Shown here piece by piece: positions 1 to 64,000 of a DNA stretch of 64,000 nt. Each line of letters begins with the position of its first letter. Positions within the stretch are counted from its first letter, which is position 1. Position numbers and translations under genes: made by a program. The DNA is from an uncultured Bacteroidota bacterium (GTDB lineage: Bacteria > Bacteroidota > Bacteroidia > Bacteroidales > P3), in assembly GCA_902784865.1 (NCBI GenBank), contig CACZWL010000007.1, positions 1 through 64,000 on the forward strand, given 5' to 3'. A model generated the notes under the pieces. It did not search any database and was not told the DNA's origin. It saw only the letters and a program-made list of their open reading frames with translations.

Positions 1-21
1 AGCATTTTTTTTGTTCATGAC

Positions 22-38
22 CTTTGACTTTGTCAAAG
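22..38. other. Short perfect inverted repeat
   Basis: CTTTGAC and GTCAAAG form a perfect 7-bp stem around a TTT loop, 36 bases beyond the stop codon of the DUF932 gene. On the minus strand an ATG at 18-16 lies directly after it and could begin another leftward gene that leaves the window after six codons. The hairpin could be a weak terminator, an operator, or chance; it has no T-tract. Confidence 0.3.
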
Positions 39-74
39 TAACGACAAAATCACGCTTTCACGTCGGTCCGACCA

Positions 75-926
75 TTAATTTTGTCCATTACGTCGAATAT
101 TCCATTTGTTCAGTCGTGCTTGCTCTATTTGTCTGGCTTCATCAATGATTACATTGACGGCAAACTCGGCCACATCTTCGTGGGTGACACGTTGCAAACG
201 GAGATAGTCCAACGAATCAACAAATTCCTTCGAGTATTTGTTATGAAGACCCATTATCCTTTTGACAATATCCTGATTCTCGGTTCGGGTCAAGTCTATT
301 TTCTCCATAACATTCTTTGAGTGACGGAATGTCATTTTGTTGTGAGAACGTAGGGCAGCATTAAGGCAATTCTGGCATATCAGTCTGATAGGTGTAATAA
401 CAACCGTCACGGCACTCGAAGTATCGTGTGAGGTATGGAACATAACATACTCATCAATGCCAGAATCTCCTCCAATACGGTAATTGTTCGGCATTTTGGC
501 TGAAAAATAAATTGTTGCACCGTGGTTGATTTGCCCACAAGCATCAATGATAGGCCGACCGCCATTTACATCTGTATTGCACAAAAAGTCAATAAACTCG
601 AAAGCTTGGACGTTCTGAACTATTCCGTAGTCTTTCCCTACAACACCAAGAGTCTCATCATCTCTTGTGTTCACTGTTGCTTGATGGCTCTGCACTACCA
701 TTCTGGATAGAGCGGAAAGAGTTATGTCGGATGGGACTCTCCCATAGGTCAGAAGAGAGCCTAATACTCGTTCCGGCATCCTCATAATCGGTTGTTTCTC
801 TACAAGAAAATCACCTTGGACTGCTTCAAGTGCTTCTCGGACTGTGACCGGAGTGTCAAATGATTTGAATCCCGGAACACCTTCCCAGGCTTTTCTGGGT
901 TCTGTTGGTGAAATGATTTTTTCCAT
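75..926 (-). CDS. DUF932 / phage-plasmid-like protein (TIGR03299 type)
   Basis: The 283-residue protein matches the DUF932 family seen on phages, plasmids and conjugative elements. Visible family landmarks are a central LGVVGKDYGIVQN segment, a GQINHGATIYFSAKMP segment, and MFHTSHDTSSAV followed by TPIRLICQNCLNAA. The molecular function of the family is not established; it is usually found beside replication or stress genes on mobile DNA. It is the last visible gene of a leftward operon (AAA ATPase, two unknowns, DUF932) and follows the upstream gene by only 7 bases. It has no signal peptide or membrane segment. Confidence 0.8.
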   Translation of the reverse strand: MEKIISPTEPRKAWEGVPGFKSFDTPVTVREALEAVQGDFLVEKQPIMRMPERVLGSLLTYGRVPSDITLSALSRMVVQSHQATVNTRDDETLGVVGKDYGIVQNVQAFEFIDFLCNTDVNGGRPIIDACGQINHGATIYFSAKMPNNYRIGGDSGIDEYVMFHTSHDTSSAVTVVITPIRLICQNCLNAALRSHNKMTFRHSKNVMEKIDLTRTENQDIVKRIMGLHNKYSKEFVDSLDYLRLQRVTHEDVAEFAVNVIIDEARQIEQARLNKWNIRRNGQN

Positions 927-933
927 AATGTCA

Positions 934-1704
934 TTATTTAATCAACTCGAATATATGCTGTATTTTATCAATTGTCTCCTTGTCTGCTTCATTCATTATT
1001 GGAACCCTTTTGAATGGTTCCGATTCCCCAGGGGTAAGAGTGATTAAATCGGAACAATCTATACGATAGTCAATCCGATATGTGGTCATTCTCAAGATGT
1101 CAGGTATGGAGTAATTTAGGTGGGTGCATAGGGCGTGGATGAGGTAGCAAATGCAGATATGCTTCAGTTGAGGAATGCAGAGTGGTCCTTCTGCCCAACT
1201 GACACCATCTTCAAGGTTAGAGCTGTAGTTGCAAATGGCTTCAATTTCACTGGTTTCACTAATGGCATCAAGCATCTCTCTCCAACGTGATTGATAATAA
1301 CCATCCTCTTCCATAGTATAGAGGGGAGTTTCCTCGTCGATGCTGCCATTCAGATAAGTATCCAGTTGGAATGATTCTCCGTCAAGTCCACGGATGACCG
1401 AGAACTGGCCTTGAAGGAAATTATGCCAATTATGGAATACCGTTTCCAACTTCAACAAAGCGTTGTTCACCTCCTCAAATCTGCTCACCTCTGCTTGTGT
1501 ACAGTGTAGAGCAAACATATGATTGAGAATATAGGCTCGTGTGCTTAACTCCTCTCGGACAAGTTCCTCTGTTTCCCGTGGCCAGTAATAACAATTGCCT
1601 TCGTCTTTTGCCAACCGCATAATCTCATCCTCGCACTGTGCAAGCATCTGGCGAAGAGTGTCGGTGTTGGTAATCTGTTTTATTTCTAATATTTCGTTAT
1701 ACAT
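934..1704 (-). CDS. Hypothetical protein (256 aa)
   Basis: I do not recognise this family. The protein is soluble-looking, acidic, and rich in Glu, Leu and aromatic residues, with several predicted helices (for example residues 14-32 and 70-100). There is no signal peptide or membrane helix. It sits in a tight leftward series with the AAA ATPase and the DUF932 gene, 7 bases before DUF932 and about 15 bases after the 139-residue unknown. This suggests co-expression and possibly a common role in element maintenance, which is inference only. Confidence 0.65.
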   Translation of the reverse strand: MYNEILEIKQITNTDTLRQMLAQCEDEIMRLAKDEGNCYYWPRETEELVREELSTRAYILNHMFALHCTQAEVSRFEEVNNALLKLETVFHNWHNFLQGQFSVIRGLDGESFQLDTYLNGSIDEETPLYTMEEDGYYQSRWREMLDAISETSEIEAICNYSSNLEDGVSWAEGPLCIPQLKHICICYLIHALCTHLNYSIPDILRMTTYRIDYRIDCSDLITLTPGESEPFKRVPIMNEADKETIDKIQHIFELIK

Positions 1705-1719
1705 AACAATTGTTCGTCG

Positions 1720-2139
1720 TTAATACCACAAGTAATCATACCATTCAGCGAAGAGTCGTAAGCCTTTTTTTACACGTTCCTTGTCCTCATCTGTAGCAGT
1801 CAAATCACGTGTGTATTTGTCGGCATAATACTCGAAAGCAAAAAGCATATCGTCAAGCATCTGCTGCCAGATTTTGCATTCATCAACAGGTGACGTAAGT
1901 GGCTTCAATCCCTTGGGTTCAACACCATCGGCAAGTATAGCTGGTGCAACCTCATTTTCCTTGAGTATCTTTATTAGTTTTTTGAGACGTGGGGACACAT
2001 ATTTGGCTGTATATACTTCGAGATTCCAAACCTCTGAAATGTCAATCGGACTATGGTTTTTCATCAGCCTTGTCCACTCGTCTCTACGGACTCCTCGTTT
2101 GAGCTTTTTTTGTCTTGCCCTGAATGTCATTTGTTTCAT
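1720..2139 (-). CDS. Hypothetical protein (139 aa)
   Basis: This is a small protein with a very basic N-terminus (RARQKKLKRGVRR) followed by a helical, aromatic C-terminal half (IWQQMLDDMLFAFEYYADKY). Similar short W-x-x-LD-x-M-x-x-AF patterns occur in uncharacterised phage and plasmid proteins, but I cannot assign a function. It lies between the AAA ATPase and the 256-residue unknown in the same leftward operon. The basic N-terminus could bind nucleic acid; that is inference. Confidence 0.6.
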   Translation of the reverse strand: MKQMTFRARQKKLKRGVRRDEWTRLMKNHSPIDISEVWNLEVYTAKYVSPRLKKLIKILKENEVAPAILADGVEPKGLKPLTSPVDECKIWQQMLDDMLFAFEYYADKYTRDLTATDEDKERVKKGLRLFAEWYDYLWY

Positions 2140-2150
2140 ATTATTGTTCG

Positions 2151-3818
2151 TTAGAAGGTGAAGCCAATTCGTTTGTTGGAAGAACTCTGATTGATACGTT
2201 CAGAGTCACAGTGTGATGCCAGATTCTCGGCAGTCGGGACAGCATTGCCGTGGAGAATGGCATCAATGGCGTAATGGCGGGCGATATTCTCAATCTGGCT
2301 GCCACTAAAATCGTAACGCTCGGCCAGTTTCTTGGCATCATCCATTTCGAGAGTGGGCAGCATCTCACGCCAGATGGCGGTACGTGCTTCAACGGTTGGT
2401 TTGTCGAAACGAATCTTGTAGAGAAAACGACGCTCGAAAGCCTTGTCCATATTCTGTGCAAGGTTAGTGGTGGCTATAAGTATGCCATCAAGGTTTTCCA
2501 TCTCCTGAAGGATGATGTTCTGGATGGAATTTTCCATCTTATCCACTGCACGTTCCGCCCCTTCTTGACGTTTCCCAATAATGGCATCCGCTTCGTTGAA
2601 TAATAAAACTGGTGTGATAAGTGAAGTGTTGACTTTCTGACGGTATGTATCAAAGAGTGCTTTGATATTTTTCTCGCTTTCACCAACCCAACAACTCTTT
2701 ATCTCCGGTATATTTACTTGAAATATGTCACGTCCAGTATGCCGAGCCAGTTGCAGAACAGTCTCCGTTTTGCCGGTACCTGGTGCACCATAGAATAAGC
2801 AGGTGAAGCCACAGCGAAAGCCCTGCTCTTGTAAGCGAGCGTGGATGTCATTGTAATGTTCCTCCTCAAGCAATTGTTTTAGTTCATCGATTCTCTGTGT
2901 TACATCTGACGAATAGAATAGATTTCGTGCCGTTATTTCTTTGGCTTTGATAATCCCTCTATTTAACCTGTTATCGGAGAGGGAAGGAAGGTTAAGTTCA
3001 TCAAGTAATTCTCGTTTAGCCTTCATTGTAAGTCTGAAATGTTCTTTGTCCGCCATTTCTCCATTACTACTCCATTCGACCAGTTTGGCATCTTGTAAAT
3101 TGCTACGCCCATTTGATAAATCAGATTTTATACGTCTTAAATCAGATTTGTCAAACATAAACTCCATATCATAGGACATAACACGGTCATCATTTTCTGT
3201 AATAAATCTATGACAGAATATTAGTAAGACTATAAGGTCTTCTTCCGATAAATAATATTGAGAAATCTTTTCAACGAAAGAGAGGTGTTTGTTGTATTCC
3301 ATTAATTCTTGGATACGTGTTTCGGCCACCTCTTTATCCATTTCGTCATCATCAACCATATCAAAAATCTCAGAGATTCTATTGAAAAAGTCTACACAGT
3401 TAAGATTCTCAACATTCCGTGAAGGCATTGGCTGGTCATTCTTGAATGCATCAATTACAGCGGATGAGACGTGGTACGAAATACGGTCTTTATATCGACC
3501 TCGGCGGATATAATCTCTTTCAATCAATGTGTCTATGTCCTTTGAATATCTTAAAATATGGGTGGTTCTGCATCCAAGATAATCAGCCACTTCATTAATA
3601 TGAATTTTGTTATCATTACTTTTCTCCATAAAAATGGAAAGGAATACACATTGCTCTTTTGTGATGTCCAGTTTGGCACACACATATTTAATGTATCTGG
3701 AGCTTTTTTTATAGAACTCATCAGAAAGTTTAGAGTCCTTTGCAGCATCGACAATTGCATCCAATGCAGTCAGAATGTCCATCTTTTTTCTTCCTTGTTT
3801 TTTACTTTCACTTTCCAT
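2151..3818 (-). CDS. Winged-helix / AAA+ ATPase
   Basis: This 555-residue protein has an N-terminal helix-rich and winged-helix-like part (about 45-125) and a C-terminal AAA+ module. Walker A is GAPGTGKT (about 344-351). The Walker B region reads VLLFNEAD (about 404-410), so the usual first acidic residue is Asn while the catalytic Glu remains. A sensor-1-like IATTN and a FERRF arginine-finger-like motif follow. AAA proteins of this layout occur on Bacteroidota mobile elements; substrate and partner are unknown. It is the first gene of the leftward operon and shares its promoter region with the divergent umuD. Confidence 0.75.
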   Translation of the reverse strand: MESESKKQGRKKMDILTALDAIVDAAKDSKLSDEFYKKSSRYIKYVCAKLDITKEQCVFLSIFMEKSNDNKIHINEVADYLGCRTTHILRYSKDIDTLIERDYIRRGRYKDRISYHVSSAVIDAFKNDQPMPSRNVENLNCVDFFNRISEIFDMVDDDEMDKEVAETRIQELMEYNKHLSFVEKISQYYLSEEDLIVLLIFCHRFITENDDRVMSYDMEFMFDKSDLRRIKSDLSNGRSNLQDAKLVEWSSNGEMADKEHFRLTMKAKRELLDELNLPSLSDNRLNRGIIKAKEITARNLFYSSDVTQRIDELKQLLEEEHYNDIHARLQEQGFRCGFTCLFYGAPGTGKTETVLQLARHTGRDIFQVNIPEIKSCWVGESEKNIKALFDTYRQKVNTSLITPVLLFNEADAIIGKRQEGAERAVDKMENSIQNIILQEMENLDGILIATTNLAQNMDKAFERRFLYKIRFDKPTVEARTAIWREMLPTLEMDDAKKLAERYDFSGSQIENIARHYAIDAILHGNAVPTAENLASHCDSERINQSSSNKRIGFTF

Positions 3819-3845
3819 ATTATTATCCTTTCTTGATTACGGCTG

Positions 3846-3853
3846 CAAAATTA
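3846..3853 (-). promoter_or_regulatory. Putative Bacteroidota -7 box for the AAA ATPase operon
   Basis: On the minus strand the site reads TAATTTTG, an exact match to TAnnTTTG, about 28 bases upstream of the start codon. I see no clear -33 partner at the usual spacing. Confidence 0.4.
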
Positions 3854-3925
3854 GAAAAGATGTATGTCAATTCTTGTCATAGTTGTGTGGCTGTTTCATT
3901 TTTTATTAAATAGCAAGGTTTTGTC

Positions 3926-3933
3926 TATCTTCG
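3926..3933 (+). promoter_or_regulatory. Candidate -7 box for the umuDC operon
   Basis: TATCTTCG has one mismatch to TAnnTTTG and lies about 150 bases upstream of umuD in the divergent intergenic region, which would leave a long 5' leader. I could not recognise a LexA-type operator by eye, so SOS control is expected from the family but not shown by the sequence. Confidence 0.3.
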
Positions 3934-4079
3934 TAACAAAAAGACAATCAAGTATATTTCATCTCAATCACACAATCTCAAAACAGTTGTTATTTTGTCA
4001 TATCGGATTGTAGAGATGCAGACTTTCGAGCAATAAAATTCACTCGTTTACGTTCTTTTACATAGAGAAAGAATGTTAT

Positions 4080-4517
4080 ATGTCCAAAATCCACATCATA
4101 CCAAGTGAGTTTAACAAAGAGCTCGAACTTCAACTTGCCTACTCTATCAAGGCTGGATTTCCATCCCCTGCCGAAGACTATCAGCACGAAACACTTGACT
4201 TCAATCGAGACCTCATCAAGCACCCCGAAGCAACCTTCTATGGTCGTGTGGATGGGGACAGTATGATAGATGCTGGTATCAACGATGGAGACATTGCCAT
4301 CATTGACCGTAGTGCAGAGGCAGAAGACGGTGATGTGATTGTTGCTTTCGTGAATAACGAATTCACCATCAAGTTCCTTGACCTTACCCATAAGGCAGAA
4401 GGATACATAGAACTACGTCCCGCAAACAAGAAATACCACCCTATCAAGATAAACGACAGTGACGACTTTGAGGTGTGGGGAGTGGTGGTTTGGACAATCC
4501 GAAACTGGAAGAAATGA
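4080..4517 (+). CDS. umuD: UmuD-like S24 autoprotease, DNA polymerase V subunit
   Basis: This 145-residue S24-family protein has the self-cleavage site Ala25-Gly26 (KAGFPSPAEDY), the nucleophile Ser61 in VDGDSM and the general base Lys98 in NEFTIKF. In the family, RecA-DNA filaments trigger self-cleavage, and the shortened UmuD' then joins UmuC in the error-prone polymerase V. There is no DNA-binding N-terminal domain, which separates it from LexA. It lies 3 bases before umuC and heads an operon that continues into an ADP-ribosyltransferase/NADAR pair. Length is normal for UmuD. Confidence 0.92.
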   Translation: MSKIHIIPSEFNKELELQLAYSIKAGFPSPAEDYQHETLDFNRDLIKHPEATFYGRVDGDSMIDAGINDGDIAIIDRSAEAEDGDVIVAFVNNEFTIKFLDLTHKAEGYIELRPANKKYHPIKINDSDDFEVWGVVVWTIRNWKK

Positions 4518-4520
4518 CCT

Positions 4521-5816
4521 ATGTACGGCATCATAGATTGTGATAACTGTTATGTATCCTGTGAGAGGGTTTTCCGTCCTGATTTGAACGGGAAACCCGT
4601 CGTTGTATTAAGCAACAACGATGGATGTATAGTTGCACGGTCGAATGAGGCAAAGAAACTCGGTATAAAGGCAGGACTTCCCTACTTCAAACTTCAAGAA
4701 CAGTTCCCCGACCAGAAGATTGCTGTCTTTTCGTCAAATTACGAGTTGTACGGTGAATTGACAGGTCGTGTCGTTGAGATAATCAAACAAGAAGCACCAC
4801 AATACTTCCGTTACTCAATAGACGAGTGCTTCGTCTATCTGGATGGTATGGAACGTATCGACCTCAAACAATGGGGAGAGAACCTTCACAAACGTATAAA
4901 GAAGTCCGTTGGAGTTCCCGTTTCTGTCGGTCTTGCACCGAACAAGACACTTGCAAAGATGGCAAGTCATTTTGCAAAGAAACACTCTGGATACCGACAC
5001 TGCTGCTTGATTGACACCGACGAGAAGAGAATTAAGGCTTTGAAACTCTATCCCGTAGATGAAGTGTGGGGAATCGGAAGAAGATATGCTGCCAAACTCC
5101 AATCTCTCGGAATACACTCTGCATTTGACTTTGCTTCAATGTCCAAAGAAGCACTGAATGCCACCTTCAACAACATAGTGATTTATCGTACTTGGGCAGA
5201 GTTGAACGGTATCGACTGTGTTCCCAACGAGGCAATGGCAAAGAAGAAGAGCATCTGCACGAGTCGTAGTTTCAACGGGATGATTTCCGACCTTGATACT
5301 CTGAAAATACACGTTGCCAACTATGCTGCCCGATGTGCAGAGAAACTCCGGCAGCAGAACACAGTGGCATCCATCGTCGGGGTTTTCCTGAACACAAACT
5401 ATTTCAGGGACGATTTGCCCCAATATTGGCAGTTTAAGGAGCAATCTCTACCCACACCATCCAATTCTACCACAACGATAGTAAAAGCCGCCCACGGGGT
5501 GTTAAATGAGATTTTCAAGGAAGGATATCAGTACAAGAAAGCCGGTGTGATAGTTATGGGCATTGCACCCACTTCACCAATCCAACTAAATCTCTTTGAC
5601 ATCAACGCCGAAAGATTCGAGAAGTTGAAGTCGTTGGACAAGGTGATTGACCGAATCAACAAGGTAAATGGTACGGAGACGGTGATTCTGGCAGCCCAAC
5701 AATACCGACAGAAGAACGAGCAAGGCAAAGCCGATGTGTTCGCCAATGCCATCAAACACGATTTCAGAAGCAAGAACCCCACAACGAGGTGGAGTGATAT
5801 TATAAGATTGAAATAA
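4521..5816 (+). CDS. umuC: UmuC, Y-family translesion DNA polymerase V catalytic subunit
   Basis: This 431-residue protein starts with the Y-family palm motif (IIDCDNCYVSCERVF, Asp6 and Asp8 as metal ligands). It contains RYSIDECFVYLDG with the SIDE catalytic signature, a VGLAPNKTLAKMASHFAKK fingers segment and the little-finger domain. It inserts bases opposite DNA lesions at the cost of mutation. The gene follows umuD by 3 bases and is followed after 13 bases by the ADP-ribosyltransferase gene. Length is usual and no key residue is missing. Carriage of umuDC on a mobile element is common. Confidence 0.95.
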   Translation: MYGIIDCDNCYVSCERVFRPDLNGKPVVVLSNNDGCIVARSNEAKKLGIKAGLPYFKLQEQFPDQKIAVFSSNYELYGELTGRVVEIIKQEAPQYFRYSIDECFVYLDGMERIDLKQWGENLHKRIKKSVGVPVSVGLAPNKTLAKMASHFAKKHSGYRHCCLIDTDEKRIKALKLYPVDEVWGIGRRYAAKLQSLGIHSAFDFASMSKEALNATFNNIVIYRTWAELNGIDCVPNEAMAKKKSICTSRSFNGMISDLDTLKIHVANYAARCAEKLRQQNTVASIVGVFLNTNYFRDDLPQYWQFKEQSLPTPSNSTTTIVKAAHGVLNEIFKEGYQYKKAGVIVMGIAPTSPIQLNLFDINAERFEKLKSLDKVIDRINKVNGTETVILAAQQYRQKNEQGKADVFANAIKHDFRSKNPTTRWSDIIRLK

Positions 5817-5829
5817 TACACACAGGGTT

Positions 5830-6348
5830 ATGCAAACATTCTACCACGGAACACATAAATTGTTCGACAAATTCGACCTCTCACACGCTCTCGAAGGAGA
5901 TGGGAAGGTCAAGTTCGGTTTCGGGGTATATGTGACCTCGAAATACGAATCCGCCGTCCATTATTCGGCATCGAACAAGACTGCAGCCGAACACTATGTC
6001 TCTGCTCTTGAAGTTCCCGATAAAACGGAGAAAAACCACATTGCCTTCAAACAGAAGATAAACACCTCAATAGTTGCACAGGCAGAGAAAAAGCTGGGTC
6101 ATACCATTCCGACAAAATTCACGGAAGACGGCAAGGAGTTTCGAAAGTATCTTGCAAAGGAGCTGACTGGTCATATTGACATCGAAGGCGAGAAGGCTGC
6201 ATCGAAGTTCCTCGTGAGCATCGGAGTCATCTTCATCTGCTGGCCATATTCGTGGAAGAATCCAACCTTGGGTGATAATATGGCAGTCCTTGATGAGTCG
6301 GTCATCACCATCACCAAAGTCGAAAAGGTCAATCCAGATAAGAAATGA
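5830..6348 (+). CDS. Putative ADP-ribosyltransferase (toxin-like)
   Basis: The 172-residue protein begins TFYHGTHKLFDKFDLS and continues GFGVYVTSKYESAVHYS. This layout fits ADP-ribosyltransferases: His6 in YHGT binding NAD, then a G-G-x-Y-x-T strand and a downstream Y. A distal NMAVLDESVITI segment resembles the usual final strand pair of the fold. It is not a canonical DarT. The stop codon overlaps the NADAR start by 4 bases (ATGA), as in toxin-antitoxin pairs, and NADAR proteins are known to remove ADP-ribose from guanine in DNA. I therefore infer a DNA- or nucleotide-targeting ART toxin. Substrate and catalytic Glu/Gln assignment are uncertain. Confidence 0.65.
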   Translation: MQTFYHGTHKLFDKFDLSHALEGDGKVKFGFGVYVTSKYESAVHYSASNKTAAEHYVSALEVPDKTEKNHIAFKQKINTSIVAQAEKKLGHTIPTKFTEDGKEFRKYLAKELTGHIDIEGEKAASKFLVSIGVIFICWPYSWKNPTLGDNMAVLDESVITITKVEKVNPDKK

Positions 6349-6902
6349 GTTTTTACAGTGTAGCACCATTCATTGAGAAGTATTATCCCGAATACTATTC
6401 GATTGAGACATACCCAGTGACCGAATGTGTTCCATTCTGTGAGGTCAAGGGAGAGTGGGGAATATTCAGCAATTTCGCCCATACCCCGATACAGTATGAT
6501 GGTGTTACCTACAAGAATGTCGAGCAACTTTTCCAGATGATGAAATTCACGGACAAAGAAGTCCGAGAAAAGGTCTATGCTGCACCAAATCCGAAAATGG
6601 CTGCCAAACATTACGAGAAGACCCATAGACGAGATGACTGGGGGATGATTATCGTGGATGCAATGAAGCAGTGCCTTCAACTGAAGTACGAGCAAAGTGA
6701 GGAGTTCGGAGAAGCATTGAAACGGAGCAAAGGCAAGTACATCGTAGAAGACCAAAGTTCGTTCAAGAAGAGTTGGGCTGATACTTGGGGTGTGAAGAAG
6801 CAAGGGGATTTCTATGTGGGACCGAACCTGATGGGGAGACTACTGATGGAACTTCGGGATAATGGTCATCTTGGGTTTGAACCTGTTTCATTCATTCAAT
6901 AG
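6345..6902 (+). CDS. NADAR-family ADP-ribosyl N-glycosidase (antitoxin-like)
   Basis: This 185-residue protein shows the NADAR/YbiA signature: WGIFSNFAHTPIQYDG, then YKNVEQLFQMMKF, DDWGMIIVDAMKQCLQLKYEQ, YIVEDQSSFKKSWADTWG, and GPNLMGRLLMELR at the C-terminus. NADAR enzymes reverse ADP-ribosylation of guanine and act as antitoxins to DNA-modifying ARTs. Translation is coupled to the ART by a 4-base overlap, which supports a toxin/antidote relationship. Its place at the end of the umuDC operon would put both under the same control as the mutasome. Family assignment is secure; the antitoxin role is inferred from position. Confidence 0.88.
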   Translation: MSFYSVAPFIEKYYPEYYSIETYPVTECVPFCEVKGEWGIFSNFAHTPIQYDGVTYKNVEQLFQMMKFTDKEVREKVYAAPNPKMAAKHYEKTHRRDDWGMIIVDAMKQCLQLKYEQSEEFGEALKRSKGKYIVEDQSSFKKSWADTWGVKKQGDFYVGPNLMGRLLMELRDNGHLGFEPVSFIQ

Positions 6903-6996
6903 GATTATCAAATAACCATTGTCCTGTCCAAAGCAGAAATGGACAATTCTCTGAATGGAGAACAGAACATACGGAAAGCAAAATAAAGCTAAATCT

Positions 6997-7014
6997 CATT
7001 GCATAAATGCAATG
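6997..7014 (+). other. Inverted repeat downstream of the NADAR gene
   Basis: CATTGCA and TGCAATG pair around TAAA, 94 bases after the NADAR stop. The following CTTTCATTTC is only weakly T-rich, so this is at best a weak terminator of the umuDC-ART-NADAR operon. Confidence 0.3.
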
Positions 7015-7085
7015 CTTTCATTTCGGTGTCGTTAGTTGAGATGTAGGTCCGAAGAGTCATAAATATCTCAAATAAACTAACGGAA

Positions 7086-7520
7086 ATGATTGATTATAAA
7101 TGTATTTTATTCAAAGAGCCAGTATCGTTAGAACCCAAGCCAGATTTGAAGATAGTCGGATATGGGTTGTTGTATCCTGTTAAGGCAGGCTTCAACGATG
7201 ACGAGATTATGGATGACGTGATACACGTTGCCGCCACACAGAAATGGAAAAGGGATGGCGGTCATATAGAGAATGGTTTTTGGATAGACAATGACGGTAA
7301 GAGATACCCCAAAGATGGTGATTATATCCGAAGATATATTCAACGAGAATATGACAATACGGGATTTGAATATGCAGTCGGAAATGTTCGTCTGCATTCT
7401 CAAAGCAGGAGCATTATCGGAAACCTGATTGTCGATAGGGCATTGTATAACCGAATATTGCAATTTATCGACCCAAAAGATTGGGTCACAGCAGGAACAG
7501 AAAAGGGTGATACGGAATAA
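7086..7520 (+). CDS. Hypothetical protein (144 aa)
   Basis: I do not recognise the family. It is a soluble, aromatic-rich protein with no signal peptide or membrane segment. Notable stretches are GHIENGFWIDNDGKRYPKDGD near the middle and the terminal FIDPKDWVTAG. It stands alone: 183 bases separate it from the NADAR gene, and its own stop codon lies inside the loop of a strong bidirectional terminator shared with the convergent WYL-sigma gene. It may be an independent cargo gene. Confidence 0.6.
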   Translation: MIDYKCILFKEPVSLEPKPDLKIVGYGLLYPVKAGFNDDEIMDDVIHVAATQKWKRDGGHIENGFWIDNDGKRYPKDGDYIRRYIQREYDNTGFEYAVGNVRLHSQSRSIIGNLIVDRALYNRILQFIDPKDWVTAGTEKGDTE

Positions 7521-7538
7521 AACGTATCACCCTTTTTT
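7501..7538. terminator. Bidirectional intrinsic terminator
   Basis: A perfect 14-bp stem AAAAGGGTGATACG / CGTATCACCCTTTT encloses an 8-base loop, with A and T tracts on both flanks. It lies between the convergent 144-residue gene and the WYL-sigma gene and can end transcription from both. The stop codon of the rightward gene is inside the loop. Confidence 0.85.
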
Positions 7539-7557
7539 AGTTGGTGTATATTTGAGG

Positions 7558-9162
7558 TTAAAACAGCATATCCTGAATGGCACGGACTGCCCGTTTGTAT
7601 CTCCGTTCTATCGTATCCACAGGCACCCCCTCTATTTCTGCAATTTCGTGATGAGCGTATCCTTTTTGGTCAAGTTCAAGAACTCTTCTCAAATCAGGAT
7701 GAAGGTCTTCAATAAGGCGTTTGAGCACTTCTGTATTTTCCTTCTTTTCAAGAGCACGTTCAGGGCCTTCATCTATTCCCTCAAACACACTTTCGTCATA
7801 GTCAAAGGAAGCAGACGGGAGGGCTTTCTTCCTCTCTTTGTACCAGTCACAGAAAGTTTTCTTTGCAATTACCTTTATCCAATTTTCAAACCTACCTGAA
7901 TCTTGATAATTCTTCTCCAACAAGGCAACGGAAACTTTCACCCAAGTTTCAGAGTCCAAATGGGCTGCAATACCATAATGAGAAGTTAGATTCCTTAAAT
8001 AGCCAAAGGTTGTGTCGTGATATTTTTTGTATAAGACATCAAAACATCTCTCATTTCCTTGCTGATATTCAGCAATCAATTGGGCATCAGTCAATCCGCC
8101 GTATTTGGATTGAAGAAGCTTGTTCACTCCGATTCCCTGTTTTCTCATATAATTGAGACGACTTAGGGAGGAATAGTCATAAGCTATCAAATCTTCGTTA
8201 TACCTTTTATATCCAAAGATTTTTTTGTTTTCCCCATCTTCACCATCTCTCTTTCGGAAATCAGGGTCAGTTATCGTCAGTTCTTCTCCAAATGATAGTA
8301 TTTGAGTGAAGAAATCTTCATTTGGCTTGACGACAACCATAAAGATATTCTTGTTGAGGGTACGGTTGCTCTCTATCTCGGTTTGGGTTGGAGCAATAGG
8401 ATGTTCTCTCAAATAGTCAGCGGTATCATTATTGGCATTGAAAAAGACCGCCATTAGCTTGTCTTTATACCTTCCTTTGACAATAGAATCATCGTTATAG
8501 TAGTCTGACGGGGTGAAATCGTAGGGGATTGTGTAGTTTTCAATAGGAATATGGCCACCTTCAAACAACGATAATCTGTCCAATGAATAGACCTCGATTC
8601 TTTCGCTCCAAAGTCCGCTGACAGGTCTAATTTCTCCTATTACGTAGCATTCGTTCTCAATGACCTTGATGCAGAATGGTTTGAAAATACAAGGTTCATT
8701 GAAACTAATCTTCGGATGCTTCTTACCGTAACGGATGGCAATAGACTCACCATTGAGCATAGAGTTACCGACTTGCATAAAGCAGTTGAACAGTTCTCCG
8801 TGTCTGGATAATCCAGATTTCTTGTACTGTTGGCTATCCGATATCACGATTCTGCTCCAAACATCCCTTAATATACGTGAATCCTTAACGGTAGTGTTAT
8901 CCCAGTAATCATCGTTATCTATGTGGTATGTTTTATTACCCCTCCCACACGAAATTTTGATGTGAAAGTTTTCCTCAATCTCCTTAAACCAATTATGGAT
9001 TGTCCTTTCACTTACCTGTGATGGATTGACATTGTTCCCTAATTGAGGAGGTCTACGTTTGTACTCGTCAATTATTTCTTGAAGAGTTAGTCCGTCGGGA
9101 TTTTTTTCAAGCAGTTCGACGAGCCAAATATTTCTAATTGATTGTATGGGGTTTGTAATCAT
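7558..9162 (-). CDS. WYL-domain regulator fused to an ECF-type sigma factor
   Basis: The 534-residue protein has three parts. Residues 1-85 look like a winged helix (NPSQVSERTIHNWFKEIEE). Residues about 135-305 look like a WYL ligand-sensing module: IAIRYGK, then PCIFKPFCIKVIENECYVIG, then RIEVYSLDRLS, plus a C-terminal extension. Residues 358-534 are an ECF sigma-70: region 2 (LIAEYQQGNERCFDVLYKKY ... ENWIKVIAKKTFCDWYKERK) and region 4 (LHPDLRRVLELDQKGYAHHEIAEIEG). WYL proteins sense nucleic acids or small ligands and often control defence genes. A single chain carrying sensor and sigma would couple sensing directly to promoter choice. It is monocistronic, with its own TATCTTTG promoter. Confidence 0.82.
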   Translation of the reverse strand: MITNPIQSIRNIWLVELLEKNPDGLTLQEIIDEYKRRPPQLGNNVNPSQVSERTIHNWFKEIEENFHIKISCGRGNKTYHIDNDDYWDNTTVKDSRILRDVWSRIVISDSQQYKKSGLSRHGELFNCFMQVGNSMLNGESIAIRYGKKHPKISFNEPCIFKPFCIKVIENECYVIGEIRPVSGLWSERIEVYSLDRLSLFEGGHIPIENYTIPYDFTPSDYYNDDSIVKGRYKDKLMAVFFNANNDTADYLREHPIAPTQTEIESNRTLNKNIFMVVVKPNEDFFTQILSFGEELTITDPDFRKRDGEDGENKKIFGYKRYNEDLIAYDYSSLSRLNYMRKQGIGVNKLLQSKYGGLTDAQLIAEYQQGNERCFDVLYKKYHDTTFGYLRNLTSHYGIAAHLDSETWVKVSVALLEKNYQDSGRFENWIKVIAKKTFCDWYKERKKALPSASFDYDESVFEGIDEGPERALEKKENTEVLKRLIEDLHPDLRRVLELDQKGYAHHEIAEIEGVPVDTIERRYKRAVRAIQDMLF

Positions 9163-9184
9163 CTTATTATAAGTATTTGATTTG

Positions 9185-9192
9185 CAAAGATA
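9185..9192 (-). promoter_or_regulatory. -7 box of the WYL-sigma gene
   Basis: The minus strand reads TATCTTTG, an exact TAnnTTTG match, 22 bases upstream of the start codon. Confidence 0.6.
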
Positions 9193-9366
9193 CTACTTTT
9201 TCCCCATTGATTTTTGTTTAATGACTTTTTGAAAAGCAGATTGTTAGGCCGAGTGACCATAACAATTGCTCGCTCAAGGATTTAAGAAAAACACCACCAA
9301 GTAAGATTGTCCAATTGAAGGTGGTGGTACTATATCTCAAAAAGTGATTTTCAGACTCTCAAAACA

Positions 9367-9409
9367 AAAAAATGAGAAATGAAATTCACTTGCAGACCTT
9401 TGACTGTTT
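9367..9409 (+). repeat. Direct repeat, copy 1 (43 bp)
   Basis: The unit contains AATGAGAAATGAAATTCAC and then TTGCAGACCTTTGACTG. It matches copy 2 with a single mismatch. Confidence 0.8.
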
Positions 9410-9446
9410 GGTATGGTAGAAAGAGACAAGAGAAGGTCACGGAAAG

Positions 9447-9489
9447 AAAAAATGAGAAATGAAATTCACTTGCAGACCTTTGATTGTTT
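9447..9489 (+). repeat. Direct repeat, copy 2 (43 bp)
   Basis: Copy 2 begins exactly 80 bases after copy 1, with one C-to-T change (TTTGATTG). Weak similarity (GTAGAA) continues after both copies. Spacing and length resemble iterons or paired binding sites rather than CRISPR; there are only two copies. Confidence 0.8.
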
Positions 9490-9598
9490 AGATGAGTAGA
9501 AGGTTCGGAAATGAACACAAAGAGTTCTTTGAAATACTGGGAAAAAGGTTTTTAGTCAAGTGTCCCTGTCCAAGGGGGCGGGGACATCTGACAATCCG

Positions 9599-9627
9599 AT
9601 TAGTCATATGATAATTGACTAATTTTC
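9599..9627 (+). promoter_or_regulatory. Palindromic operator over a candidate -7 box
   Basis: ATTAGTCA (9599-9606) and TGACTAAT (9616-9623) form a perfect 8-bp inverted repeat with a 9-base spacer. Its right arm overlaps TAATTTTC (9620-9627), one mismatch from TAnnTTTG. The layout fits a repressor site on the promoter of the rightward operon that begins at 9689. Confidence 0.4.
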
Positions 9628-9653
9628 AGAAAGAATAATGTTTAATTTTTTAG

Positions 9654-9680
9654 AATCGGGGACAGGACACAATCTGAACA
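9654..9680 (+). repeat. Repeated 5' leader element, copy 1
   Basis: AATCGGGGACAGGA, three variable bases, then AATCTGAACA. It ends 8 bases before the chosen ATG at 9689. The same element ends 9 bases before the next gene (10096-10122). Confidence 0.65.
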
Positions 9681-9688
9681 AAACGAAG

Positions 9689-10033
9689 ATGAACAACATT
9701 CAAAACTTAAAAGGCAAGAAAATAAGGATTCATAGCGAGTCTGAACTTGCTAGCGAATTTGACAAAGCATCCTACAATGATATTTGCAAGGGTGCTGATG
9801 TCTGGATGAAGAACTTCTCTAATTGGTGTAATGAGAACAGCGGCTATAGAATCCTCAATCCCAAATTGGAGAAAGAGATTCACGAGCTTGTAGTAGTATT
9901 CCTTTGGGTATCAAAGGATTTTTTCGGTCTCGGCATCCCATCAGCGGAATCCAAATTCGGAGAAATCGATGTTTTTCTTAAAATCGAAGGTAGAACTTTT
10001 TCCTTCGATATGTGTGGGGTTTTAGTGAAGTAG
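9689..10033 (+). CDS. Hypothetical protein (114 aa)
   Basis: I do not recognise the family. It is a small soluble protein, mixed helix and strand, with no signal peptide. An in-frame ATG exists at 9638, but I choose 9689. The conserved leader element ends 8 bases before 9689, just as it ends 9 bases before the next gene, and the extra 17 residues would be encoded by that leader. It is the first gene of the rightward operon. Confidence 0.55.
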   Translation: MNNIQNLKGKKIRIHSESELASEFDKASYNDICKGADVWMKNFSNWCNENSGYRILNPKLEKEIHELVVVFLWVSKDFFGLGIPSAESKFGEIDVFLKIEGRTFSFDMCGVLVK

Positions 10034-10095
10034 TGGTGGTTGGGACATTTCAACGTCCCAACCACTATTGACGAAAACAACTTTATAATTATTAA

Positions 10096-10122
10096 AATCG
10101 GGGACAGGAGGAAATCTGAACA
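10096..10122 (+). repeat. Repeated 5' leader element, copy 2
   Basis: It is identical to copy 1 apart from the three central bases (GGA instead of CAC). Its TCGGGGAC (10098-10105) is exactly complementary to GTCCCCGA at 10162-10169 inside the following gene, so an RNA hairpin could enclose the start codon at 10132. Confidence 0.65.
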
Positions 10123-10131
10123 CATTTCATT

Positions 10132-10479
10132 ATGAAAAATGAGCGTTCGTTCGGGGCCTTCGTCCCCGACATTAGTAGTAATAGCATTGAAAAGCTTTAC
10201 GCCGCCGTCCGTGAGCAGACGGAACGAGTTCCATTCATCAACAAACCAAAGAGCTACAAAGCCTTTGTCTTGAAAATAATCCTCATTTCTGGCTTGGGGT
10301 ATGGAGAGGTGATGTCGTATTTGGATTCTCTAAACGCTTACGATGAGAGCGACAGGGGATGGAAGAAGATAAACTGGAACACACCCCTCGAAGAGAAGTT
10401 CGACACCCTTGGATGGGAGAAGGTTGTCAAGCGACTGATTGTGCTGGCAACATCATCAAGTTATTCACTCGCCGCTTAG
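10132..10479 (+). CDS. Hypothetical protein (115 aa)
   Basis: I do not recognise this protein. It has no signal peptide or membrane helix; predicted helices cover about 18-60 and 85-110. It is preceded by the second copy of the GGGGACAGGA leader and followed after 19 bases by the cytosine methyltransferase. The start at 10132 is supported by the leader spacing. Confidence 0.55.
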   Translation: MKNERSFGAFVPDISSNSIEKLYAAVREQTERVPFINKPKSYKAFVLKIILISGLGYGEVMSYLDSLNAYDESDRGWKKINWNTPLEEKFDTLGWEKVVKRLIVLATSSSYSLAA

Positions 10480-10498
10480 GCATTAAACAATTAAAGAA

Positions 10499-11353
10499 AT
10501 GGAGCAGAATACGATAGAAAACATTGACTGGACAGGAACTTGGGTAAAGAACCCACTATCCCATCCCGAAAGAAAGATTAGAATCGCCACGAGCTGCTCT
10601 GGTATCGGAGCACCGGAGGAGGCTCTTAAACAACTCGGATTGAAACACGAGATTGTTTTTGCCGGCGACATTGACAAGTATGCTAAACAGTCATACTTCG
10701 CCAACCACAACATCACCGAAGACAGATGGCACAACGACATCAGAACTGTGGATGCCACCGCTTACAGAGACGAAGTGGATTTGTTTGTGTCGGGCATCTG
10801 CTGTCAAGCTTTCAGTGTCTGCTCCACTAAAAGACTGGGTGTGGATGACCCGACACGTGGCGACCTGTACAAGTCATTCATCCGTATCGTGAATGAGTGC
10901 CAACCCAAGGTGTTCGTCTTTGAGAATGTCGTCGGTATGATGACTCTCAAAGTAAAAGGAGAAGGTATCACCTGTTGGGAGAAAATTCGTTCCTCATTAG
11001 AGAAGGAGACCGGATATGACCTGCACTGGCAGGTGATGAACTCTCGACACTACGGAGTTCCCCAGAACAGACCCCGCCTGATTTGTGTCGGATTCAAAGA
11101 GAAGACGGACTTTCTCTTCCCCGCTCCAATCGAGTTGAAGACTTGCCTCGGAGACTATTTGGAGAAAGGCGTCCCCCACAAGAACTTTTTGAGACACCTG
11201 ACCCCAGACGAATGTATCAAACTGATGGGATTCAAAGATTTCAAGAAGGTAGTTTCGGACACACAGGTTGTCAAACAATCAGGGAACAGCATAGTTGTAG
11301 ATGTGATGAAAGCCCTGTATCTCCAGATGGACATAAGCAAATATGGAGTATAA
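10499..11353 (+). CDS. Orphan C5-cytosine DNA methyltransferase, variant catalytic loop and no clear target-recognition domain
   Basis: The 284-residue protein has motif I (IATSCSGIGAPEEALKQLG), motif IV SGICCQAFS with catalytic Cys102, motif VI FENV (141-144), motif VIII PQNRPR (188-193), motif IX LTPDECIKLMGF (from 234) and motif X QSGNSIVVDV. Two things are odd. The near-invariant Pro before the catalytic Cys is replaced by Cys101. Only about 40 residues separate motifs VIII and IX, where the target-recognition domain normally sits. No partner endonuclease is nearby. It could be an anti-restriction or regulatory methylase, possibly needing a partner for target recognition. Confidence 0.85.
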   Translation: MEQNTIENIDWTGTWVKNPLSHPERKIRIATSCSGIGAPEEALKQLGLKHEIVFAGDIDKYAKQSYFANHNITEDRWHNDIRTVDATAYRDEVDLFVSGICCQAFSVCSTKRLGVDDPTRGDLYKSFIRIVNECQPKVFVFENVVGMMTLKVKGEGITCWEKIRSSLEKETGYDLHWQVMNSRHYGVPQNRPRLICVGFKEKTDFLFPAPIELKTCLGDYLEKGVPHKNFLRHLTPDECIKLMGFKDFKKVVSDTQVVKQSGNSIVVDVMKALYLQMDISKYGV

Positions 11354-11372
11354 CTTAAAAAACAATAATAAA

Positions 11373-12119
11373 ATGAAAAACATTGAATTAAAACAACTTA
11401 ATTATGATGAGTTGATGGAACTCATTGAGAATGCAAACCTGCTACTTGAACCGAAAAAGCAGGAGAAGGAAAGAAACGAGATTAAGGAAAACATTATGGC
11501 TCTGTTTCAAGCCTACATTGGGAAAGGCGGTGATAGAGAGGAACTGTTGAGCAGTCTGACTTCTTCGGTTTCCAAGGAGACCAAGACTAATTCAGAGATT
11601 GAGGGTATGAACGATGTCGTCCTTATTGACAAGGAACATTTCAATATGGGTAAAGACAAGGTTTCTGACTTCAAGATTGAAGAGGTTTTGAACAGAGGTT
11701 TCGTGAATCAAATCATTCAAGAGGGTAATACCGAGATTGGTAGAAAGAACTTCCCCGACCCTGAAATCAGTCGTGTCGTCAGTCCTCGTGGAATAGCCCC
11801 TTGCCTGACCACAAACGGCTCCTGTGTAGTCAATGTGAAGGAACTGGAAGGTGGGGTGTCCAAAATGGACATTAAGGACAGCGTAACTGTCCAATCGGGT
11901 AGAAAGAAAGCTGGTAGAAAGGGTATCCCCATTCTCCAATTCACCCTCGACGGAGATTTTGTAAAGGAATGGGAGAGTGCTTCTGTGGCAGAGGTCGCTC
12001 TCGGAAAGGGTCATCAGGCCATCGGCAAGGCTGTACGTGGGGAGAATGACCATAAGGCCGGTGATTCTCTCTGGTATCGGAAGAATGACCCCGAAGTAAT
12101 GGAAAACATAGCAGCATAA
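11373..12119 (+). CDS. NUMOD1-domain protein with a methyltransferase TRD-like segment
   Basis: This 248-residue protein has an N-terminal helical region (1-60), a middle segment SRVVSPRGIAPCLTTNGS (133-150) and a basic GRKKAGRKGIP linker. A C-terminal NUMOD1-like DNA-binding domain follows: ILQFTLDGDFVKEWESASVA, then HQAIGKAVRG and WYRK. The middle segment resembles the GISPTLTT stretch found just before motif IX in many phage C5 methyltransferases. I chose the ATG at 11373 over 11343 because the earlier one overlaps the methyltransferase. It may provide DNA recognition in trans for the preceding methyltransferase; this is a hypothesis. Confidence 0.6.
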   Translation: MKNIELKQLNYDELMELIENANLLLEPKKQEKERNEIKENIMALFQAYIGKGGDREELLSSLTSSVSKETKTNSEIEGMNDVVLIDKEHFNMGKDKVSDFKIEEVLNRGFVNQIIQEGNTEIGRKNFPDPEISRVVSPRGIAPCLTTNGSCVVNVKELEGGVSKMDIKDSVTVQSGRKKAGRKGIPILQFTLDGDFVKEWESASVAEVALGKGHQAIGKAVRGENDHKAGDSLWYRKNDPEVMENIAA

Positions 12120-12120
12120 T

Positions 12121-13185
12121 ATGAGCAATTTATCTTATCAAGCAAAAGAAGCACAAGGTGTGATGGATTTGCACAGAATGGAGAACAGCGTGATGGGTAA
12201 TATAGAGAAACCTCGCTACACGCTGAAAAGAATGGAAGAGAAGTCGGGGAATGACACCCCCTTCTTCAAGGTTAGAACCGCCAACACCCGCCTCGAAGAA
12301 TCCATTCGTATGGAGAAGCCCAGACGACTTTTTGATTGCTTTGTGGTGGAAGGGGAAGTAACGGTCCTGTTTGCACCGACCAATGTCGGAAAATCAGTAC
12401 TCGCCCTCCAAATTGCCGATACAATCTCACGAGGCAAGAGTGAATATGGGTTTGAATCAGAACTGACGAGTGGTGAAAACGTGGGCTACGTTGATTTGGA
12501 GAACACAGACCAGCAGTTTGCCGGAAGATATTCTGGGCATCAGTTCTCTGACAAACTCAAAATTTTGGAGGTCCCCACTGGCGTCGAATATACTTCGGAA
12601 CAGCTCCTCTCTTTCTTGAAGAGTTTTATAATTGCTGAAAAGTGCAAGATGATTGTGTATGACAACATCTCTTTTATGTGCAATCTTCAAAGTGCAAAAG
12701 AGGCGATGGCCATAATCAAGGCACTTCGTGAGCTTCGTGATGAACTTGGTATCACCATTTTGGTGGTGGCCCACACAAACAAGAAGAACAACAAGCCGAT
12801 GACAATAAATGATTTGGCTGGTTCGGCAAAGGTTGGTAATCTTATCGACGCCGCTTTCGCTCTTGGACGTGTGGAAGGAGACACCGGTCTTAGGTACATC
12901 AAGCAACTGAAAGCCCGTAGTGGTGAGAAGATATACGAGGACCCCGTAATGGTTGTTGAGATGGTGAAGGATAATGGTCTGCACTTCGAGTATCGAGACA
13001 CGGACATAGAACAGAATCTTCTGAAAAAGCCCGATGAAGACGATGAGGAGATGGTCTATCATCAGGTATGGCATCTGCACAAGCAAGGCTTGAGCTGTCG
13101 GAAGATTGAGTCCGAATTGGGAGTCTCTAAATCCAAAGTGAATAACATTGTAAATGCAATGAAGAAAAGAGAAGAATCAAAGTAA
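12121..13185 (+). CDS. RecA-fold ATPase of the RepA/AAA_25 type with C-terminal helix-turn-helix
   Basis: The 354-residue protein has Walker A FAPTNVGKSVLALQIA (about 80-95), a Walker B-like KMIVYDNI, and a VVAHTNKKN sensor stretch. The end carries a helix-turn-helix (LSCRKIESELGVSKSKVNNI). This layout matches hexameric RepA-like helicase/ATPases of plasmids and integrative elements, which load or drive replication. It begins one base after the preceding stop codon, so translation is probably coupled. A replication-initiation or helicase-loader role for the element is likely but not proven. Confidence 0.75.
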   Translation: MSNLSYQAKEAQGVMDLHRMENSVMGNIEKPRYTLKRMEEKSGNDTPFFKVRTANTRLEESIRMEKPRRLFDCFVVEGEVTVLFAPTNVGKSVLALQIADTISRGKSEYGFESELTSGENVGYVDLENTDQQFAGRYSGHQFSDKLKILEVPTGVEYTSEQLLSFLKSFIIAEKCKMIVYDNISFMCNLQSAKEAMAIIKALRELRDELGITILVVAHTNKKNNKPMTINDLAGSAKVGNLIDAAFALGRVEGDTGLRYIKQLKARSGEKIYEDPVMVVEMVKDNGLHFEYRDTDIEQNLLKKPDEDDEEMVYHQVWHLHKQGLSCRKIESELGVSKSKVNNIVNAMKKREESK

Positions 13186-13224
13186 TGAAATTTAGTTTAA
13201 TAACAATTTAATAACTTCAAAAAA

Positions 13225-14085
13225 ATGAAAACGTTAGATTTATGTTTTAAGAAATATTACACCCAGCAGGAGCTTGGTTTCACTTGTATTAAACCCAAGG
13301 ATGGTGAGCTTTTCGGTCAATTTCGTTCCCGTAATATATGGGTTAGTAATTATGGGCGTGTCGTATCCACTGACTTTCAAGGACGTGGGGATGAAAGAGA
13401 ACTCATCCCGATAGACGATGGCCACGGACTAACTATTTTTGTGAGAAGAAAACATTTCCTCCCCAATGGTGAGCGTCTGAACAATATGGTAGCTGAAGTA
13501 TTTTTGGAGAATCCTGGTGATTGCAAGAGAGTCCGTTATCTCGATGGGAACTACCACAATTGTAGAGTGGATAATTTGTATTACTACTTTGGCAGAATGG
13601 AGAAAGCCGGTAGAGAGTTTCCCAACACAGACATTTTCGACTATGAAGAGTGGTTTCCGTTCAAGATAAGAGAGATGGATGTCAATGCAAAGGGGATTAT
13701 TGCAACCAAAAAGAAGGGGATTTGGGATAAGGGCGAGAGATTGAGAAGATTGGAGACTATGCAAATCCTTGAAGCCGAGCGAACCGAAAGTGGATATGTT
13801 GCAAAGGTGTTTGCCGGAGGTGGTGCATTCTCGACTTTTGAAATGAAGGATGGGCGTTTCGTCTTGATGGCCAGTTGGGGTTCGTGTATCACAGTAAGAA
13901 GAGTGAATCAACCCATTGTCGAGGCTTCGGACTTGAAATTAGTTTTGGAGTCAATCAAAGAAGTTTGTAGAGACCTCATCGAGAATGAAACACCGATGGA
14001 ATTGGCAGATGTGCATATCGAGAATCTTGCATTCTCAAAAGGTGTCTTGGATGATTCTGAAACAGCCATCCCAATGGCGGCATAG
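13225..14085 (+). CDS. NUMOD4/HNH-like protein with degenerate nuclease motif
   Basis: The 286-residue protein contains the NUMOD4 pattern IWVSNYGRVVS (about 38-48), followed by an HNH-like part: LNNMVAEVFLENPGDCKRVRYLDGN and then NCRVDNLYYY. In active homing nucleases the middle reads roughly VNHKDGNKxNNRVDNLEW. Here the key His is replaced, so cleavage is doubtful. The rest (from about 130) has no family I recognise. It is the last gene before the tRNA-Leu junction. It may be a retired homing endonuclease now serving as a DNA-binding protein. Confidence 0.6.
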   Translation: MKTLDLCFKKYYTQQELGFTCIKPKDGELFGQFRSRNIWVSNYGRVVSTDFQGRGDERELIPIDDGHGLTIFVRRKHFLPNGERLNNMVAEVFLENPGDCKRVRYLDGNYHNCRVDNLYYYFGRMEKAGREFPNTDIFDYEEWFPFKIREMDVNAKGIIATKKKGIWDKGERLRRLETMQILEAERTESGYVAKVFAGGGAFSTFEMKDGRFVLMASWGSCITVRRVNQPIVEASDLKLVLESIKEVCRDLIENETPMELADVHIENLAFSKGVLDDSETAIPMAA

Positions 14086-14093
14086 CTATCAAA

Positions 14094-14181
14094 ATGGCCA
14101 AGGTGTTTGTAGGTGTCCTGTTCCTTGTTCGTGGAGAAGAGGCAAGTGGGTTTCTCGAAAATATGGCCAAACTATGGCCAA
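14094..14181 (+). repeat. Three ATGGCCAA motifs at the island end
   Basis: Identical 8-base words start at 14094, 14163 and 14174, between the last island gene and the tRNA. They may be arm-type sites for an integrase or excisionase; chance cannot be excluded. Confidence 0.35.
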
Positions 14182-14250
14182 GATTGGGATATAAAAGAAA
14201 AAAGATTTTGCTTTTTCACTCATTTTGAGTTACTTGCAAAATCTCTTTGG

Positions 14251-14332
14251 TGCCCGGAACAGGACTTGAACCTGCACATCTTTCGATACACGCACCTGAA
14301 ACGTGCGCGTCTACCAATTCCGCCATCCGGGC
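14251..14332 (-). tRNA. tRNA-Leu (CAG)
   Basis: Read on the minus strand, the gene starts GCCCGGATGGCGGAATTGG and ends with discriminator A. The acceptor arm GCCCGGA/TCCGGGC pairs fully. The anticodon stem CACGT/GTGCG flanks the loop TTCAGGT with anticodon CAG. The T-arm reads CAGGTTCAAGTCCTG, and a long variable arm is present, as expected for class II tRNA-Leu. No CCA is encoded. Its 3' end at 14251 marks the junction with the island, so the T-arm/acceptor region is the likely attachment site. Confidence 0.95.
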
Positions 14333-14360
14333 TCAGTTTGCTTTTTCAGCGTTTCAGGGG

Positions 14361-14444
14361 TGCCCAGGACAAGACTTGAACTTGCACGCCTTAATCGGCA
14401 CTACCCCCTCAAAGTAGCGTGTCTACCAATTCCACCACCTGGGC
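14361..14444 (-). tRNA. tRNA-Leu (GAG)
   Basis: On the minus strand it runs from GCCCAGGTGGTGGAATTGG to CCTGGGCA. The acceptor stem GCCCAGG/CCTGGGC pairs fully. The anticodon stem CTACT/GGTAG encloses the loop TTGAGGG with anticodon GAG, and a long variable arm is present. It lies 28 bases upstream of the CAG gene and is probably co-transcribed with it. Confidence 0.95.
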
Positions 14445-14597
14445 ATTTTTGCTGTTGTAAAAGCACTCTCTTTTTCTCTTGAAAGCGGATGCAAAAGTAC
14501 TACATTTTTTCCGACTGGCAAAATATTTTTTTTATTTTCCATCATTTTTTATGCTATCACACTGATTTACAGGAGTGATATTTTTTGGCAAGAAAGT

Positions 14598-14626
14598 GCG
14601 GCGAGGCGTACAAAACGCCTCGCCGC
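14598..14626 (-). terminator. Hairpin terminator after the large secreted protein gene
   Basis: A perfect 12-bp GC-rich stem, GCGGCGAGGCGT / ACGCCTCGCCGC, with a 5-base loop lies 13 bases beyond the stop codon. On the minus strand it is followed by ACTTTCTTG and further on by an A/T-rich stretch. Confidence 0.65.
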
Positions 14627-14639
14627 AGGGTGCGGAATG

Positions 14640-17600
14640 CTAAAAATCGTCCTCTTCGGAGTAGACATTTCTGGAGAAGTTGCTGAGCCAACTCTTGACC
14701 TCGCCGGGGTTGGAACCTATGGCGTATCGGAAGGTGGGGAGCCCGTCGGCTTCGACCTTGCGGCGGTCGAGCGAGAGGGCTTTGACCTGGTCGACCCAAG
14801 TGCCGTTGGAGGAGTAGATGGTGAGTTCGGAGGATCCGAGGTCGTACTTGAAGAAGTACCAGTGGTCGCGAGCGGCCTGGACGTAGAAGGTCATGGTCTG
14901 CGAGCTGCCGCGGCGGTGGATCTGTGCTTTGAGGTTGACCTGGACCCCCATGGGCTTGTCGCCCGCGGCGACGAGGTTGACCTTGCCGTCGAAGTAGAGG
15001 CCCATGGTGGGCATGTGCTGCCACTTGAGGTTGTCGAAGAGGAGCGTGGAGCGCATGGGAGCGGGGAGGTTGTCGAGGGTGGCGTTGTTGCTGTAGATGG
15101 CATAGGCTGCGGCACCTCTATCGGCTCCGAGGTGGTGCATCAGGGCGTGGCGCATTTCGGCGCTGGAGGTCATGCCGGTGGGCGTGAGGCGGAGGTCCTC
15201 CTTAAGGTTGGAGGCGAGTGAGTTGACCAGGTCGGACGCGATGGGGAAGTTGAATCCGAAGATGGTGGTGAGGTAGTCTTCGTCGCTGTTACGCATGCCG
15301 ACAGAGGCGGAGCCGTAGGCGTAGAAGGAGGCCTGCGTGCGGCGCATGGCGAAGTTGATGGGGCCTTCGCCCTCGACGACGCAGTCTTCGGTAGAGAGGG
15401 CAAGGTATGGGGCGACAATCATATCGGGGTCGGAGACTTTCTCCTCGGAGGAGATCATATACTGGTGCTGGTCGCCGAGGTAGGTGAGGACACCATGGGC
15501 AGCGAGGAGTTCGTTGTCGTTGACCTTCTCGTTGGTAAGGAAGGCTGCGTGGGGCTTGAGGGTGGCTCGGTCCATAAGGATGGAGGCCGTGATGCGGTTG
15601 CCCTTCCAGTCGGTGGGTTGCTCGGGCACGGTGACATGGATATGCTCGGGGTCGGTGTAGTCGGCATAGGCGAGGAGGCCGAGCTGGTCGGAGGGCAGGC
15701 AGGGCTGGATGAGGCGGACACCGCCCTCGAAGAAGAGCCAGCGGCGGTTGCCTTCGGCGCGCACCTTGCCGGCAAAGCCGAAGGCGGAGCTGAGGGTGAA
15801 GGAGGCGCTGTCGGTGATGGTGCCGCGCGCCATGGTGACGCCACGCTCGACGCTGATGTCGGAGAGGAAGAGGCGATGCTTGCCACCCAGGTCGTCGAGG
15901 TAGTCGATGTAGCCCTTGCCGGTGTAGCCGTTGGCGCCGGAGACGAGGAGGTCGGCGTTGAATATGTAGTGGTAGGCGCTGTCGCGGTTGCAGACGAGGG
16001 AGGCGTTGTTGAGGACGCGCATGGCGCCACCCTTGTCGACGTGCACGGTGTCGGCAGCAGGTGCGATGGCGGCATCGGCGACGTTGATGAGGTAGACCCC
16101 TTGACTGGAGAGGTCGCCGACTTCGTATTTATATGTACTGCGCAGCGAGTGGTAGGCGAGCTTTGCCTGCTTGGGGTCGGTGCTGACGAAGCGGACGCCG
16201 GGCATGTCGGACGACTTCTGGATGCGCATGCGGATGTCCATGCCGTCGAGGCCCTCGGAGGTCTCGCGGGTGGAGTTGACGATGTCGAGCTCCTTGCGGT
16301 CCATCTCCCAGGAGAAGCGGTCGGCCCAGGCCTCGTACTGCACAAGCTGGAGGTCGGTGCGGGCAGGCCCTTGCTTGGACTGGAGGTCGGCGCGGCGGGT
16401 GTCGTAGTTGACATTGGAGGAGATATTGGTGGCGGAGAAGGCGATGCTGTTGAAGGCCGTGCTGTGGAGGGTGAAGTTGCTGACGTTGGCGCTCATCTCG
16501 CGGGACTGGAGTGCGAAGTGGCGCGACTCGAAGGTGCCCTCGCGGACCTGTGCGGCGCCGGCTGCCGAGGCTCCCTGCGGCATGATGGCTATGCGGCCGC
16601 GGAAAGAGGCATCGCCGCGGTACATGGCAAAGGGGCGCCCCTTGTCGAGGGTGGCGACAGCCATGGAATCCTGGTAGGGGAGCCAGTGCATCGAGGCGCG
16701 ACCGTTGCGGATGTCGGGGAAGCCCTGCTCCTCGCGGACGCTGAAGGTGTCGGTGACGGCGACCATGGAGTCGGGCAGGAAGAGGTAGTCCTTGGAGGTG
16801 GAATGGGCAGCGAGGTAGGAGACCTCGCCATTGCCGCGGAGGCCGTTGTGGTCGAGGGATATCTTCTTGTTGTAGGTGCCCTTGCCACCATAGGCCGGGA
16901 GGCCTGCGGCGGGGGTCTCGGTGCGGAAGCCGAGGTAGTAGTCGCGCTGCACGCGGAGGGGCTCTTTAATGTCGGGGAAGATGCCCGCCGAGGTGAGGAC
17001 ACCGTTGAACTGAAGGCTGTCGGTGACGAAATCCATCATACTGTTGAGGGTGAACGGGAGGAGCGTGTAGTAGAAGCGCTCGCGGTTGTACTGGCGGTCC
17101 TGGATTTCGGGGCGGTCGTAGTAGACGAAGCTGTTCTGGGTGCTGGAGAAGATGGGGTACTCCTTGTTCTTCTCGAGGCCGCAGTGGTTGTCGGGCTTGT
17201 CGACGGCGAGGGTGCCGACGAGGTTGCTGAGGGGGGTGCGGATGAGCTGCTCGAACTTGTCGGGCTGCTTGAAGTCGGGGACGTAGAACTCGAAGCGCTC
17301 GATATTGGGGAGGGTGAAGCTGAAGTTCTCGTAGGAGAAGTCGGCGTCCTTGACGGAGAGGATGAACTTGCCGACGATGATGCGTCCGGAGAAGTGGAGG
17401 GCACGGTTCTGGCCGACGGTGACGAGTGCGCCGGAGAGGGAGTCGGGGTAGACGACGACAGACTGGCTGTCGGAGACGACGAAGCGGCTGACGCCCCGGA
17501 TGTGGAGGCGGCTGTCGGCGAGGTCGAGGCGGGCATTGGTGCCGCTGGCGGAGGACTCGAGGGAGAGGGCGTCGTAGTCGAAGCCCTTGCTGCGGGTGTA

Positions 17601-19163
17601 GGCTTTCTGGTAGTCGACGAGTTTTTCCTTGACCTGTACGCGGCCCGTAATCTCGTTGAAGGAGACGAGGCCATGGCGCGAGAGGTTGTGGATGAGGAGC
17701 ATGGTCTGGCTCATGTCGAGGCCGATGCTGTTGGAGAAGCCCTGTATGCCGAAGTTGAAGCCCTTGGAGTCGGCATACTCGTAGACACGCTTGACGGGGC
17801 TCTCGGTGTCGATGCCCTGGATCTGGTGGTACTTGTTGTAGGTGTAGTAGTTGCTTGACTCGAAGCTGTTGGTGGAGACGGTGCCGGAGGTGCCGAGGTT
17901 GGAGAAGAGGACCTCGCCGGTCTCCACCTTCCAGACGAGGGACTCGCTGTAGATGTCGAGCTGGTGGTAGGTGTCGATATAGGGGCTGTAGAAGTTGCGC
18001 TTGGAGTCGTTGACGAGGACGACCTGCTTGTCGGCCGGGACGTAGCGTACGGTGATGCCGGTGTTGGCGATGGAGTCCTCGGTGCCGACAAAGAGGGCGA
18101 CGGCGGCATTCTCGGCATGCATACGCTCGGGGGTGACGGTGAACTTGAGGGAGGTGACGGCCAGGCGCGGGGTGCCCCCCTGGCGGAAGATGAGGCGGGC
18201 GGGGTGCTTGCTGGAGGCGGTGACGAACTTGGAGCCGTTCATCATGAAGCTGCCGCTATAGTCGACCTCGGGCATGATGTCGTTGATGACGAAGTCGCGC
18301 TGGTATGAGCGGAAGCGCGGGTAGGCATACTTCTCGGGTTCCATGACGGTGGAGAGGGCCTCCTCGAGGCGCCCTTTGATGGGAGCCTGGAAGTAGCGTG
18401 TGTTGACGAAGAGGACGGAGTCTGCCTTGAACTTGGGGAACTTGGTCTCGGCCGTATAGTCGGCGAGGTCGGCATAGCAGTCGGCCGCCGGGAGGCCCGT
18501 GCGCGACCAGTCGACGCGGCCGCCACGCCCCTTCCAGAGGTTCTCCTTGTAGTCGTAGACGCCTGTGGTCGAGCGGATGACGTCGTGGTCGCGGTTGGAG
18601 AAGTAGTTGAGGTCGGCCGGGGTGTCGAACCACACGAGGATGGCGCCGTCCTTGGGGGCGATGCGGAAGGGGGTGCCCGCCGCGAAGCGCCACTCGCAGG
18701 AGTTCGACTTGTAGAGGACGCGGTTCTCGATGAGGCCCTGGCAGAAGTTGACGAACTCGACGACCCCCTTGGGCTTGGCGTTGCGCTTCTTGAACTGCTC
18801 GAGCGAGGCGAGGAAGGCCTCGAAGTTGGCGCCGCCGCCGGGGGCCGAGGCAAAGGCGGCGAGGGCCTGCGTGAGGCCGCTGAGCTCGGGATTGCCCTTC
18901 ATCTTGGCCTTGACGGCGTAGGCATAGATGTCGACAAGGCGCTGCTGCGTGGCACCGTCGAGGTTGCCGTAGACGGGGCGGAAGGCCTTGATGATTTTGG
19001 TGTTCTCTTTCTGGCGGTCGCTGTCGGAAGTGGCCTTGTTCATGTGTTCGAGCAACTCGTCGGGCAGGCCGGCAGGCGTGAACTCGACAGTGGTCTTCTT
19101 TTGCGCCACAGCGCTGACACTGAGCAGCATGGCTAGCAGGAGGATGAGGTATCTGGGTTTCAT
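14640..19163 (-). CDS. Large secreted protein of unknown function (1507 aa)
   Basis: The start is chosen at 19163 because MKPRYLILLLAMLLSVSAVAQ is a typical signal peptide; the frame stays open for 29 more codons upstream, but they include the promoter. The mature protein is long, rich in beta-prone alternating segments (for example SFRGRIAIMPQGA and FTLHSTAFNSIAFSATNISS), and has no lipobox, T9SS sorting domain or obvious catalytic motif. The end reads SWLSNFSRNVYSEEDDF. I do not recognise the family; a periplasmic or outer-surface beta-rich structural role is plausible. It is monocistronic, with a TATCTTTG promoter and a long repeat in its upstream region. Confidence 0.8.
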   Translation of the reverse strand: MKPRYLILLLAMLLSVSAVAQKKTTVEFTPAGLPDELLEHMNKATSDSDRQKENTKIIKAFRPVYGNLDGATQQRLVDIYAYAVKAKMKGNPELSGLTQALAAFASAPGGGANFEAFLASLEQFKKRNAKPKGVVEFVNFCQGLIENRVLYKSNSCEWRFAAGTPFRIAPKDGAILVWFDTPADLNYFSNRDHDVIRSTTGVYDYKENLWKGRGGRVDWSRTGLPAADCYADLADYTAETKFPKFKADSVLFVNTRYFQAPIKGRLEEALSTVMEPEKYAYPRFRSYQRDFVINDIMPEVDYSGSFMMNGSKFVTASSKHPARLIFRQGGTPRLAVTSLKFTVTPERMHAENAAVALFVGTEDSIANTGITVRYVPADKQVVLVNDSKRNFYSPYIDTYHQLDIYSESLVWKVETGEVLFSNLGTSGTVSTNSFESSNYYTYNKYHQIQGIDTESPVKRVYEYADSKGFNFGIQGFSNSIGLDMSQTMLLIHNLSRHGLVSFNEITGRVQVKEKLVDYQKAYTRSKGFDYDALSLESSASGTNARLDLADSRLHIRGVSRFVVSDSQSVVVYPDSLSGALVTVGQNRALHFSGRIIVGKFILSVKDADFSYENFSFTLPNIERFEFYVPDFKQPDKFEQLIRTPLSNLVGTLAVDKPDNHCGLEKNKEYPIFSSTQNSFVYYDRPEIQDRQYNRERFYYTLLPFTLNSMMDFVTDSLQFNGVLTSAGIFPDIKEPLRVQRDYYLGFRTETPAAGLPAYGGKGTYNKKISLDHNGLRGNGEVSYLAAHSTSKDYLFLPDSMVAVTDTFSVREEQGFPDIRNGRASMHWLPYQDSMAVATLDKGRPFAMYRGDASFRGRIAIMPQGASAAGAAQVREGTFESRHFALQSREMSANVSNFTLHSTAFNSIAFSATNISSNVNYDTRRADLQSKQGPARTDLQLVQYEAWADRFSWEMDRKELDIVNSTRETSEGLDGMDIRMRIQKSSDMPGVRFVSTDPKQAKLAYHSLRSTYKYEVGDLSSQGVYLINVADAAIAPAADTVHVDKGGAMRVLNNASLVCNRDSAYHYIFNADLLVSGANGYTGKGYIDYLDDLGGKHRLFLSDISVERGVTMARGTITDSASFTLSSAFGFAGKVRAEGNRRWLFFEGGVRLIQPCLPSDQLGLLAYADYTDPEHIHVTVPEQPTDWKGNRITASILMDRATLKPHAAFLTNEKVNDNELLAAHGVLTYLGDQHQYMISSEEKVSDPDMIVAPYLALSTEDCVVEGEGPINFAMRRTQASFYAYGSASVGMRNSDEDYLTTIFGFNFPIASDLVNSLASNLKEDLRLTPTGMTSSAEMRHALMHHLGADRGAAAYAIYSNNATLDNLPAPMRSTLLFDNLKWQHMPTMGLYFDGKVNLVAAGDKPMGVQVNLKAQIHRRGSSQTMTFYVQAARDHWYFFKYDLGSSELTIYSSNGTWVDQVKALSLDRRKVEADGLPTFRYAIGSNPGEVKSWLSNFSRNVYSEEDDF

Positions 19164-19196
19164 ATCAGGTTGTTTTTTCGTTAGTGTATCAAAATG

Positions 19197-19204
19197 CAAA
19201 GATA
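19197..19204 (-). promoter_or_regulatory. -7 box of the large secreted protein gene
   Basis: The minus strand reads TATCTTTG, an exact match, 33 bases upstream of the start codon. It supports the start at 19163, because a longer reading would place the promoter inside the coding region. Confidence 0.6.
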
Positions 19205-19288
19205 CGCTTTTTTTGGCACACGCGAGGGGCCCGCGGCGGGAAGTTATCAATAGGTCGTTGTTGATTCCGCAGAAATTTATTAAAAACA

Positions 19289-19544
19289 GTTAATTTAACA
19301 TTTATTAGGAAAGTTGGAGGCCTGTTTTCAAAAGTTTCGCGGAGGCGGACAAAAGGTCAAAAAACAGATTTCGACCCTCGCAAGCACCTGCAACACAGCA
19401 CGTTACAATTAAGTGGTTATTTTTCAGTCTTTTAAGCCATCTGGTAGGTGAATGGTAGGTATATGGTTCGACTCTGGTAGGTGACTGAAAAGCGATTTGT
19501 TAATAGATGTTAAACGAGGGTCTGTTTAACATCTATTAACAAAT
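19289..19544 (-). repeat. Dispersed intergenic repeat, long copy A
   Basis: Read on the minus strand, it starts with a hairpin: a perfect 21-bp inverted repeat (19495-19515 with 19524-19544, loop 8) built on GTTAATAGATGTTAAAC. A section bounded by TTTTCAG/CTGAAAA follows, which carries ACCTACCAGAGTCGAACC and further ACCTACC units. It ends with a module containing GCGAAAC, CAACTTTCC and TGTTAAATTAAC. It lies after prfA and before the large secreted protein gene, both leftward, so it points at the downstream gene. The rest of the 408-base gap holds only the promoter. Confidence 0.8.
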
Positions 19545-19571
19545 ATCGGAGACGGGCGGATTTTTCGGGCG

Positions 19572-20642
19572 TCAGCCGAGGGAGGCTTTGAGCTTCTCGG
19601 CGTTTTCGGCCAGTTGGAGGGCCTCGATGCAGTCCTCGATGTTGCCGTCCATGAAGTCGGGCAGGTTGTGCATGCTCCAGCCTATGCGGTGGTCGGTGAC
19701 GCGGCTCTGGGGGTAGTTGTAGGTGCGGATCTTCTCCGAGCGGTCGCCGGTGGCCACCATGGTCTTGCGTTTGGACGACATCTCCTCCATATACTTGTTG
19801 TATTCGCGCTCGTAGAGGCGCGTGCGGAGGAGGGTCATGGCTTTCTCCATGTTCTTGATCTGGCTTTTCTGGTCCTGCATGGAGACGACGATGCCTGTGG
19901 GGACGTGGGTGAGGCGGACGGCGCTGTAGGTGGTGTTGACAGACTGGCCGCCGGGGCCGGAGGCGCAGAAGATTTCCTTCTTGATGTCGGCGGGGTTGAG
20001 TTCGACGTCGAACTCCTCGGCTTCGGGGAGCACGACGACGCCTGCGGCGGAGGTGTGGACGCGGCCCTGGGTCTCTGTGGCGGGAACGCGCTGCACGCGG
20101 TGGACGCCGCTCTCGTACTTGAGCAGGCCGTAGACGCCCTCGCCGGAGACGGTGAAGGTGATGTCCTTGTAGCCGCCTGCGGTGCCCTCGTTGAAGTCGG
20201 AGACCTCGACGCGCCAGCGTTTCTTCTCGCAGAAGCGGGAGTACATGCGGAAGAGGTCGCCTGCGAAGAGGCAGGCCTCGTCGCCGCCGGTGCCGCCGCG
20301 TATCTCGACGACGGCGTTCTTCGAGTCGGTGGGGTCGGCGGGGATGAGGAGGATGCGGATTTCCTCTTCCATAGCCTCGCGACGCGTAAGGCTTTCGTTC
20401 AGCTCATCCTTGGCCATGTCGCGCAACTCGGCGTCTTTCTCGGACTCCAACAAGTCGCGGCACTCGGCGATGGTGTCAAGCAATGACTTATAGTCATGAT
20501 AGGCTTTGACTACAGGCTGGAGGTCCTTGTAATCTTTCGAAAGCTTGACGTAGCGTTTCATGTCCGCAGTGACCTGCGGATCGTTCATTTCCTTCTCAAT
20601 CTCCTGATAACGAGCGTATATAGCTTCTAATTTGTCTAACAT
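19572..20642 (-). CDS. prfA: Peptide chain release factor 1
   Basis: This 356-residue class I release factor contains the universal GGQ motif (SGPGGQSVNTTYSAVRLTH), which triggers peptidyl-tRNA hydrolysis at stop codons, the preceding GGTGGDEACLFAGDLFRMY segment, and the PCRF-type N-terminal coiled coil. Length and order match bacterial RF1, which reads UAA and UAG. It has its own promoter and lies alone between the flippase and the large secreted protein gene. Confidence 0.95.
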   Translation of the reverse strand: MLDKLEAIYARYQEIEKEMNDPQVTADMKRYVKLSKDYKDLQPVVKAYHDYKSLLDTIAECRDLLESEKDAELRDMAKDELNESLTRREAMEEEIRILLIPADPTDSKNAVVEIRGGTGGDEACLFAGDLFRMYSRFCEKKRWRVEVSDFNEGTAGGYKDITFTVSGEGVYGLLKYESGVHRVQRVPATETQGRVHTSAAGVVVLPEAEEFDVELNPADIKKEIFCASGPGGQSVNTTYSAVRLTHVPTGIVVSMQDQKSQIKNMEKAMTLLRTRLYEREYNKYMEEMSSKRKTMVATGDRSEKIRTYNYPQSRVTDHRIGWSMHNLPDFMDGNIEDCIEALQLAENAEKLKASLG

Positions 20643-20650
20643 AGCGGTTG

Positions 20651-20658
20651 CAAAGTTA
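20651..20658 (-). promoter_or_regulatory. -7 box of prfA
   Basis: The minus strand reads TAACTTTG, an exact TAnnTTTG match, 8 bases from the start codon. The transcript would be nearly leaderless. Confidence 0.5.
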
Positions 20659-22161
20659 CGAATTTTTTTTGAATGCGCCGGGTATAATCTTGCTGACGAT
20701 ATCGTTCACCGCGGGCGAAATCCTGCCAAAGTAGACAGCTGCGGCGAGGAGGGCGCCGAGGAGGGCGGTGCGGACGACGGCCGCCGCGATGAGCCCCATG
20801 CCGAGCGCGGGTTCCACGGCATCCCAGGCCATGTAGGCCGCCACCATGACGACCATGACGGCCGCCATCTTGGCCTGCCCCCAGCCGAAGACGTTCACGC
20901 CCAGGTGGACCTGCAGATCGCGGAAGAGCATGACGAAATAGCAGGTATAGGCTATCAGCGTTGCCCCGGCGGCCCCGTTGATGGCTGCTGAGCCGCCGGC
21001 CAGCGCGCTGTTGAGGCCGATGGCCATGGCGGTCAGCAGGGCAATGTAGGCCAGGCTCCAGCGGTAGCGGCGCGAGAAATTCAGTATGTCGGTGCAGACC
21101 GAGAACGACGAGTTGACCACCTTGGCCAGACCCAGTATCAGCACCACCGACTTGCCCCCGACGTAGTCCTGCCCGTTGGGGATGAGCGCAAAGAGGGTGT
21201 CGAGGTTGATATAGATGAGGTAGAGGATGGCAGTGCTCACCATCAGCTGGTGCAGGCTCACCTGCCGCCCCAGGCGCTTCACCTCGGCCCAGTCCTCCTC
21301 CTTCACAGACGCGGCAATGACGGGCCGCGAGATGGCGCCGAGGGAGCGGTAGGGCACCTCGACGACATTGGCTATAAAGGAGGCGATGGTGTAGACGCCG
21401 GTGAGCGCCAGGCCTGCCTTGGCGCCGAGGAAGAGGCTGTTGAAGAGGGGTATGTTGCCCGCCAGCACGGTGGCCGTCATGAAGAGCGAGTAGCGGCCTA
21501 TCTCCTTGCGCTTCTCGCGGTCGAGGAAACGGCGGTCGATGCGGAGCGAGATGTGCCCCAAGCGGAAGAGATACAGCAGGTTGAGCAGCATGGCCAGGCC
21601 ATAGCTGCCGCAGAACATCCAGACGAAAACGTCGAGCGAGATGAGGCGGTAGCCATAGAGGAGGTAGGCTGCAAGGTTAAAGAGTCGTATGCCGACTTCG
21701 CGCACCAGCTTGGGCACCGTGATGCGCATGAGCACCGACGCATTGGTCTCGAAGACAGTGGTGTAGAGCGCGAAGAAGGTGAGCATCGGCACCAGGTAGA
21801 AATAGTCGGCCAGGAGTGGTGCATTCTGGCTGTAGACCTCCAGGAGCGGCTGGCGGAAGACGAGGAAGGCCAGGGCGAAGAGCGAGAAGCCCACCAGCGG
21901 GAGCAGGACGCTGAGGCCGAAGATGCCGTGGTTGTCGCGGCCGCCCTTGAAGTAGGGGAAGTAGCGGACGATGGAGGCGTTGGTGCCAAGCTGCGCCAGC
22001 GACGAAAAGAGCAGCGCGGCGTCGACCATGACGCGCGTCAGGCCGATCTCCTCCTGGGTGAGGTAGCGCGTCAGAACGAAAAACGAGACAAAGAAGCCGA
22101 TGCCGACACCAATATAGTTGGCAATGGCTCCCTTGATGCTCTGTCGCGCTATGACTCCCAT
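20656..22161 (-). CDS. Polysaccharide/lipid flippase of the MOP superfamily (Wzx-like)
   Basis: This 501-residue membrane protein has about 12-14 hydrophobic helices. It starts with the polysaccharide-synthesis type N-terminus (IKGAIANYIGVGIGFFVSFFVLTRYLTQEEIGLTRVMVD in pieces), where the LTQEEIGL turn is typical of Wzx/MurJ-like proteins. It probably flips an undecaprenyl-linked glycan or similar lipid across the inner membrane. Substrate cannot be told. No glycosyltransferases are nearby, so it is not in a classical polysaccharide cluster. Confidence 0.75.
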   Translation of the reverse strand: MGVIARQSIKGAIANYIGVGIGFFVSFFVLTRYLTQEEIGLTRVMVDAALLFSSLAQLGTNASIVRYFPYFKGGRDNHGIFGLSVLLPLVGFSLFALAFLVFRQPLLEVYSQNAPLLADYFYLVPMLTFFALYTTVFETNASVLMRITVPKLVREVGIRLFNLAAYLLYGYRLISLDVFVWMFCGSYGLAMLLNLLYLFRLGHISLRIDRRFLDREKRKEIGRYSLFMTATVLAGNIPLFNSLFLGAKAGLALTGVYTIASFIANVVEVPYRSLGAISRPVIAASVKEEDWAEVKRLGRQVSLHQLMVSTAILYLIYINLDTLFALIPNGQDYVGGKSVVLILGLAKVVNSSFSVCTDILNFSRRYRWSLAYIALLTAMAIGLNSALAGGSAAINGAAGATLIAYTCYFVMLFRDLQVHLGVNVFGWGQAKMAAVMVVMVAAYMAWDAVEPALGMGLIAAAVVRTALLGALLAAAVYFGRISPAVNDIVSKIIPGAFKKNS

Positions 22162-22321
22162 GATATTCTTACTATTAGATGCCTATTGGATAGAATAACT
22201 GAAAAGCGTTTTTTTTATTGTGCAAAGTCGAAAAAAAGGCGAAAACGGCAGTTTTGCAACTGACTGATTACAAGCACTTATGAAGCACTTGGTTCTGCCT
22301 TGGTTCTGCCCTGGCAGGTGA

Positions 22322-23203
22322 CTACCTGCGGGCCTTGCCCAGGACCACTATGCTCACGGCAACGAGTATCAGCACTATTCCCAGCAGCAAACGCATCGAA
22401 AACGGCTCGGCGAAGACGAAGACCCCGATGAGGACCGCCGTCAGCGGCTCGAGCGCGCCGAGGATGGCCGTCGGCGTCGAACCGAGGTACTTGGCGGCGT
22501 AGACCATCATGACCAGCGCCATGATGGCCGGCACCACCGCCAGCCACGACACCCAAAGCCAGGCGCGGGGCGAGGGCGGCAGCATCAGCCCCTGCCCGCT
22601 GACGACGGCATAGGCCGCCATGCCCAACGCACAGTAGGCCAGCACATAAAAGTTAATCTTGAAGGCCGACATCTGCAGCGGGAACTTGTCGACCACGATG
22701 ATATACAGCGCATAGGTCAGCGCCGACACCAGCACCAGGGCCACTCCGACGAGCGAGAGGGTGCCGCCGGAGTCGCCCCAATAGAGCAGCATGACGCCCA
22801 CCAGCGAGAGGGCGATGGAGGCCACGGTGGCCAGGGTGACGCGCTCCTTGAAGAAGAGCGCCATGATGGCCGCCGTCATCACCGGATAGGTGAACAGGAT
22901 GGTCGACGCCACGCCTGCCGGCATGTGGTGGAAGCTCACATAGAGCGTCAGCGACGAGAAGATGAACAGCACACCCAGGGCCGTCAGCGTGGCCAGCTCG
23001 CGGCGCGTCACCTTCAGGTTCTCGCCCCGGGCCAGCACCACAGCGGCAATAATCACCCATGCCAGGCCGAAGCGATAGAAGAGCACCGAGGGCGTGTTCA
23101 TGCCCTCGGTGTATAAGTTGAGTGCTCCCAGGGGGTTGGTGCCGTAGCACACCGCCGCCCCGACGGCACACACGATGCCTGTCAGTTTCTTATTGAAAGT
23201 CAT
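22322..23203 (-). CDS. EamA/DMT-superfamily transporter
   Basis: This is a 293-residue protein with ten hydrophobic helices arranged as two EamA repeats. Marks are the N-terminal VCAVGAAVCYGTNPLG and, in the second repeat, STPTAILGALEPLTAVLIG, the typical DMT repeat end. It probably exports metabolites or amino acids. The ATG at 23203 shares its first base with the last base of the ftsZ stop codon (TGATG), so translation may be coupled to ftsZ. An upstream in-frame TTG at 23206 is less likely as the start. Confidence 0.8.
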   Translation of the reverse strand: MTFNKKLTGIVCAVGAAVCYGTNPLGALNLYTEGMNTPSVLFYRFGLAWVIIAAVVLARGENLKVTRRELATLTALGVLFIFSSLTLYVSFHHMPAGVASTILFTYPVMTAAIMALFFKERVTLATVASIALSLVGVMLLYWGDSGGTLSLVGVALVLVSALTYALYIIVVDKFPLQMSAFKINFYVLAYCALGMAAYAVVSGQGLMLPPSPRAWLWVSWLAVVPAIMALVMMVYAAKYLGSTPTAILGALEPLTAVLIGVFVFAEPFSMRLLLGIVLILVAVSIVVLGKARR

Positions 23204-24873
23204 CAATCAGGCTGCTCTCCGAAATATCCATTCTTGACCATCGTGCCGTCCTGACGCATCGAGAAGCCGGAGGACTCGCGGCTCGACGAGTGGGGGCCTG
23301 CATAGAGCTCGGCACCTTGCTCGGTCTCGTTCGTCATGGCCTGCACCAGGTCGGCGCCCTGCGGATTGTTGCGCAGCATCTCGTGGATGCGGCGGATGCG
23401 CTCGGCGCGGTCGCCCGTCAGGCGGACGTCGTTGTCGTTCACAAAGGCCGACTGGGCAATGGTCTGCGACACGGGTGCGGCAGCGGGGGCGGCCGTCTCC
23501 TCGGAAGTCGAGGGGAATGTGTCAAGGATGTGGATGTCGCTCACCAGGGCATCGTCAGAACGTTCAGCCTGGGGCCGCACCAGATGGTGCTCGGCCACGG
23601 CGACCTCGTCGTCCTCGGCCTCGAGCACGAACACACGACCTGCCGGGGCCGGCGCGGCGGGCGCAGCCACCTGAGTCGCCACGTTCAGGGCCGGAGCCTC
23701 ATAGACGTTGCGCGGCTGCTGGGGGGCGGCGGGCTCTTCCTTGTGGATAATCACCATATCGTCGACCGCGGGAGCCGCCACGGCGGGCTCAGGAGCCACG
23801 ACGATGTCTTGCGGCAACTCGTGCACCACGGGCTTAGCGGGAGCCTGGGCCGACTTCTCGAAGCCGGTGGCGATGAGGGTCACCTTCAGGCTGTCGCCGA
23901 GCGTATCGTCGATGCCGGCGCCCCAAATCACCTCGGCCGTACCATCGGTCTTGTCGCTGATGAAATCGGTAATCTCGCCGATCTCGTCCATCTTGATTTT
24001 GTGTTCGGACGAGTAGGAGAAGTAGAGCAGCACATTCTTGGCGCCACGGATGTCGCTGTCGTCGAGCAGCACCGAGGTGGTAGCCTCCTCGATGGCCTGC
24101 CGTGCGCGGGCTTCGCCGCTGCCGCTACCGGTGCCCATCAGGGCGGTGCCGCTGTTCTCCATGACGGTGTTCACATCCTGGAAGTCGATGTTCACGTTAG
24201 CCGTCACGGTGATGATTTCGGCAATGCCTTTGGCTGCCGTCAGCAGCACATCGTTGGCCATGCCGAAAGCCTCGGAGATATCCAGGTCGCCATAGGAACG
24301 CAGTTTGTCGTTGTTGATGACGATGATGGAATCGACGTGCTTGCGCAGTTCGGCGATGCCGGCTTCGGCCTGCTCGCGGCGGCGGCGGCCTTCGAAGCTG
24401 AAGGGGCGTGTGACGATGGCGACGACCAGAATGCGCTTATTCTCTTCGTTGTCCAGTTCGATTTTCTTGGCGATTTCCGCGATGACGGGAGCGGCGCCGG
24501 TGCCGGTGCCGCCGCCCATGCCGGCGGTGATGAAGAGCATCTGCGTGTTGTGGCTGATGGCTTCGCGGATGTCGTCAGCCTTGGCCTCGGCGGCTATGCG
24601 TGCACGCTCGGGCTTGTTGCCTGCACCCAGTCCCAAGTCGCCCAGCGGGATCTTGTTCGGCACCGGCGAGTCGTTGAGCGCCTTCATGTCGGTATTGCAG
24701 ACGATGAAGTCCACCCCCTCGATGCCTCGGTTGTACATGTGGTTGACGGCGTTGCCGCCACCACCACCCACACCGATGACTTTGATGTAGGACGACTGCC
24801 CTTTGGGCGAGTCAAAAGCGAAAAAAGTGGTCGCCTGAGTGGGCTGTTCTGCAGAAATTATGTTGTCTTCCAT
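23203..24873 (-). CDS. ftsZ: Cell division GTPase FtsZ
   Basis: This 556-residue tubulin homologue has IKVIGVGGGGGNAVNHM at the N-terminus, the GTP-binding signature FITAGMGGGTGTGAAP, and NNDKLR in the catalytic T7 region nearby. The globular part ends near residue 330. An unusually long Ala/Pro/Glu-rich linker (about 335-490) and a conserved tail follow (GFSMRQDGTMVKNGYFGEQPD at the very end). It polymerises into the Z-ring. It is the last gene of the dcw cluster. Confidence 0.97.
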   Translation of the reverse strand: MEDNIISAEQPTQATTFFAFDSPKGQSSYIKVIGVGGGGGNAVNHMYNRGIEGVDFIVCNTDMKALNDSPVPNKIPLGDLGLGAGNKPERARIAAEAKADDIREAISHNTQMLFITAGMGGGTGTGAAPVIAEIAKKIELDNEENKRILVVAIVTRPFSFEGRRRREQAEAGIAELRKHVDSIIVINNDKLRSYGDLDISEAFGMANDVLLTAAKGIAEIITVTANVNIDFQDVNTVMENSGTALMGTGSGSGEARARQAIEEATTSVLLDDSDIRGAKNVLLYFSYSSEHKIKMDEIGEITDFISDKTDGTAEVIWGAGIDDTLGDSLKVTLIATGFEKSAQAPAKPVVHELPQDIVVAPEPAVAAPAVDDMVIIHKEEPAAPQQPRNVYEAPALNVATQVAAPAAPAPAGRVFVLEAEDDEVAVAEHHLVRPQAERSDDALVSDIHILDTFPSTSEETAAPAAAPVSQTIAQSAFVNDNDVRLTGDRAERIRRIHEMLRNNPQGADLVQAMTNETEQGAELYAGPHSSSRESSGFSMRQDGTMVKNGYFGEQPD

Positions 24874-25019
24874 GTGCTTGATTATTTCTATCGTGTTAAT
24901 TTTCTGTTGTTTACAAGAATATTATTCTTAAAAACGACACCATAAAATTACTAAATTCCTGTCATTCAAATCCCTATACTACCAATTAGTTTTCAACAAC
25001 TTATGCACAATCGGCGAAT

Positions 25020-26420
25020 TTAGTCATTGTCGATGTCCTCGCGGATGACCTTGTTGAGGAAGTCGTTGATGGTCTTGTCGAAGAAATTGTTGCGCTTCTT
25101 GACATCCTTCTTTACTTCCGTCTTCTGCGGCTTGCCGGCTTCCTGGTCGGCGGCCTTGGCTGCGGCTGGGGCTGACACCTCCATGTCGGCGAAGATATCG
25201 ACATGTCCGGAGGTGTCGCCTTTCTTTGCCGACTCCTGCGACAACTGGGCTTCCTCTTCGGCCATTTCAATGCCGTAGAGGACCAGGCCGATACCGGTGG
25301 CGTACATCGGATGTGCCAGTTCGGCATACGAGACGCTTTCTGGGTCGAGGTGCTCGTTGGGGACACCGATACGCGTGTCGGTTGCGGTGATAAGCTCGCA
25401 GAGGTCCTTGATGTCTTTCAGCTGGGCGCCACCACCCGTCAGCGTGATGCCGGCGATGAGTTTCTTGTGGAAGCCCGAGAGCTTGATTTCGTAGTCGACC
25501 TGCTCCATGATCATCTTGGCGCGGTAGTTGATGATTTCCGCCAGCGACTTCACGTAGATTTCGCGCGGAGCCTGGCTGCGGATGCCGGGGATGGAGACGA
25601 TATCGTTCTCCGAGACAGCCTGCACCAGGCACGAGCCGAACTTCACCTTCAGGCTCTCGGCCTGCTTCTTCATGATGTTGCAACCCTGACGGATGTCGTT
25701 GGTGATGGCGTTGCCTGCGAGGGGGAGCACCGAAGTGTGGCGGATGATGCTGTCGTGGAAGATGGCGATGTCGGTCGTACCGCCGCCGATGTCGATCATG
25801 GCGACACCCGCATCGCGGTCGTTGTCGTCGAGCACGGCCTTGGCCGAAGCGATGGGTTCGAGCACGACGCCTTTGACATGCAGGCCGGCAACCTCTACAG
25901 CATATCTTATATACTGCAGGTTCTGGACGTTACCGGTCACCATGTGGAAGTTGGCCACCAGCCTCTTGCCGGCGACACCCACAGGCGACACCTCGTGGCT
26001 CAGCGGCTCGTCGTCGACGATGAACTGCTGCGGAAAGATGTGGATAATCTCCTCTCCCGGAGGCAGCTGGGTATTATATTGGTCTTCTATCAGGTGCTTT
26101 ACGTCGTCCTGCTCTATCAGGCGGTGGTCTGAGGGAATCATCACACTGCCCTGCGAGGGACGCGACTTGATGTGCTGACCGGCGATGCCGACCCACACCT
26201 CGTCGATGTCGACATCGGCCTGATTAGAAGCCTCTTCCACTGCACGGCGGATAGACTTGGCTGTCTCCGACACATTCTTCACTACACCGTGCTCCACGCC
26301 TGTGGAGTCGGTCTTGCCGTAACCAAGGATTTTCACCTTGCCACTTGCGCCCCTGACGCCAACAAAGCATGCAATCTTTGTGGTTCCGATGTCGAGGCCT
26401 ACAATAATTTCATTTTCCAT
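25020..26420 (-). CDS. ftsA: Cell division protein FtsA
   Basis: This 466-residue actin-like ATPase begins IIVGLDIGTTKIACFVG (phosphate-1 motif) and carries GVAMIDIGGGTTDIAIF (phosphate-2). ITLTGGGAQLKDI forms the adenosine site. The C-terminal extension is rich in Lys/Ala (EVKKDVKKRNNFFDKTINDFL) and ends in an amphipathic stretch that probably anchors it to the membrane. It tethers FtsZ to the membrane. It lies between ftsQ and ftsZ, leftward. Confidence 0.96.
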   Translation of the reverse strand: MENEIIVGLDIGTTKIACFVGVRGASGKVKILGYGKTDSTGVEHGVVKNVSETAKSIRRAVEEASNQADVDIDEVWVGIAGQHIKSRPSQGSVMIPSDHRLIEQDDVKHLIEDQYNTQLPPGEEIIHIFPQQFIVDDEPLSHEVSPVGVAGKRLVANFHMVTGNVQNLQYIRYAVEVAGLHVKGVVLEPIASAKAVLDDNDRDAGVAMIDIGGGTTDIAIFHDSIIRHTSVLPLAGNAITNDIRQGCNIMKKQAESLKVKFGSCLVQAVSENDIVSIPGIRSQAPREIYVKSLAEIINYRAKMIMEQVDYEIKLSGFHKKLIAGITLTGGGAQLKDIKDLCELITATDTRIGVPNEHLDPESVSYAELAHPMYATGIGLVLYGIEMAEEEAQLSQESAKKGDTSGHVDIFADMEVSAPAAAKAADQEAGKPQKTEVKKDVKKRNNFFDKTINDFLNKVIREDIDND

Positions 26421-26439
26421 AATTAATGTGTTTTATTTG

Positions 26440-27195
26440 TCATTTTGTTTTTTTCGTGCATACCACTTGCCCCTTGAATTTGAGGCTTATCTGGGAGTAG
26501 GTGTCCCAACCCGCGCGGGGCATGCCTTTGCGGTAGAAGGTGAGCAGGTTGTCGAACTTGGAGTCGAGGTTGTCGGCGTCGCCGAGTTCCACGACATGGT
26601 CGCCCACCTTGGGCACCATCATGATGTCGCCGTTGCGTTTGACATAGATCTGGTCTATCAGACAGCTGTAGTCGTCCTCTTGGTCGAGGTAGGCGGCTAC
26701 CTTCCAGAGGGCTTCCATCTGTGGGCTGAGGGTGTCGGTGCGGAGGGGTTCGGCGAAGTCGCCACCGGCTATCAAGACATCGCAGGCGCCTGCGTCGGAC
26801 GAGGGGAAGACGGCACCATCGCGGTCGATGTAGTACTCGCGGTCGGCGTAGTAGAGGCGTGCGATGGGGCGGCGCTGGTCGGCGCGGACCACCACCTTGC
26901 CGCTGACACTCACCGAGGCGCTGACGTTGGTGAGGTAGGGGATGCGGCGGGCAGCCTCGGCCACCTGGTCGCAGTCGACCGTTTTGACCTGCCGCTGCAT
27001 GAGGGTGGGCAGGGCGCTGGCGAGGGTGTCGGCAACGGTCTGTTCGCTGACAAGCACCGGGGTGTCGCCGTAGCGGATAGCCACTTCGACGCCTTTCACT
27101 TGCGAGCGCGAGCGCGAGATGTTGGCAACAATCACCAGCACAGTCAGGAGGGCGGCGCCCAAGAGGATGAGCAGTATTTTGACGGAACGTTTCAT
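26440..27195 (-). CDS. ftsQ: Cell division protein FtsQ
   Basis: The 251-residue bitopic protein has a basic cytoplasmic start (MKRSVK), one membrane helix (ILLILLGAALLTVLVIVAN) and a periplasmic POTRA-like domain followed by the FtsQ beta domain (VRADQRRPIARLYYADREYYIDRDG). It links early and late division proteins. Its ATG overlaps the murC stop by 4 bases (ATGA). Confidence 0.88.
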   Translation of the reverse strand: MKRSVKILLILLGAALLTVLVIVANISRSRSQVKGVEVAIRYGDTPVLVSEQTVADTLASALPTLMQRQVKTVDCDQVAEAARRIPYLTNVSASVSVSGKVVVRADQRRPIARLYYADREYYIDRDGAVFPSSDAGACDVLIAGGDFAEPLRTDTLSPQMEALWKVAAYLDQEDDYSCLIDQIYVKRNGDIMMVPKVGDHVVELGDADNLDSKFDNLLTFYRKGMPRAGWDTYSQISLKFKGQVVCTKKTK

Positions 27196-28604
27196 AGCAT
27201 ATTCTCTCTTAAGGTGGACTCGAGCCTGGGAACGAGGCGGTCGATGTCGCCGGCGCCGAGTGTGAGGACCACATCGGGGCAGAGGGCAGGGACCAGCTCG
27301 AGCACCTGGTCTGGGGTGCAGAGGTATTTTGACATGGTATCCATCTTGCGGAGCACCATGGAGGAGGTGACGCCGAGGATGGGTTTTTCGCGGGCGGGAT
27401 AGATGGGCATCATGATGACCTCGTCGAGGGTCTGGAGCACGTGGGCGAAGTCGTCGGCAAGGTCGCGCGTACGGGTGTAGAGGTGAGGCTGGAAGATGCC
27501 CACGACGCGTTTGCCGGGATAAAGGTAGCGCACCGACTCGATGGTCGACTGCAGTTCCTGGGGGTGGTGGGCATAGTCGTCAATATAGACGAGGTCTTTC
27601 TCGCGGATGCGGTAGTCGAAACGGCGGCGCACACCCTCGAAGGTCTTGAGGCCGTGGCGGAGCTGGTATTGGTCGAGGCCGCAGCTGAGGGCCACCGCCG
27701 AGGCGGCCACTGCGTTTTCGACATTGAACAGGGCGGTGCCGCAAATCTCCAGGTCGAAGAGCACGCCGTCGGGGGTGCGGAGGTCGAAGAAGATATTGCC
27801 GCTATAGGTGCGCACGTTGATGGCGTAGTAGTCGGCCTCGATGCCGCGGGCGGTGTAGGTTGCGGTTGGTGCGAGGAGCGAATGGTGGTCGTGGTGGTGG
27901 CCGCCGTGCTCATGGTGGTGGCCGAAGTCGACGAAAGGCTCTCCGTCGAGGGTATGAAAGATACCTTCTTTGAGGAAAAGGCGTCCGTCGGGGTCGGTCT
28001 GGTTGGCGAACTGGAGGTAGGCCTCGAGCATGTGGTGGTGGTCGCCGTAGATGTCGAGGTGGTCGGGGTCGGTGGCGGTGATGACGGCCATGTAGGGGTG
28101 CAGCTGGAGGAAGGAGCGGTCGTACTCGTCGGCCTCGACGACGACGTAGTCGCTCTTGTCGTTGACGAGGAGGTTGCTGCCGAGGTTCTTGCTGATGCCG
28201 CCGAGGAAGGCGCTGCATCCGCAGGGTGCGGCGTTGAGGAGGTGTGCTATCATGGAGGAGGTGGAGGTCTTGCCGTGGCTGCCGGCGACGGCGATGCAGC
28301 GCTTGCCGCGGGTGAGTTCGCCGAGCATCTGGGAGCGTTTCTCCATGCGGACGCCGCGTGCCGCGAGGGCTTGGAACTCGAGGGTGTCGGTGGGGACGGC
28401 GGGGGTGTAGACGACGAGGTCGACGTCGGCCGGTATGCGGTCGGGGTTGTCGTCGAAGTGTATGTCGATACCCTCGGCGAGCAGCTCGTCGGTGAGTGGC
28501 GAGGGGGTGCGGTCGTAGCCGCTGACGCGGTCGCCGCGACGGTGGAAGTAGCGTGCGAGGGCGCTCATGCCGATGCCTCCTATGCCGAGAAAGTAGTAGT
28601 TCAT
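27192..28604 (-). CDS. murC: UDP-N-acetylmuramate--L-alanine ligase
   Basis: This 470-residue Mur ligase has the N-terminal Rossmann motif FLGIGGIGMSALARYF, the ATP-binding loop VAGSHGKTSTSSMIAHLL (about 109-126), and EADEYDRSFL. The C-terminal ligase domain includes YIDDYAHHPQE. It adds the first amino acid to the peptidoglycan precursor in the cytoplasm. An unusual insert, HHHEHGGHHHDHH (229-241, ten His in thirteen residues), lies between the ATP-binding and C-terminal parts. It overlaps murG and ftsQ by 4 bases at each end. Confidence 0.95.
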   Translation of the reverse strand: MNYYFLGIGGIGMSALARYFHRRGDRVSGYDRTPSPLTDELLAEGIDIHFDDNPDRIPADVDLVVYTPAVPTDTLEFQALAARGVRMEKRSQMLGELTRGKRCIAVAGSHGKTSTSSMIAHLLNAAPCGCSAFLGGISKNLGSNLLVNDKSDYVVVEADEYDRSFLQLHPYMAVITATDPDHLDIYGDHHHMLEAYLQFANQTDPDGRLFLKEGIFHTLDGEPFVDFGHHHEHGGHHHDHHSLLAPTATYTARGIEADYYAINVRTYSGNIFFDLRTPDGVLFDLEICGTALFNVENAVAASAVALSCGLDQYQLRHGLKTFEGVRRRFDYRIREKDLVYIDDYAHHPQELQSTIESVRYLYPGKRVVGIFQPHLYTRTRDLADDFAHVLQTLDEVIMMPIYPAREKPILGVTSSMVLRKMDTMSKYLCTPDQVLELVPALCPDVVLTLGAGDIDRLVPRLESTLRENML

Positions 28605-29707
28605 GCGATTATTTTTTCTATTTCGTCAACAATTTTGTCGGCCGACCCACGGACGGCCATCATGGCTATGGCGGCGCCCATGGCCTGGCGCCGCTGGGGC
28701 GAGTCGAAGAGTTCCTTGACGGTGGCGAGGCCCTGCGAGAAGCAGTCGGCATCCTTCACCAACGAGGCGGCACCACGGTCGACAAGGGCCAGGGCGTTCT
28801 TGGTCTGGTGGTCTTCGGCGACGTTGGGCGAGGGGATGAGCACCACGGGCTTGCCGACGAGGCAAAGCTCTGAGATAGCAATGGCACCCGCACGCGAGAC
28901 GACAACGTCGGCTGCGGCATAGGCCATGTCCATGCGCTGGATGAACTGGTGGACCTTGACCCAGCGGGACACGCCGGCCTTTTCGACAGCGGCCAGGGCC
29001 TCGTCGTACATCCAGCGGCCTGTCTGCCAGAGTATCTGGATATTGTTCTCCTTGAAGAAGTGGAGGTGGCCGAGAACCATCTGGTTGATGGAGCGGGCAC
29101 CGAGGCTGCCGCCGACAGAGAGGAGCACCTTGCCCTCGGGCTCGAGGCCGAAGTGCCGGCGGCCCTCAGCCGGGCCGACTGACATACGCTCGATGTCGGC
29201 GCGGACAGGGTTGCCGGTGAAGACGATTTTGTCCTTGGGGAAGAAGCGCTCCATGCCGTCGTAGGCGACGCAGATTTTGAGGGCTTTGCGGGCAAGCATC
29301 TTGTTGGTCAGGCCGGCGTAGGAGTTCTGCTCCTGGAGGAGCGTGCGGTAGCCCATGGCGGCGGCGGCCTTGAGGGTGGGCTCGCTGGCGAAACCGCCGA
29401 CGCCGACGACGACGTCGGGCCGGAACTCGTCCAGCAGGGCCTGCACCTTGCGGCGGCTCTTCATCATGAGTGCGGGAAGCTTCAGGTTCTTGACGATATT
29501 GGCAGGGGTGAGCTTGCGCTGCAGGCCCGCAATGGGCAGGCCTACGATGCGGTAGCCCGCGGCGGGCACCTTCTCCATTTCCATCTTGCCCTCGGCGCCG
29601 ACAAACAGGATGTCGGCGTCGGCCCAACGCGCCTTGACGGCATTGGCTATCGCCACTGCGGGGAATATATGTCCACCGCTGCCTCCTCCACTGATGATGA
29701 CTTTCAT
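28601..29707 (-). CDS. murG: Undecaprenyl-PP-MurNAc-pentapeptide-UDPGlcNAc GlcNAc transferase
   Basis: This 368-residue GT28 glycosyltransferase begins KVIISGGGSGGHIFPAVAIA (the first G-loop). It contains LLSVGGSLGARSIN (the second G-loop) and, near residue 270, the UDP-binding segment VVSRAGAIAISELCLVGKP. It makes lipid II at the inner face of the membrane. It is separated from ftsW by an 81-base gap filled by a repeat copy, and overlaps murC by 4 bases. Confidence 0.95.
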   Translation of the reverse strand: MKVIISGGGSGGHIFPAVAIANAVKARWADADILFVGAEGKMEMEKVPAAGYRIVGLPIAGLQRKLTPANIVKNLKLPALMMKSRRKVQALLDEFRPDVVVGVGGFASEPTLKAAAAMGYRTLLQEQNSYAGLTNKMLARKALKICVAYDGMERFFPKDKIVFTGNPVRADIERMSVGPAEGRRHFGLEPEGKVLLSVGGSLGARSINQMVLGHLHFFKENNIQILWQTGRWMYDEALAAVEKAGVSRWVKVHQFIQRMDMAYAAADVVVSRAGAIAISELCLVGKPVVLIPSPNVAEDHQTKNALALVDRGAASLVKDADCFSQGLATVKELFDSPQRRQAMGAAIAMMAVRGSADKIVDEIEKIIA

Positions 29708-29715
29708 GATGCGCT

Positions 29716-29831
29716 ATCTATTAATTTCTGTTAATTTAACACTTTTTCGACCGATTTCTGTAGGTATCTGGTAGGTGTCTGGTAGGTATCAACTAGGTAT
29801 ATTGTTCGACTCATTCCCATCATTTCCCATC
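29716..29831 (-). repeat. Dispersed intergenic repeat, partial copy D
   Basis: Read on the minus strand it runs GATGGGAAATGATGGGAATG, GAGTCGAACAATATACC, then ACCTACCAGAC and ACCTACCAGAT units, and finally GTGTTAAATTAAC. It lacks the long 5' hairpin. It lies between ftsW and murG and covers the last 13 codons and the stop codon of ftsW. Copy E shares the GATGGGAAAT start. Confidence 0.75.
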
Positions 29832-31012
29832 GGTGGGAAATCCTGGATACTTTCCTTCTCCTCCTTCTGAGGCGCGGCGTCGGCATCGGCGGCTATCGAC
29901 TGGATGACCCCCAAGCCGCAGCCAAGGATAAGGTAGGCGGTGCCGCCATAGGAGATGAAGGGCAGCGTCTGTCCGGTGACGGGCAGGACACCGACGGCGA
30001 CGCACATGTTGACGAGGGCCTGGAGGTAGATTGTGGTGCCCAGACCCGCCACGGTGAGCGCACCGAAGCGCCCGCGGCAGCGGCCCGCAATGCGTATGCA
30101 GCGGAAGAAGAAGACGGTGTAGAGCAGGAAGACGACAATGCCTCCGACGAGACCCGACTCCTCGATGATGATGGCATAGATGAAGTCGTTGTGCGACTGG
30201 GTCATGAGTCGGGCGTGGACGGTGTTGCCCGGCCCCTGGCCGATGACGCCGCCGCTGGCAATAGCCATGCGGGCCATGTTCTCCTGCGTGAGGGCCGTGT
30301 CGGGATGGATCCACGAATGGACGCGGTGGCCCCACGTGGAAGAGCGCTCGATAAGCTGCTCGGTCTGAGGCCTTGACTTGTCGGCACTGAGCGAACGCTC
30401 GTAGCGGAAATAAGTGATGGAGAGGCCTGCGACGACAGCCACCAGGCCCACCAGAAACACTCGCCACCACCAGCGGCGGTTGACGCCGCCGTAATAGAGC
30501 AATATGAAGCACGAAAGGAATATCAAGGCAGCCGTCGAGAAGTTCTCGGAAACCACCAGCGCAGCCACCATGACGATGTAAACCAGCAGCTGCAGGAACG
30601 TGCCGAGCTCGCCGACCTGGTCTTTCTTCAGCGCCAACATGCGGGCAAGGAAGAGGACGAGGAAAACCTTGGCCACCTCGGAAGGCTGGAACTGGCCGAT
30701 GCCCGGCACACGAAACCAGCGCCCACCCATGGCCAGCATCACCGCCAGCAACAGCAACGACACCCAATAGCCCAAAAGGGCGAACCGCGAGAAGTAGCGG
30801 TAGTTGACGCGCGAAAGCGCCACCACCGCGACCCACGTGGCGGCGACAATAGCCATGTGGCGGAAGAAGAGGGCCGTCGGGGTCTTGTTCACATACTTGG
30901 AGTACGCCTCCAAGCCGATGGAACTATAGACCGCAACCAACGAGATGATGGTGAACAGCAGAAAGAGCACCCATATCGTCTTGTCGCCCTTGAATATTTT
31001 TAACGTCTTCAT
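29789..31012 (-). CDS. ftsW: Lipid II polymerase / division protein FtsW (SEDS family)
   Basis: This 407-residue polytopic membrane protein of the SEDS family has about ten membrane helices and the conserved stretches RWFRVPGIGQFQPSEVAKV, then GVIGQGPGNT and NDFIYAIIIEESGLVGG. It polymerises glycan strands with FtsI at the septum. The last residues (PMGNDGNESNNIPS) are encoded by repeat copy D, so the C-terminus appears to have been replaced or extended by the repeat. Its start lies 3 bases after the murD-like stop codon. Confidence 0.94.
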   Translation of the reverse strand: MKTLKIFKGDKTIWVLFLLFTIISLVAVYSSIGLEAYSKYVNKTPTALFFRHMAIVAATWVAVVALSRVNYRYFSRFALLGYWVSLLLLAVMLAMGGRWFRVPGIGQFQPSEVAKVFLVLFLARMLALKKDQVGELGTFLQLLVYIVMVAALVVSENFSTAALIFLSCFILLYYGGVNRRWWWRVFLVGLVAVVAGLSITYFRYERSLSADKSRPQTEQLIERSSTWGHRVHSWIHPDTALTQENMARMAIASGGVIGQGPGNTVHARLMTQSHNDFIYAIIIEESGLVGGIVVFLLYTVFFFRCIRIAGRCRGRFGALTVAGLGTTIYLQALVNMCVAVGVLPVTGQTLPFISYGGTAYLILGCGLGVIQSIAADADAAPQKEEKESIQDFPPMGNDGNESNNIPS

Positions 31013-31015
31013 AAC

Positions 31016-31561
31016 TTACAACTCGTTGACTTCGTGACGGAAACTCTCGCCGCGGTCGGCGGTGGGCATGCCGTTGTCGCAGGCTGGCGAATAGAGCACT
31101 TTGACATCGTCGGCCTCGTAGCGGTAGGCCAAGCGCAGCGCCTGGTCCATCGTAAGGCCCGAATGGATGGTGGGCACCACCGCAGCGAAGGCCTTGCGCA
31201 TGGGCTCGCTGTCGCCACCGACAATAAGGAGCATGCGCACCTTGCGCATGGCGGGAGGCACAAGGCGCGAATAGTCGGGCAGCGCATCGGCCGCCGGGGC
31301 ATCGGCAATCCAGACGAGGCCGCCGGGAGTGCTCTCGAGGGCATACCACGTGGCGTTGACCGTGCGCGCGCCGGCATCGTTGATATACTCGCGCCCACGG
31401 ACACGCCCCACGAACTCCATGCGGTAGCGCGTCTCCTCCAGCCTGTTGAAGCAGGCACGGAGCGAGGCGTTGCGCATGGCTTTGAGGCGCTGGGTGTCAA
31501 TACCGGCAAGCCCGGGGTGTATTCTGTCGCGGCCCTGTTTGGCCAGAGTTTCTACAGTCAT
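31016..31561 (-). CDS. MurD remnant: C-terminal ligase domain only
   Basis: The 181-residue protein sits exactly where murD belongs (between mraY and ftsW) and matches only the MurD C-terminal domain: YRMEFVGRVRGREYINDAG, then TVNATWYALES, and VLYSPACDNGM near the end. About 260 N-terminal residues, including the UDP-binding domain and the GTNGKT ATP loop, are absent, and only 25 bases separate it from mraY. The usual DSKATN motif reads DAGART, losing the conserved Lys. Such a protein cannot be a complete D-glutamate ligase. A full murD must exist elsewhere, or this fragment has another role. Confidence 0.75.
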   Translation of the reverse strand: MTVETLAKQGRDRIHPGLAGIDTQRLKAMRNASLRACFNRLEETRYRMEFVGRVRGREYINDAGARTVNATWYALESTPGGLVWIADAPAADALPDYSRLVPPAMRKVRMLLIVGGDSEPMRKAFAAVVPTIHSGLTMDQALRLAYRYEADDVKVLYSPACDNGMPTADRGESFRHEVNEL

Positions 31562-31586
31562 TCTGAAGTCGGGTTATTTTGTTGTT

Positions 31587-32765
31587 TTATCTCAGTTTCA
31601 ATGTCGAAAGGGTGAAGATTGCCAGCAGGATGGCAATGATGATGAAGCGTATGACGACCTTCTGCTCGGCCATGCCCTTCTTCTGGTAGTGGTGGTGGAG
31701 GGGCGTCATGCGGAACGGACGCTTCTCGACCGGCACACTCTCTCCGGGCTTCAACTTATTGCGCCTGCGGTAGCTCTTGCAGTACGTGGTCTGGATGATT
31801 ACCGACAGGTTCTCAACTACATAGATACCACAGAGCACGGGCAGAAGCAGCTCTTTCTTGATGAGGATGGCAAAGACAGCTATGATGCCGCCGATGGCCA
31901 GCGAGCCGGTGTCGCCCATGAAAATCTCGGCAGGATGCGAATTGAACCACAGGAAACCCAGCGTGGCCCCCACAAAGGCGGTGCTGAAGATGGCCAGCTC
32001 GCCGATGTCGGGCAGATACATGGTGTTGAGGTAGTTGGCCATGACGATGTTGCCCGAAATCCAGGCCAGCAGGGCCAGGGCGCCGCCGTTGACAGCCGCC
32101 ACGCCGGTGGCGATGCCGTCGATGCCGTCGGTGAGGTTCGAAGCATTGCTCACAGCAGTGACAATAACCACGATGACAAGCACATAGACCACCCACACCA
32201 AGTCCTTGGCCCACGGTCCCATCCAGGTGACAAGCCACGCATAGTCGAACTCGTTGTTCTTCACAAAGGGAATCGTCGTGGTGGTCGAGCCGCTGATGCC
32301 AGGGTGGTGCATAATCAGCAAACCGACCACCAGGCCCAGCAGCACCTGACCCAGCACCTTGTACTTGCCTGGGAGTCCGGCTTTGCCGCGGGTCTTCTTC
32401 AGGTAGTCGTCGAGGAAACCGATAAGCCCCATCCAGACCGTGGTGCCGAGCATAATCTGCACATAGACATTGTCGAGCTTGGCAAACAGCAACGTGGGGA
32501 TGATGATGGCCGCCAGGATGAGCAGGCCGCCCATGGTGGGGGTCTGGGCTTTGAGCGCAGCGCCCTCGAGGCCCAGCTCGGTGCGCACCTCGTCAGTCAT
32601 GCCCATCTTGTTTTTCATCCAGCGGATAAACGGACGGCCGAAGAGCAGCATGATGAGCAGCGAAGTCACCATGCTGGCCGCCGAACGGAACGAGATGTAC
32701 TGGAAGACACCCGCGCCGGGCACCTCCAGACTCTTGTCCAACCAGTCAAACAAATAGTATAACAT
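31587..32765 (-). CDS. mraY: Phospho-MurNAc-pentapeptide translocase
   Basis: This 392-residue membrane enzyme has ten predicted helices and transfers phospho-MurNAc-pentapeptide to undecaprenyl phosphate, forming lipid I. Visible family motifs are GLIGFLDDYLKKTRGKAGL (the DDxxK active-site region), NLTDGIDGIATGVAAV, FMGDTGSLAIGG and MTPLHHHYQKKGM. It lies 3 bases after the murE stop and 25 bases before the murD remnant. Confidence 0.96.
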   Translation of the reverse strand: MLYYLFDWLDKSLEVPGAGVFQYISFRSAASMVTSLLIMLLFGRPFIRWMKNKMGMTDEVRTELGLEGAALKAQTPTMGGLLILAAIIIPTLLFAKLDNVYVQIMLGTTVWMGLIGFLDDYLKKTRGKAGLPGKYKVLGQVLLGLVVGLLIMHHPGISGSTTTTIPFVKNNEFDYAWLVTWMGPWAKDLVWVVYVLVIVVIVTAVSNASNLTDGIDGIATGVAAVNGGALALLAWISGNIVMANYLNTMYLPDIGELAIFSTAFVGATLGFLWFNSHPAEIFMGDTGSLAIGGIIAVFAILIKKELLLPVLCGIYVVENLSVIIQTTYCKSYRRRNKLKPGESVPVEKRPFRMTPLHHHYQKKGMAEQKVVIRFIIIAILLAIFTLSTLKLR

Positions 32766-32768
32766 ATT

Positions 32769-34253
32769 CTATATCTTTTCTTTAATTCCTAATTCTCTTT
32801 CCAGTTCTTCGACATCGTCGAAGTGGCTGCGTACGCCGTTCACCTCCTGATACTTCTCGTGCCCCTTGCCGGCCACCAGTATGATGTCGCCCTCGCGGGC
32901 CATCATGCAGGCGGTGCGTATGGCCTGGCGGCGGTCGGTGATGCGGACGGTGTGGCTGAGCTGCTCGGGGGTGAGGCCGGCCTCCATGTCGTCGAGAATG
33001 GCATCGGGGTTCTCCGTGCGGGGATTGTCGCTGGTGAGCACCAGCTTGTCGCTGAGGCGTATGGCGATCTGCGCCATCTCGGGCCGCTTGGTGCGGTCGC
33101 GGTCGCCGCCGCAGCCCACCACGGTGATCAGTGTCTGCGTTTCGCGCCGCAAGTCGCGTATGGTGTCGAGCACATTCTGCAGGGCATCGGGCGTATGGGC
33201 ATAGTCGACGATGGCCGTGACGCCACGTCCGCTGACGTACTGGAAGCGTCCGGGAGCGGGTTCCAGCGTAGAGAGCAGGCGCAGCACCTCGCCGCTGTCG
33301 GCACCGCTGAGCACCGCGGCACCATAAATGGCCAGCAGGTTGTAGGCATTGAACCGCCCGACCAGGCGGCAGAACACCTCGCTATTGTTGATTTTCAACA
33401 GCATGCCGTCGAACCCTTCCTCCACTATCTTGCAACGGAAGTCGGCCATCTGGCGCAAGGCATAGGTCGACACCTTGGCTCGGGTATTCTGCACCATGAC
33501 CATGCCGTTTTTGTCGTCCGTGTTCACCAAAGCCCATGCCGTGGCGGGAAGCATGTCGAAGAAGCCTTTCTTGGCGGCGATATAGTTGGCCATGGTCTTG
33601 TGGAAGTCGAGATGGTCGTGGGTGATGTTGCTGAAGATGGCACCGGCAAACTCCACACCCGCAATGCGCTGCTGCACGACGGCATGCGAACTCACCTCCA
33701 TGAAGCAGTAGTCGCAGCCCGCGTCGACCATGCGGCGCAGCAGTTGGTTGAGTTCCAGCGCATCGGGCGTAGTGTGGCCAGTGGGCAGCTCCTCCTCGTC
33801 AATCTTGTTCACTATGGTCGACACCAGCCCCACATGGTGCCCCAGCATGCGGAACACGCGGTGCAGCAGGGTGACGGTGGTGGTCTTGCCATTGGTTCCG
33901 GTGATGCCGATGAGGCGCAGCTGGCGCGACGGATGGCCGTAGAAGTTGGCGGCGGCTTCGCCCAGTGCGCGGCTGCTGTCTTCCACCACTATGTAGGCGG
34001 CCTCTGGAGCCCCCTCGGGGACACGCTGGCAGATGACGGCTACCGCCCCGGCCTCCACGGCCTTGACTATGTAGTCGTGGCCATCAACCTTGGTGCCCGG
34101 CTGGGCCACGAAGAGTGTCCCCTGCCCCACGCGACGCGAGTCGAACTGGAGGTCGGCGACCTCAATGTCGCCAGCCTTCCCCAAGTCGACCGCCTTGCCG
34201 GCAGCATCGCGCACCTCGGCGGATATACCTTTTATTATATCTTTCAGTTTCAT
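32769..34253 (-). CDS. murE: UDP-MurNAc-tripeptide synthetase
   Basis: This 494-residue Mur ligase has the ATP loop GITGTNGKTTTVTLLHR (about 114-130), the MEVSSHAVVQQRI segment, and LTSDNPRTENPDAI. The DNPR motif is the mark of the meso-diaminopimelate-adding type. It adds the third residue of the stem peptide in the cytoplasm. It is preceded by ftsI (9-base gap) and followed by mraY. Confidence 0.95.
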   Translation of the reverse strand: MKLKDIIKGISAEVRDAAGKAVDLGKAGDIEVADLQFDSRRVGQGTLFVAQPGTKVDGHDYIVKAVEAGAVAVICQRVPEGAPEAAYIVVEDSSRALGEAAANFYGHPSRQLRLIGITGTNGKTTTVTLLHRVFRMLGHHVGLVSTIVNKIDEEELPTGHTTPDALELNQLLRRMVDAGCDYCFMEVSSHAVVQQRIAGVEFAGAIFSNITHDHLDFHKTMANYIAAKKGFFDMLPATAWALVNTDDKNGMVMVQNTRAKVSTYALRQMADFRCKIVEEGFDGMLLKINNSEVFCRLVGRFNAYNLLAIYGAAVLSGADSGEVLRLLSTLEPAPGRFQYVSGRGVTAIVDYAHTPDALQNVLDTIRDLRRETQTLITVVGCGGDRDRTKRPEMAQIAIRLSDKLVLTSDNPRTENPDAILDDMEAGLTPEQLSHTVRITDRRQAIRTACMMAREGDIILVAGKGHEKYQEVNGVRSHFDDVEELERELGIKEKI

Positions 34254-34262
34254 CAGTTTACA

Positions 34263-36572
34263 CTATTTCATGTTCAGCACTACGGTCGACCTCGCCTTGG
34301 CGGTGGTGCCGCCCTTGGGCAGCTGCGAGTTGACCCTTCCGTAGCCACGCACTTTGACCCTATAGCCTTGCGACTCAAGCAGTCCGACCGCATCTTTAGC
34401 CGTCATGCCGTAGCAATTGGGCACCCTGCCCTCGGCCGGTGCATAGGGCACATAACTTGCAGGCAACGAGTCGTTGGCAGCCTGGTAGTACACCCAGCGG
34501 CTGTCGGCATCGGCCGACTGGTAGGACAGCTTCAGCATCTTGTAGGCACGTGCCAGCCCCTTCTGCTCACCCTTCTCGACCACAGGGCGCTGCTGCGCCT
34601 TGGTGCTGTCCTCCTGCAACTTGGGCCACACCGATTTGACGCCACCGTCGCTCAGGCTCTTGTCCACAGCCACCACACAGTCGGAGATGGCCTTGAAGAC
34701 CAATGCCGCCTGGCGACCGAACGAGGGCACATCCTCAAGCAGCACATAGCACGTGTAGCGCGGATTTTCCGACGGGAAGAAGCCTGCAAACGAGGCATTG
34801 TAGCGGCGCACATTGGCATAGCTGTGGTAGGCCGTACCCGTCTTGCCGGCGATGCCGTAGGTGTTGTTCTTGATATTGTTGCCCGTGCCGTGCTCCACCA
34901 CCTTTTCCAGCATCGTGCGCATCATCTGCGCCTGCTGGCGCGAGCAGATGCTCGGGTTGAGCACCACAGGCTTGTTCTCCACCAACCGGTCGCCATGCAT
35001 GTAGCCACGGCAGAACTGGGGTTTCACCATGCGGCCTCCCGCAGCCAGGGCATTGTAGAACGTCACTATCTGCAGCGGCGAGACGCGTGTGGAGTAGCCA
35101 AAACAGAGGCGCGTGAAGTTGGAGTTGGGGCGCATGTCCTCGTGGATATACGTCCGCGCCTGCGGCGCCACGACATCGGGATTGAGCTTCTCGTAGGGGA
35201 ATATCTCGAGCATGCGGCTGCGCAACCGGTCGCGGCGGTCGCCGTAGTGCACCATGCCCATATCGGCCATACCCACGTTCGACGACTGCTCTATAATCTC
35301 CCTCACGTTGAGAGTCTGCCTGATGGCGCCGGCACTGTCGCGCACGGCGTGGTCGTCCTGCACAGCACCACCCTTGCCACCAAAGTCCTTGTGCCACGCG
35401 GAATAGCTGGCGGCGGTATCGATCTGCAACTCTGGGTCGGTCAGCATCGCCATCAGCGCCACGGTCTTGAAGGTGGAACCCGGCTCGATGACGTCGCTCA
35501 CCGCCACGTTGCGGTCGCGCACCTCGCGGTAGTCGTGCTGCGAGGTATCGACCGCCAGGTTGGCGCAGGCCAACACGTAGCCCGTCTCCATCTCCATCAG
35601 GATGGCACAGCCCGCACGGCCGCCATATTGGCGCAACGCCTTGCGCAGCGAACTCTCGGCAATGTCCTGATAGCGGGTGTCGATAGTCGAGACGATGCTC
35701 TGTCCGTCGACCTTCTTCTGCAGCACCAGCGTGTCGACCTTGTCGACGTCGGTGCGCTGCGGCACCTCTTTGCCTGCCGTGGCCTCGTCGGGCAACCAGA
35801 TGCCCTTCGTCAGGCGGCGGCAGCTGAGGAGGCCGTCGCACCCACGCAGTATGCTGTCGTAGTAGCCCTCCAGGCCCGAATATGTGCCCGCTTTGCGGTC
35901 GTTGCGGAAGCCTATCGTGTTGCTGGCCAGGTCGCCATAGATATGCGCACGCACCTGGCGCACCACACTCTGCTTGTCGACCTGCTTCACCACTCCGCTG
36001 CGCCAGCCCTTCAGGCGACTGATTTCGAGCCACACCGAGTAGGGCACCGAACGCTGCACCAGGAAGCACCGGCGCGCCTTCTGCTTCTTCGGCCGGCCGT
36101 CTTTATCCTGGGCTATGCGGTCGTTCTTCGACCGCTCGTCCATGATGGACTTGTAGTAGTAGCTTGCGCTGTGGTTGGGGAACGCCTTGTGCAGCAGCTG
36201 GCACACCGTGTCGATATACTTGGTGAAAGAGCTGTCCACTATCGGGCCGCTCGTCACCACGTTGCCTTTCTTGTCGACCTTGGGCGCACCGTTCTCATAG
36301 ACAACCGTATCGAGCAGGTCGAGGTACAGGTCGCACTCGGTCACCGTCGTGGCCAATATCTTGCCGTCGCTCGAGTAGATGTCGCCTCGGCGCGCGGGGT
36401 CGGTCCTGAGCCCCTTCTCGCGCCCCTCGGCCATGGCACGCCACAGGTCGCCCTGCACAAACTGTATCTTGACGATGCCGACAACGATTGCCGTACCCAC
36501 CCCTAACGCAAGCAGCAGGTACAGCAGCAGCATCCCTTTGGTGATCCTTCTATCGCTATTTTCATTCTTCAT
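34263..36572 (-). CDS. ftsI: Septal transpeptidase FtsI (PBP2b/PBP3 class) with PASTA domain
   Basis: This is a 769-residue class B penicillin-binding protein. It has one N-terminal membrane helix (GMLLLYLLLALGVGTAIVVG), a dimerisation domain, then the transpeptidase domain with SxxK (EPGSTFKTVALMAM), SSN (EQSSNVGMADMG) and KTGT (GIAGKTGTAYHSY). A single PASTA domain (VPNCYGMTAKDAVGLLESQG) closes the protein. It cross-links septal peptidoglycan together with FtsW. Confidence 0.95.
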   Translation of the reverse strand: MKNENSDRRITKGMLLLYLLLALGVGTAIVVGIVKIQFVQGDLWRAMAEGREKGLRTDPARRGDIYSSDGKILATTVTECDLYLDLLDTVVYENGAPKVDKKGNVVTSGPIVDSSFTKYIDTVCQLLHKAFPNHSASYYYKSIMDERSKNDRIAQDKDGRPKKQKARRCFLVQRSVPYSVWLEISRLKGWRSGVVKQVDKQSVVRQVRAHIYGDLASNTIGFRNDRKAGTYSGLEGYYDSILRGCDGLLSCRRLTKGIWLPDEATAGKEVPQRTDVDKVDTLVLQKKVDGQSIVSTIDTRYQDIAESSLRKALRQYGGRAGCAILMEMETGYVLACANLAVDTSQHDYREVRDRNVAVSDVIEPGSTFKTVALMAMLTDPELQIDTAASYSAWHKDFGGKGGAVQDDHAVRDSAGAIRQTLNVREIIEQSSNVGMADMGMVHYGDRRDRLRSRMLEIFPYEKLNPDVVAPQARTYIHEDMRPNSNFTRLCFGYSTRVSPLQIVTFYNALAAGGRMVKPQFCRGYMHGDRLVENKPVVLNPSICSRQQAQMMRTMLEKVVEHGTGNNIKNNTYGIAGKTGTAYHSYANVRRYNASFAGFFPSENPRYTCYVLLEDVPSFGRQAALVFKAISDCVVAVDKSLSDGGVKSVWPKLQEDSTKAQQRPVVEKGEQKGLARAYKMLKLSYQSADADSRWVYYQAANDSLPASYVPYAPAEGRVPNCYGMTAKDAVGLLESQGYRVKVRGYGRVNSQLPKGGTTAKARSTVVLNMK

Positions 36573-36593
36573 AATCTTCCGTTTTGCCTTTTC

Positions 36594-37028
36594 TTACAAC
36601 TCATACGGCGGCCCGCTGGTGATGCCCACGCCCGTCTCGCTCAGCTCCTCTGCTATCTGCGAGATTTTCACACACTTCTGGTAGCGCTTCTGCATCTGTA
36701 TGCGGTGGTCGCGCAGGTCGGCTATGCGCTCCTCCGTGGCCTGCTTCTCGCGGCTCAGGCTCTCCACTTTGTAGCGGTTGGCCACAAGCAGCAACACGAA
36801 GCCCAGGCAGAGCAGCAGCAGCGGTATCTGGTTCAGCACCAGCGCATCGGCCAGTATGTCGCCACCCAGCACCTTGGCCACGCGGCCGGCCACTTTACCA
36901 CCTCGTGCCGCTGCCTCTTCCGACGCCTCGGCGGCTGCTCCCTCGGGGGCCTCCACCTCCGGCTCCACAGCCGGCACCTCGGGCTCGAGGCCCTCTTCCA
37001 CTACCTTCTCTCTGAACCTGTTTCCCAT
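36594..37028 (-). CDS. ftsL: FtsL-like division protein
   Basis: The 144-residue protein is a small bitopic membrane protein. It has a long acidic, Ala/Glu-rich cytoplasmic start (residues 1-60), a helix QIPLLLLCLGFVLLLVA and a periplasmic coiled coil (YKVESLSREKQATEERIADL). Position between rsmH and ftsI is the usual one for Bacteroidota ftsL. FtsL bridges FtsQ-type proteins and FtsW/FtsI. Sequence conservation is weak in this family, so the name rests mainly on topology and context. Confidence 0.8.
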   Translation of the reverse strand: MGNRFREKVVEEGLEPEVPAVEPEVEAPEGAAAEASEEAAARGGKVAGRVAKVLGGDILADALVLNQIPLLLLCLGFVLLLVANRYKVESLSREKQATEERIADLRDHRIQMQKRYQKCVKISQIAEELSETGVGITSGPPYEL

Positions 37029-37088
37029 CGTTGCGTTTTTTTGGTTGTTTTATTTATTATTATAATTATTCTTAAAATACTATATGCA

Positions 37089-38036
37089 TCACTGCCTGCG
37101 CATTCCCACTCGCAGCCTGGCGCTGCGCGCGCGACTGTTGCGCGCAACCTCCTCGTCGCTGGCTTGCAGTGCCTTGCGCACCACAGGCTGCATCGGCGAC
37201 AGCACGTTGCCGTAGAAGTCCTTCTCCTCCTCACCCTCGAAATTGCCGCTGCGCATGAAGTTCTTCACCAGCCTGTCCTCCAGCGAGTGGTAGCTGATCA
37301 CCACCAGCCTGCCGCCGGGCACCAGCAGCTCGCCAGCCTGCGCCAGCATCTCCTTCAGCGCTTCCAGCTCACCGTTCACCTCGATGCGCAGCGCCTGGAA
37401 CAGCATCGCCAGGTACTTGTTCTCCATGCCGCGCGGCAGGTGGTGGCTCACCGCCTCGCGCAGGTCGAACGTCGTCGCTATCTCCCTCTCTCCCCGCGCC
37501 TTGACTATCGCCCGCGCCATCTGGCGCGCATTCGGCAACTCGCCGTAGAGCTTCAGCAGGCGCCCAAGCTCCTCTTCCGGCAGCGTCGCCACCAGGTCGC
37601 GAGCCGTCACCTCGCCTCGGCGGTCCATGCGCAAGTCCAGCTCGCCGTCCAGACGCGTCGAGAAACCACGCTCCGCAACGTCGAACTGATGACTGCTCAC
37701 CCCGAGGTCGGCCAGCACGCCATCCACCTGGCGCACACCGTGCAGCCGCAGGAAATTCTTCATGTGCCGGAAATTCTCATGTATGAAGGTGAAACCAGCC
37801 TCCTGCTCCCCACTCGCCGCTCTCCACTCGCCGCTCTCCACTCGCCGCGCCGCATCCTCATCCTGGTCGAATGCATACAGGCGCCCCTCGGGCCCCAGCC
37901 GCTCCAGTATGGCACGCGAATGGCCGCCGCCACCGAACGTGACGTCGACATAAGTGCCTTCAGGCCTGATATTCAGACCCTCCAGCGCCTCGCTGAGCAT
38001 GACGGGTATATGGTAGCTACTCTCCTGCATCGGCAT
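37089..38036 (-). CDS. rsmH: 16S rRNA (cytosine1402-N4)-methyltransferase
   Basis: The 315-residue protein has the signature YHIPVMLSEALEGL, the SAM loop VDVTFGGGGHSRAIL, LADLGVSSHQFD and YHSLEDRLVKNFMR near the end. I chose the ATG at 38036 (38030 is equally possible) because family members begin shortly before YHIPVML; both overlap the mraZ stop. Around residues 75-90 an insert VESGEWRAASGEQEAG is encoded by a 14-base tandem repeat (37811-37848), which is unusual for the family. Confidence 0.93.
   Translation of the reverse strand: MPMQESSYHIPVMLSEALEGLNIRPEGTYVDVTFGGGGHSRAILERLGPEGRLYAFDQDEDAARRVESGEWRAASGEQEAGFTFIHENFRHMKNFLRLHGVRQVDGVLADLGVSSHQFDVAERGFSTRLDGELDLRMDRRGEVTARDLVATLPEEELGRLLKLYGELPNARQMARAIVKARGEREIATTFDLREAVSHHLPRGMENKYLAMLFQALRIEVNGELEALKEMLAQAGELLVPGGRLVVISYHSLEDRLVKNFMRSGNFEGEEEKDFYGNVLSPMQPVVRKALQASDEEVARNSRARSARLRVGMRRQ
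37811..37848. repeat. 14-bp tandem repeat inside rsmH
   Basis: CACTCGCCGCTCTC is repeated twice exactly (37811-37824, 37825-37838), followed by a partial third copy (37839-37848). Because 14 is not a multiple of 3, gain or loss of one copy would shift the rsmH frame. Confidence 0.85.
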
Positions 38037-38484
38037 CGTTCCGGCTTGTGCCCAACAGCGCCTCTGCCCGCTGGGCAAAGTCACCGCCAGACGTGTTCAT
38101 CTTGTCGTAGGCACCTCGGTCCCAGAGCTCTATGAACTTGCCGGTCGATTGCAGGACAACCTCCTTCGCCTTCGCTATCACGTGCTTCTGCTCCGCTGGC
38201 ACCAGCAGGCGGTCGTTCGAGTCCAACTCGATGATATTGCCTTCGGTCAGCTTGCGCAGCAACTCGCGATCCTCGCGGCGGTAGGGATTCAGCATCTGCT
38301 GGAGTTTCTCCACTTCCTCCCTGAAACTGGCATAGGTCCACAGCTCCAAACACTCGGCATAGACGCTCTGTCTGATCACGAAACGACCATCCTCCGTCTC
38401 CAACTGCCTCTTTAACGCAATTGGAAACTTGAAACGACCGTTCGAATCAATCTTACAGTACTCTTTTCCAAGTATTAACGCCAT
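38017..38484 (-). CDS. mraZ: Transcriptional regulator MraZ
   Basis: This 155-residue protein has two SpoVT/AbrB-like repeats, with the family mark KIDSNGRFKFPIALKRQL near the start and ELDSNDRLLVPAEQ in the second repeat. MraZ binds its own promoter and tunes the dcw cluster. It is the first gene of the leftward cluster, and its stop codon overlaps rsmH. Confidence 0.94.
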   Translation of the reverse strand: MALILGKEYCKIDSNGRFKFPIALKRQLETEDGRFVIRQSVYAECLELWTYASFREEVEKLQQMLNPYRREDRELLRKLTEGNIIELDSNDRLLVPAEQKHVIAKAKEVVLQSTGKFIELWDRGAYDKMNTSGGDFAQRAEALLGTSRNDADAGE

Positions 38485-38508
38485 TTTTACCTACTATTTT
38501 TCAGGTTG

Positions 38509-38516
38509 TAAAATTA
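38509..38516 (-). promoter_or_regulatory. -7 box of mraZ and the dcw cluster
   Basis: The minus strand reads TAATTTTA, one mismatch to TAnnTTTG, 25 bases upstream of mraZ. A TTTGG lies further upstream at about the right spacing for a -33 element. Confidence 0.45.
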
Positions 38517-38666
38517 CGAAGAAAAATCCAATTTTTGCCAAAAAAATCCTTTTTTTGTTTTTTTTAACCAATTTTTGTTGTTCATAACCATAAACGTAAA
38601 CCGAAAGAAAAAGTTTCACTCGGCGCAAAATATTTTTCAATCGCACTGCGCATCAGCACCTTACAA

Positions 38667-38707
38667 CCCCCTCCCCACCCCCTCTACCCCACCCCCTCCC
38701 CACCCCC
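38667..38707 (-). other. G-quadruplex-prone tract upstream of mraZ
   Basis: Seven runs of four or five C (G on the minus strand) occur within 41 bases, separated by single bases or short spacers. A further run of nine C lies at 38779-38787. The 769-base divergent gap (38485-39253) contains no gene: it holds the mraZ promoter, these tracts, repeat copy B and the promoter of the S46 peptidase. Confidence 0.7.
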
Positions 38708-38850
38708 GCCATGTTGAAAACTTTTCCCCCACCCACAACTCAAAATCCACATCCCTTAACTCCCAACCCCGAAACCCGCCCCCCCCCTTCCCAAGGGGAA
38801 AACTGTTTTTCTTTAAAATCAGACAAATATTTGTATCTTCATCCCAGAAA

Positions 38851-39100
38851 TGTTAATAGATGTTAAACATACCCTCATTTAACATCTATTAACAATTCAC
38901 TTTTCAGACACCTACCAGAGTCGAACCATATACCTACCATTCACCTACCAGATGGCGTAAGTTGCTGAAAAATAGTCATTTAATTATAGTGTACTGTGCA
39001 TCAGACGTTTACGTGGTCCCAGAACGCTGTTTTTACCCTTGGGAGGCCTCTGGCGAAACTCTCGAAAACAGGCCGCCAACTTTCCTAATAAATGTTAAAA
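38851..39100 (+). repeat. Dispersed intergenic repeat, long copy B
   Basis: The copy begins with a perfect 17-bp inverted repeat (38851-38867 with 38878-38894, loop 10) based on TGTTAATAGATGTTAAA. The section between TTTTCAG (38901) and CTGAAAA (38965) follows and holds ACCTACCAGAGTCGAACC and two further ACCTACC units. The final module contains GGCGAAACTCTCGAAAACAG, CCAACTTTCC and AATGTTAAA. The order is the same as in copy A (reverse strand). It points toward the S46 peptidase gene. Confidence 0.8.
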
Positions 39101-39198
39101 TCGGCATTTTTGCCATTTTTCTCCCCTCATCCGGCGAGGTTCAGGGCGGGTCTATTTTTTGTTTTCAAGATGCATTTTGCCGTTTCAAATTTTATTCT

Positions 39199-39206
39199 TA
39201 TCTTTG
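39199..39206 (+). promoter_or_regulatory. -7 box of the S46 peptidase gene
   Basis: TATCTTTG is an exact TAnnTTTG match, 47 bases before the chosen start codon. Confidence 0.6.
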
Positions 39207-39253
39207 CACCGTGAAATTTGAGTAAATTATTAATAATAAAAACAACTAAGACA

Positions 39254-41416
39254 ATGAAAATTCGCACTTTAGCACTCGCACTCGTGCTGGCCGTCGTGGC
39301 CCCCAACGCAGTGCGCGCCGACGAAGGCATGTGGCTTCTCTCGCTCATCGGCAAGAATTATGCCGACATGCAGCGCGCCGGCTTCAAACTCACCCCCGAA
39401 GACATCTACAGCGTCAACCGCAACTGCCTGAAGGACGCCATCGTCGGCCTCGGCAATGCGGGCCAGCCCTTCTGGCATTTCTGCACCGGCGAGATTATCT
39501 CCAAGCAGGGCCTGATGAGCACCAACCACCACTGCGGCTACGGCAAGATCCAGGAGCATTCGACCGTTGAGCACGACTACCTGCGCGACGGTTTCTGGGC
39601 CTACACCATGGACCAGGAGCTTCCCAACCCCGGCCTGACGGCATCGATCCTTGTCCGCATGGAGGACGTCACCGACAAAGTGAAGGAGCACCTGACCGAC
39701 GACATGAGCGAGGCCGACCGCGAGGCCGCCATCGAGAAGGTGAGCGACGACATTGCCAAGAAGGCCGTCGAGGGCACCGTCTACAGCGCCCGCGTGCGCC
39801 CGATGTTCAACGGCAACCAGTTCTTCCTCTTTGTCCACATCATCTACCGCGACGTGCGCCTCGTCGGCGCCCCCCCCTCGTCGATGGGCAAGTTCGGCGG
39901 CGACACCGACAACTGGTCGTGGCCGCGCCACACGTGCGACTTCTCGCTCTTCCGCATCTACACCGCCCCCGACGGCACGCCTGCCGACTACTCGAAGGAC
40001 AACGTCCCCCTCAGCCCCAAGCACCACCTGCCCGTCAACGCCGGCGAGATTAGCGACGGCGACTTCGCCATGGTCATGGGCTTCCCCGGCACGACCGACC
40101 ACTTCCTCACCTCCTATGGCCTCGAGGAGACCATGAACATCACCAACCGTCTGGTCTACGAAATCCGCACCGTCAAGATCGACATCCTGCGCGAGGAGAT
40201 GGCCGCCGACCAGGCCACCCGCATCAAATACGCCTCGAAGTACGCCTCCTGCTCCAACTACTGGAAGTACAGCAACGAGCAGAACAAGGCCCTCCGCAAC
40301 CTCAACACCATGGGCGTCAAGCAAGACGTCGAGAAAGAGTACACCGAGTGGGCACGCCGTCAGCGCTCGCCGAAGTACAGCCGCGCCCTCGACCTCATCC
40401 GCGACGGCTACGCCGCCCGCAGCACCGTCGAGGAAGCCGGCCTCTACCTCCGCGAAGGCATCCTCTCCGGCCCCGAGGCACCGCTCTTCGCCGCCCGCGT
40501 CAGCCGCACCTTCGCCCACATGCTCGGGCAGGACAAGAACGCCGACCTCTCGCCCCTGCAGAACTACATCGACAACTTCTACAAGGACTACGACGAGAAC
40601 GTCGACCGCCGCCTCGTCGCCGGCCTCTTCAAGTACGTCGTCGACAACATGAACGCCGACCTCTGCCCCAAGTTCCTCCTCGACGCCAACAAGAAGTACA
40701 AAGGCAACTTCGACAAGTACGCCGCCGACCTCTACAACAAGTCTGTCTTCGCCAACGCCGAGGCCATGGCCAAATTCATGCAGAAACCCAACGCCAAGAC
40801 CCTCGAGAAAGACCCCCTGGCCGTCGCCGGCACCGAGGCCCTCAACGCCTACATCGCCATGAACGAGCAGGTGCCCCAGCAGGCACAGGACGACCTCACC
40901 CGCGGCATCCGCGACTTCACCGACGGCATACTCCAGATCAACCAGGGCAGAAAACTCATGTCGCCCGACGCCAACAGCACCATCCGCCTCACCTACGGCA
41001 ACGTCATGTCCTACGACCCCAAGGACGGTGTCTCCTACCACTACTACACCACCATGAAGGGTGTCATCGAGAAGGAAGGCCCCGTCGGCGGCGAATTTGA
41101 AGTGCCCACACGCCTCAAAGAACTCTACGCCAAAAAAGACTTCGGCCGCTACACCAACCGCCGCGGCGAACTGCCCACCTGCTTCATCACCAACAACGAC
41201 ATCACCGGCGGCAACAGCGGCTCGCCCGTCATCAACGGCAAGGGCGAACTCATCGGCCTCGCCTTCGACGGCAACAGCGAAGCCATGAGCGGCGACATCG
41301 ACTTCGAAGAGAACCTCCAGCGCTGCATCTGCCTCGACAGCCGCTACATGCTCTGGGTCATCGACGTCTATGCCGGCGCCAGAAACCTCATCGCCGAGAT
41401 GGACATCGTCCGATAA
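39254..41416 (+). CDS. S46-family dipeptidyl-peptidase (DPP7-like)
   Basis: This 720-residue secreted serine peptidase has the signal peptide MKIRTLALALVLAVVAPNAV with cleavage after ARA. The catalytic His is in STNHHCGYG (92/93), the Asp in DTDNWSWPRHTCDFSLF, and the Ser in ITGGNSGSPVING. After the Ser, LIGLAFDG carries Gly where acidic-specific DPP11 carries Arg, so I infer DPP7-like cleavage of dipeptides with hydrophobic P1. It acts in the periplasm and feeds amino acids to an asaccharolytic or protein-using lifestyle. An in-frame ATG at 39218 is rejected because it precedes the signal peptide. Confidence 0.92.
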   Translation: MKIRTLALALVLAVVAPNAVRADEGMWLLSLIGKNYADMQRAGFKLTPEDIYSVNRNCLKDAIVGLGNAGQPFWHFCTGEIISKQGLMSTNHHCGYGKIQEHSTVEHDYLRDGFWAYTMDQELPNPGLTASILVRMEDVTDKVKEHLTDDMSEADREAAIEKVSDDIAKKAVEGTVYSARVRPMFNGNQFFLFVHIIYRDVRLVGAPPSSMGKFGGDTDNWSWPRHTCDFSLFRIYTAPDGTPADYSKDNVPLSPKHHLPVNAGEISDGDFAMVMGFPGTTDHFLTSYGLEETMNITNRLVYEIRTVKIDILREEMAADQATRIKYASKYASCSNYWKYSNEQNKALRNLNTMGVKQDVEKEYTEWARRQRSPKYSRALDLIRDGYAARSTVEEAGLYLREGILSGPEAPLFAARVSRTFAHMLGQDKNADLSPLQNYIDNFYKDYDENVDRRLVAGLFKYVVDNMNADLCPKFLLDANKKYKGNFDKYAADLYNKSVFANAEAMAKFMQKPNAKTLEKDPLAVAGTEALNAYIAMNEQVPQQAQDDLTRGIRDFTDGILQINQGRKLMSPDANSTIRLTYGNVMSYDPKDGVSYHYYTTMKGVIEKEGPVGGEFEVPTRLKELYAKKDFGRYTNRRGELPTCFITNNDITGGNSGSPVINGKGELIGLAFDGNSEAMSGDIDFEENLQRCICLDSRYMLWVIDVYAGARNLIAEMDIVR

Positions 41417-41425
41417 CACCCACCG

Positions 41426-43744
41426 ATGAAACAAGTCCAGCGACAGCAACTGCAGCAGAAATTCTCTCCGCAACAGATACAACTCATGCGTCTGCTGCAG
41501 TTGCCTGTCACTGACCTTGAACAGGCCATCAAGGAGGAGATAGAGAAAAACCCCCTCCTCGAAGCCGAAATGCCCGAGGAAACCACCGACATCGACAACC
41601 TGGCCGCCCCGGACAACAACACCTCCGACTGGGACTCCGACGACGAGGACTTCGGCTACGACTACCGCGAGCACCTCGACAGCGACCCCAACCTACAGCG
41701 CCACGAGTTCATCGTCGCCGACACCGCCTCGGACGCCGACCGTCTGACAGCGCAACTCGTCAGCCGCAACCTCACCGAACGCCAGCAACTCATCGCCTCC
41801 GAACTCATAGGCTCGCTCGACGACGCAGGCTACCTGGGCCGCGACCTCGACCTGCTGGCCAACGACCTAGCCTTCCGGCAAGGCATCGACACCTCGCCCG
41901 ACGAAGTCCTCGACGTCTTGCACATCATCCAAAGCCTCGACCCCCCCGGCATCGGCGCACGCAACCTCCGCGAGTGCCTCCTCCTGCAGCTCCACCGCAT
42001 GCAGCACAACGACAGCGTCAGCACCGCCGAGGCCATCATCGAACACCACTTCGACGACTTCGCCAACCACCGCTACGAGCGCCTCTGCAACGCCCTCGGC
42101 ATCGACGACGACACCCTGCAGCAGGCCGCCGACGTCATCCGCCACCTCAACCCCAAGCCCGGCAGTTCCGACGCCGACAGCGCCCTCGCCGCGCAGACCA
42201 TCACCCCCGACATCGTCCTCCAGCAGCACGACGGGCAGCTCTCCTTCTACGTCAACGACAGCAGCCTGCCGCGCCTCAGCCTAAATACCTACTACACCGA
42301 CATGCTCAGCCAGCTGGAAGCCTCGAAAGGCGACCGCGAGACCCTCCAGTTCCTCCGCACCAAGCAAGCCGACGCGCAAGGCTTCATCGACCTACTGCAG
42401 CAGCGCCACGACACCATCGTCCGCATCATGCGCTACATCCTGCGCCACCAGCGCCAATACCTCCTCACCGGCAACCCCGACCTCCTGCAGCCACTGCGCC
42501 AACGCGAGGTAGCCGAAGCCACAGGCCTCGACATCAGCACCGTCTCGCGCATGGCCAACAGCAAGTTCCTCCAGACCGACTTCGGCACCATACCCCTCAA
42601 GGACTGCTTCTCCAAAGGCATGGCCGTCGACTCCGGCGGCGAAATATCCGTCGAGGCCATCAAGCAACGCCTGGCCGACGCCATCGGCGCCGAAGACAAG
42701 CAGGCGCCCCTCTCCGACGATGCTCTGGCGCGCCTCCTCAACGCACAAGGCTACCCTCTGGCACGTCGCACCGTGGCCAAATACCGCGAGCAGCTGGGAT
42801 TCCCCGTCGCACGCCTCCGCCGCGCACTCATGCTCCTCGTCCTCATGCTCGGCGCCCTGGCTGCCGACGCACAGGTATCCTACTACGACTCCCTCATCTC
42901 CGCACGCCTCGAGAAGCCCAAAAAGGTCGTCACCGTCAAGGCACCGAAACCCGACCCCAAGTCCAAAGGTGCCGCAGCCAAACCCGCCCCCTCCAAGGGC
43001 GCCGAGCCGCGCCAGCCGCAGCTGCCCGCACCTGCCTCCGACGTGGTCGCTCCCGACGCCACGCCCCTCGACCGCGCCATGGTACCCCTCTGGTACGACG
43101 CCTTCCCCCACCACCGCGTCAACCCCCTCGGCCGCACACAGCTCGACATGCTGCCCGACGAGATTATCCTCAAGCTGGCCACCGACTCCGCCGGCTTCTG
43201 CTTCCCCGTCCGCAACCAGAAGACCTCCAACTACGGCTGGCGCTGGCAGCGAGGACACCACGGCGTCGACATAGCCCTCCGTACCGGCGACCCCGTCTAT
43301 GCCGCCTTCAGCGGTATCGTCCGCGTCGCCTCGCCCATGGGCGGCTACGGCAACTGCGTCGTCGTTCGACACCCCAACGGCCTTGAGACCCTCTATGGCC
43401 ACCTCTCCAAAATCAACGTCCGCCCCAATCAGGAGGTATCCGCTGGCGACATCCTCGGCCTCGGCGGCAACACCGGCAACTCCACCGGCCCGCACCTCCA
43501 CTTCGAATGCCGATTCCTATACCAGACCTTCGACCCCGAGTGGATCCTCGACTTCAACAACTTCACCCTCCGCACCCGCCGACTCCACCTCGACAAGACC
43601 TACTTCGGCATCCGCCAGCCCGGCAGCGGCCGCGAGTCGCACCACAAACCCGACGCCAGCCTCATCAAAGAGCCCACCCAGACCAACGGCAAACGCAAAC
43701 AAACCCTCGCGCCTGCGCGTACATTTAATATAAAAGATTTCTGA
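41426..43744 (+). CDS. rpoN: RpoN (sigma-54) joined in frame to a signal-anchor and M23 endopeptidase
   Basis: The open frame is 772 residues. Residues 1-466 are a complete sigma-54: the activator-binding start (FSPQQIQLMRLLQLPVTDLE), the core-binding domain, the helix-turn-helix (EVAEATGLDISTVSRMANSK) and an RpoN box (ARRTVAKYREQLGFP). Directly after VARLRR follows ALMLLVLMLGALAADAQ, a signal-peptide-like helix, and then an M23 peptidase with HHGVDIA (about 611-617) and TGPHLHFE. In relatives these are normally separate proteins. M23 could be translated separately from ATG 42830 (Met469). If translated whole, the product would be a membrane-tethered sigma factor. ribH follows after 3 bases. 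Confidence 0.85.
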   Translation: MKQVQRQQLQQKFSPQQIQLMRLLQLPVTDLEQAIKEEIEKNPLLEAEMPEETTDIDNLAAPDNNTSDWDSDDEDFGYDYREHLDSDPNLQRHEFIVADTASDADRLTAQLVSRNLTERQQLIASELIGSLDDAGYLGRDLDLLANDLAFRQGIDTSPDEVLDVLHIIQSLDPPGIGARNLRECLLLQLHRMQHNDSVSTAEAIIEHHFDDFANHRYERLCNALGIDDDTLQQAADVIRHLNPKPGSSDADSALAAQTITPDIVLQQHDGQLSFYVNDSSLPRLSLNTYYTDMLSQLEASKGDRETLQFLRTKQADAQGFIDLLQQRHDTIVRIMRYILRHQRQYLLTGNPDLLQPLRQREVAEATGLDISTVSRMANSKFLQTDFGTIPLKDCFSKGMAVDSGGEISVEAIKQRLADAIGAEDKQAPLSDDALARLLNAQGYPLARRTVAKYREQLGFPVARLRRALMLLVLMLGALAADAQVSYYDSLISARLEKPKKVVTVKAPKPDPKSKGAAAKPAPSKGAEPRQPQLPAPASDVVAPDATPLDRAMVPLWYDAFPHHRVNPLGRTQLDMLPDEIILKLATDSAGFCFPVRNQKTSNYGWRWQRGHHGVDIALRTGDPVYAAFSGIVRVASPMGGYGNCVVVRHPNGLETLYGHLSKINVRPNQEVSAGDILGLGGNTGNSTGPHLHFECRFLYQTFDPEWILDFNNFTLRTRRLHLDKTYFGIRQPGSGRESHHKPDASLIKEPTQTNGKRKQTLAPARTFNIKDF

Positions 43745-43747
43745 CCC

Positions 43748-44242
43748 ATGAAAAAGACCAACCTCTCCGACTATAACCGCGACCTCATTCCCGACGGCAG
43801 CCCCTGGACCGTGGCCGTCGTCGCCGCCGAGTGGAACCCCGAGGTCACCGACGCCATGCTCGACGGCGCCGTCAGCACCCTCAGCCAGCACGGCGTCCAG
43901 CCCAAGAACATACGCGTCTTCCGCGTCCCCGGCACCTACGAACTCTCCTATGCCGCCGACACCCTGGCCAAGCTCGACAGCATCGATGCCGTCATCTGCA
44001 TCGGCTGCGTCATACAGGGCGAGACGCGCCACTTCGAATTCATCTGCCAGGCTGTCTCCCAAGGCCTCACCAATGTGTCCCTGGTCAACCACAAACCCGT
44101 CATCTTCAGCGTCCTCACCACCGACACCATGGAGCAGGCCCTCGACCGCGCCGGCGGTCGCCATGGCAACAAGGGTATCGAAGGCGCAATCACCGCCCTG
44201 AAGATGCTACAGTTCACCGACCTAGCCGTATCCCAAGCATGA
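43748..44242 (+). CDS. ribH: 6,7-dimethyl-8-ribityllumazine synthase
   Basis: This 164-residue riboflavin-pathway enzyme condenses 5-amino-6-ribitylaminouracil with dihydroxybutanone phosphate. Family marks are VVAAEWNPEVTDAMLDGA, RVPGTYELSYAADTLA, VICIGCVIQGETRHFE and the C-terminal GGRHGNKGIEGA. It starts 3 bases after the RpoN-M23 frame, and its stop overlaps the fmt start by 4 bases (ATGA). Confidence 0.96.
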   Translation: MKKTNLSDYNRDLIPDGSPWTVAVVAAEWNPEVTDAMLDGAVSTLSQHGVQPKNIRVFRVPGTYELSYAADTLAKLDSIDAVICIGCVIQGETRHFEFICQAVSQGLTNVSLVNHKPVIFSVLTTDTMEQALDRAGGRHGNKGIEGAITALKMLQFTDLAVSQA

Positions 44243-45174
44243 GAGTAGTCTTCTTCGGCACCCCCGAATTCGCCGTCGCCAGCCTCGACGCCATCATGCA
44301 CTCCTCCCACGAAGTCGCCGCCGTCGTCACCGTGCCCGACCGCCAGGCTGGCCGCGGCCAGAAAGTCGTCTTCAGCGACGTCAAGCAGTATGCCCTCGAC
44401 CACCGGCTGCCACTTCTGCAGCCCGAGCGCCTGCGCGATCCCGATTTCCTCGAGGCCCTGGCCGCCTTCCACGCCGACATTTTCGTCGTCGTAGCCTTCC
44501 GCATGCTGCCCGAGGCAGTGTGGAACATGCCGCCTCACGGCACCTTCAACCTCCACGCCTCGCTCCTGCCCAAGTTCCGCGGCGCCGCTCCCATCAACTG
44601 GGCCATCATCCGCGGCGAACAGCAGACCGGCGCCACCACCTTCCTCCTCAACCACCACATCGACGAAGGCAACATCCTCCTCCAGCGCACCACCCCCATC
44701 CTGCCCACCGACGACGCCGGCACCCTCCACGATCGCCTCGCCGACCTCGGCCGCACGCTCGTCGTCGAAACCCTCGACGCCCTCCGCGACGGCACTGTCA
44801 CACCCACACCGCAGCAAGGCACCCCCACCTCTGCGCCCAAAATCTTCAAGGACGACACGCGCATCGACTTCCGGCAGCCCGGCCTGCACGTAGTCGACTT
44901 CATCCGCGGCCTTGCCCCCTACCCCGCCGCCACACTCACACTCCGCTCGCCCGAAGGCGAAGAGGTCCCCTTCAAAATCTTCGAGGCCTCCTTCACGCCA
45001 ACCCCGACAGGCACTGCAAATACCCTGGTTTGCGACGGAAAAAAGAGCCTAAAAATCGCTGCAACCGACGGATTTATCAACATTTTGAGCCTGCAAATGA
45101 GCGGAAAACGTAAAAATAATACAGAAGAATTCCTCCGCGGAAAAAATATAAGCAACTGGGAATTAGTTGATTAA
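44239..45174 (+). CDS. fmt: Methionyl-tRNA formyltransferase
   Basis: This 311-residue enzyme formylates initiator Met-tRNA. It has VVFFGTPEFAVASLDAI at the start and the catalytic region FNLHASLLPKFRGAAPINWAI, where Asn, His and a later Asp form the active site. The C-terminal tRNA-binding domain follows. The start at 44239 is fixed by the family N-terminus and the overlap with ribH. Confidence 0.95.
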   Translation: MRVVFFGTPEFAVASLDAIMHSSHEVAAVVTVPDRQAGRGQKVVFSDVKQYALDHRLPLLQPERLRDPDFLEALAAFHADIFVVVAFRMLPEAVWNMPPHGTFNLHASLLPKFRGAAPINWAIIRGEQQTGATTFLLNHHIDEGNILLQRTTPILPTDDAGTLHDRLADLGRTLVVETLDALRDGTVTPTPQQGTPTSAPKIFKDDTRIDFRQPGLHVVDFIRGLAPYPAATLTLRSPEGEEVPFKIFEASFTPTPTGTANTLVCDGKKSLKIAATDGFINILSLQMSGKRKNNTEEFLRGKNISNWELVD

Positions 45175-45215
45175 AAAATCGACTATTTTTTTTCAGAAAA
45201 AAAATCAAAAAAAAA

Positions 45216-45248
45216 TTTGGTGCGTATTAAAAAAAGTTCTTACATTTG
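45216..45248 (+). promoter_or_regulatory. Promoter of the HU gene
   Basis: TTTG at 45216-45219 and TACATTTG at 45241-45248 (exact TAnnTTTG) are separated by 21 bases, close to the Bacteroidota consensus. The start codon lies 60 bases downstream. Confidence 0.65.
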
Positions 45249-45308
45249 CATCGTGATAATTCACAGAGAAATAACAAATATTTATCAACCTTAAAAACAT
45301 TTTCAATC

Positions 45309-45569
45309 ATGAACAAAACTGAACTTGTTAACGCAATGGCCGAGAAAACCGGCATGACCAAAGTCGCCGCCAAACAGGCTATGACCGCTTGCTTCGACAC
45401 CATCCAGGAGCAGCTCAAGAAGGGTGAGAAAGTTACCCTCATCGGCTTCGGTACCTTCAGCGTTGTGAAGCGCAAAGCCCGCACCGCCAAGAACCCCCGC
45501 ACCGGCAAGCCCGTCAAAGTGGCCGCCAAGAAGGTCGCCAAGTTCAAAGCCGGCAGCAAGCTCATCTAA
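45309..45569 (+). CDS. hup: HU-family DNA-binding protein
   Basis: This 86-residue nucleoid protein starts MNKTELVNAMAEKTGMTK and contains the DNA-binding arm with FGTFSVVKRKARTAKNPRTG. It bends and compacts DNA. The start is chosen at 45309 because HU proteins begin at MNKTEL; an upstream in-frame ATG at 45246 falls in the promoter. It is flanked by a clear promoter and terminator, so it is monocistronic and probably highly expressed. Confidence 0.96.
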   Translation: MNKTELVNAMAEKTGMTKVAAKQAMTACFDTIQEQLKKGEKVTLIGFGTFSVVKRKARTAKNPRTGKPVKVAAKKVAKFKAGSKLI

Positions 45570-45595
45570 GCATTGCGCCCTAGGCCTTCAGAACT

Positions 45596-45627
45596 GGGAG
45601 CCCCGATCCGAGGGCTCCCTCTTTTTT
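45596..45627 (+). terminator. Intrinsic terminator of the HU gene
   Basis: GGGAGCCC and GGGCTCCC form an 8-bp stem with an 8-base loop, followed by TCTTTTTT. Confidence 0.9.
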
Positions 45628-45735
45628 CGTAAGCAAGCCCACACCGGGCTCCATAGCGACACCATCGCCCAGCTCCCAGAGACGAATTTAACAGGATTTA
45701 ACAAAATTATGTTATAAAATGTGAAATAACATTAG

Positions 45736-45743
45736 TATCTTTG
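45736..45743 (+). promoter_or_regulatory. -7 box of gpsA
   Basis: TATCTTTG is an exact match, 60 bases upstream of gpsA. Confidence 0.55.
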
Positions 45744-45803
45744 CATCTCAAATCACCCTCCCGTCGGCAACGGCGGAAGTGATATGAACTAATGATATAG
45801 AGC

Positions 45804-46796
45804 ATGATAGGAATGATTGGAAGTGGCTCGTGGGCCACTGCAATTGTCAAAATATTGCTGGAGGAAGAGGACCGCAAGGTCAATTGGTGGGTGAGAAGTG
45901 ACGATGTCCGCGACAGCCTCCAGCGCCAGGGACGCAACCCCCGCCACCTGCCCGGTGTACGCCTCGACAACTCGCGGCTCAACATCTCGGGAGACCTAGC
46001 CCAGGTCGTCGCCGACAGCGACTACCTCTTCCTCGTGACCCCCTCGGCCTACATCGCCGACGTCCTCGAGCAGCTGCCCCGCTCGGCCTACAAGGGCAAG
46101 AAAATCATCTCCGCCATCAAAGGCGTACTGCCCAAACGCCGCACCAGCGTCAGCATCTACCTCGAAAATACCATGAAGGTCAAGCGCAACGACATCTGCG
46201 TCATCTCCGGCCCCACCCATGCCGAAGAGGCCGGCCGCGGCATGCCCACCTTCCTCACCATGGCATCCAACAGTCCCACGCTGGCCATCGAGGTCGAGCA
46301 GATGATGCGCTGCCCCTACCTCCACACCACCCACACCACCGACATCCTCGCCGTCGAACGCGTGGGCCTCACCAAGAACATCTACGCCATCGCCGCAGGC
46401 ATCTGCCAAGGCCTCGGCTACGGCGACAACCTCAACGCCGTCATGGTCAGCGCCGCCATGCGCGAGCTCACCAACCTCATCCGCGTCTACCCCTCCGTCA
46501 ACCGCAACATCGCCGACAACTGCTACCTCGGCGACCTCATGGTCACCTGCTGGTCGCACCACAGCCGCAACCGCCGCATGGGCGAGATGCTCGCCAAAGG
46601 CGAGAAACTCGACGACATCTTCGCCAAGATGGGCACCATTCCCGAAGGCTACTTCTCTGCCCATAACCTCCACGAACTCAGCCTCATGATAGGCCGCAAC
46701 GACGACATGCCCATCGTCGAGGCCGTCTACCGCATCCTCTACGAAGAAGCCGACCCGAAGACAGAAATAGACTTCCTCATCGACAACGTTTTCTAA
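45804..46796 (+). CDS. gpsA: NAD(P)H-dependent glycerol-3-phosphate dehydrogenase
   Basis: This 330-residue enzyme reduces dihydroxyacetone phosphate to sn-glycerol-3-phosphate for phospholipid synthesis. It has the Rossmann motif IGMIGSGSWATAIVKILLEE, the substrate stretch ISGPTHAEEAGRGMPT and the catalytic VGLTKNIYAIAAGICQGLG with the conserved Lys. The acyltransferase gene begins directly at the next base after its stop codon, so the two form a lipid-synthesis pair. Confidence 0.92.
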   Translation: MIGMIGSGSWATAIVKILLEEEDRKVNWWVRSDDVRDSLQRQGRNPRHLPGVRLDNSRLNISGDLAQVVADSDYLFLVTPSAYIADVLEQLPRSAYKGKKIISAIKGVLPKRRTSVSIYLENTMKVKRNDICVISGPTHAEEAGRGMPTFLTMASNSPTLAIEVEQMMRCPYLHTTHTTDILAVERVGLTKNIYAIAAGICQGLGYGDNLNAVMVSAAMRELTNLIRVYPSVNRNIADNCYLGDLMVTCWSHHSRNRRMGEMLAKGEKLDDIFAKMGTIPEGYFSAHNLHELSLMIGRNDDMPIVEAVYRILYEEADPKTEIDFLIDNVF

Positions 46797-47900
46797 ATGG
46801 ACACCTCCGAATTCGACGACATACGCCCCTACAACGACGCCGAACTCCGCGCCGCATTGCCCCGCATCGAACAGTGGGAACTCATCCCCCAAATCATGCG
46901 CTTCATCTATCCGCTCGCACCTGCGGAAAAGAGCCTTGAGCAGCTGCGCAAGGTACAGACCGTCAAGGAGCTGCAGACCACTTTCATGTACGACGCCGTC
47001 AGCCGTGTCATCGAGACCACCTCCGACGGATTCACATGCTCCGGCTTCGACTACATCAAGCCCGACCAGCCCTGCCTCTACATCTCCAACCACCGCGACA
47101 TCACCGTCGACGCTTTCCTGCTGCAAGTAGAACTCATCCGCCGCGGACGCGAGACTTCATATATCGTCTTCGGCAACAACCTCATCGACTCGCCGCTGAT
47201 GCGCGACCTCTTCCTCAGCAACAAGCTCATCCAGATGGAGCGTGGCGGCAACCCCATGGCTTTCTACCGCAGCCTGCAGCACCTCTCGCGCTACCTGCAC
47301 CACCTGATTGTCGACCAGCGCCAGAGCGTCTGGATAGCCCAGAAGAACGGCCGCAGCAAGGACGGCATCGACGCCACGGCCCCAGCCATCATCAAGATGC
47401 TCACCCTCGGCAGCGACGACCCCCAGCAGCAGACCCTCTCCGACCTGCACATCATACCCCTGGCCGTATCCTACGAGTGGGATCCTTGCGACACCCTGAA
47501 AACCAACGAACTCGTCCAGCGTAGCCTCGGCGAGTACCATAAAGCCGAGGGCGAAGACTCCAACAGCGTCGTCACCGGCATCATCGGCCCCAAGGGCCAC
47601 GTGCACCTGTCCATCGGCAAACCCCTCTCCCCTGCCGAGTTGCGCCCCGCCGAGGGCGAAGACCTCGCCGAGCATGTCGCCGCAGTCCTCGACCGCCGCA
47701 TCCAGCGCCTCTACCACCTCATGCCCACCAACTACCTTGCCTTCGACCTGCTCAACAACTCCTCCCGCTTCCGCCAGCACTACGACAGCAACGTCAAAAA
47801 CCAGTTCCTGCAACGCCTCAACAAGCTGGCCTCCGACCAGCACCGGAAGATATTCCTCGAGATGTACGCCAACCCCGTGCTCTCGGCACAGAAGCGATAG
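46797..47900 (+). CDS. Glycerol-phosphate acyltransferase family protein
   Basis: This 367-residue protein has the acyltransferase HX4D motif in YISNHRDITVDAFL and the downstream substrate pattern QMERGGNPMAFYRSL, with IAQKNGRSKDG as a third block. It probably acylates glycerol-3-phosphate or a related acceptor; coupling to gpsA, which makes that substrate, supports this. No membrane helix is evident. It ends 9 bases from the convergent helicase gene. Confidence 0.82.
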   Translation: MDTSEFDDIRPYNDAELRAALPRIEQWELIPQIMRFIYPLAPAEKSLEQLRKVQTVKELQTTFMYDAVSRVIETTSDGFTCSGFDYIKPDQPCLYISNHRDITVDAFLLQVELIRRGRETSYIVFGNNLIDSPLMRDLFLSNKLIQMERGGNPMAFYRSLQHLSRYLHHLIVDQRQSVWIAQKNGRSKDGIDATAPAIIKMLTLGSDDPQQQTLSDLHIIPLAVSYEWDPCDTLKTNELVQRSLGEYHKAEGEDSNSVVTGIIGPKGHVHLSIGKPLSPAELRPAEGEDLAEHVAAVLDRRIQRLYHLMPTNYLAFDLLNNSSRFRQHYDSNVKNQFLQRLNKLASDQHRKIFLEMYANPVLSAQKR

Positions 47901-47909
47901 CCTACGCCC

Positions 47910-49343
47910 TCAGACAAAGAACTGGGAATCAAAGTTCAAGAGATAGACACGGTCGGTAGCACGCGTAAAAGCCGTGTAGATCCACCGCAGGTAGTCGCGG
48001 TCCACAGGCCGCTCGCCCAGGTAGCCCTGGTCCACGATTACCGTCCGCCACTGCCCGCCCTGCGTCTTGTGGCACGTCAGCGCATAGGCGAACTTCACCT
48101 GCAGCGCGTTGTAGTAAGGGTTCTGCCGCATCTCGCGCAGGCGGTCGGCCTTGTTCGGCAGGTCGGCATAGTCCTCCATCACCGTCGTGTAGAGCCGCTC
48201 GGCCTCCTCGCTCGTCAGCGACGGCGACTCGCTGTAGAGCGTCGACAGCAGCAGCTTGCAGTCGCGCGCCTCCTCGTCGGGATAGTCCACGAACCTCAGC
48301 GTCGCGTCGGCGAAGCGGAAGCCGTACAGTTCCTGCACGTTCCTCACGCTCAGCACCTCCACGATGTCGCCGTTGGCGATGAAGCCGATGTTGCTGTCGG
48401 TGTCGAGCCAGTAGTAGTTGTTCTTCACCACCATCAGGTAGTCGCCCGCGTTGACCTCCTCTTCGCGGAAGAGGACGCTGCCGCGAACCCCTTGGTTGAA
48501 GAGGTTGGCGCGCTTGTTCGAGCGGCAGACCACCACCACTTGTTCGAGCGAGAAGTCGTCGTATTCGCGGTAGAGTGTCTCCATGAGGTCCTCGCCCTGC
48601 AGGCGCACCACGTCGTCGTAGCCTTCGAGGTCGAAGAGGGGCAGCGAGGCCTCGTCGCCTTCGTCGAGGCCGGCAATCTGGTCGCGCAGGGCCGTGGCGC
48701 CTGCCAGGATGCCCGAGAGCTGCTGCTGGCGCACCACCTCGGTCAGCTCGCAGGCTATGATGTTCAGACTGAACGAGGCGGCGAGGTATCGTTCGTCGAG
48801 GGCGGGGCTCTCGCTCTGTCCCACGGGGGGCAGCTGCGCCGTGTCGCCGATGAGCATCAGGCGGCAGTGGTTGCCGCTGTAGACGTACTCTATCAGGTCT
48901 TCCAGCAGGCTCTGCCGCGAGGCGGTGGGTTCGAGGCCTATCATCGACGCTTCGTCGACGATGAAGAGGGTGTAGGTGTGTTTGTTGATGCCGCGTACCG
49001 TGCGCACCACACCGGTGGCGTCGGTGGCCGTCATGTAGATTTTCTTGTGGATGGTGTAGGCCGCACGGCCGGAGTAGCCGGAGATGACCTTGGCGGCGCG
49101 GCCCGTGGGAGCAAGCAGCACCGTGTTGACGCGCAGCCGCGGCAGCGTCTGTATCAGCGCCGACACCAGCGAGGTCTTGCCCGTGCCGGCATAGCCCTTC
49201 ATGAGGAACAGCGAGCGCGGGTCGCGGTCGTATAGGAACCGCACCATGGAAGTGCAAGCATCCTGCTGTCCGCCCGTGGGGGTGTGCGGAAAGCAGGATA
49301 GGATGAGCTTTCTTACCGTCTGCTCAACGTCGAGGGGAGCCAC
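47910..49343 (-). CDS. RecD-like ATP-dependent DNA helicase
   Basis: This 477-residue superfamily 1 helicase has Walker A GYAGTGKTSLVSAL, motif Ia TVLLAPTGRAAKV, motif II TLFIVDEASMIG, motif III LIGDTAQLPPVG, and the C-terminal UvrD_C_2 part with FAYALTCHKTQGGQWRTVIVD. Such stand-alone RecD-like helicases are common in Bacteroidota and act in DNA repair; no RecB or RecC partner is here. It is convergent with the acyltransferase gene. Confidence 0.88.
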   Translation of the reverse strand: MAPLDVEQTVRKLILSCFPHTPTGGQQDACTSMVRFLYDRDPRSLFLMKGYAGTGKTSLVSALIQTLPRLRVNTVLLAPTGRAAKVISGYSGRAAYTIHKKIYMTATDATGVVRTVRGINKHTYTLFIVDEASMIGLEPTASRQSLLEDLIEYVYSGNHCRLMLIGDTAQLPPVGQSESPALDERYLAASFSLNIIACELTEVVRQQQLSGILAGATALRDQIAGLDEGDEASLPLFDLEGYDDVVRLQGEDLMETLYREYDDFSLEQVVVVCRSNKRANLFNQGVRGSVLFREEEVNAGDYLMVVKNNYYWLDTDSNIGFIANGDIVEVLSVRNVQELYGFRFADATLRFVDYPDEEARDCKLLLSTLYSESPSLTSEEAERLYTTVMEDYADLPNKADRLREMRQNPYYNALQVKFAYALTCHKTQGGQWRTVIVDQGYLGERPVDRDYLRWIYTAFTRATDRVYLLNFDSQFFV

Positions 49344-49355
49344 AGGGCCAGATGC

Positions 49356-49694
49356 TTACTCGGCCTCGGGCAGGGTGACCTCGACGGGGATGGTCTGTTG
49401 CGGGGTGGGCTGGGCCATCGGGTTGATGTCCGACACCTTCACCTCGGTCTGCATCGGGTCTTCGCCGCGGCCGCTGTGGATCATCATCGTGGCAGCCAGG
49501 CTCAGCACCACCATGATGCCGGCCAGCCACCACGTGGCTTTCTCGAGGAAGTCGGCCGTCTGGCGGGCACCCAGCACCTGCTGCGGCGCCGAGAAGTTGG
49601 CCGCCAGGCCGCCACCTTTCGAGTTCTGTATCAATACCACTCCCGCAAGCAATATGCTGACGATGATAATAAGGATTACGATAACTGTATACAT
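49356..49694 (-). CDS. secG: Preprotein translocase subunit SecG
   Basis: This 112-residue protein has two membrane helices (VIVILIIIVSILLAGVVLIQ and WWLAGIMVVLSLAATMMI) joined by the conserved NSKGGGLAANFSAPQQVLGAR loop. This is the SecG pattern; it assists SecYE. A proline-rich acidic tail (residues 90-112) is typical of Bacteroidota. A -7 box inside the end of the upstream gene suggests its own promoter. Confidence 0.92.
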   Translation of the reverse strand: MYTVIVILIIIVSILLAGVVLIQNSKGGGLAANFSAPQQVLGARQTADFLEKATWWLAGIMVVLSLAATMMIHSGRGEDPMQTEVKVSDINPMAQPTPQQTIPVEVTLPEAE

Positions 49695-49715
49695 GCTTAG
49701 TTTTTTATTATTATT

Positions 49716-50423
49716 CTATTTTAACAATGCTTTCAACTTCTTAATTCGGGGTGCAAAAATACTACTTTTTTCGGGATTACGCGCCAATAAATTCTTATAA
49801 ATCGCCAGCGCACGGTCGTATTTTCCCTGTTGTTCGAGTATAACTGCAAGTGTTTCAGTGCCCAACGCGATATCCGGCGTCAGACTTTTTTTGTCGTTGA
49901 AATCCACCAAGGGGGCTCTTTCGGGCGGCGCAACGACCTCCTCTTCAGGCTCCGTTTGCAGAAATTTCGACAGGATGACACTCTTCGGAGCCGTCTTGAA
50001 CGACACCTCCTGGAAGGTGTTGATCTCGTTCAGTATGTCGGTCGCCGGCTCGGCTTCCTTGGGCGTGGCCGCCACGGGCTCGACGGCCTTGGCGGGCGCG
50101 GCCACCGGCGCAGCGTGCGCGGCAGGGGCGGCGGGCGCGGCAGGGGCTACCGGCTTCGGCGCCGCCGCCTCGGCAGGCAGCGCCTCGGCTTGGCGGGCCG
50201 ACGACACCATGCCTTCCACTGCCTCGGGGCCACACACCGACAGCCACACCGCACGGCGCTCCTCGGCCGTGTCGTACCCATAGGCACGGTCGGCCATCAG
50301 CGCCAGCGCACTGAGCACCGACGAGTAGGGATACTTGGCAAGCTTAGCCTTCAGCCAGCCCCGCTCCTGCGACGTGAACGCCGCTGGATGCGACACCTTC
50401 TTTTCGAATTCCTTCTTGTCCAT
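49716..50423 (-). CDS. TPR-containing protein of unknown function
   Basis: The 235-residue protein has a folded N-terminal part (1-80), an Ala/Pro-rich linker (about 85-125), and a C-terminal tetratricopeptide-like unit (LAVILEQQGKYDRALAIYKNL). Proteins of this layout are common next to secG in Bacteroidota but have no known job. It has no signal peptide. Its last codons contain the secG promoter. Confidence 0.7.
   Translation of the reverse strand: MDKKEFEKKVSHPAAFTSQERGWLKAKLAKYPYSSVLSALALMADRAYGYDTAEERRAVWLSVCGPEAVEGMVSSARQAEALPAEAAAPKPVAPAAPAAPAAHAAPVAAPAKAVEPVAATPKEAEPATDILNEINTFQEVSFKTAPKSVILSKFLQTEPEEEVVAPPERAPLVDFNDKKSLTPDIALGTETLAVILEQQGKYDRALAIYKNLLARNPEKSSIFAPRIKKLKALLK
49754..49761 (-). 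promoter_or_regulatory. Candidate -7 box of secG inside the upstream gene
   Basis: The minus strand reads TATTTTTG, an exact TAnnTTTG match, 60 bases before the secG start and within the last codons of the TPR gene. Confidence 0.4.
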
Positions 50424-50503
50424 TTCCTTTGCTTCCGTTTCTTCGTTTTCTTAACCCCGGTTAGGGTCCATTTAACAACTTTTCACATTGCAAAATGGAA
50501 TTG

Positions 50504-50511
50504 CAAAGGTA
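50504..50511 (-). promoter_or_regulatory. -7 box of the TPR gene
   Basis: The minus strand reads TACCTTTG, an exact match, 81 bases before the start codon. Confidence 0.5.
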
Positions 50512-50637
50512 CAAATAATTTTCCAAACAGAATAAAAAGAATTTATTTTACATGATTATATTGCTGACAACCAACACATTGTGACGAAAATATTTTTCTC
50601 GGGAACATTTTTTCATTTCCATATGGATTTTTTTGTG

Positions 50638-50645
50638 TAATTTTG
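50638..50645 (+). promoter_or_regulatory. -7 box of rpmH
   Basis: TAATTTTG is an exact match, 24 bases before rpmH. Confidence 0.6.
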
Positions 50646-50669
50646 CACCTCCAAAATTGAGTAAAAAAG

Positions 50670-50816
50670 ATGAAAAGAACGTTCCAACCTTCACTGAGAA
50701 AAAGAGCAAACAAGCACGGCTTCCGCAAGAGAATGTCCACTGCCAACGGCAGAAAAGTGCTGGCCGCCCGTCGTAGAAAAGGCAGAAAAAGACTGACCGT
50801 CTCCGACGAGAGATAA
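50670..50816 (+). CDS. rpmH: 50S ribosomal protein L34
   Basis: This very short gene encodes 48 residues, starting [20 protein letters not shown] and ending KRLTVSDER, the L34 pattern. The protein is strongly basic, as expected for a ribosomal protein. It has its own promoter and a terminator 60 bases downstream. Confidence 0.97.
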
Positions 50817-50873
50817 GCAAGTAGACCAACTTGCCCTCCCACTACAATGGAATCTCATACGGCATTGCAAAGG

Positions 50874-50905
50874 AAAAAGAAGTATTGAGGATACTTCTTT
50901 TTTTG
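50874..50905 (+). terminator. Intrinsic terminator of rpmH
   Basis: AAAAAGAAGTAT and ATACTTCTTTTT form a 12-bp stem with loop TGAGG and a following T-run. Confidence 0.85.
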
Positions 50906-50934
50906 TTTTACCCCACCCCACCGCCTCACCACCC

Positions 50935-52362
50935 ATGGCAAGAAAGAACAAAGACCTGCCGCTCCTCGAGCGCGTACCCATCACCGCCACCGCCGCCGAA
51001 GGCATGGCCCTGGCCAAGGTCGACGGCCTCGTCGTCTTCGTCCCCTTCGTCGTCCCCGGCGACGTCGTTGACATACAACTATATAAAAAGAAAAAGAACT
51101 ACGCCGAAGGCCGCGCCGTCCACTTCCACACCCTCTCGCCCGACCGCGTCGACGCCCGATGCCCCCACTTCGGCACCTGCGGCGGATGCAAGTGGCAGAC
51201 CATGAGCTACCCGGCGCAGCTCGCCGCCAAGCAGCAGCAGGTGCGCGACAACCTGGAACGCCTCGGCAACATCGACTGCTCGCTCATGCGCCCCATCTGC
51301 GGCTCGGAAAACATCTACTACTACCGCAACAAGCTGGAATTCACCTTCTCCAACCGCTCCTGGCTCACCAAGGAACAACTCGCGCAGGACACTCCCCCCC
51401 CCCCCGGCGCCCTCGGCTTCCACATACCGCAACTCTTCGACAAAGTCCTCGACATCAGCCACTGCGCCCTGCAGGCCGACCCCAGCAACGACATACGCCT
51501 CGCCGTCCGCCAGCACGCCCTCGACAACAACCTCGAATTCTACGACATACGCAACCACACCGGCTTCCTGCGCAACCTCGTCGTCCGCAACACCTCCGTC
51601 GGTCACTGGATGGTCATCGTCATCGTCGCCGAGAACGACCCCGCACGCCTCTTCCCGCTGCTCGACATGCTCCACAGCCGCTTCCCGCAAATCACCTCGC
51701 TCCAGTACATCGTCAACACCAAGATGAACGACTCCTACGGCGACCTCGACGTCGTCACCTACCTGGGCGACAACCATATAGAAGAGCACATGCAGGGCTA
51801 CGACGGCAGCCCCGACCTCCGCTTCATCATCAACCCCAAATCCTTCTACCAGACCAACTCCGCCCAAGCCCAACGCCTCTACAGCTTCGTAGCCGAACTC
51901 GCTGAACTTCAGCCTACTGACACCCTCTACGACCTCTACACCGGCACCGGCACCATAGCCCTCTTCCTGGCCGACAAATGCCGACGCGTCGTCGGCATCG
52001 AATACGTCGAAGAGGCCATCGCCGACGCACGGCAGAACGCACGCCTCAACGGCTTCGGCAACACAGCCTTCTTCGCCGGCGACATGGCCAAGGTCCTCAC
52101 CCCCGAATTCATCGCCGCCAACGGCCACCCCGACGTCGTCGTCACCGACCCACCACGCGCAGGCATGCACGAAAAAGTCGTCGAGCAACTCCTCGCCGCC
52201 GCCCCGCGCAAAATAGTATACGTCAGCTGCAACCCCGCCACACAAGCACGTGACATACAGATGCTTGCATCGCGCTACGACGTCCGCCGCATCCAGCCCG
52301 TCGACATGTTCCCACACACCCACCACGTCGAGAACATCGCCGAGCTCATCCTCGCCCGCTGA
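50935..52362 (+). CDS. rlmD: 23S rRNA (uracil-C5)-methyltransferase, RlmD/RumA family
   Basis: This 475-residue enzyme has an N-terminal TRAM domain (about 10-65), the iron-sulfur cysteines CPHFGTCGGCKW plus a later Cys in DISHCALQ, the SAM motif LYDLYTGTGTIALFLA, and the catalytic VYVSCNPATQARDI. It methylates a uracil of 23S rRNA. Around residues 152-157 the coding DNA carries a run of 12 C (51394-51405) encoding part of DTPPPPGAL, a possible slippage site. Confidence 0.93.
   Translation: MARKNKDLPLLERVPITATAAEGMALAKVDGLVVFVPFVVPGDVVDIQLYKKKKNYAEGRAVHFHTLSPDRVDARCPHFGTCGGCKWQTMSYPAQLAAKQQQVRDNLERLGNIDCSLMRPICGSENIYYYRNKLEFTFSNRSWLTKEQLAQDTPPPPGALGFHIPQLFDKVLDISHCALQADPSNDIRLAVRQHALDNNLEFYDIRNHTGFLRNLVVRNTSVGHWMVIVIVAENDPARLFPLLDMLHSRFPQITSLQYIVNTKMNDSYGDLDVVTYLGDNHIEEHMQGYDGSPDLRFIINPKSFYQTNSAQAQRLYSFVAELAELQPTDTLYDLYTGTGTIALFLADKCRRVVGIEYVEEAIADARQNARLNGFGNTAFFAGDMAKVLTPEFIAANGHPDVVVTDPPRAGMHEKVVEQLLAAAPRKIVYVSCNPATQARDIQMLASRYDVRRIQPVDMFPHTHHVENIAELILAR
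51394..51405 (+). repeat. C12 homopolymer inside rlmD
   Basis: Twelve consecutive C residues lie in the coding region. A one-base slip would shift the frame and cut the enzyme off before its catalytic domain. Confidence 0.9.
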
Positions 52363-52369
52363 CCCCTCG

Positions 52370-52635
52370 GCGAAACTCTCAAAAACAAGGGTCGTTTAAC
52401 ATCTATTAACAAACGCCCCTCCGACCCCCTTTTCAGAGACCTACCAGAGTCGAACTTGATACCTACTTGATACCTACAAGATGCTGAAAATCAGCCTCGG
52501 CACCCCTAAAGCACCCTATTGCACTATCATTCAGTCGCTTGCGGCGTTTCCGACACATTCCGGCCCACCCCTCGCAGAGCCATTTTAAACTCTCGAAAAC
52601 TGCCCGCCAACTTTCCTAACAAATGTTAAATTAAC
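52370..52635 (+). repeat. Dispersed intergenic repeat, long copy C
   Basis: The copy begins with a stray piece of the end module (GGCGAAACTCTCAAAAAC), then only the right arm of the hairpin (GTTTAACATCTATTAACAAA). The TTTTCAG (52430) to CTGAAAA (52484) section follows, with ACCTACCAGAGTCGAAC and two more ACCTAC units. A diverged middle comes next, and the end module closes it (CTCTCGAAAAC, CCAACTTTCC, TGTTAAATTAAC). It points to the T9SS repeat protein. The remainder of the 520-base gap holds only its promoter. Confidence 0.78.
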
Positions 52636-52753
52636 CATTTTTAACAAATTTACACCCCGAAAACGGAAAGCATCCACACACGCCCCGAAAACCTAAAAAA
52701 TGCTAAAAAAAATATTTTTCGCAACAAAACGGCCACATTCTAAAAAAAAGTCT

Positions 52754-52761
52754 TATCTTTG
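52754..52761 (+). promoter_or_regulatory. -7 box of the T9SS repeat-protein gene
   Basis: TATCTTTG is an exact match; the transcript would have a leader of about 115 bases. Confidence 0.6.
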
Positions 52762-52882
52762 CATATTGTTCCCGAAGGGCAAAAAAGCCCTTGGAGAAAC
52801 ACAAAGAATTGTATAACAAACAAATGCGCCGACAACGCAACAATTAAACTGAATAAATAATAATAAAAATACAACTACCAAG

Positions 52883-55114
52883 ATGAAAAAAGCATTATTG
52901 AGTCTGTTTCTGACAATCGCATGCGCTTCCATGGCCTTCAGCCAGAACCCTGCAACTGTCAAATTCTCGACCACCGACACCGTGGCTTGCGGAAGCTTCA
53001 CTTGGAGCAACGACTCCATCTACACCGCTTCCACCGTCGACACCTACACCTCGGGCGACACCGTCTACGTCCTCAACCTTGTCCTCGAGGCACCCAAAGT
53101 CGACACCCTCGTCGCCGTGCCCGTCGCCGGCGCCTGCTCCGCACACTCCCTCTGGAACGACAAAGTCTGGGGCTCCGACGGCTTCTACCTCGACACCATC
53201 CGCATCCCCGGCCAGTGCGACAGCGTCATCAAAGTCCAAGTGACCCTCTCCGGCCTCGACACCCTCGCCGAAGAGACCGCCACCGCCTGCGACTTCTACG
53301 TGGCCTCCTGGGGCGACACCATCCGCGCCACCAACATCGGCACCGACGTCACCTTCACCACCGCCACCTGCCAGCTCCTCGTCAACTCCCTCAACATCAC
53401 CATCAAAAACGCCGTCGTCACCCCCACCAAGCAAATCACCGCCGACGGCTGCTCCTACGACTGGAACGGCATCAACATCACCGCCCCCAACGTCGCCTAC
53501 TACGACACACTCCTCGCCGCCAACGGCTGCGATAGCATCATCAGCCTCATGGTCACCGCCTTCTCCGGCAACGCCTACGACACCACCGACCTCGTCGTCT
53601 GCGACTACTACGTCAACGGCACCGACACCGTCCGCACCACCACCACCCTCACCACCACCACCGAAGTCTCCCCCGGCTGCTTCGACCACGACGTCATCAA
53701 CCTCACCGTCAGATACACCTTCACCGACACCAACGCCACCATCGTCCGCGACACCATCGGCGGTTGCTCACTCTCCTGGTTCGGCAACACCTACGGCCTC
53801 AACCACATCGGCCAGACCTTCTACGCCTACGACAAGACCACCCTCGGCGAGTGCGACAGCCTCGTGGCCATCCGCCTCACCGCCCTCGACGGCAACAAAC
53901 ACGACACCGTCGAAGTCTCCTACTGCGGCAACAACTACACCTGGAACGGCAACGCCATCCAGGCCACCGGCGAATACACCCACGTCGACAGCACCGCCGC
54001 CACCGCCACCACCCCCAAGTGCTACACCACCCACCACCTCCTCTTCACTCTCACCGACCGCTACGTCGACACCACCCACCGCAACACCGTCAACCGCTGC
54101 GGCTCCTACAAGTTCCCCTTCAACCCCACAGGCAACACCACCTACAACACGGACACCGCCGTCTTCACCACCTCCGGCGTCTACACCGAAGCCCCCGACG
54201 GCCGCCCCCTCATCTCGGTCGACAACGCCACCAAGTGCGCCACCCACTACACCCTCACCGTCAACGTCATCCCCATCTCACAGAACGGCACCTACGAGGT
54301 TGAAACCACCGCCTGCGACTCCTACGACTTCCGCTTCTTCGGATCCAACGTCATCAACCACAGCGTCGACACCACCATCTTCGTCCAGCGCCGCACCAAC
54401 AACAGCTGCTTCGACTCCACCGGCCACCTCAAACTCACCATCAACCGCCGCTCCTACGCCGACTACAACGTCGACACCTGCGACTCCTACACCTGGACCG
54501 GCTTCACCAACACCACCTACACTGCCTCCACCGTCGACTCACTCCGCCTCACCAACCAGAAGAACTCCGTCGGATGCGACTCCATCGGCCGCCTCAACCT
54601 CGTCATCAACACCACCCCTGAGGTCGTCATCGAAGGCTCCTGGAACCTCGAGACCAGCGCCAATGGCGACGGCACCGCCCACCTCGTCGCCGTCTGCGAA
54701 GAAGAAGGCGTCACCTACGCCTGGTTCCTCGGCACCGAGACCACTCCCGCCTCCACCTCCGAGACCCTCGACGCCAACGTCACCTCCAACACCGACGTCC
54801 GCCTCGAGACCACCAGCCTCAACGGCTGCGTAGCCAAGAACTGGATCACCATCACCCTCGGCATCGAAGGCTCCGACGACATCAACGTCAGCATCTACCC
54901 CAACCCCGCCTCGCGCTACATCAACATCGAGAGCGCTGAAGGCCTCCGCGACGTCGTCATCTACAACGCCATCGGCCAGCAGGTCATCAACCGCACCATC
55001 GGCGCCAACATGACCACCCTCGACCTCGGCAACCTAGCCTCCGGCAACTACACCATGCGTATCACCGCCCTCAACGGCGAGCAGACCACCCGCAAATTCA
55101 TTGTCAACAAATAA
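52883..55114 (+). CDS. Secreted Cys-rich repeat protein with T9SS type A sorting domain
   Basis: The 743-residue protein has a signal peptide (MKKALLSLFLTIACASMAFS). A long passenger follows, made of degenerate repeats of the form C-x-S-Y-x-W-x-G ... GCDSIxxLxLxI (clear examples: CDSYTWTGFTNTTYTAST, NGCDSIISLMVTA, GCDSIGRLNLVIN). The C-terminal sorting domain reads VSIYPNPASRYINIES ... GNYTMRITALNG, closing with RKFIVNK. It is exported through the outer membrane by the type IX system and probably stays on the cell surface as an adhesin-like or structural protein. apbE follows after 2 bases. Confidence 0.88.
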   Translation: MKKALLSLFLTIACASMAFSQNPATVKFSTTDTVACGSFTWSNDSIYTASTVDTYTSGDTVYVLNLVLEAPKVDTLVAVPVAGACSAHSLWNDKVWGSDGFYLDTIRIPGQCDSVIKVQVTLSGLDTLAEETATACDFYVASWGDTIRATNIGTDVTFTTATCQLLVNSLNITIKNAVVTPTKQITADGCSYDWNGINITAPNVAYYDTLLAANGCDSIISLMVTAFSGNAYDTTDLVVCDYYVNGTDTVRTTTTLTTTTEVSPGCFDHDVINLTVRYTFTDTNATIVRDTIGGCSLSWFGNTYGLNHIGQTFYAYDKTTLGECDSLVAIRLTALDGNKHDTVEVSYCGNNYTWNGNAIQATGEYTHVDSTAATATTPKCYTTHHLLFTLTDRYVDTTHRNTVNRCGSYKFPFNPTGNTTYNTDTAVFTTSGVYTEAPDGRPLISVDNATKCATHYTLTVNVIPISQNGTYEVETTACDSYDFRFFGSNVINHSVDTTIFVQRRTNNSCFDSTGHLKLTINRRSYADYNVDTCDSYTWTGFTNTTYTASTVDSLRLTNQKNSVGCDSIGRLNLVINTTPEVVIEGSWNLETSANGDGTAHLVAVCEEEGVTYAWFLGTETTPASTSETLDANVTSNTDVRLETTSLNGCVAKNWITITLGIEGSDDINVSIYPNPASRYINIESAEGLRDVVIYNAIGQQVINRTIGANMTTLDLGNLASGNYTMRITALNGEQTTRKFIVNK

Positions 55115-55116
55115 TA

Positions 55117-56157
55117 ATGAAGATACAATGTAAAAACAAAAGCGTTCGGCGCCGTGGCGCCGGACGCTTTTTCATAGCCCTTGCCGCAGTGCTGCCGCTC
55201 GGCGCCTGCCACCGTGCCGAACCAATGCGCATGGCCGGCGAAGCCCAAGGCACCTACTACAGCATCGCCTACTACGACAAAGAGCGGCGCGACCTGCAGC
55301 CACAGGTCGACTCGCTGCTCGAAGCCTTCGACCGCTCGGTGTCGCTATGGGTCGACTCGTCGCTGCTGCGCCGCATCAACGCCAACGAGACCGACTCGGT
55401 CGACGATATCATCGCCTCCCTCCTCCCGCGATCGAAAGAGATACAAAGCTACACAGACGGAGCCTTCGACGTGCGCATCGGGCGCGTGGTGCAGGTGTGG
55501 GGCTTCAGTTTCCGCCAACGCGAAGAGCCCGACAGCACCACACTGGCTGCCCTGCTTGAGGCCGCACGCGGCGGAGTGAACATAGGGTTCGACGGACGGA
55601 TGTCGAAAGAGAACCCGGCTACCGAACTCGACTTCAACGCCATCGCGCAAGGCTACGCCGTAGACCTTCTGGCAGCGATGTTCGACAGCCTGGGCATCGC
55701 CAGCTACCTGATCGACGTTGGCGGCGAGGTTACAGCCCGCGGAAGCAAACCCGACGGAAGCCCCTGGCGCGTAGGCATCGAGCGCCCCTCTGAAGACCGC
55801 TACAGCGCCCCAATCGTGCAAACCTCCATTGCCCTCACCGATGCCTCTGTGGTGACCTCCGGCAACTACCGAAAATACTATGAGCGCGACGGGGTGAAAT
55901 ACTCCCACACCATCGACCCGGCAACAGGGCGTCCGGTGCAACACTCGCTGCTCAGCGTTTCGGTGGTGGAAAAAGAGTGCTGGCTGGCCGATGCCATGTG
56001 CACTGCCTATATGGTCATGGGTATCGACAAAGCCCGCCGCTTTATCGCCAACCACCCCGGTGGAAAAGGCACCGATGCCGTCTTCTTCATCTACGACTCG
56101 TGCGGCACACTGTGCACCTATGCCACCCCCGCATTCAAGCAATTAAACATCAAGTAA
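55117..56157 (+). CDS. apbE: FAD:protein FMN transferase (ApbE lipoprotein)
   Basis: This 346-residue lipoprotein has the lipobox LPLGAC near residue 30. ApbE marks are GEAQGTYYSIAYYD, the ELDFNAIAQGYAVDLLA stretch, LIDVGGEVTARG, DASVVTSGNYRKYYE and the flavin-site SHTIDPATGRPV. It attaches FMN to threonines of proteins such as the Rnf/Nqr subunits in the periplasm. The start at 55117 gives a basic signal region before the lipobox. Confidence 0.92.
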   Translation: MKIQCKNKSVRRRGAGRFFIALAAVLPLGACHRAEPMRMAGEAQGTYYSIAYYDKERRDLQPQVDSLLEAFDRSVSLWVDSSLLRRINANETDSVDDIIASLLPRSKEIQSYTDGAFDVRIGRVVQVWGFSFRQREEPDSTTLAALLEAARGGVNIGFDGRMSKENPATELDFNAIAQGYAVDLLAAMFDSLGIASYLIDVGGEVTARGSKPDGSPWRVGIERPSEDRYSAPIVQTSIALTDASVVTSGNYRKYYERDGVKYSHTIDPATGRPVQHSLLSVSVVEKECWLADAMCTAYMVMGIDKARRFIANHPGGKGTDAVFFIYDSCGTLCTYATPAFKQLNIK

Positions 56158-56165
56158 ATACACAC

Positions 56166-57029
56166 ATGAAATCAATGACAGGCTACGCCAAGGTCCAGTC
56201 CACCTTCGGCAACCACAAACTCAACATCGAAATCAAGACCCTCAACAGCAAGCAGCTCGACCTCATCGTCAAAGTGCCCCACCGCTACCGTGGCAAAGAG
56301 CTGGAGATACGCACACTCCTGAGCCGCCTCGAACGCGGCAAGGTAGAGTGCCTGCTCACCGAAGAGAGCACCGCCACCGAGAGCGCCCTCAACACCGAAC
56401 TGCTCACACAGCGCTACAACGCCTTGCGCCAGCAGGCTCAGGTCCTCGGCGCCTCCGACGCCAACCTGCTCAGCAGCCTGGCCCTCATGCCCGACCTCTG
56501 GGCAAGCGCCTCGGCATCGGCCGATGTCGAAGACGACGAGTGGCAGCAGACCGCCGCCGACCTCCAGCGCGCCATCGACCTCGCCGACCAGTTCCGCAAG
56601 CACGAGGGAGACGTCCTGGAGCAGGACTTCCACAAGCACGTCAACCTCATCGAGGCCTACCTCAACGAGATACCCTCCCTCGAAGGCGAGCGCATCGAGA
56701 CCGCCAAAGACCGCATCAAACGCTTCATGGCCGAGGCCGCCATCAAAGAGGTCGACACCAACCGCTTCGAGCAGGAGCTCATCTACTACCTCGAAAAGCT
56801 CGACATCACCGAAGAAAAGGTGCGCCTACAGAAGCACATCGACTACTTCCGCCAGACCATGGCCACCGAGGAGAACTGCGGCAAGAAGCTGGGCTTCGTG
56901 GCGCAGGAGATGGGGCGCGAAATCAACACCACCGGCTCCAAGGCCAACCACGCCGACATACAGAAGCTGGTGGTCGGCATGAAGGACGAGCTGGAGAAAA
57001 TCAAAGAGCAGCTCGGCAATGTGCTCTAG
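56166..57029 (+). CDS. yicC: YicC-family endoribonuclease
   Basis: The 287-residue protein begins MKSMTGYAKVQSTFGNHKLN, the YicC signature, and ends in the DUF1732 part with TEENCGKKLGFVAQEMGREI and NTTGSKA. YicC proteins are RNA-cleaving enzymes linked to stationary phase and small-RNA turnover. The start at 56166 is set by the MTGYA motif. It follows apbE by 8 bases and ends at a bidirectional terminator. Confidence 0.92.
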   Translation: MKSMTGYAKVQSTFGNHKLNIEIKTLNSKQLDLIVKVPHRYRGKELEIRTLLSRLERGKVECLLTEESTATESALNTELLTQRYNALRQQAQVLGASDANLLSSLALMPDLWASASASADVEDDEWQQTAADLQRAIDLADQFRKHEGDVLEQDFHKHVNLIEAYLNEIPSLEGERIETAKDRIKRFMAEAAIKEVDTNRFEQELIYYLEKLDITEEKVRLQKHIDYFRQTMATEENCGKKLGFVAQEMGREINTTGSKANHADIQKLVVGMKDELEKIKEQLGNVL

Positions 57030-57036
57030 GGGGGGG

Positions 57037-57081
57037 CTAGAAAATCTAGAAATTCTAGAAATTCTAGAAATTCTAGAAAAA
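57037..57081 (+). repeat. 9-bp tandem repeat (CTAGAAATT)
   Basis: Five 9-base units (CTAGAAAAT, three CTAGAAATT, CTAGAAAAA) follow directly after a run of eight G and precede the terminator. Each TTCTAGAA junction is itself palindromic. Confidence 0.85.
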
Positions 57082-57113
57082 AAAAGAAGGCAGCCGAATG
57101 GCTGCCTTCTTTT
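57082..57113. terminator. Bidirectional intrinsic terminator
   Basis: AAAAGAAGGCAGCC and GGCTGCCTTCTTTT form a 14-bp stem with loop GAAT, between the convergent yicC and the leftward T9SS gene. Confidence 0.9.
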
Positions 57114-57136
57114 GGTTTATGCTTCTAGCGGGAAAC

Positions 57137-59830
57137 TTACTTGATGATGAGTTTCTCGATTTTGTTGAAGCGGTCGTTGGTCACGCGGACGAAGTAGGCA
57201 CCAGCGGGGATGCTGCTGACGTTGATTTCGTTGCTGACCTCGGCATTGACCTTGGCGTTGTAGACAACGCGGCCGCTCATGTCGATGATGCTGCAGTCGA
57301 CAGTGCCGGTGACGCCGGTGAGGCTCATGCGGACAGTCGAGGTGGCAGGATTCGGGGAGAGGTGCAGGCGGGTCTCGGGAGCCATAGGATCGATACCGAC
57401 GAAGTCGCTGTACTCGGTGGTGGCGGAGATGTTGTAGGTGGTGGGGGCAGCCTCAACGTTGGCAATGTTGACGATGTAGTATTTGCGATAGAGAAGGACG
57501 GTACCGTCAACTTCGTCCGTCACGTTGTACTCTCTGGAGACCATGGAGACGCCAGTGGCGCTGATCTGCTGAGACTCGGTCAGAACCTGACCATTGAGCT
57601 TGACGCTGGTGATAACGCTGTGCTCGCCATCGGGAACGATGAAGATAACTCTGCCAGCTCCAACGGGGGTCTCGAACGACTCGTTGCAGTAAGCGTTGTT
57701 GGCAATCTCGGCATGGAAACTGTGGTCAGTAGTATTGTCGGAGCAGTCGATATAGATGCTGTTCTTGGGCATGTCAACATATTCACCGACGATCGGGCGG
57801 ATCATGGGCCAGTTGTTGAAGTGAGGATTCATGGAGAACAGCCAGTCGCCATTGTTGCCGACGTAGGGGTCGAAGACCAGCACGTCGTAGGGGCTGCCGG
57901 GCTCGGTCTGGGCATAGTAGGGAGCGGTCTGGGCGTTACGGTCAAGTCTTCTGATGGTGTCGGTATCGTCGACATAGTAGTACTGAGTGCCGGCAGGGGC
58001 GAAGTTACTGGTCGTGTTGATGACGTAGCCGAAACGGTAGGTGGTGTTGGGTTTCAGGACGGGCTGGGTGGGGAAGGAGAAGCTGACGGCATTGTAGTCG
58101 TCGCCAGGCAGGATGAAACCTCTGGTGGGGTTGGCCTCGGCGCCGCTCAGCGTGAAGGAAAGACCATCGATACCACAGTCAACATCCTCCCAAGAGAAGA
58201 AGGTACCATCATTGTTCAAGACTTCTTCGAAGATGAACGGAGTGATGCTGACACCGCTCAGGTTCTCAGCGGTGAGGGTGGTGGAGGGGATGATTTCCAT
58301 GCCGCGGAAGACGAAGTCCTCGGGGATGGTGCTGCCGGTGGTGTAGCGGACGTGCATCTGGTAGTGAGCCATGGTGTGGTGGTTGTCATCACCATCGAGG
58401 TAACCGTCATCGGAGTACTGGGGGGCGAAGAAGGAGCCACCAGCAATCAGGCCGTTATCGTGGGCCCAGCGGTAACCCTCGATGCGGGTGTCGTTGGCGC
58501 CATTGGGCTCGAGCAGGTCGGAGACGGTGTAGAGGACGGTGTCGTAGGGAGTCTGCAGGGCGTTGCCGCCGGTGACGTCAACAGCATAGTAGTTGGCACC
58601 GACGGTGCCGGTGGGCAGGCTGCGGCCCTGGAAACCGTTGGGAAGACCGTTCTGGCCATAGATGTTGTGCACGACGGCAGTCTCATGGTAGCGGATGTCG
58701 AGGGTGTCGATGTAGAAACCACGCTCGTCAACGGCCAGTTGCCAGATGGCGTCTACATTGCCGCCAGCGATGGTCTTGGGGGCGCTGGAGGCAACAGAGG
58801 TCCAGGTGGTACCGTTGCTGGAGGCCGAGATGTTAAGCGTGGCGTTGTTGATGGGGTTGTTGGTCTGGTTCTGAACCTGAGCACCGTAGGTGATGGGGAT
58901 GTTCATGTTCTGGGGGATGGTGCCGTAGATACCGTCGATGGCTCTGGTGCGGACAAGGTTCCAACGCTCGGCGGCGGTGTGCTCGACAATGGCGACATTG
59001 TCGACAGCCCAAGCATAGCCATAGGCCTGTGAGGTGCCGAGGTTGTAGAGGCGGATGCGGATTTCGACATTAGCCTCGTTGGCCAGGGCGATGGGCATGG
59101 TGTAGCCGGGGCGGATGGGGGCCACCACGTTGCTACCGCTGACGTCGACGCCGCGGACATTGATTTCGCGGGCATACCAGTTGCCATTGACCTTATAGTC
59201 GATATAGCAACGGTCGGCGAACTTGTAGAGAGCCTGGGTCATGCGGATTTCGATGACGCTGTTGGCGTGGGCCTTGGTCTTGGCGGGGAAGCCAATGTAG
59301 GCGTTGATGGCACCGCTCTGGGCATTGACATCGAGCATGGAGAAGAACATGAAACCGTTGTTGTCGCCGGCATAGCGCAGACCCATACCATATCTCATGA
59401 TGAATGCGGCACCGCCACCATTGACAGAGTCCCAGTCTGCAAAAGCAGGAGAGTTGTTGGCCAGAGTGGAAGCAAAGGAGGCAGAGTCATTGTAGCGCCA
59501 CCAATAGGAGTTGGCCACATTGGGGGTGTGGGCGTTGGCGTTGCCGACAGTGGTGTCGTTGATGGTCATGGAGGCAGTAATTTTGGCGTTCGTGCCATAG
59601 GTGATGCCTGTCATGTCAGCGGTGGAGAAATTGAAGCAGTGCAGCGTGTCGGCGTCATCGTCCTTCGAGAAGATCGAGGCCTTGTAGTCGACAGGCTTGT
59701 TCTTCATTTCCGACAGATTCAGGCTGCGCTGGATACCATCGGGGATGTGGCGGGAGAGGGTCCCGGGAGTCTGGGCAAAGGCGAGGCTGGCGCACATTGC
59801 GAAACTCAGAGCCATTAATGTTTTTTTCAT
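57137..59830 (-). CDS. Secreted protein with T9SS type A sorting domain (897 aa)
   Basis: The 897-residue protein has a signal peptide (MKKTLMALSFAMCASLAFAQ) and a large, Asn/Thr-rich, beta-sheet-like passenger. It includes a jelly-roll-like segment near residues 60-280 (GNWYAREINVRGVDVSG ... YGYAWAVDNVAIVEHT). The C-terminal sorting domain reads LHLSPNPATSTVRMSLTG ... SIPAGAYFVRVTNDRF, closing with KIEKLIIK. No protease or glycosidase motif is clear to me. It is exported to the surface by the type IX system. It is monocistronic, with its own promoter. Confidence 0.85.
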   Translation of the reverse strand: MKKTLMALSFAMCASLAFAQTPGTLSRHIPDGIQRSLNLSEMKNKPVDYKASIFSKDDDADTLHCFNFSTADMTGITYGTNAKITASMTINDTTVGNANAHTPNVANSYWWRYNDSASFASTLANNSPAFADWDSVNGGGAAFIMRYGMGLRYAGDNNGFMFFSMLDVNAQSGAINAYIGFPAKTKAHANSVIEIRMTQALYKFADRCYIDYKVNGNWYAREINVRGVDVSGSNVVAPIRPGYTMPIALANEANVEIRIRLYNLGTSQAYGYAWAVDNVAIVEHTAAERWNLVRTRAIDGIYGTIPQNMNIPITYGAQVQNQTNNPINNATLNISASSNGTTWTSVASSAPKTIAGGNVDAIWQLAVDERGFYIDTLDIRYHETAVVHNIYGQNGLPNGFQGRSLPTGTVGANYYAVDVTGGNALQTPYDTVLYTVSDLLEPNGANDTRIEGYRWAHDNGLIAGGSFFAPQYSDDGYLDGDDNHHTMAHYQMHVRYTTGSTIPEDFVFRGMEIIPSTTLTAENLSGVSITPFIFEEVLNNDGTFFSWEDVDCGIDGLSFTLSGAEANPTRGFILPGDDYNAVSFSFPTQPVLKPNTTYRFGYVINTTSNFAPAGTQYYYVDDTDTIRRLDRNAQTAPYYAQTEPGSPYDVLVFDPYVGNNGDWLFSMNPHFNNWPMIRPIVGEYVDMPKNSIYIDCSDNTTDHSFHAEIANNAYCNESFETPVGAGRVIFIVPDGEHSVITSVKLNGQVLTESQQISATGVSMVSREYNVTDEVDGTVLLYRKYYIVNIANVEAAPTTYNISATTEYSDFVGIDPMAPETRLHLSPNPATSTVRMSLTGVTGTVDCSIIDMSGRVVYNAKVNAEVSNEINVSSIPAGAYFVRVTNDRFNKIEKLIIK

Positions 59831-59942
59831 TTTGTTTGATTTTTGATGATTAATTGTTTATTTTGTTTCTTTCTTATTATCTTTCTCGTTTCCAGTTCAA
59901 TAAATCGGTTTTTAACACTTCCCCATACACTATTTCACGATG

Positions 59943-59950
59943 CAAATATA
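59943..59950 (-). promoter_or_regulatory. -7 box of the leftward T9SS gene
   Basis: The minus strand reads TATATTTG, an exact match, with a TTG 18 bases further upstream as a possible -33 element. Confidence 0.6.
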
Positions 59951-60071
59951 GACATTTTTTTTCACCCACAAGTTTTTTTTTGATTTTTTATGATTTTTTT
60001 TTTCAGCAGCCGCCGCACAATAAATTGGCTTCTTTTCAGTTATGGGATACAAAAGAAGTTTGCTGTCTGCT

Positions 60072-61718
60072 ATGAAATATAAAATAGGTATCATATATAT
60101 TATAATAGTCCTGACGCTGCTTGAGGCCTGCGGAGGCAGCCGCCCTGCGGCGACCCCGTCGCCTTACGCGCGCCAGCCCATCAAGGAAGTCACCGCCGAG
60201 CAGCTGGCTGCCGACGGCCTGCTCATCGACGCCCTGGCCTTGCAGGAGAGCGGGCGCACGGACCAGGCCCTCGATGCCTACGCCGCGCTGACGCGCAAGC
60301 ACCCCGATGCCGCAGCCGCGTGGTACGAGATGGGGCAGCTGCTCCTGCAGCGCGGATGGACTGACAGCGCCCTAGCCTGCGCGCGCCGCGCCGTCGACCT
60401 GCAGGGCGACAACGTCTGGTACCTCCTCGCCCTGGCCCAGACCTACGGCCGCCGCAGCGAGGCCAAGCCCCTCGCCGCCACCTGGGAGCGCATCGTGGCG
60501 CTGCACCCCGACGTCCTCGACTACCACTACGAGCTCTCCAACGCCTACATCTCGGCAGGCGACATCCCCGCCGCCGTCGACGCCCTCGACCGCGTCGAGC
60601 GCCGCATAGGCATCACCGAGCCCATCTCGCTGCAGAAGCAGCGCCTCTGGCAGGCCGCAGGCAAGGACGCCAAGGCCGTCAAGGAGATAGAGAAGCTGGC
60701 TGCCGCCAGCCCCAACGCCAAGCGCTACAACGCCATCCTGGCCGAGACCGCCATGCGCCAGAAACAGTATGCCAAGGCCAAGGCCTACTACGACCGCATA
60801 CTCCAGGACGACCCTGCCGACCCCTACGTCCACATACAGCTCGCCGAGCTCTACAAGGCCACCAACCAGCCCGACAAGGTCGACGCCGAGCTCCTTGAAG
60901 GCTTTGCCAACCCCCAGCTCGACAGCAAGAGCAAGATACAGCTGCTGCAAGGCTTCTACACCAACGAGGACTACGCAGGCCCCCGCAACCAGACCATCTT
61001 CCGCCTTGTCGACATGGCCATGGCCGGCGTCGCCGACAGCACCGAGCTGGCGGCCTACTACGGCAACGTGCTGATGTTCCAAGAGAAATACGCCGAGGCG
61101 GCACGCCAGTTCGAGCTTGCCCTGAACCGCGACAGCAGCGACTACGCCGTATGGGACCGCCTGCTGATTTGCCTGGCCGAGATGCCCGGCGACGACCCGC
61201 GCCTCGTGCCCTATGCCACCCGCGCCGCGGCGCTCTTCCCCATGCAGACCCTGCCGCACTTCCTGCTGGCTGTTGCCGCCATCGAGGACAAACGCTACGA
61301 CGACGCCCTCAAGGCCGCCCAGGAGGCCGAGCGCTGGGGCTTCAGCAAGGGATACCTCGAGGTCGACACCTACAACCTCATGGCCGAGGCCTACTACCGC
61401 ACCGGCCAGTACGACCGCTGCTGGAGCACCTTCGACCGCTGCCTCAAGCTGCAGCCCGACAACAGCGCCATACTCAACAACTACGCCTACTACCTTGCCG
61501 AGCAGGGGCTGCGCCTCGACGAGGCCGAGCGCATGAGCCGCCGCTCGCTCGAGACCGACCCCGCCAACGCCAACAACCTCGACACCTACGCCTGGATACT
61601 GCACCTCATGGGGCGCCACCGAGAGGCCCTGCCCCACATGCAGCGCGCCGCCGACAGCGACCCCGCCAACGAGACCTTCAGCCGCCACCTCAAAGCCATC
61701 AAAGACGCCATCCGATGA
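60072..61718 (+). CDS. TPR lipoprotein
   Basis: This 548-residue protein has the lipoprotein signal MKYKIGIIYIIIVLTLLEAC, with the lipobox Cys at residue 20. I chose the ATG at 60072 rather than 60042 because it gives the standard signal length. The mature part is a series of tetratricopeptide repeats (for example AWYEMGQLLLQRGWTDSALA, and near the end NLDTYAWILHLMGRHREAL). It probably scaffolds envelope proteins. Its stop overlaps the next start by 4 bases, and similar TPR lipoproteins often sit beside DUF4292 genes in Bacteroidota. Confidence 0.85.
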   Translation: MKYKIGIIYIIIVLTLLEACGGSRPAATPSPYARQPIKEVTAEQLAADGLLIDALALQESGRTDQALDAYAALTRKHPDAAAAWYEMGQLLLQRGWTDSALACARRAVDLQGDNVWYLLALAQTYGRRSEAKPLAATWERIVALHPDVLDYHYELSNAYISAGDIPAAVDALDRVERRIGITEPISLQKQRLWQAAGKDAKAVKEIEKLAAASPNAKRYNAILAETAMRQKQYAKAKAYYDRILQDDPADPYVHIQLAELYKATNQPDKVDAELLEGFANPQLDSKSKIQLLQGFYTNEDYAGPRNQTIFRLVDMAMAGVADSTELAAYYGNVLMFQEKYAEAARQFELALNRDSSDYAVWDRLLICLAEMPGDDPRLVPYATRAAALFPMQTLPHFLLAVAAIEDKRYDDALKAAQEAERWGFSKGYLEVDTYNLMAEAYYRTGQYDRCWSTFDRCLKLQPDNSAILNNYAYYLAEQGLRLDEAERMSRRSLETDPANANNLDTYAWILHLMGRHREALPHMQRAADSDPANETFSRHLKAIKDAIR

Positions 61719-62209
61719 AACACCGCCTGCCCCTACTGCTCCTTGCCGCGGCGACCCTCCTGGCCACGGCCTGCCACAGCCTCCGCAAGCCCGCCACGCA
61801 ACAGCCTGAGCCGCAGCCCGTCGAGGCCCCTGCGGCGCCGCGCTACACCCTCGTCGCCTTCGCCGGCACCGTCGAGGGGCTCTCCGTCTCCGGACAGGTG
61901 CGCATGGCGCAGGACAGCGTCATCTGGTGCAGCGTGAGCAAGCTCTTCGAGGTGGGCCGCGCCATGGCCACACCCGACTCCCTCTGGGTGCGCGCACCCC
62001 TGGTGGGCATCAACGAGCGCGGCACCTACGCCGCCCTCAAACGCCGCTTCGGCGTAGCCACCTCGTTCGACGACCTGCAGGAGATACTGCTCAGCGACGA
62101 CGCCGAGCAGCGCATCGCCGCCCTGGCCAAGAAGCTGGGCTACAAGGCCTCGGTGCGCATCACCCGCCGCGAGCAGGTCGACCGCCTGACGTTCCCGTTC
62201 CAAAAATAG
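61715..62209 (+). CDS. DUF4292-like lipoprotein (short)
   Basis: This 164-residue lipoprotein has a signal (MKHRLPLLLLAAATLLATAC, lipobox Cys20) and the DUF4292 pattern VSGQVRMAQDSVIWCSVSKL ... ATPDSLWV. Only the N-terminal half of the usual family length (about 250 residues) is present. DUF4292 proteins are thought to act in the outer-membrane lipoprotein pathway. It is translationally coupled to the TPR gene (ATGA overlap). An upstream frame reading through is not the real start. Confidence 0.72.
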   Translation: MKHRLPLLLLAAATLLATACHSLRKPATQQPEPQPVEAPAAPRYTLVAFAGTVEGLSVSGQVRMAQDSVIWCSVSKLFEVGRAMATPDSLWVRAPLVGINERGTYAALKRRFGVATSFDDLQEILLSDDAEQRIAALAKKLGYKASVRITRREQVDRLTFPFQK

Positions 62210-62217
62210 CACATGCC

Positions 62218-62964
62218 ATGAAAAAAATCCTCGCCGCAGCCCTGGCGCTTCTGCTGCACGGCGCCCTCGCCGCCCAGCACCACGCCCTGCGCATCGCCGA
62301 CACAGCGGAGTATGTCGTCGACAGCTACCTAACCATGCTCAACGCCGACGGCCTGCCCAAGGACAGCCTCCTCGTCATCGAGACCCTCGTCACCGTCCAC
62401 GGCTCGGCCGACGCCACCCTCATGCGCCGCTGGTACCAGCATCCGGGCATGTTCCGCATCGAGGTGGAACACAATGACTACCTGCAGTTTGCCATCTACA
62501 GCAACGGCGCCGGCCGCTACCGCCACTTCAACCCCCACGGCAGCACCTGGACCGACATCACGGCCGAGCAGTTCGCCCACCACCTGGCGGGCTACGACTG
62601 GCGCGGCCCCCTCTACGACTGGCGCGGCAAAGGCGCCTCCCTGGCCTGGAACGGCACCACCACCCTCAAAGGCCAACCCCTGCAGGTCGTCCAGGTCAAA
62701 GGCCCCGAGATGTTCGACCGCTACTACATGTTCGACCCGGCCAACAAGCTCCTCACCCTCATCATCGAAACCGACAGCGACACGGCCTCCTACCGCCGCG
62801 TCAACCCCAACCGCATCGACTGGAAGACCATCCACGAATACACGCCCGTAGGCCCCACCCTCATACCCACCCTCGAGAGCTTCATGCGCGGCGGCCACAT
62901 CACCTTCCTGCGCTCCACCGTGCGCCTGGCACCGCGCGACGAACGCCTCTTCAACAACGACTGA
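62218..62964 (+). CDS. Periplasmic LolA-like protein, function uncertain
   Basis: The 248-residue protein has a signal peptide (MKKILAAALALLLHGALAAQ) and a beta-rich body with MRRWYQHPGMFRIEVEHNDY, then WNGTTTLKGQPLQVVQVKGP and YYMFDPANKLLTLIIETDSD. This resembles the LolA/LppX fold used by outer-membrane lipoprotein carriers. It follows the DUF4292 gene by 8 bases and precedes tadA by 3 bases. A role in envelope lipid or lipoprotein handling is inferred. Confidence 0.68.
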   Translation: MKKILAAALALLLHGALAAQHHALRIADTAEYVVDSYLTMLNADGLPKDSLLVIETLVTVHGSADATLMRRWYQHPGMFRIEVEHNDYLQFAIYSNGAGRYRHFNPHGSTWTDITAEQFAHHLAGYDWRGPLYDWRGKGASLAWNGTTTLKGQPLQVVQVKGPEMFDRYYMFDPANKLLTLIIETDSDTASYRRVNPNRIDWKTIHEYTPVGPTLIPTLESFMRGGHITFLRSTVRLAPRDERLFNND

Positions 62965-62967
62965 CCC

Positions 62968-63417
62968 ATGGGCATACTCCTCGACCCCGACCAGCACTTC
63001 ATGCGCGAAGCCCTCCGCGAGGCGCGCCAGGCCTACGACGAAGGCGAGATACCCGTCGGCGCCGTCATCGTCTGCGACGACACCATCATAGCCCGCGCCC
63101 ACAACCAGACCGAGCGCCTGGCCGACGTCACCGCCCACGCCGAGATGCTGGCCTTCACCGCCGCCGCCGAGCACCTGGGCGCCAAATACCTCACGGGCTG
63201 CACCCTGTACGTCACCCTCGAGCCCTGCCCCATGTGCGCCGGCGCTTCGGCATGGACCCAAATCTCGCGCATCGTCTACGGCGCCGCCGACCCCAAGCGC
63301 GGGTTCGCCACCCTCGGCAACGCCATCCTGCACCCACGCACCACGGTGACCGCCGGCATCATGGCCGACGAATGCGCACAGCTGGTCAAAGACTTCTTCA
63401 AACAAAAGCGGGGCTGA
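62968..63417 (+). CDS. tadA: tRNA-specific adenosine deaminase
   Basis: This 149-residue zinc deaminase converts adenosine-34 of tRNA-Arg to inosine. It has GEIPVGAVIVCDD, the HAE zinc/catalytic motif in DVTAHAEMLAF, and PCPMCAGA with two zinc Cys residues. Length and motifs are complete. Its last codons lie inside a hairpin that also serves as terminator for the convergent rubredoxin gene. Confidence 0.94.
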   Translation: MGILLDPDQHFMREALREARQAYDEGEIPVGAVIVCDDTIIARAHNQTERLADVTAHAEMLAFTAAAEHLGAKYLTGCTLYVTLEPCPMCAGASAWTQISRIVYGAADPKRGFATLGNAILHPRTTVTAGIMADECAQLVKDFFKQKRG

Positions 63418-63431
63418 TCGCTCAGCCCCGC
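63408..63431 (-). terminator. Terminator of the rubredoxin gene, overlapping the tadA end
   Basis: GCGGGGCTGA and TCAGCCCCGC form a perfect 10-bp stem with loop TCGC. On the minus strand it is followed by TTTTGTTTG, so it mainly ends the leftward transcript. The tadA stop codon is in the stem. Confidence 0.75.
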
Positions 63432-63448
63432 CCCTCGTCTCTGCGGCC

Positions 63449-63610
63449 TTACTCGGCAAGCTCGAAATCGTCCTTGCCCACTCCGCACAACGGGCACACC
63501 CAATCGGCGGGGATGGCCTCGAAGGCAGTGCCGGGAGCAATGCCGCTGTCAGGGTCGCCGGCGGCGGGGTCGTAGACGTAGCCGCACACTTTGCAAACAT
63601 ATTTCTTCAT
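63449..63610 (-). CDS. Rubredoxin
   Basis: This short gene encodes 53 residues, starting [20 protein letters not shown], with the second metal pair in [14 protein letters not shown]. Two CxxC knuckles bind one iron. It carries single electrons, for example to peroxide- or oxygen-detoxifying enzymes. It has its own TATATTTG promoter and terminator and is therefore monocistronic. Confidence 0.97.
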
Positions 63611-63655
63611 GTCTTTCAGTTTGTTAGGATTATTACTAGGTTAATTATCACCCTG

Positions 63656-63663
63656 CAAATATA
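63656..63663 (-). promoter_or_regulatory. -7 box of the rubredoxin gene
   Basis: The minus strand reads TATATTTG, an exact TAnnTTTG match, 45 bases before the start codon. Confidence 0.6.
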
Positions 63664-63714
63664 CAACTTTTTTTTTCACCGGCACAAAAAAAACGTACCC
63701 ACACGCGCGGCAGC

Positions 63715-63790
63715 GATGGGAAATAATGGGAAAGAGTCGAACCATTCACCTACCAGATACCTACCAGACACCTACCAGACACCTACTCCC
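63715..63790 (+). repeat. Dispersed intergenic repeat, partial copy E
   Basis: The copy starts GATGGGAAATAATGGGAAAG like copy D, then GAGTCGAACCATTCACC and three further ACCTACCAGA-type units in perfect 11-base register. Hairpin and end modules are missing. It precedes the rightward nucleotidyltransferase gene. The rest of the 351-base gap (63611-63961) holds only the rubredoxin promoter. Confidence 0.75.
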
Positions 63791-63961
63791 CCAATCACCG
63801 CAGCCACTCTATCCACTCTCCCGGCAAGGCAGAACCACCCCCCTGCTACGCACTGTCGCCCAGCACCTTGCACCAATTTTCACCTGGCGGCATACTATTT
63901 TCGCCCCGCTGGCGTTACTACCTGCATAAAGAACACCATTAATCAACCCAACACACACAGC

Positions 63962-64000
63962 ATGAAACCCACATTACTCGTACTCGCCGCCGGCATGGGC
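63962..64000 (+). CDS. Start of a nucleotidyltransferase gene (partial)
   Basis: Only 13 codons are in the window: MKPTLLVLAAGMG. LAAGMG is the nucleotide-binding start of sugar-phosphate nucleotidyltransferases. The rest is off the right edge, so the exact enzyme cannot be named. Confidence 0.6.
   Translation, partial: MKPTLLVLAAGMG

Follow-up and report, generated by a model that had tools for sequence, protein, structure and literature searches.

Sigma-54 shares one uninterrupted gene with an M23 peptidase in a large genus of rumen Bacteroidales

Rumen Bacteroidales of one large genus encode sigma-54 (RpoN) and a wall-cutting enzyme of peptidase family M23 in a single uninterrupted gene. 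We describe this gene in a window of 64,000 nucleotides, the whole stretch of DNA analysed, from the genome of an uncultured Bacteroidota bacterium (GCA_902784865.1, contig CACZWL010000007.1), and follow it across related species. Because the RpoN part has no stop codon before M23, sigma-54 is not encoded here as a free cytoplasmic protein. A second, separate RpoN elsewhere in the source genome (G000) was rejected as a candidate, as the search returned no other RpoN match and its four further matches in that genome all fell on the M23 part only.

A single frame encodes a complete sigma-54 and a complete M23 domain

The frame opens with the ATG at 41426 and runs for 772 codons to its first in-frame stop, a TGA at 43742-43744 (Table 1). 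Profile searches recovered Sigma54_AID (PF00309, residues 2-46), the core-binding domain (PF04963, 96-290) and the DNA-binding domain (PF04552, 308-466) in that order, all above their cut-offs, and TIGR02395 covered the RpoN part with 406 bits against a cut-off of 277. The Peptidase_M23 match at residues 610-704 extends over the full length of the profile (107.8 bits, cut-off 28.7), and the solved structures that the M23 part matches by sequence are ordinary M23 enzymes. Between the two halves the order is VARLRR (461-466), ALMLLVLMLGALAADA (467-482) and Q483. The first-pass annotation of this DNA had seen the frame pass from the end of RpoN, at VARLRR, into a complete M23 domain, and this description stands, with 772 codons free of stops and both domains complete by profile. 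Its translation of the whole as one protein is likewise the best reading, and a topology with RpoN inside and M23 outside fits it.

We aligned 74 fused proteins, leaving out 12 of the 86 fused loci described below in which a start methionine was absent near the expected place. The RpoN box lies at residues 446-455 (ARRTVAKYRE), and its A446, R447, R448, T449, Y453 and R454 are invariant in 74 of 74. The same holds for H611, D615, H659, H690 and H692 of the M23 part, which, going by the roles known from LytM-type M23 enzymes, we take to be the metal ligands of the HxxxD and HxH motifs and the second catalytic histidine.

Table 1. Features of the fusion gene and its neighbours, in window coordinates
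Feature	Position	Strand	Remarks
RpoN - internal signal - M23, single 772-aa frame	41426..43744	+	stop-free translation
Complete sigma-54 part	41426..42823	+	AID 2-46, core-binding 96-290, DNA-binding domain with RpoN box and basic tail
Signal-peptide-like ALMLLVLMLGALAADA, residues 467-482	42824..42871	+	putative signal peptidase I site after A482, predicted cleavage
In-frame ATG, residue 469	42830..42832	+	downstream of basic residues; not conserved among relatives
Putative mature periplasmic protein	42872..43741	+	SYYDSL motif, variable linker, conserved stretch 556-608, M23 domain
Peptidase_M23 domain, residues 610-704	43253..43537	+	profile search
Presumed S46-type peptidase gene (named by eye)	39218..41416	+	9 nt upstream of rpoN
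ribH-like gene, presumably lumazine synthase (named by eye)	43748..44242	+	downstream of fusion gene

The fusion is a general trait of the genus

A search of the family matched RpoN in 181 of 190 genomes. From the genus of the source genome (g1) we fetched 115 rpoN loci, and in 85 of these RpoN and M23 are fused in frame without a stop, the other 30 being unfused; a script called a locus fused when the RpoN frame ran through the M23 match. The fused frame is kept at RpoN identities down to 37%. As a control, we placed M23 relative to RpoN in the 28 unfused loci of the genus that have an M23 match, where it was spread 10/8/10 across the three frames. Since the fusion is present in 85 of 115 congeneric loci, chance or error is excluded. 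The comparison with the rpoN end of relatives that the first-pass annotation had proposed thus returned the same stop-free frame, and the sequencing error it had offered as an alternative was not borne out. The fusion is a trait of the genus, general there, and no error. Among the named loci, the titles of fused ones include samples of rumen, reticulum, omasum, colon and rectum, with sheep, goat, deer and yak as hosts.

Outside g1, one of the 24 loci examined was fused. It belongs to G204, a genome of another genus of the same family (g34), and makes up the total of 86 fused loci with the 85 of g1. Among the 11 g34 genomes searched, G204 is the only one to match through both halves; nine have RpoN and M23 apart, and one is without an RpoN match. 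We also considered the fusion as a Bacteroidota-wide trait, which wider draws did not support: in 149 genomes of the order, 142 of them matching at 1e-30, the other listed RpoN open frames measure at most 594 aa, and in 148 genomes of the phylum, 147 of them matching at 1e-40, they measure at most 642 aa, the 642-aa frame being that of G385. Excluded from these comparisons were four g1 genomes without an RpoN match, the locus of G138, whose RpoN match was weak, and, from the tree described below, L133 of G126. At L133 the rpoN match stops at residue 378 and the frame is broken, by damage or assembly error.

No signature of internal initiation at the junction

The fused frame could be read in another way, namely that M23 with its own signal starts within the rpoN tail, at the ATG at 42830 in the source gene and at GTG or TTG in relatives, with read-through being minor or its product degraded. 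Codons that could serve such internal initiation are common, with 83 of 86 fused loci holding an in-frame ATG, GTG or TTG within the stretch of the junction that was searched, and 77 of 86 holding one that keeps the basic residues. ATG itself is present in 45 of the 86 and absent from 41, and the same stretch of unfused congeners, where a start codon has no use, holds one in 24 of 28. The codon for the tail valine also speaks for internal initiation, being GTG in 48 of 67 cases when 36.8 would be expected from each gene's own usage; a conserved internal GTG at this valine was nevertheless rejected, with GTG in 48 of 67 valines and other residues at the position in 15 of 82 tails. In the source gene the tail valine is GTC, and the sole ATG of the searched stretch comes downstream of the basic residues. 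The first-pass annotation had proposed that M23 might start at 42830 with a basic N-region supplied by the RpoN tail, but the ATG comes after those residues, and as a conserved start it fails with 41 of 86 fused loci lacking any in-frame ATG in the searched stretch and no start-site signature.

The composition and predicted structure of the junction were compared with those of other sites. The 30 nt before the hydrophobic core have a GC fraction of 0.70, partly forced by arginine codons, an A fraction of 0.12 and an MFE of -7.4 (n=85), compared with 0.41, 0.35 and -2.3 at the start of rpoN itself (n=74). In unfused M23 frames the 30 nt ahead of the first ATG give 0.40, 0.34 and -1.1 (n=24), a control that is only approximate, since non-ATG starts seem common in the genus; cut to the 20 frames in which a basic residue closely follows the ATG, four of them doubtful by eye, it gives 0.39, 0.37 and -0.9. 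The 30 nt before the tail valine (0.58, 0.25 and -4.6) resemble random places in rpoN (0.58, 0.25 and -4.5, n=425). Non-ATG starts look common because a suitable ATG is absent from 11 of the 28 unfused M23 frames, three of which have none, while in eight the first one, as judged by eye, falls within or beyond the hydrophobic stretch; one further frame has it far upstream, and 16 have an ATG with a basic start. This feature of the genus also counts in favour of internal initiation. Entropy at fourfold sites (45 rows) gave values of 1.45 and 1.63 at the junction, with no dip there, and 0.86 over rpoN codons 1-20 (7 columns), where there is a dip.

The junction is without marks of an internal translation start. 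Given that neither a signature in composition or structure nor synonymous-site constraint is present, that no start position is common to the fused loci, and that RpoN would in any case still be without a stop of its own, we consider internal initiation unlikely and hold with moderate confidence that the main product is one polypeptide.

A probable cleavable signal peptide at the junction

In all 86 fused loci the junction is built of the basic tail of RpoN, a hydrophobic core and [AGS]-Q, with [AGS]-Q falling 14-19 residues from the start of the core in 76 of the 86; a lipobox was found at none of the 86 junctions. The best hydrophobic 12-residue segment of the junction scores between 1.95 and 3.43, and the remainder of each RpoN has a median of 1.42 and a maximum of 2.07; the difference is partly by construction, as the core was defined as the most hydrophobic segment of the junction. 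A hydrophobic core followed by [AGS]-Q is the pattern of signal-peptidase-I signals in Bacteroidota. Against the reading as one exported polypeptide stands the position of the signal, since Sec export seldom uses one that comes only after 466 residues. Because the stretch is short and [AGS]-Q is present in 86 of 86 loci, it is probably a signal peptide that can be cleaved and not a permanent anchor, and we infer that the M23 part is exported to the periplasm via this internal, signal-like segment. A gene for a site-2 protease of family M50 was found in 12 of the 13 genomes searched, the source genome among them.

The first-pass annotation had called the segment a signal-anchor. The hydrophobic segment is real, but a lasting anchor looks less likely for the two reasons just given, and both also weigh against a lasting tether, in which an uncut fusion would hold sigma-54 at the inner membrane with M23 outside and the state of the wall would control its release. 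The single frame and the topology agree with such a tether, and membrane-bound transcription regulators of the CadC/ToxR type exist. On the other hand, sigma-54 has many promoters to reach, and the catalytic residues are kept, so M23 looks like an enzyme and not a mere sensor. We therefore regard a permanently tethered sigma-54 as improbable, and the cleavable signal is the reading carried forward below.

Origin of the fusion

In all nine outgroup family loci with an M23 match in the fetched stretch, the stop codon of RpoN is separated from the first ATG of the M23 frame by 602-709 nt. At L231 (G202) the interval between rpoN and M23 holds a hydrophobic 215-aa frame, the last 209 residues of which gave no Pfam match. 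Unfused loci of g1 have M23 downstream on the same strand in 28 of 30 cases, mostly directly behind rpoN, where RpoN ends for example in VGRLRKEL and a stop; in most fused loci the hydrophobic core begins within a few residues of RLRR or RLRK. From these arrangements we infer that the fusion arose via loss of an intervening gene, followed by loss of the RpoN stop. With that stop lost, RpoN's own basic tail would have become the basic end of the signal. In three loci scored as unfused (L113, L114 and L122) the M23 frame has no ATG at all, and in L114 and L122 it reads AVIGRLRRVV, like an RpoN tail, though RpoN has its own stop there.

On an RpoN tree of 138 rows the fused or unfused label needs six changes, and starred branches force at least three of them; on a careful tree of 46 of these rows it needs five (bootstrap 3-5), with two forced by starred branches. 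Because of these numbers, losses or repeated gains of the fusion inside g1 are likely, and a single origin within the genus is unsupported by the RpoN trees. At two loci, L037 (G012) and L137 (G082), M23 is absent and rpoN is kept, with a ribH-like frame also after it. In the RpoN trees they share a clade with the fused G085, G087 and G117, and they are possible reversals of the fusion.

These patterns bear on whether the linkage does anything. It could be a tolerated accident, loss of the RpoN stop being neutral, the two halves being processed or working anyway, and the linkage bringing nothing. The genes adjoin in most unfused congeners, leaving few steps to fusion, and G012 and G082, nested near fused loci, have no M23 part, which indicates that RpoN can manage alone. 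Yet the fusion extends across many deep branches (85 of 115 loci) and appears again in one g34 genome, and its signal and catalytic features are conserved, making an accident without function a very improbable account. An artefact of assembly or sequencing has next to no standing, for although the named relatives are metagenome-assembled genomes, the same frame recurs in 85 of the 115 loci fetched and in 42 of the 52 named ones (a set that overlaps the unnamed loci and so is not independent), under the titles of several isolate series (RUG, UBA, RGIG and others).

Predicted sigma-54 targets and the activator

The source genome has 10 consensus -24/-12 sites against none in the reversed control, and seven of the 10 have a same-strand gene start within 130 nt downstream. 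With genes named by eye, these sites (L234-L243) lie close upstream of secA and of genes for a DegP/HtrA-type protease, ClpC, thioredoxin, a small membrane protein, an antiporter-like protein and a DedA-like protein. A strict pattern applied to 16 other genomes returned 50 sites, compared with 19 in the reversed control, and several genomes showed no excess. Of these 50, 17 lie in G015 (two in its control), far above the other members, and its sigma-54 regulon may be expanded. ClpC (in three genomes), HtpG, Lon, DnaK, GroES, SecA, Hsp20-like and RodA/FtsW-like genes stand behind some of the 50 sites, and many have no clear gene behind them.

We examined the promoters of seven genes seen behind these sites in a panel of 13 genomes together with the earlier loci. 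Of 68 upstream regions, five being duplicates, 50 had a site scoring at least 18 within 260 nt, against 10 reversed and nine on the opposite strand. For a relaxed pattern within 200 nt, 81 loci were given, of which 13 had no gene match and the rest collapsed to 62 gene-genome pairs; 42 of the 62 carried a site, against one reversed and none on the opposite strand, although 11 of the 42 are discovery sites, the genes having been picked for strict sites, and without those the count is 31 of 51. By gene, relaxed sites were found for dnaK in 12 of 12, htpG in 11 of 12, clpC in seven of eight, groES in six of nine and lon in one of one. The chaperone promoters are present in unfused species too and are therefore independent of the fusion. 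Relaxed sites before secA were found in three of seven fused and none of five unfused species (12 genomes, non-independent), and before htrA in two of six fused and none of two unfused; near-consensus sites outside the relaxed pattern precede secA in G028 and htrA in G001 and G022, three genomes with the fusion. The first-pass annotation had suggested a direct route from cell-wall state to transcription; the predicted targets point to protein folding and, in some species, to export, and the difference in secA promoters between fused and unfused species points towards the export-coupling hypothesis considered below.

The set of activators is small: each of the 25 g1 genomes searched has one strong match to PF00158 (E <1e-60), the sigma-54 activator, that of the source genome lying at G000:C14:56564-57076. 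In G008 the activator (L226:4154-5347) comprises, by Pfam, an AAA+ domain and a Fis-type HTH and is without a receiver domain, and by eye its gene sits between dnaG-like and aroA-like genes. Autoregulation of rpoN by sigma-54 was rejected, as sites showed no clear excess, 6 of 136 upstream regions scoring at least 18 against three in the reversed control. In the 250 nt before the hydrophobic core, 38 of 86 fused loci have sigma-54-like sites compared with six in the reversed control; the best of these are off-consensus, several lie in conserved tail codons, and the excess is probably codon bias of the conserved tail.

Proposed mechanism

The reading that we favour, and consider reasonably probable, is that the gene yields one polypeptide, that an internal, cleavable signal exports M23, and that RpoN is left with a membrane tail, either to be removed or to serve as a tether. 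Ribosomes starting at 41426 find no stop until 43742 in the stop-free frame and would thus make an RpoN-M23 polypeptide. RpoN would fold in the cytoplasm, the RLRR basic tail and the hydrophobic stretch would serve as an internal signal sequence that takes M23 through the Sec translocon, and signal peptidase I would probably cut after [AGS] and before Q, setting the M23 enzyme free in the periplasm. RpoN would remain with its hydrophobic tail in the membrane, and a site-2 protease of the RseP type could remove this tail and free the sigma factor. Since one polypeptide would be cut in two, the single gene would fix the ratio of sigma factor to exported wall hydrolase, and RpoN would pass through a stage of attachment to the membrane.

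A more speculative extension, to which we give limited credence, is that RpoN-M23 acts as a proteostasis sigma factor coupled to export, in which the amount of free sigma-54 would be set by the success or failure of export; it would be the bacterial equivalent of ATFS-1, built into a sigma factor. As long as Sec works, each new RpoN would be drawn to the membrane by its M23 passenger and handled there. Once export or folding falters, uncut RpoN would stay in the cytoplasm, bind RNA polymerase and raise dnaK, groES, htpG and clpC, with secA and htrA joining them in some of the fused species.

If true, promoter choice would be coupled physically to protein export by the fusion of a sigma factor to an exported enzyme, and a master stress regulator would be placed as the front half of an exported protein. 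To our knowledge, sensors of folding or export stress are little known in the phylum Bacteroidota. Many fused and unfused sister species within one genus amount to a natural experiment, and the fusion makes the sensing of such stress testable, given the sigma-54-driven chaperone genes reported for Bacteroidota in an earlier survey (PMC12316311).

Comparison with known systems

Processed polyproteins and membrane-held regulators are known kinds of protein. We know of no description of an exported enzyme whose cytoplasmic half is a sigma factor, and among the open-access titles and beginnings of abstracts returned by literature searches none concerned a sigma-54 fused to M23 or held at the membrane. 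The Bacteroidota sigma-54 survey reports GroEL, GroES, GrpE, DnaJ, DnaK, HSP90 and ATP-dependent proteases as enriched targets, in agreement with the promoters found here, and the chaperone-target part of our results is therefore not new; in the main text of that survey the words M23, fusion and secA are absent (PMC12316311).

Signal peptidase (the likely site-1 protease) and then RasP (site-2) are reported to destroy RsiV, so that sigma-V becomes active in an envelope response (PMC9044953). Signal peptidase and a site-2 protease freeing a sigma factor would be shared with the fusion, but the protein cut there, RsiV, is an anti-sigma factor, whereas in the fusion it would be the sigma factor that is bound to the membrane.

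The one-component regulators CadC and ToxR, CadC with a periplasmic C-terminal domain, and pro-sigma-K are likewise transcription regulators held at the membrane; they differ in involving neither sigma-54 nor an exported enzyme. Two further cases for comparison are ATFS-1 of C. elegans (PMC7817664), whose import reports on the transport machinery, and SecM (PMC10951299), which regulates SecA and whose export does the same. In both, a protein's own import or export senses the machinery, as the fusion may do by hypothesis; neither involves a sigma factor, and they act by import failure (ATFS-1) or ribosome arrest (SecM).

Closer in gene structure are polyproteins of the fbcH type, in which cytochrome b and c1 of Bradyrhizobium are encoded by one gene and signal peptidase splits the product at an internal signal. 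The RpoN-M23 gene would share with fbcH the plan of one gene, two proteins and an internal signal, with cleavage here predicted; both halves of fbcH are subunits of a membrane enzyme, whereas the first half here is a cytoplasmic sigma factor. Finally, the unfused rpoN and M23 pair of the same genus and family has the same RpoN and the same M23 family, downstream on the same strand, and differs in that the two are separate genes, with M23 in any frame within the genus and beyond a gap of several hundred nucleotides in the outgroup.
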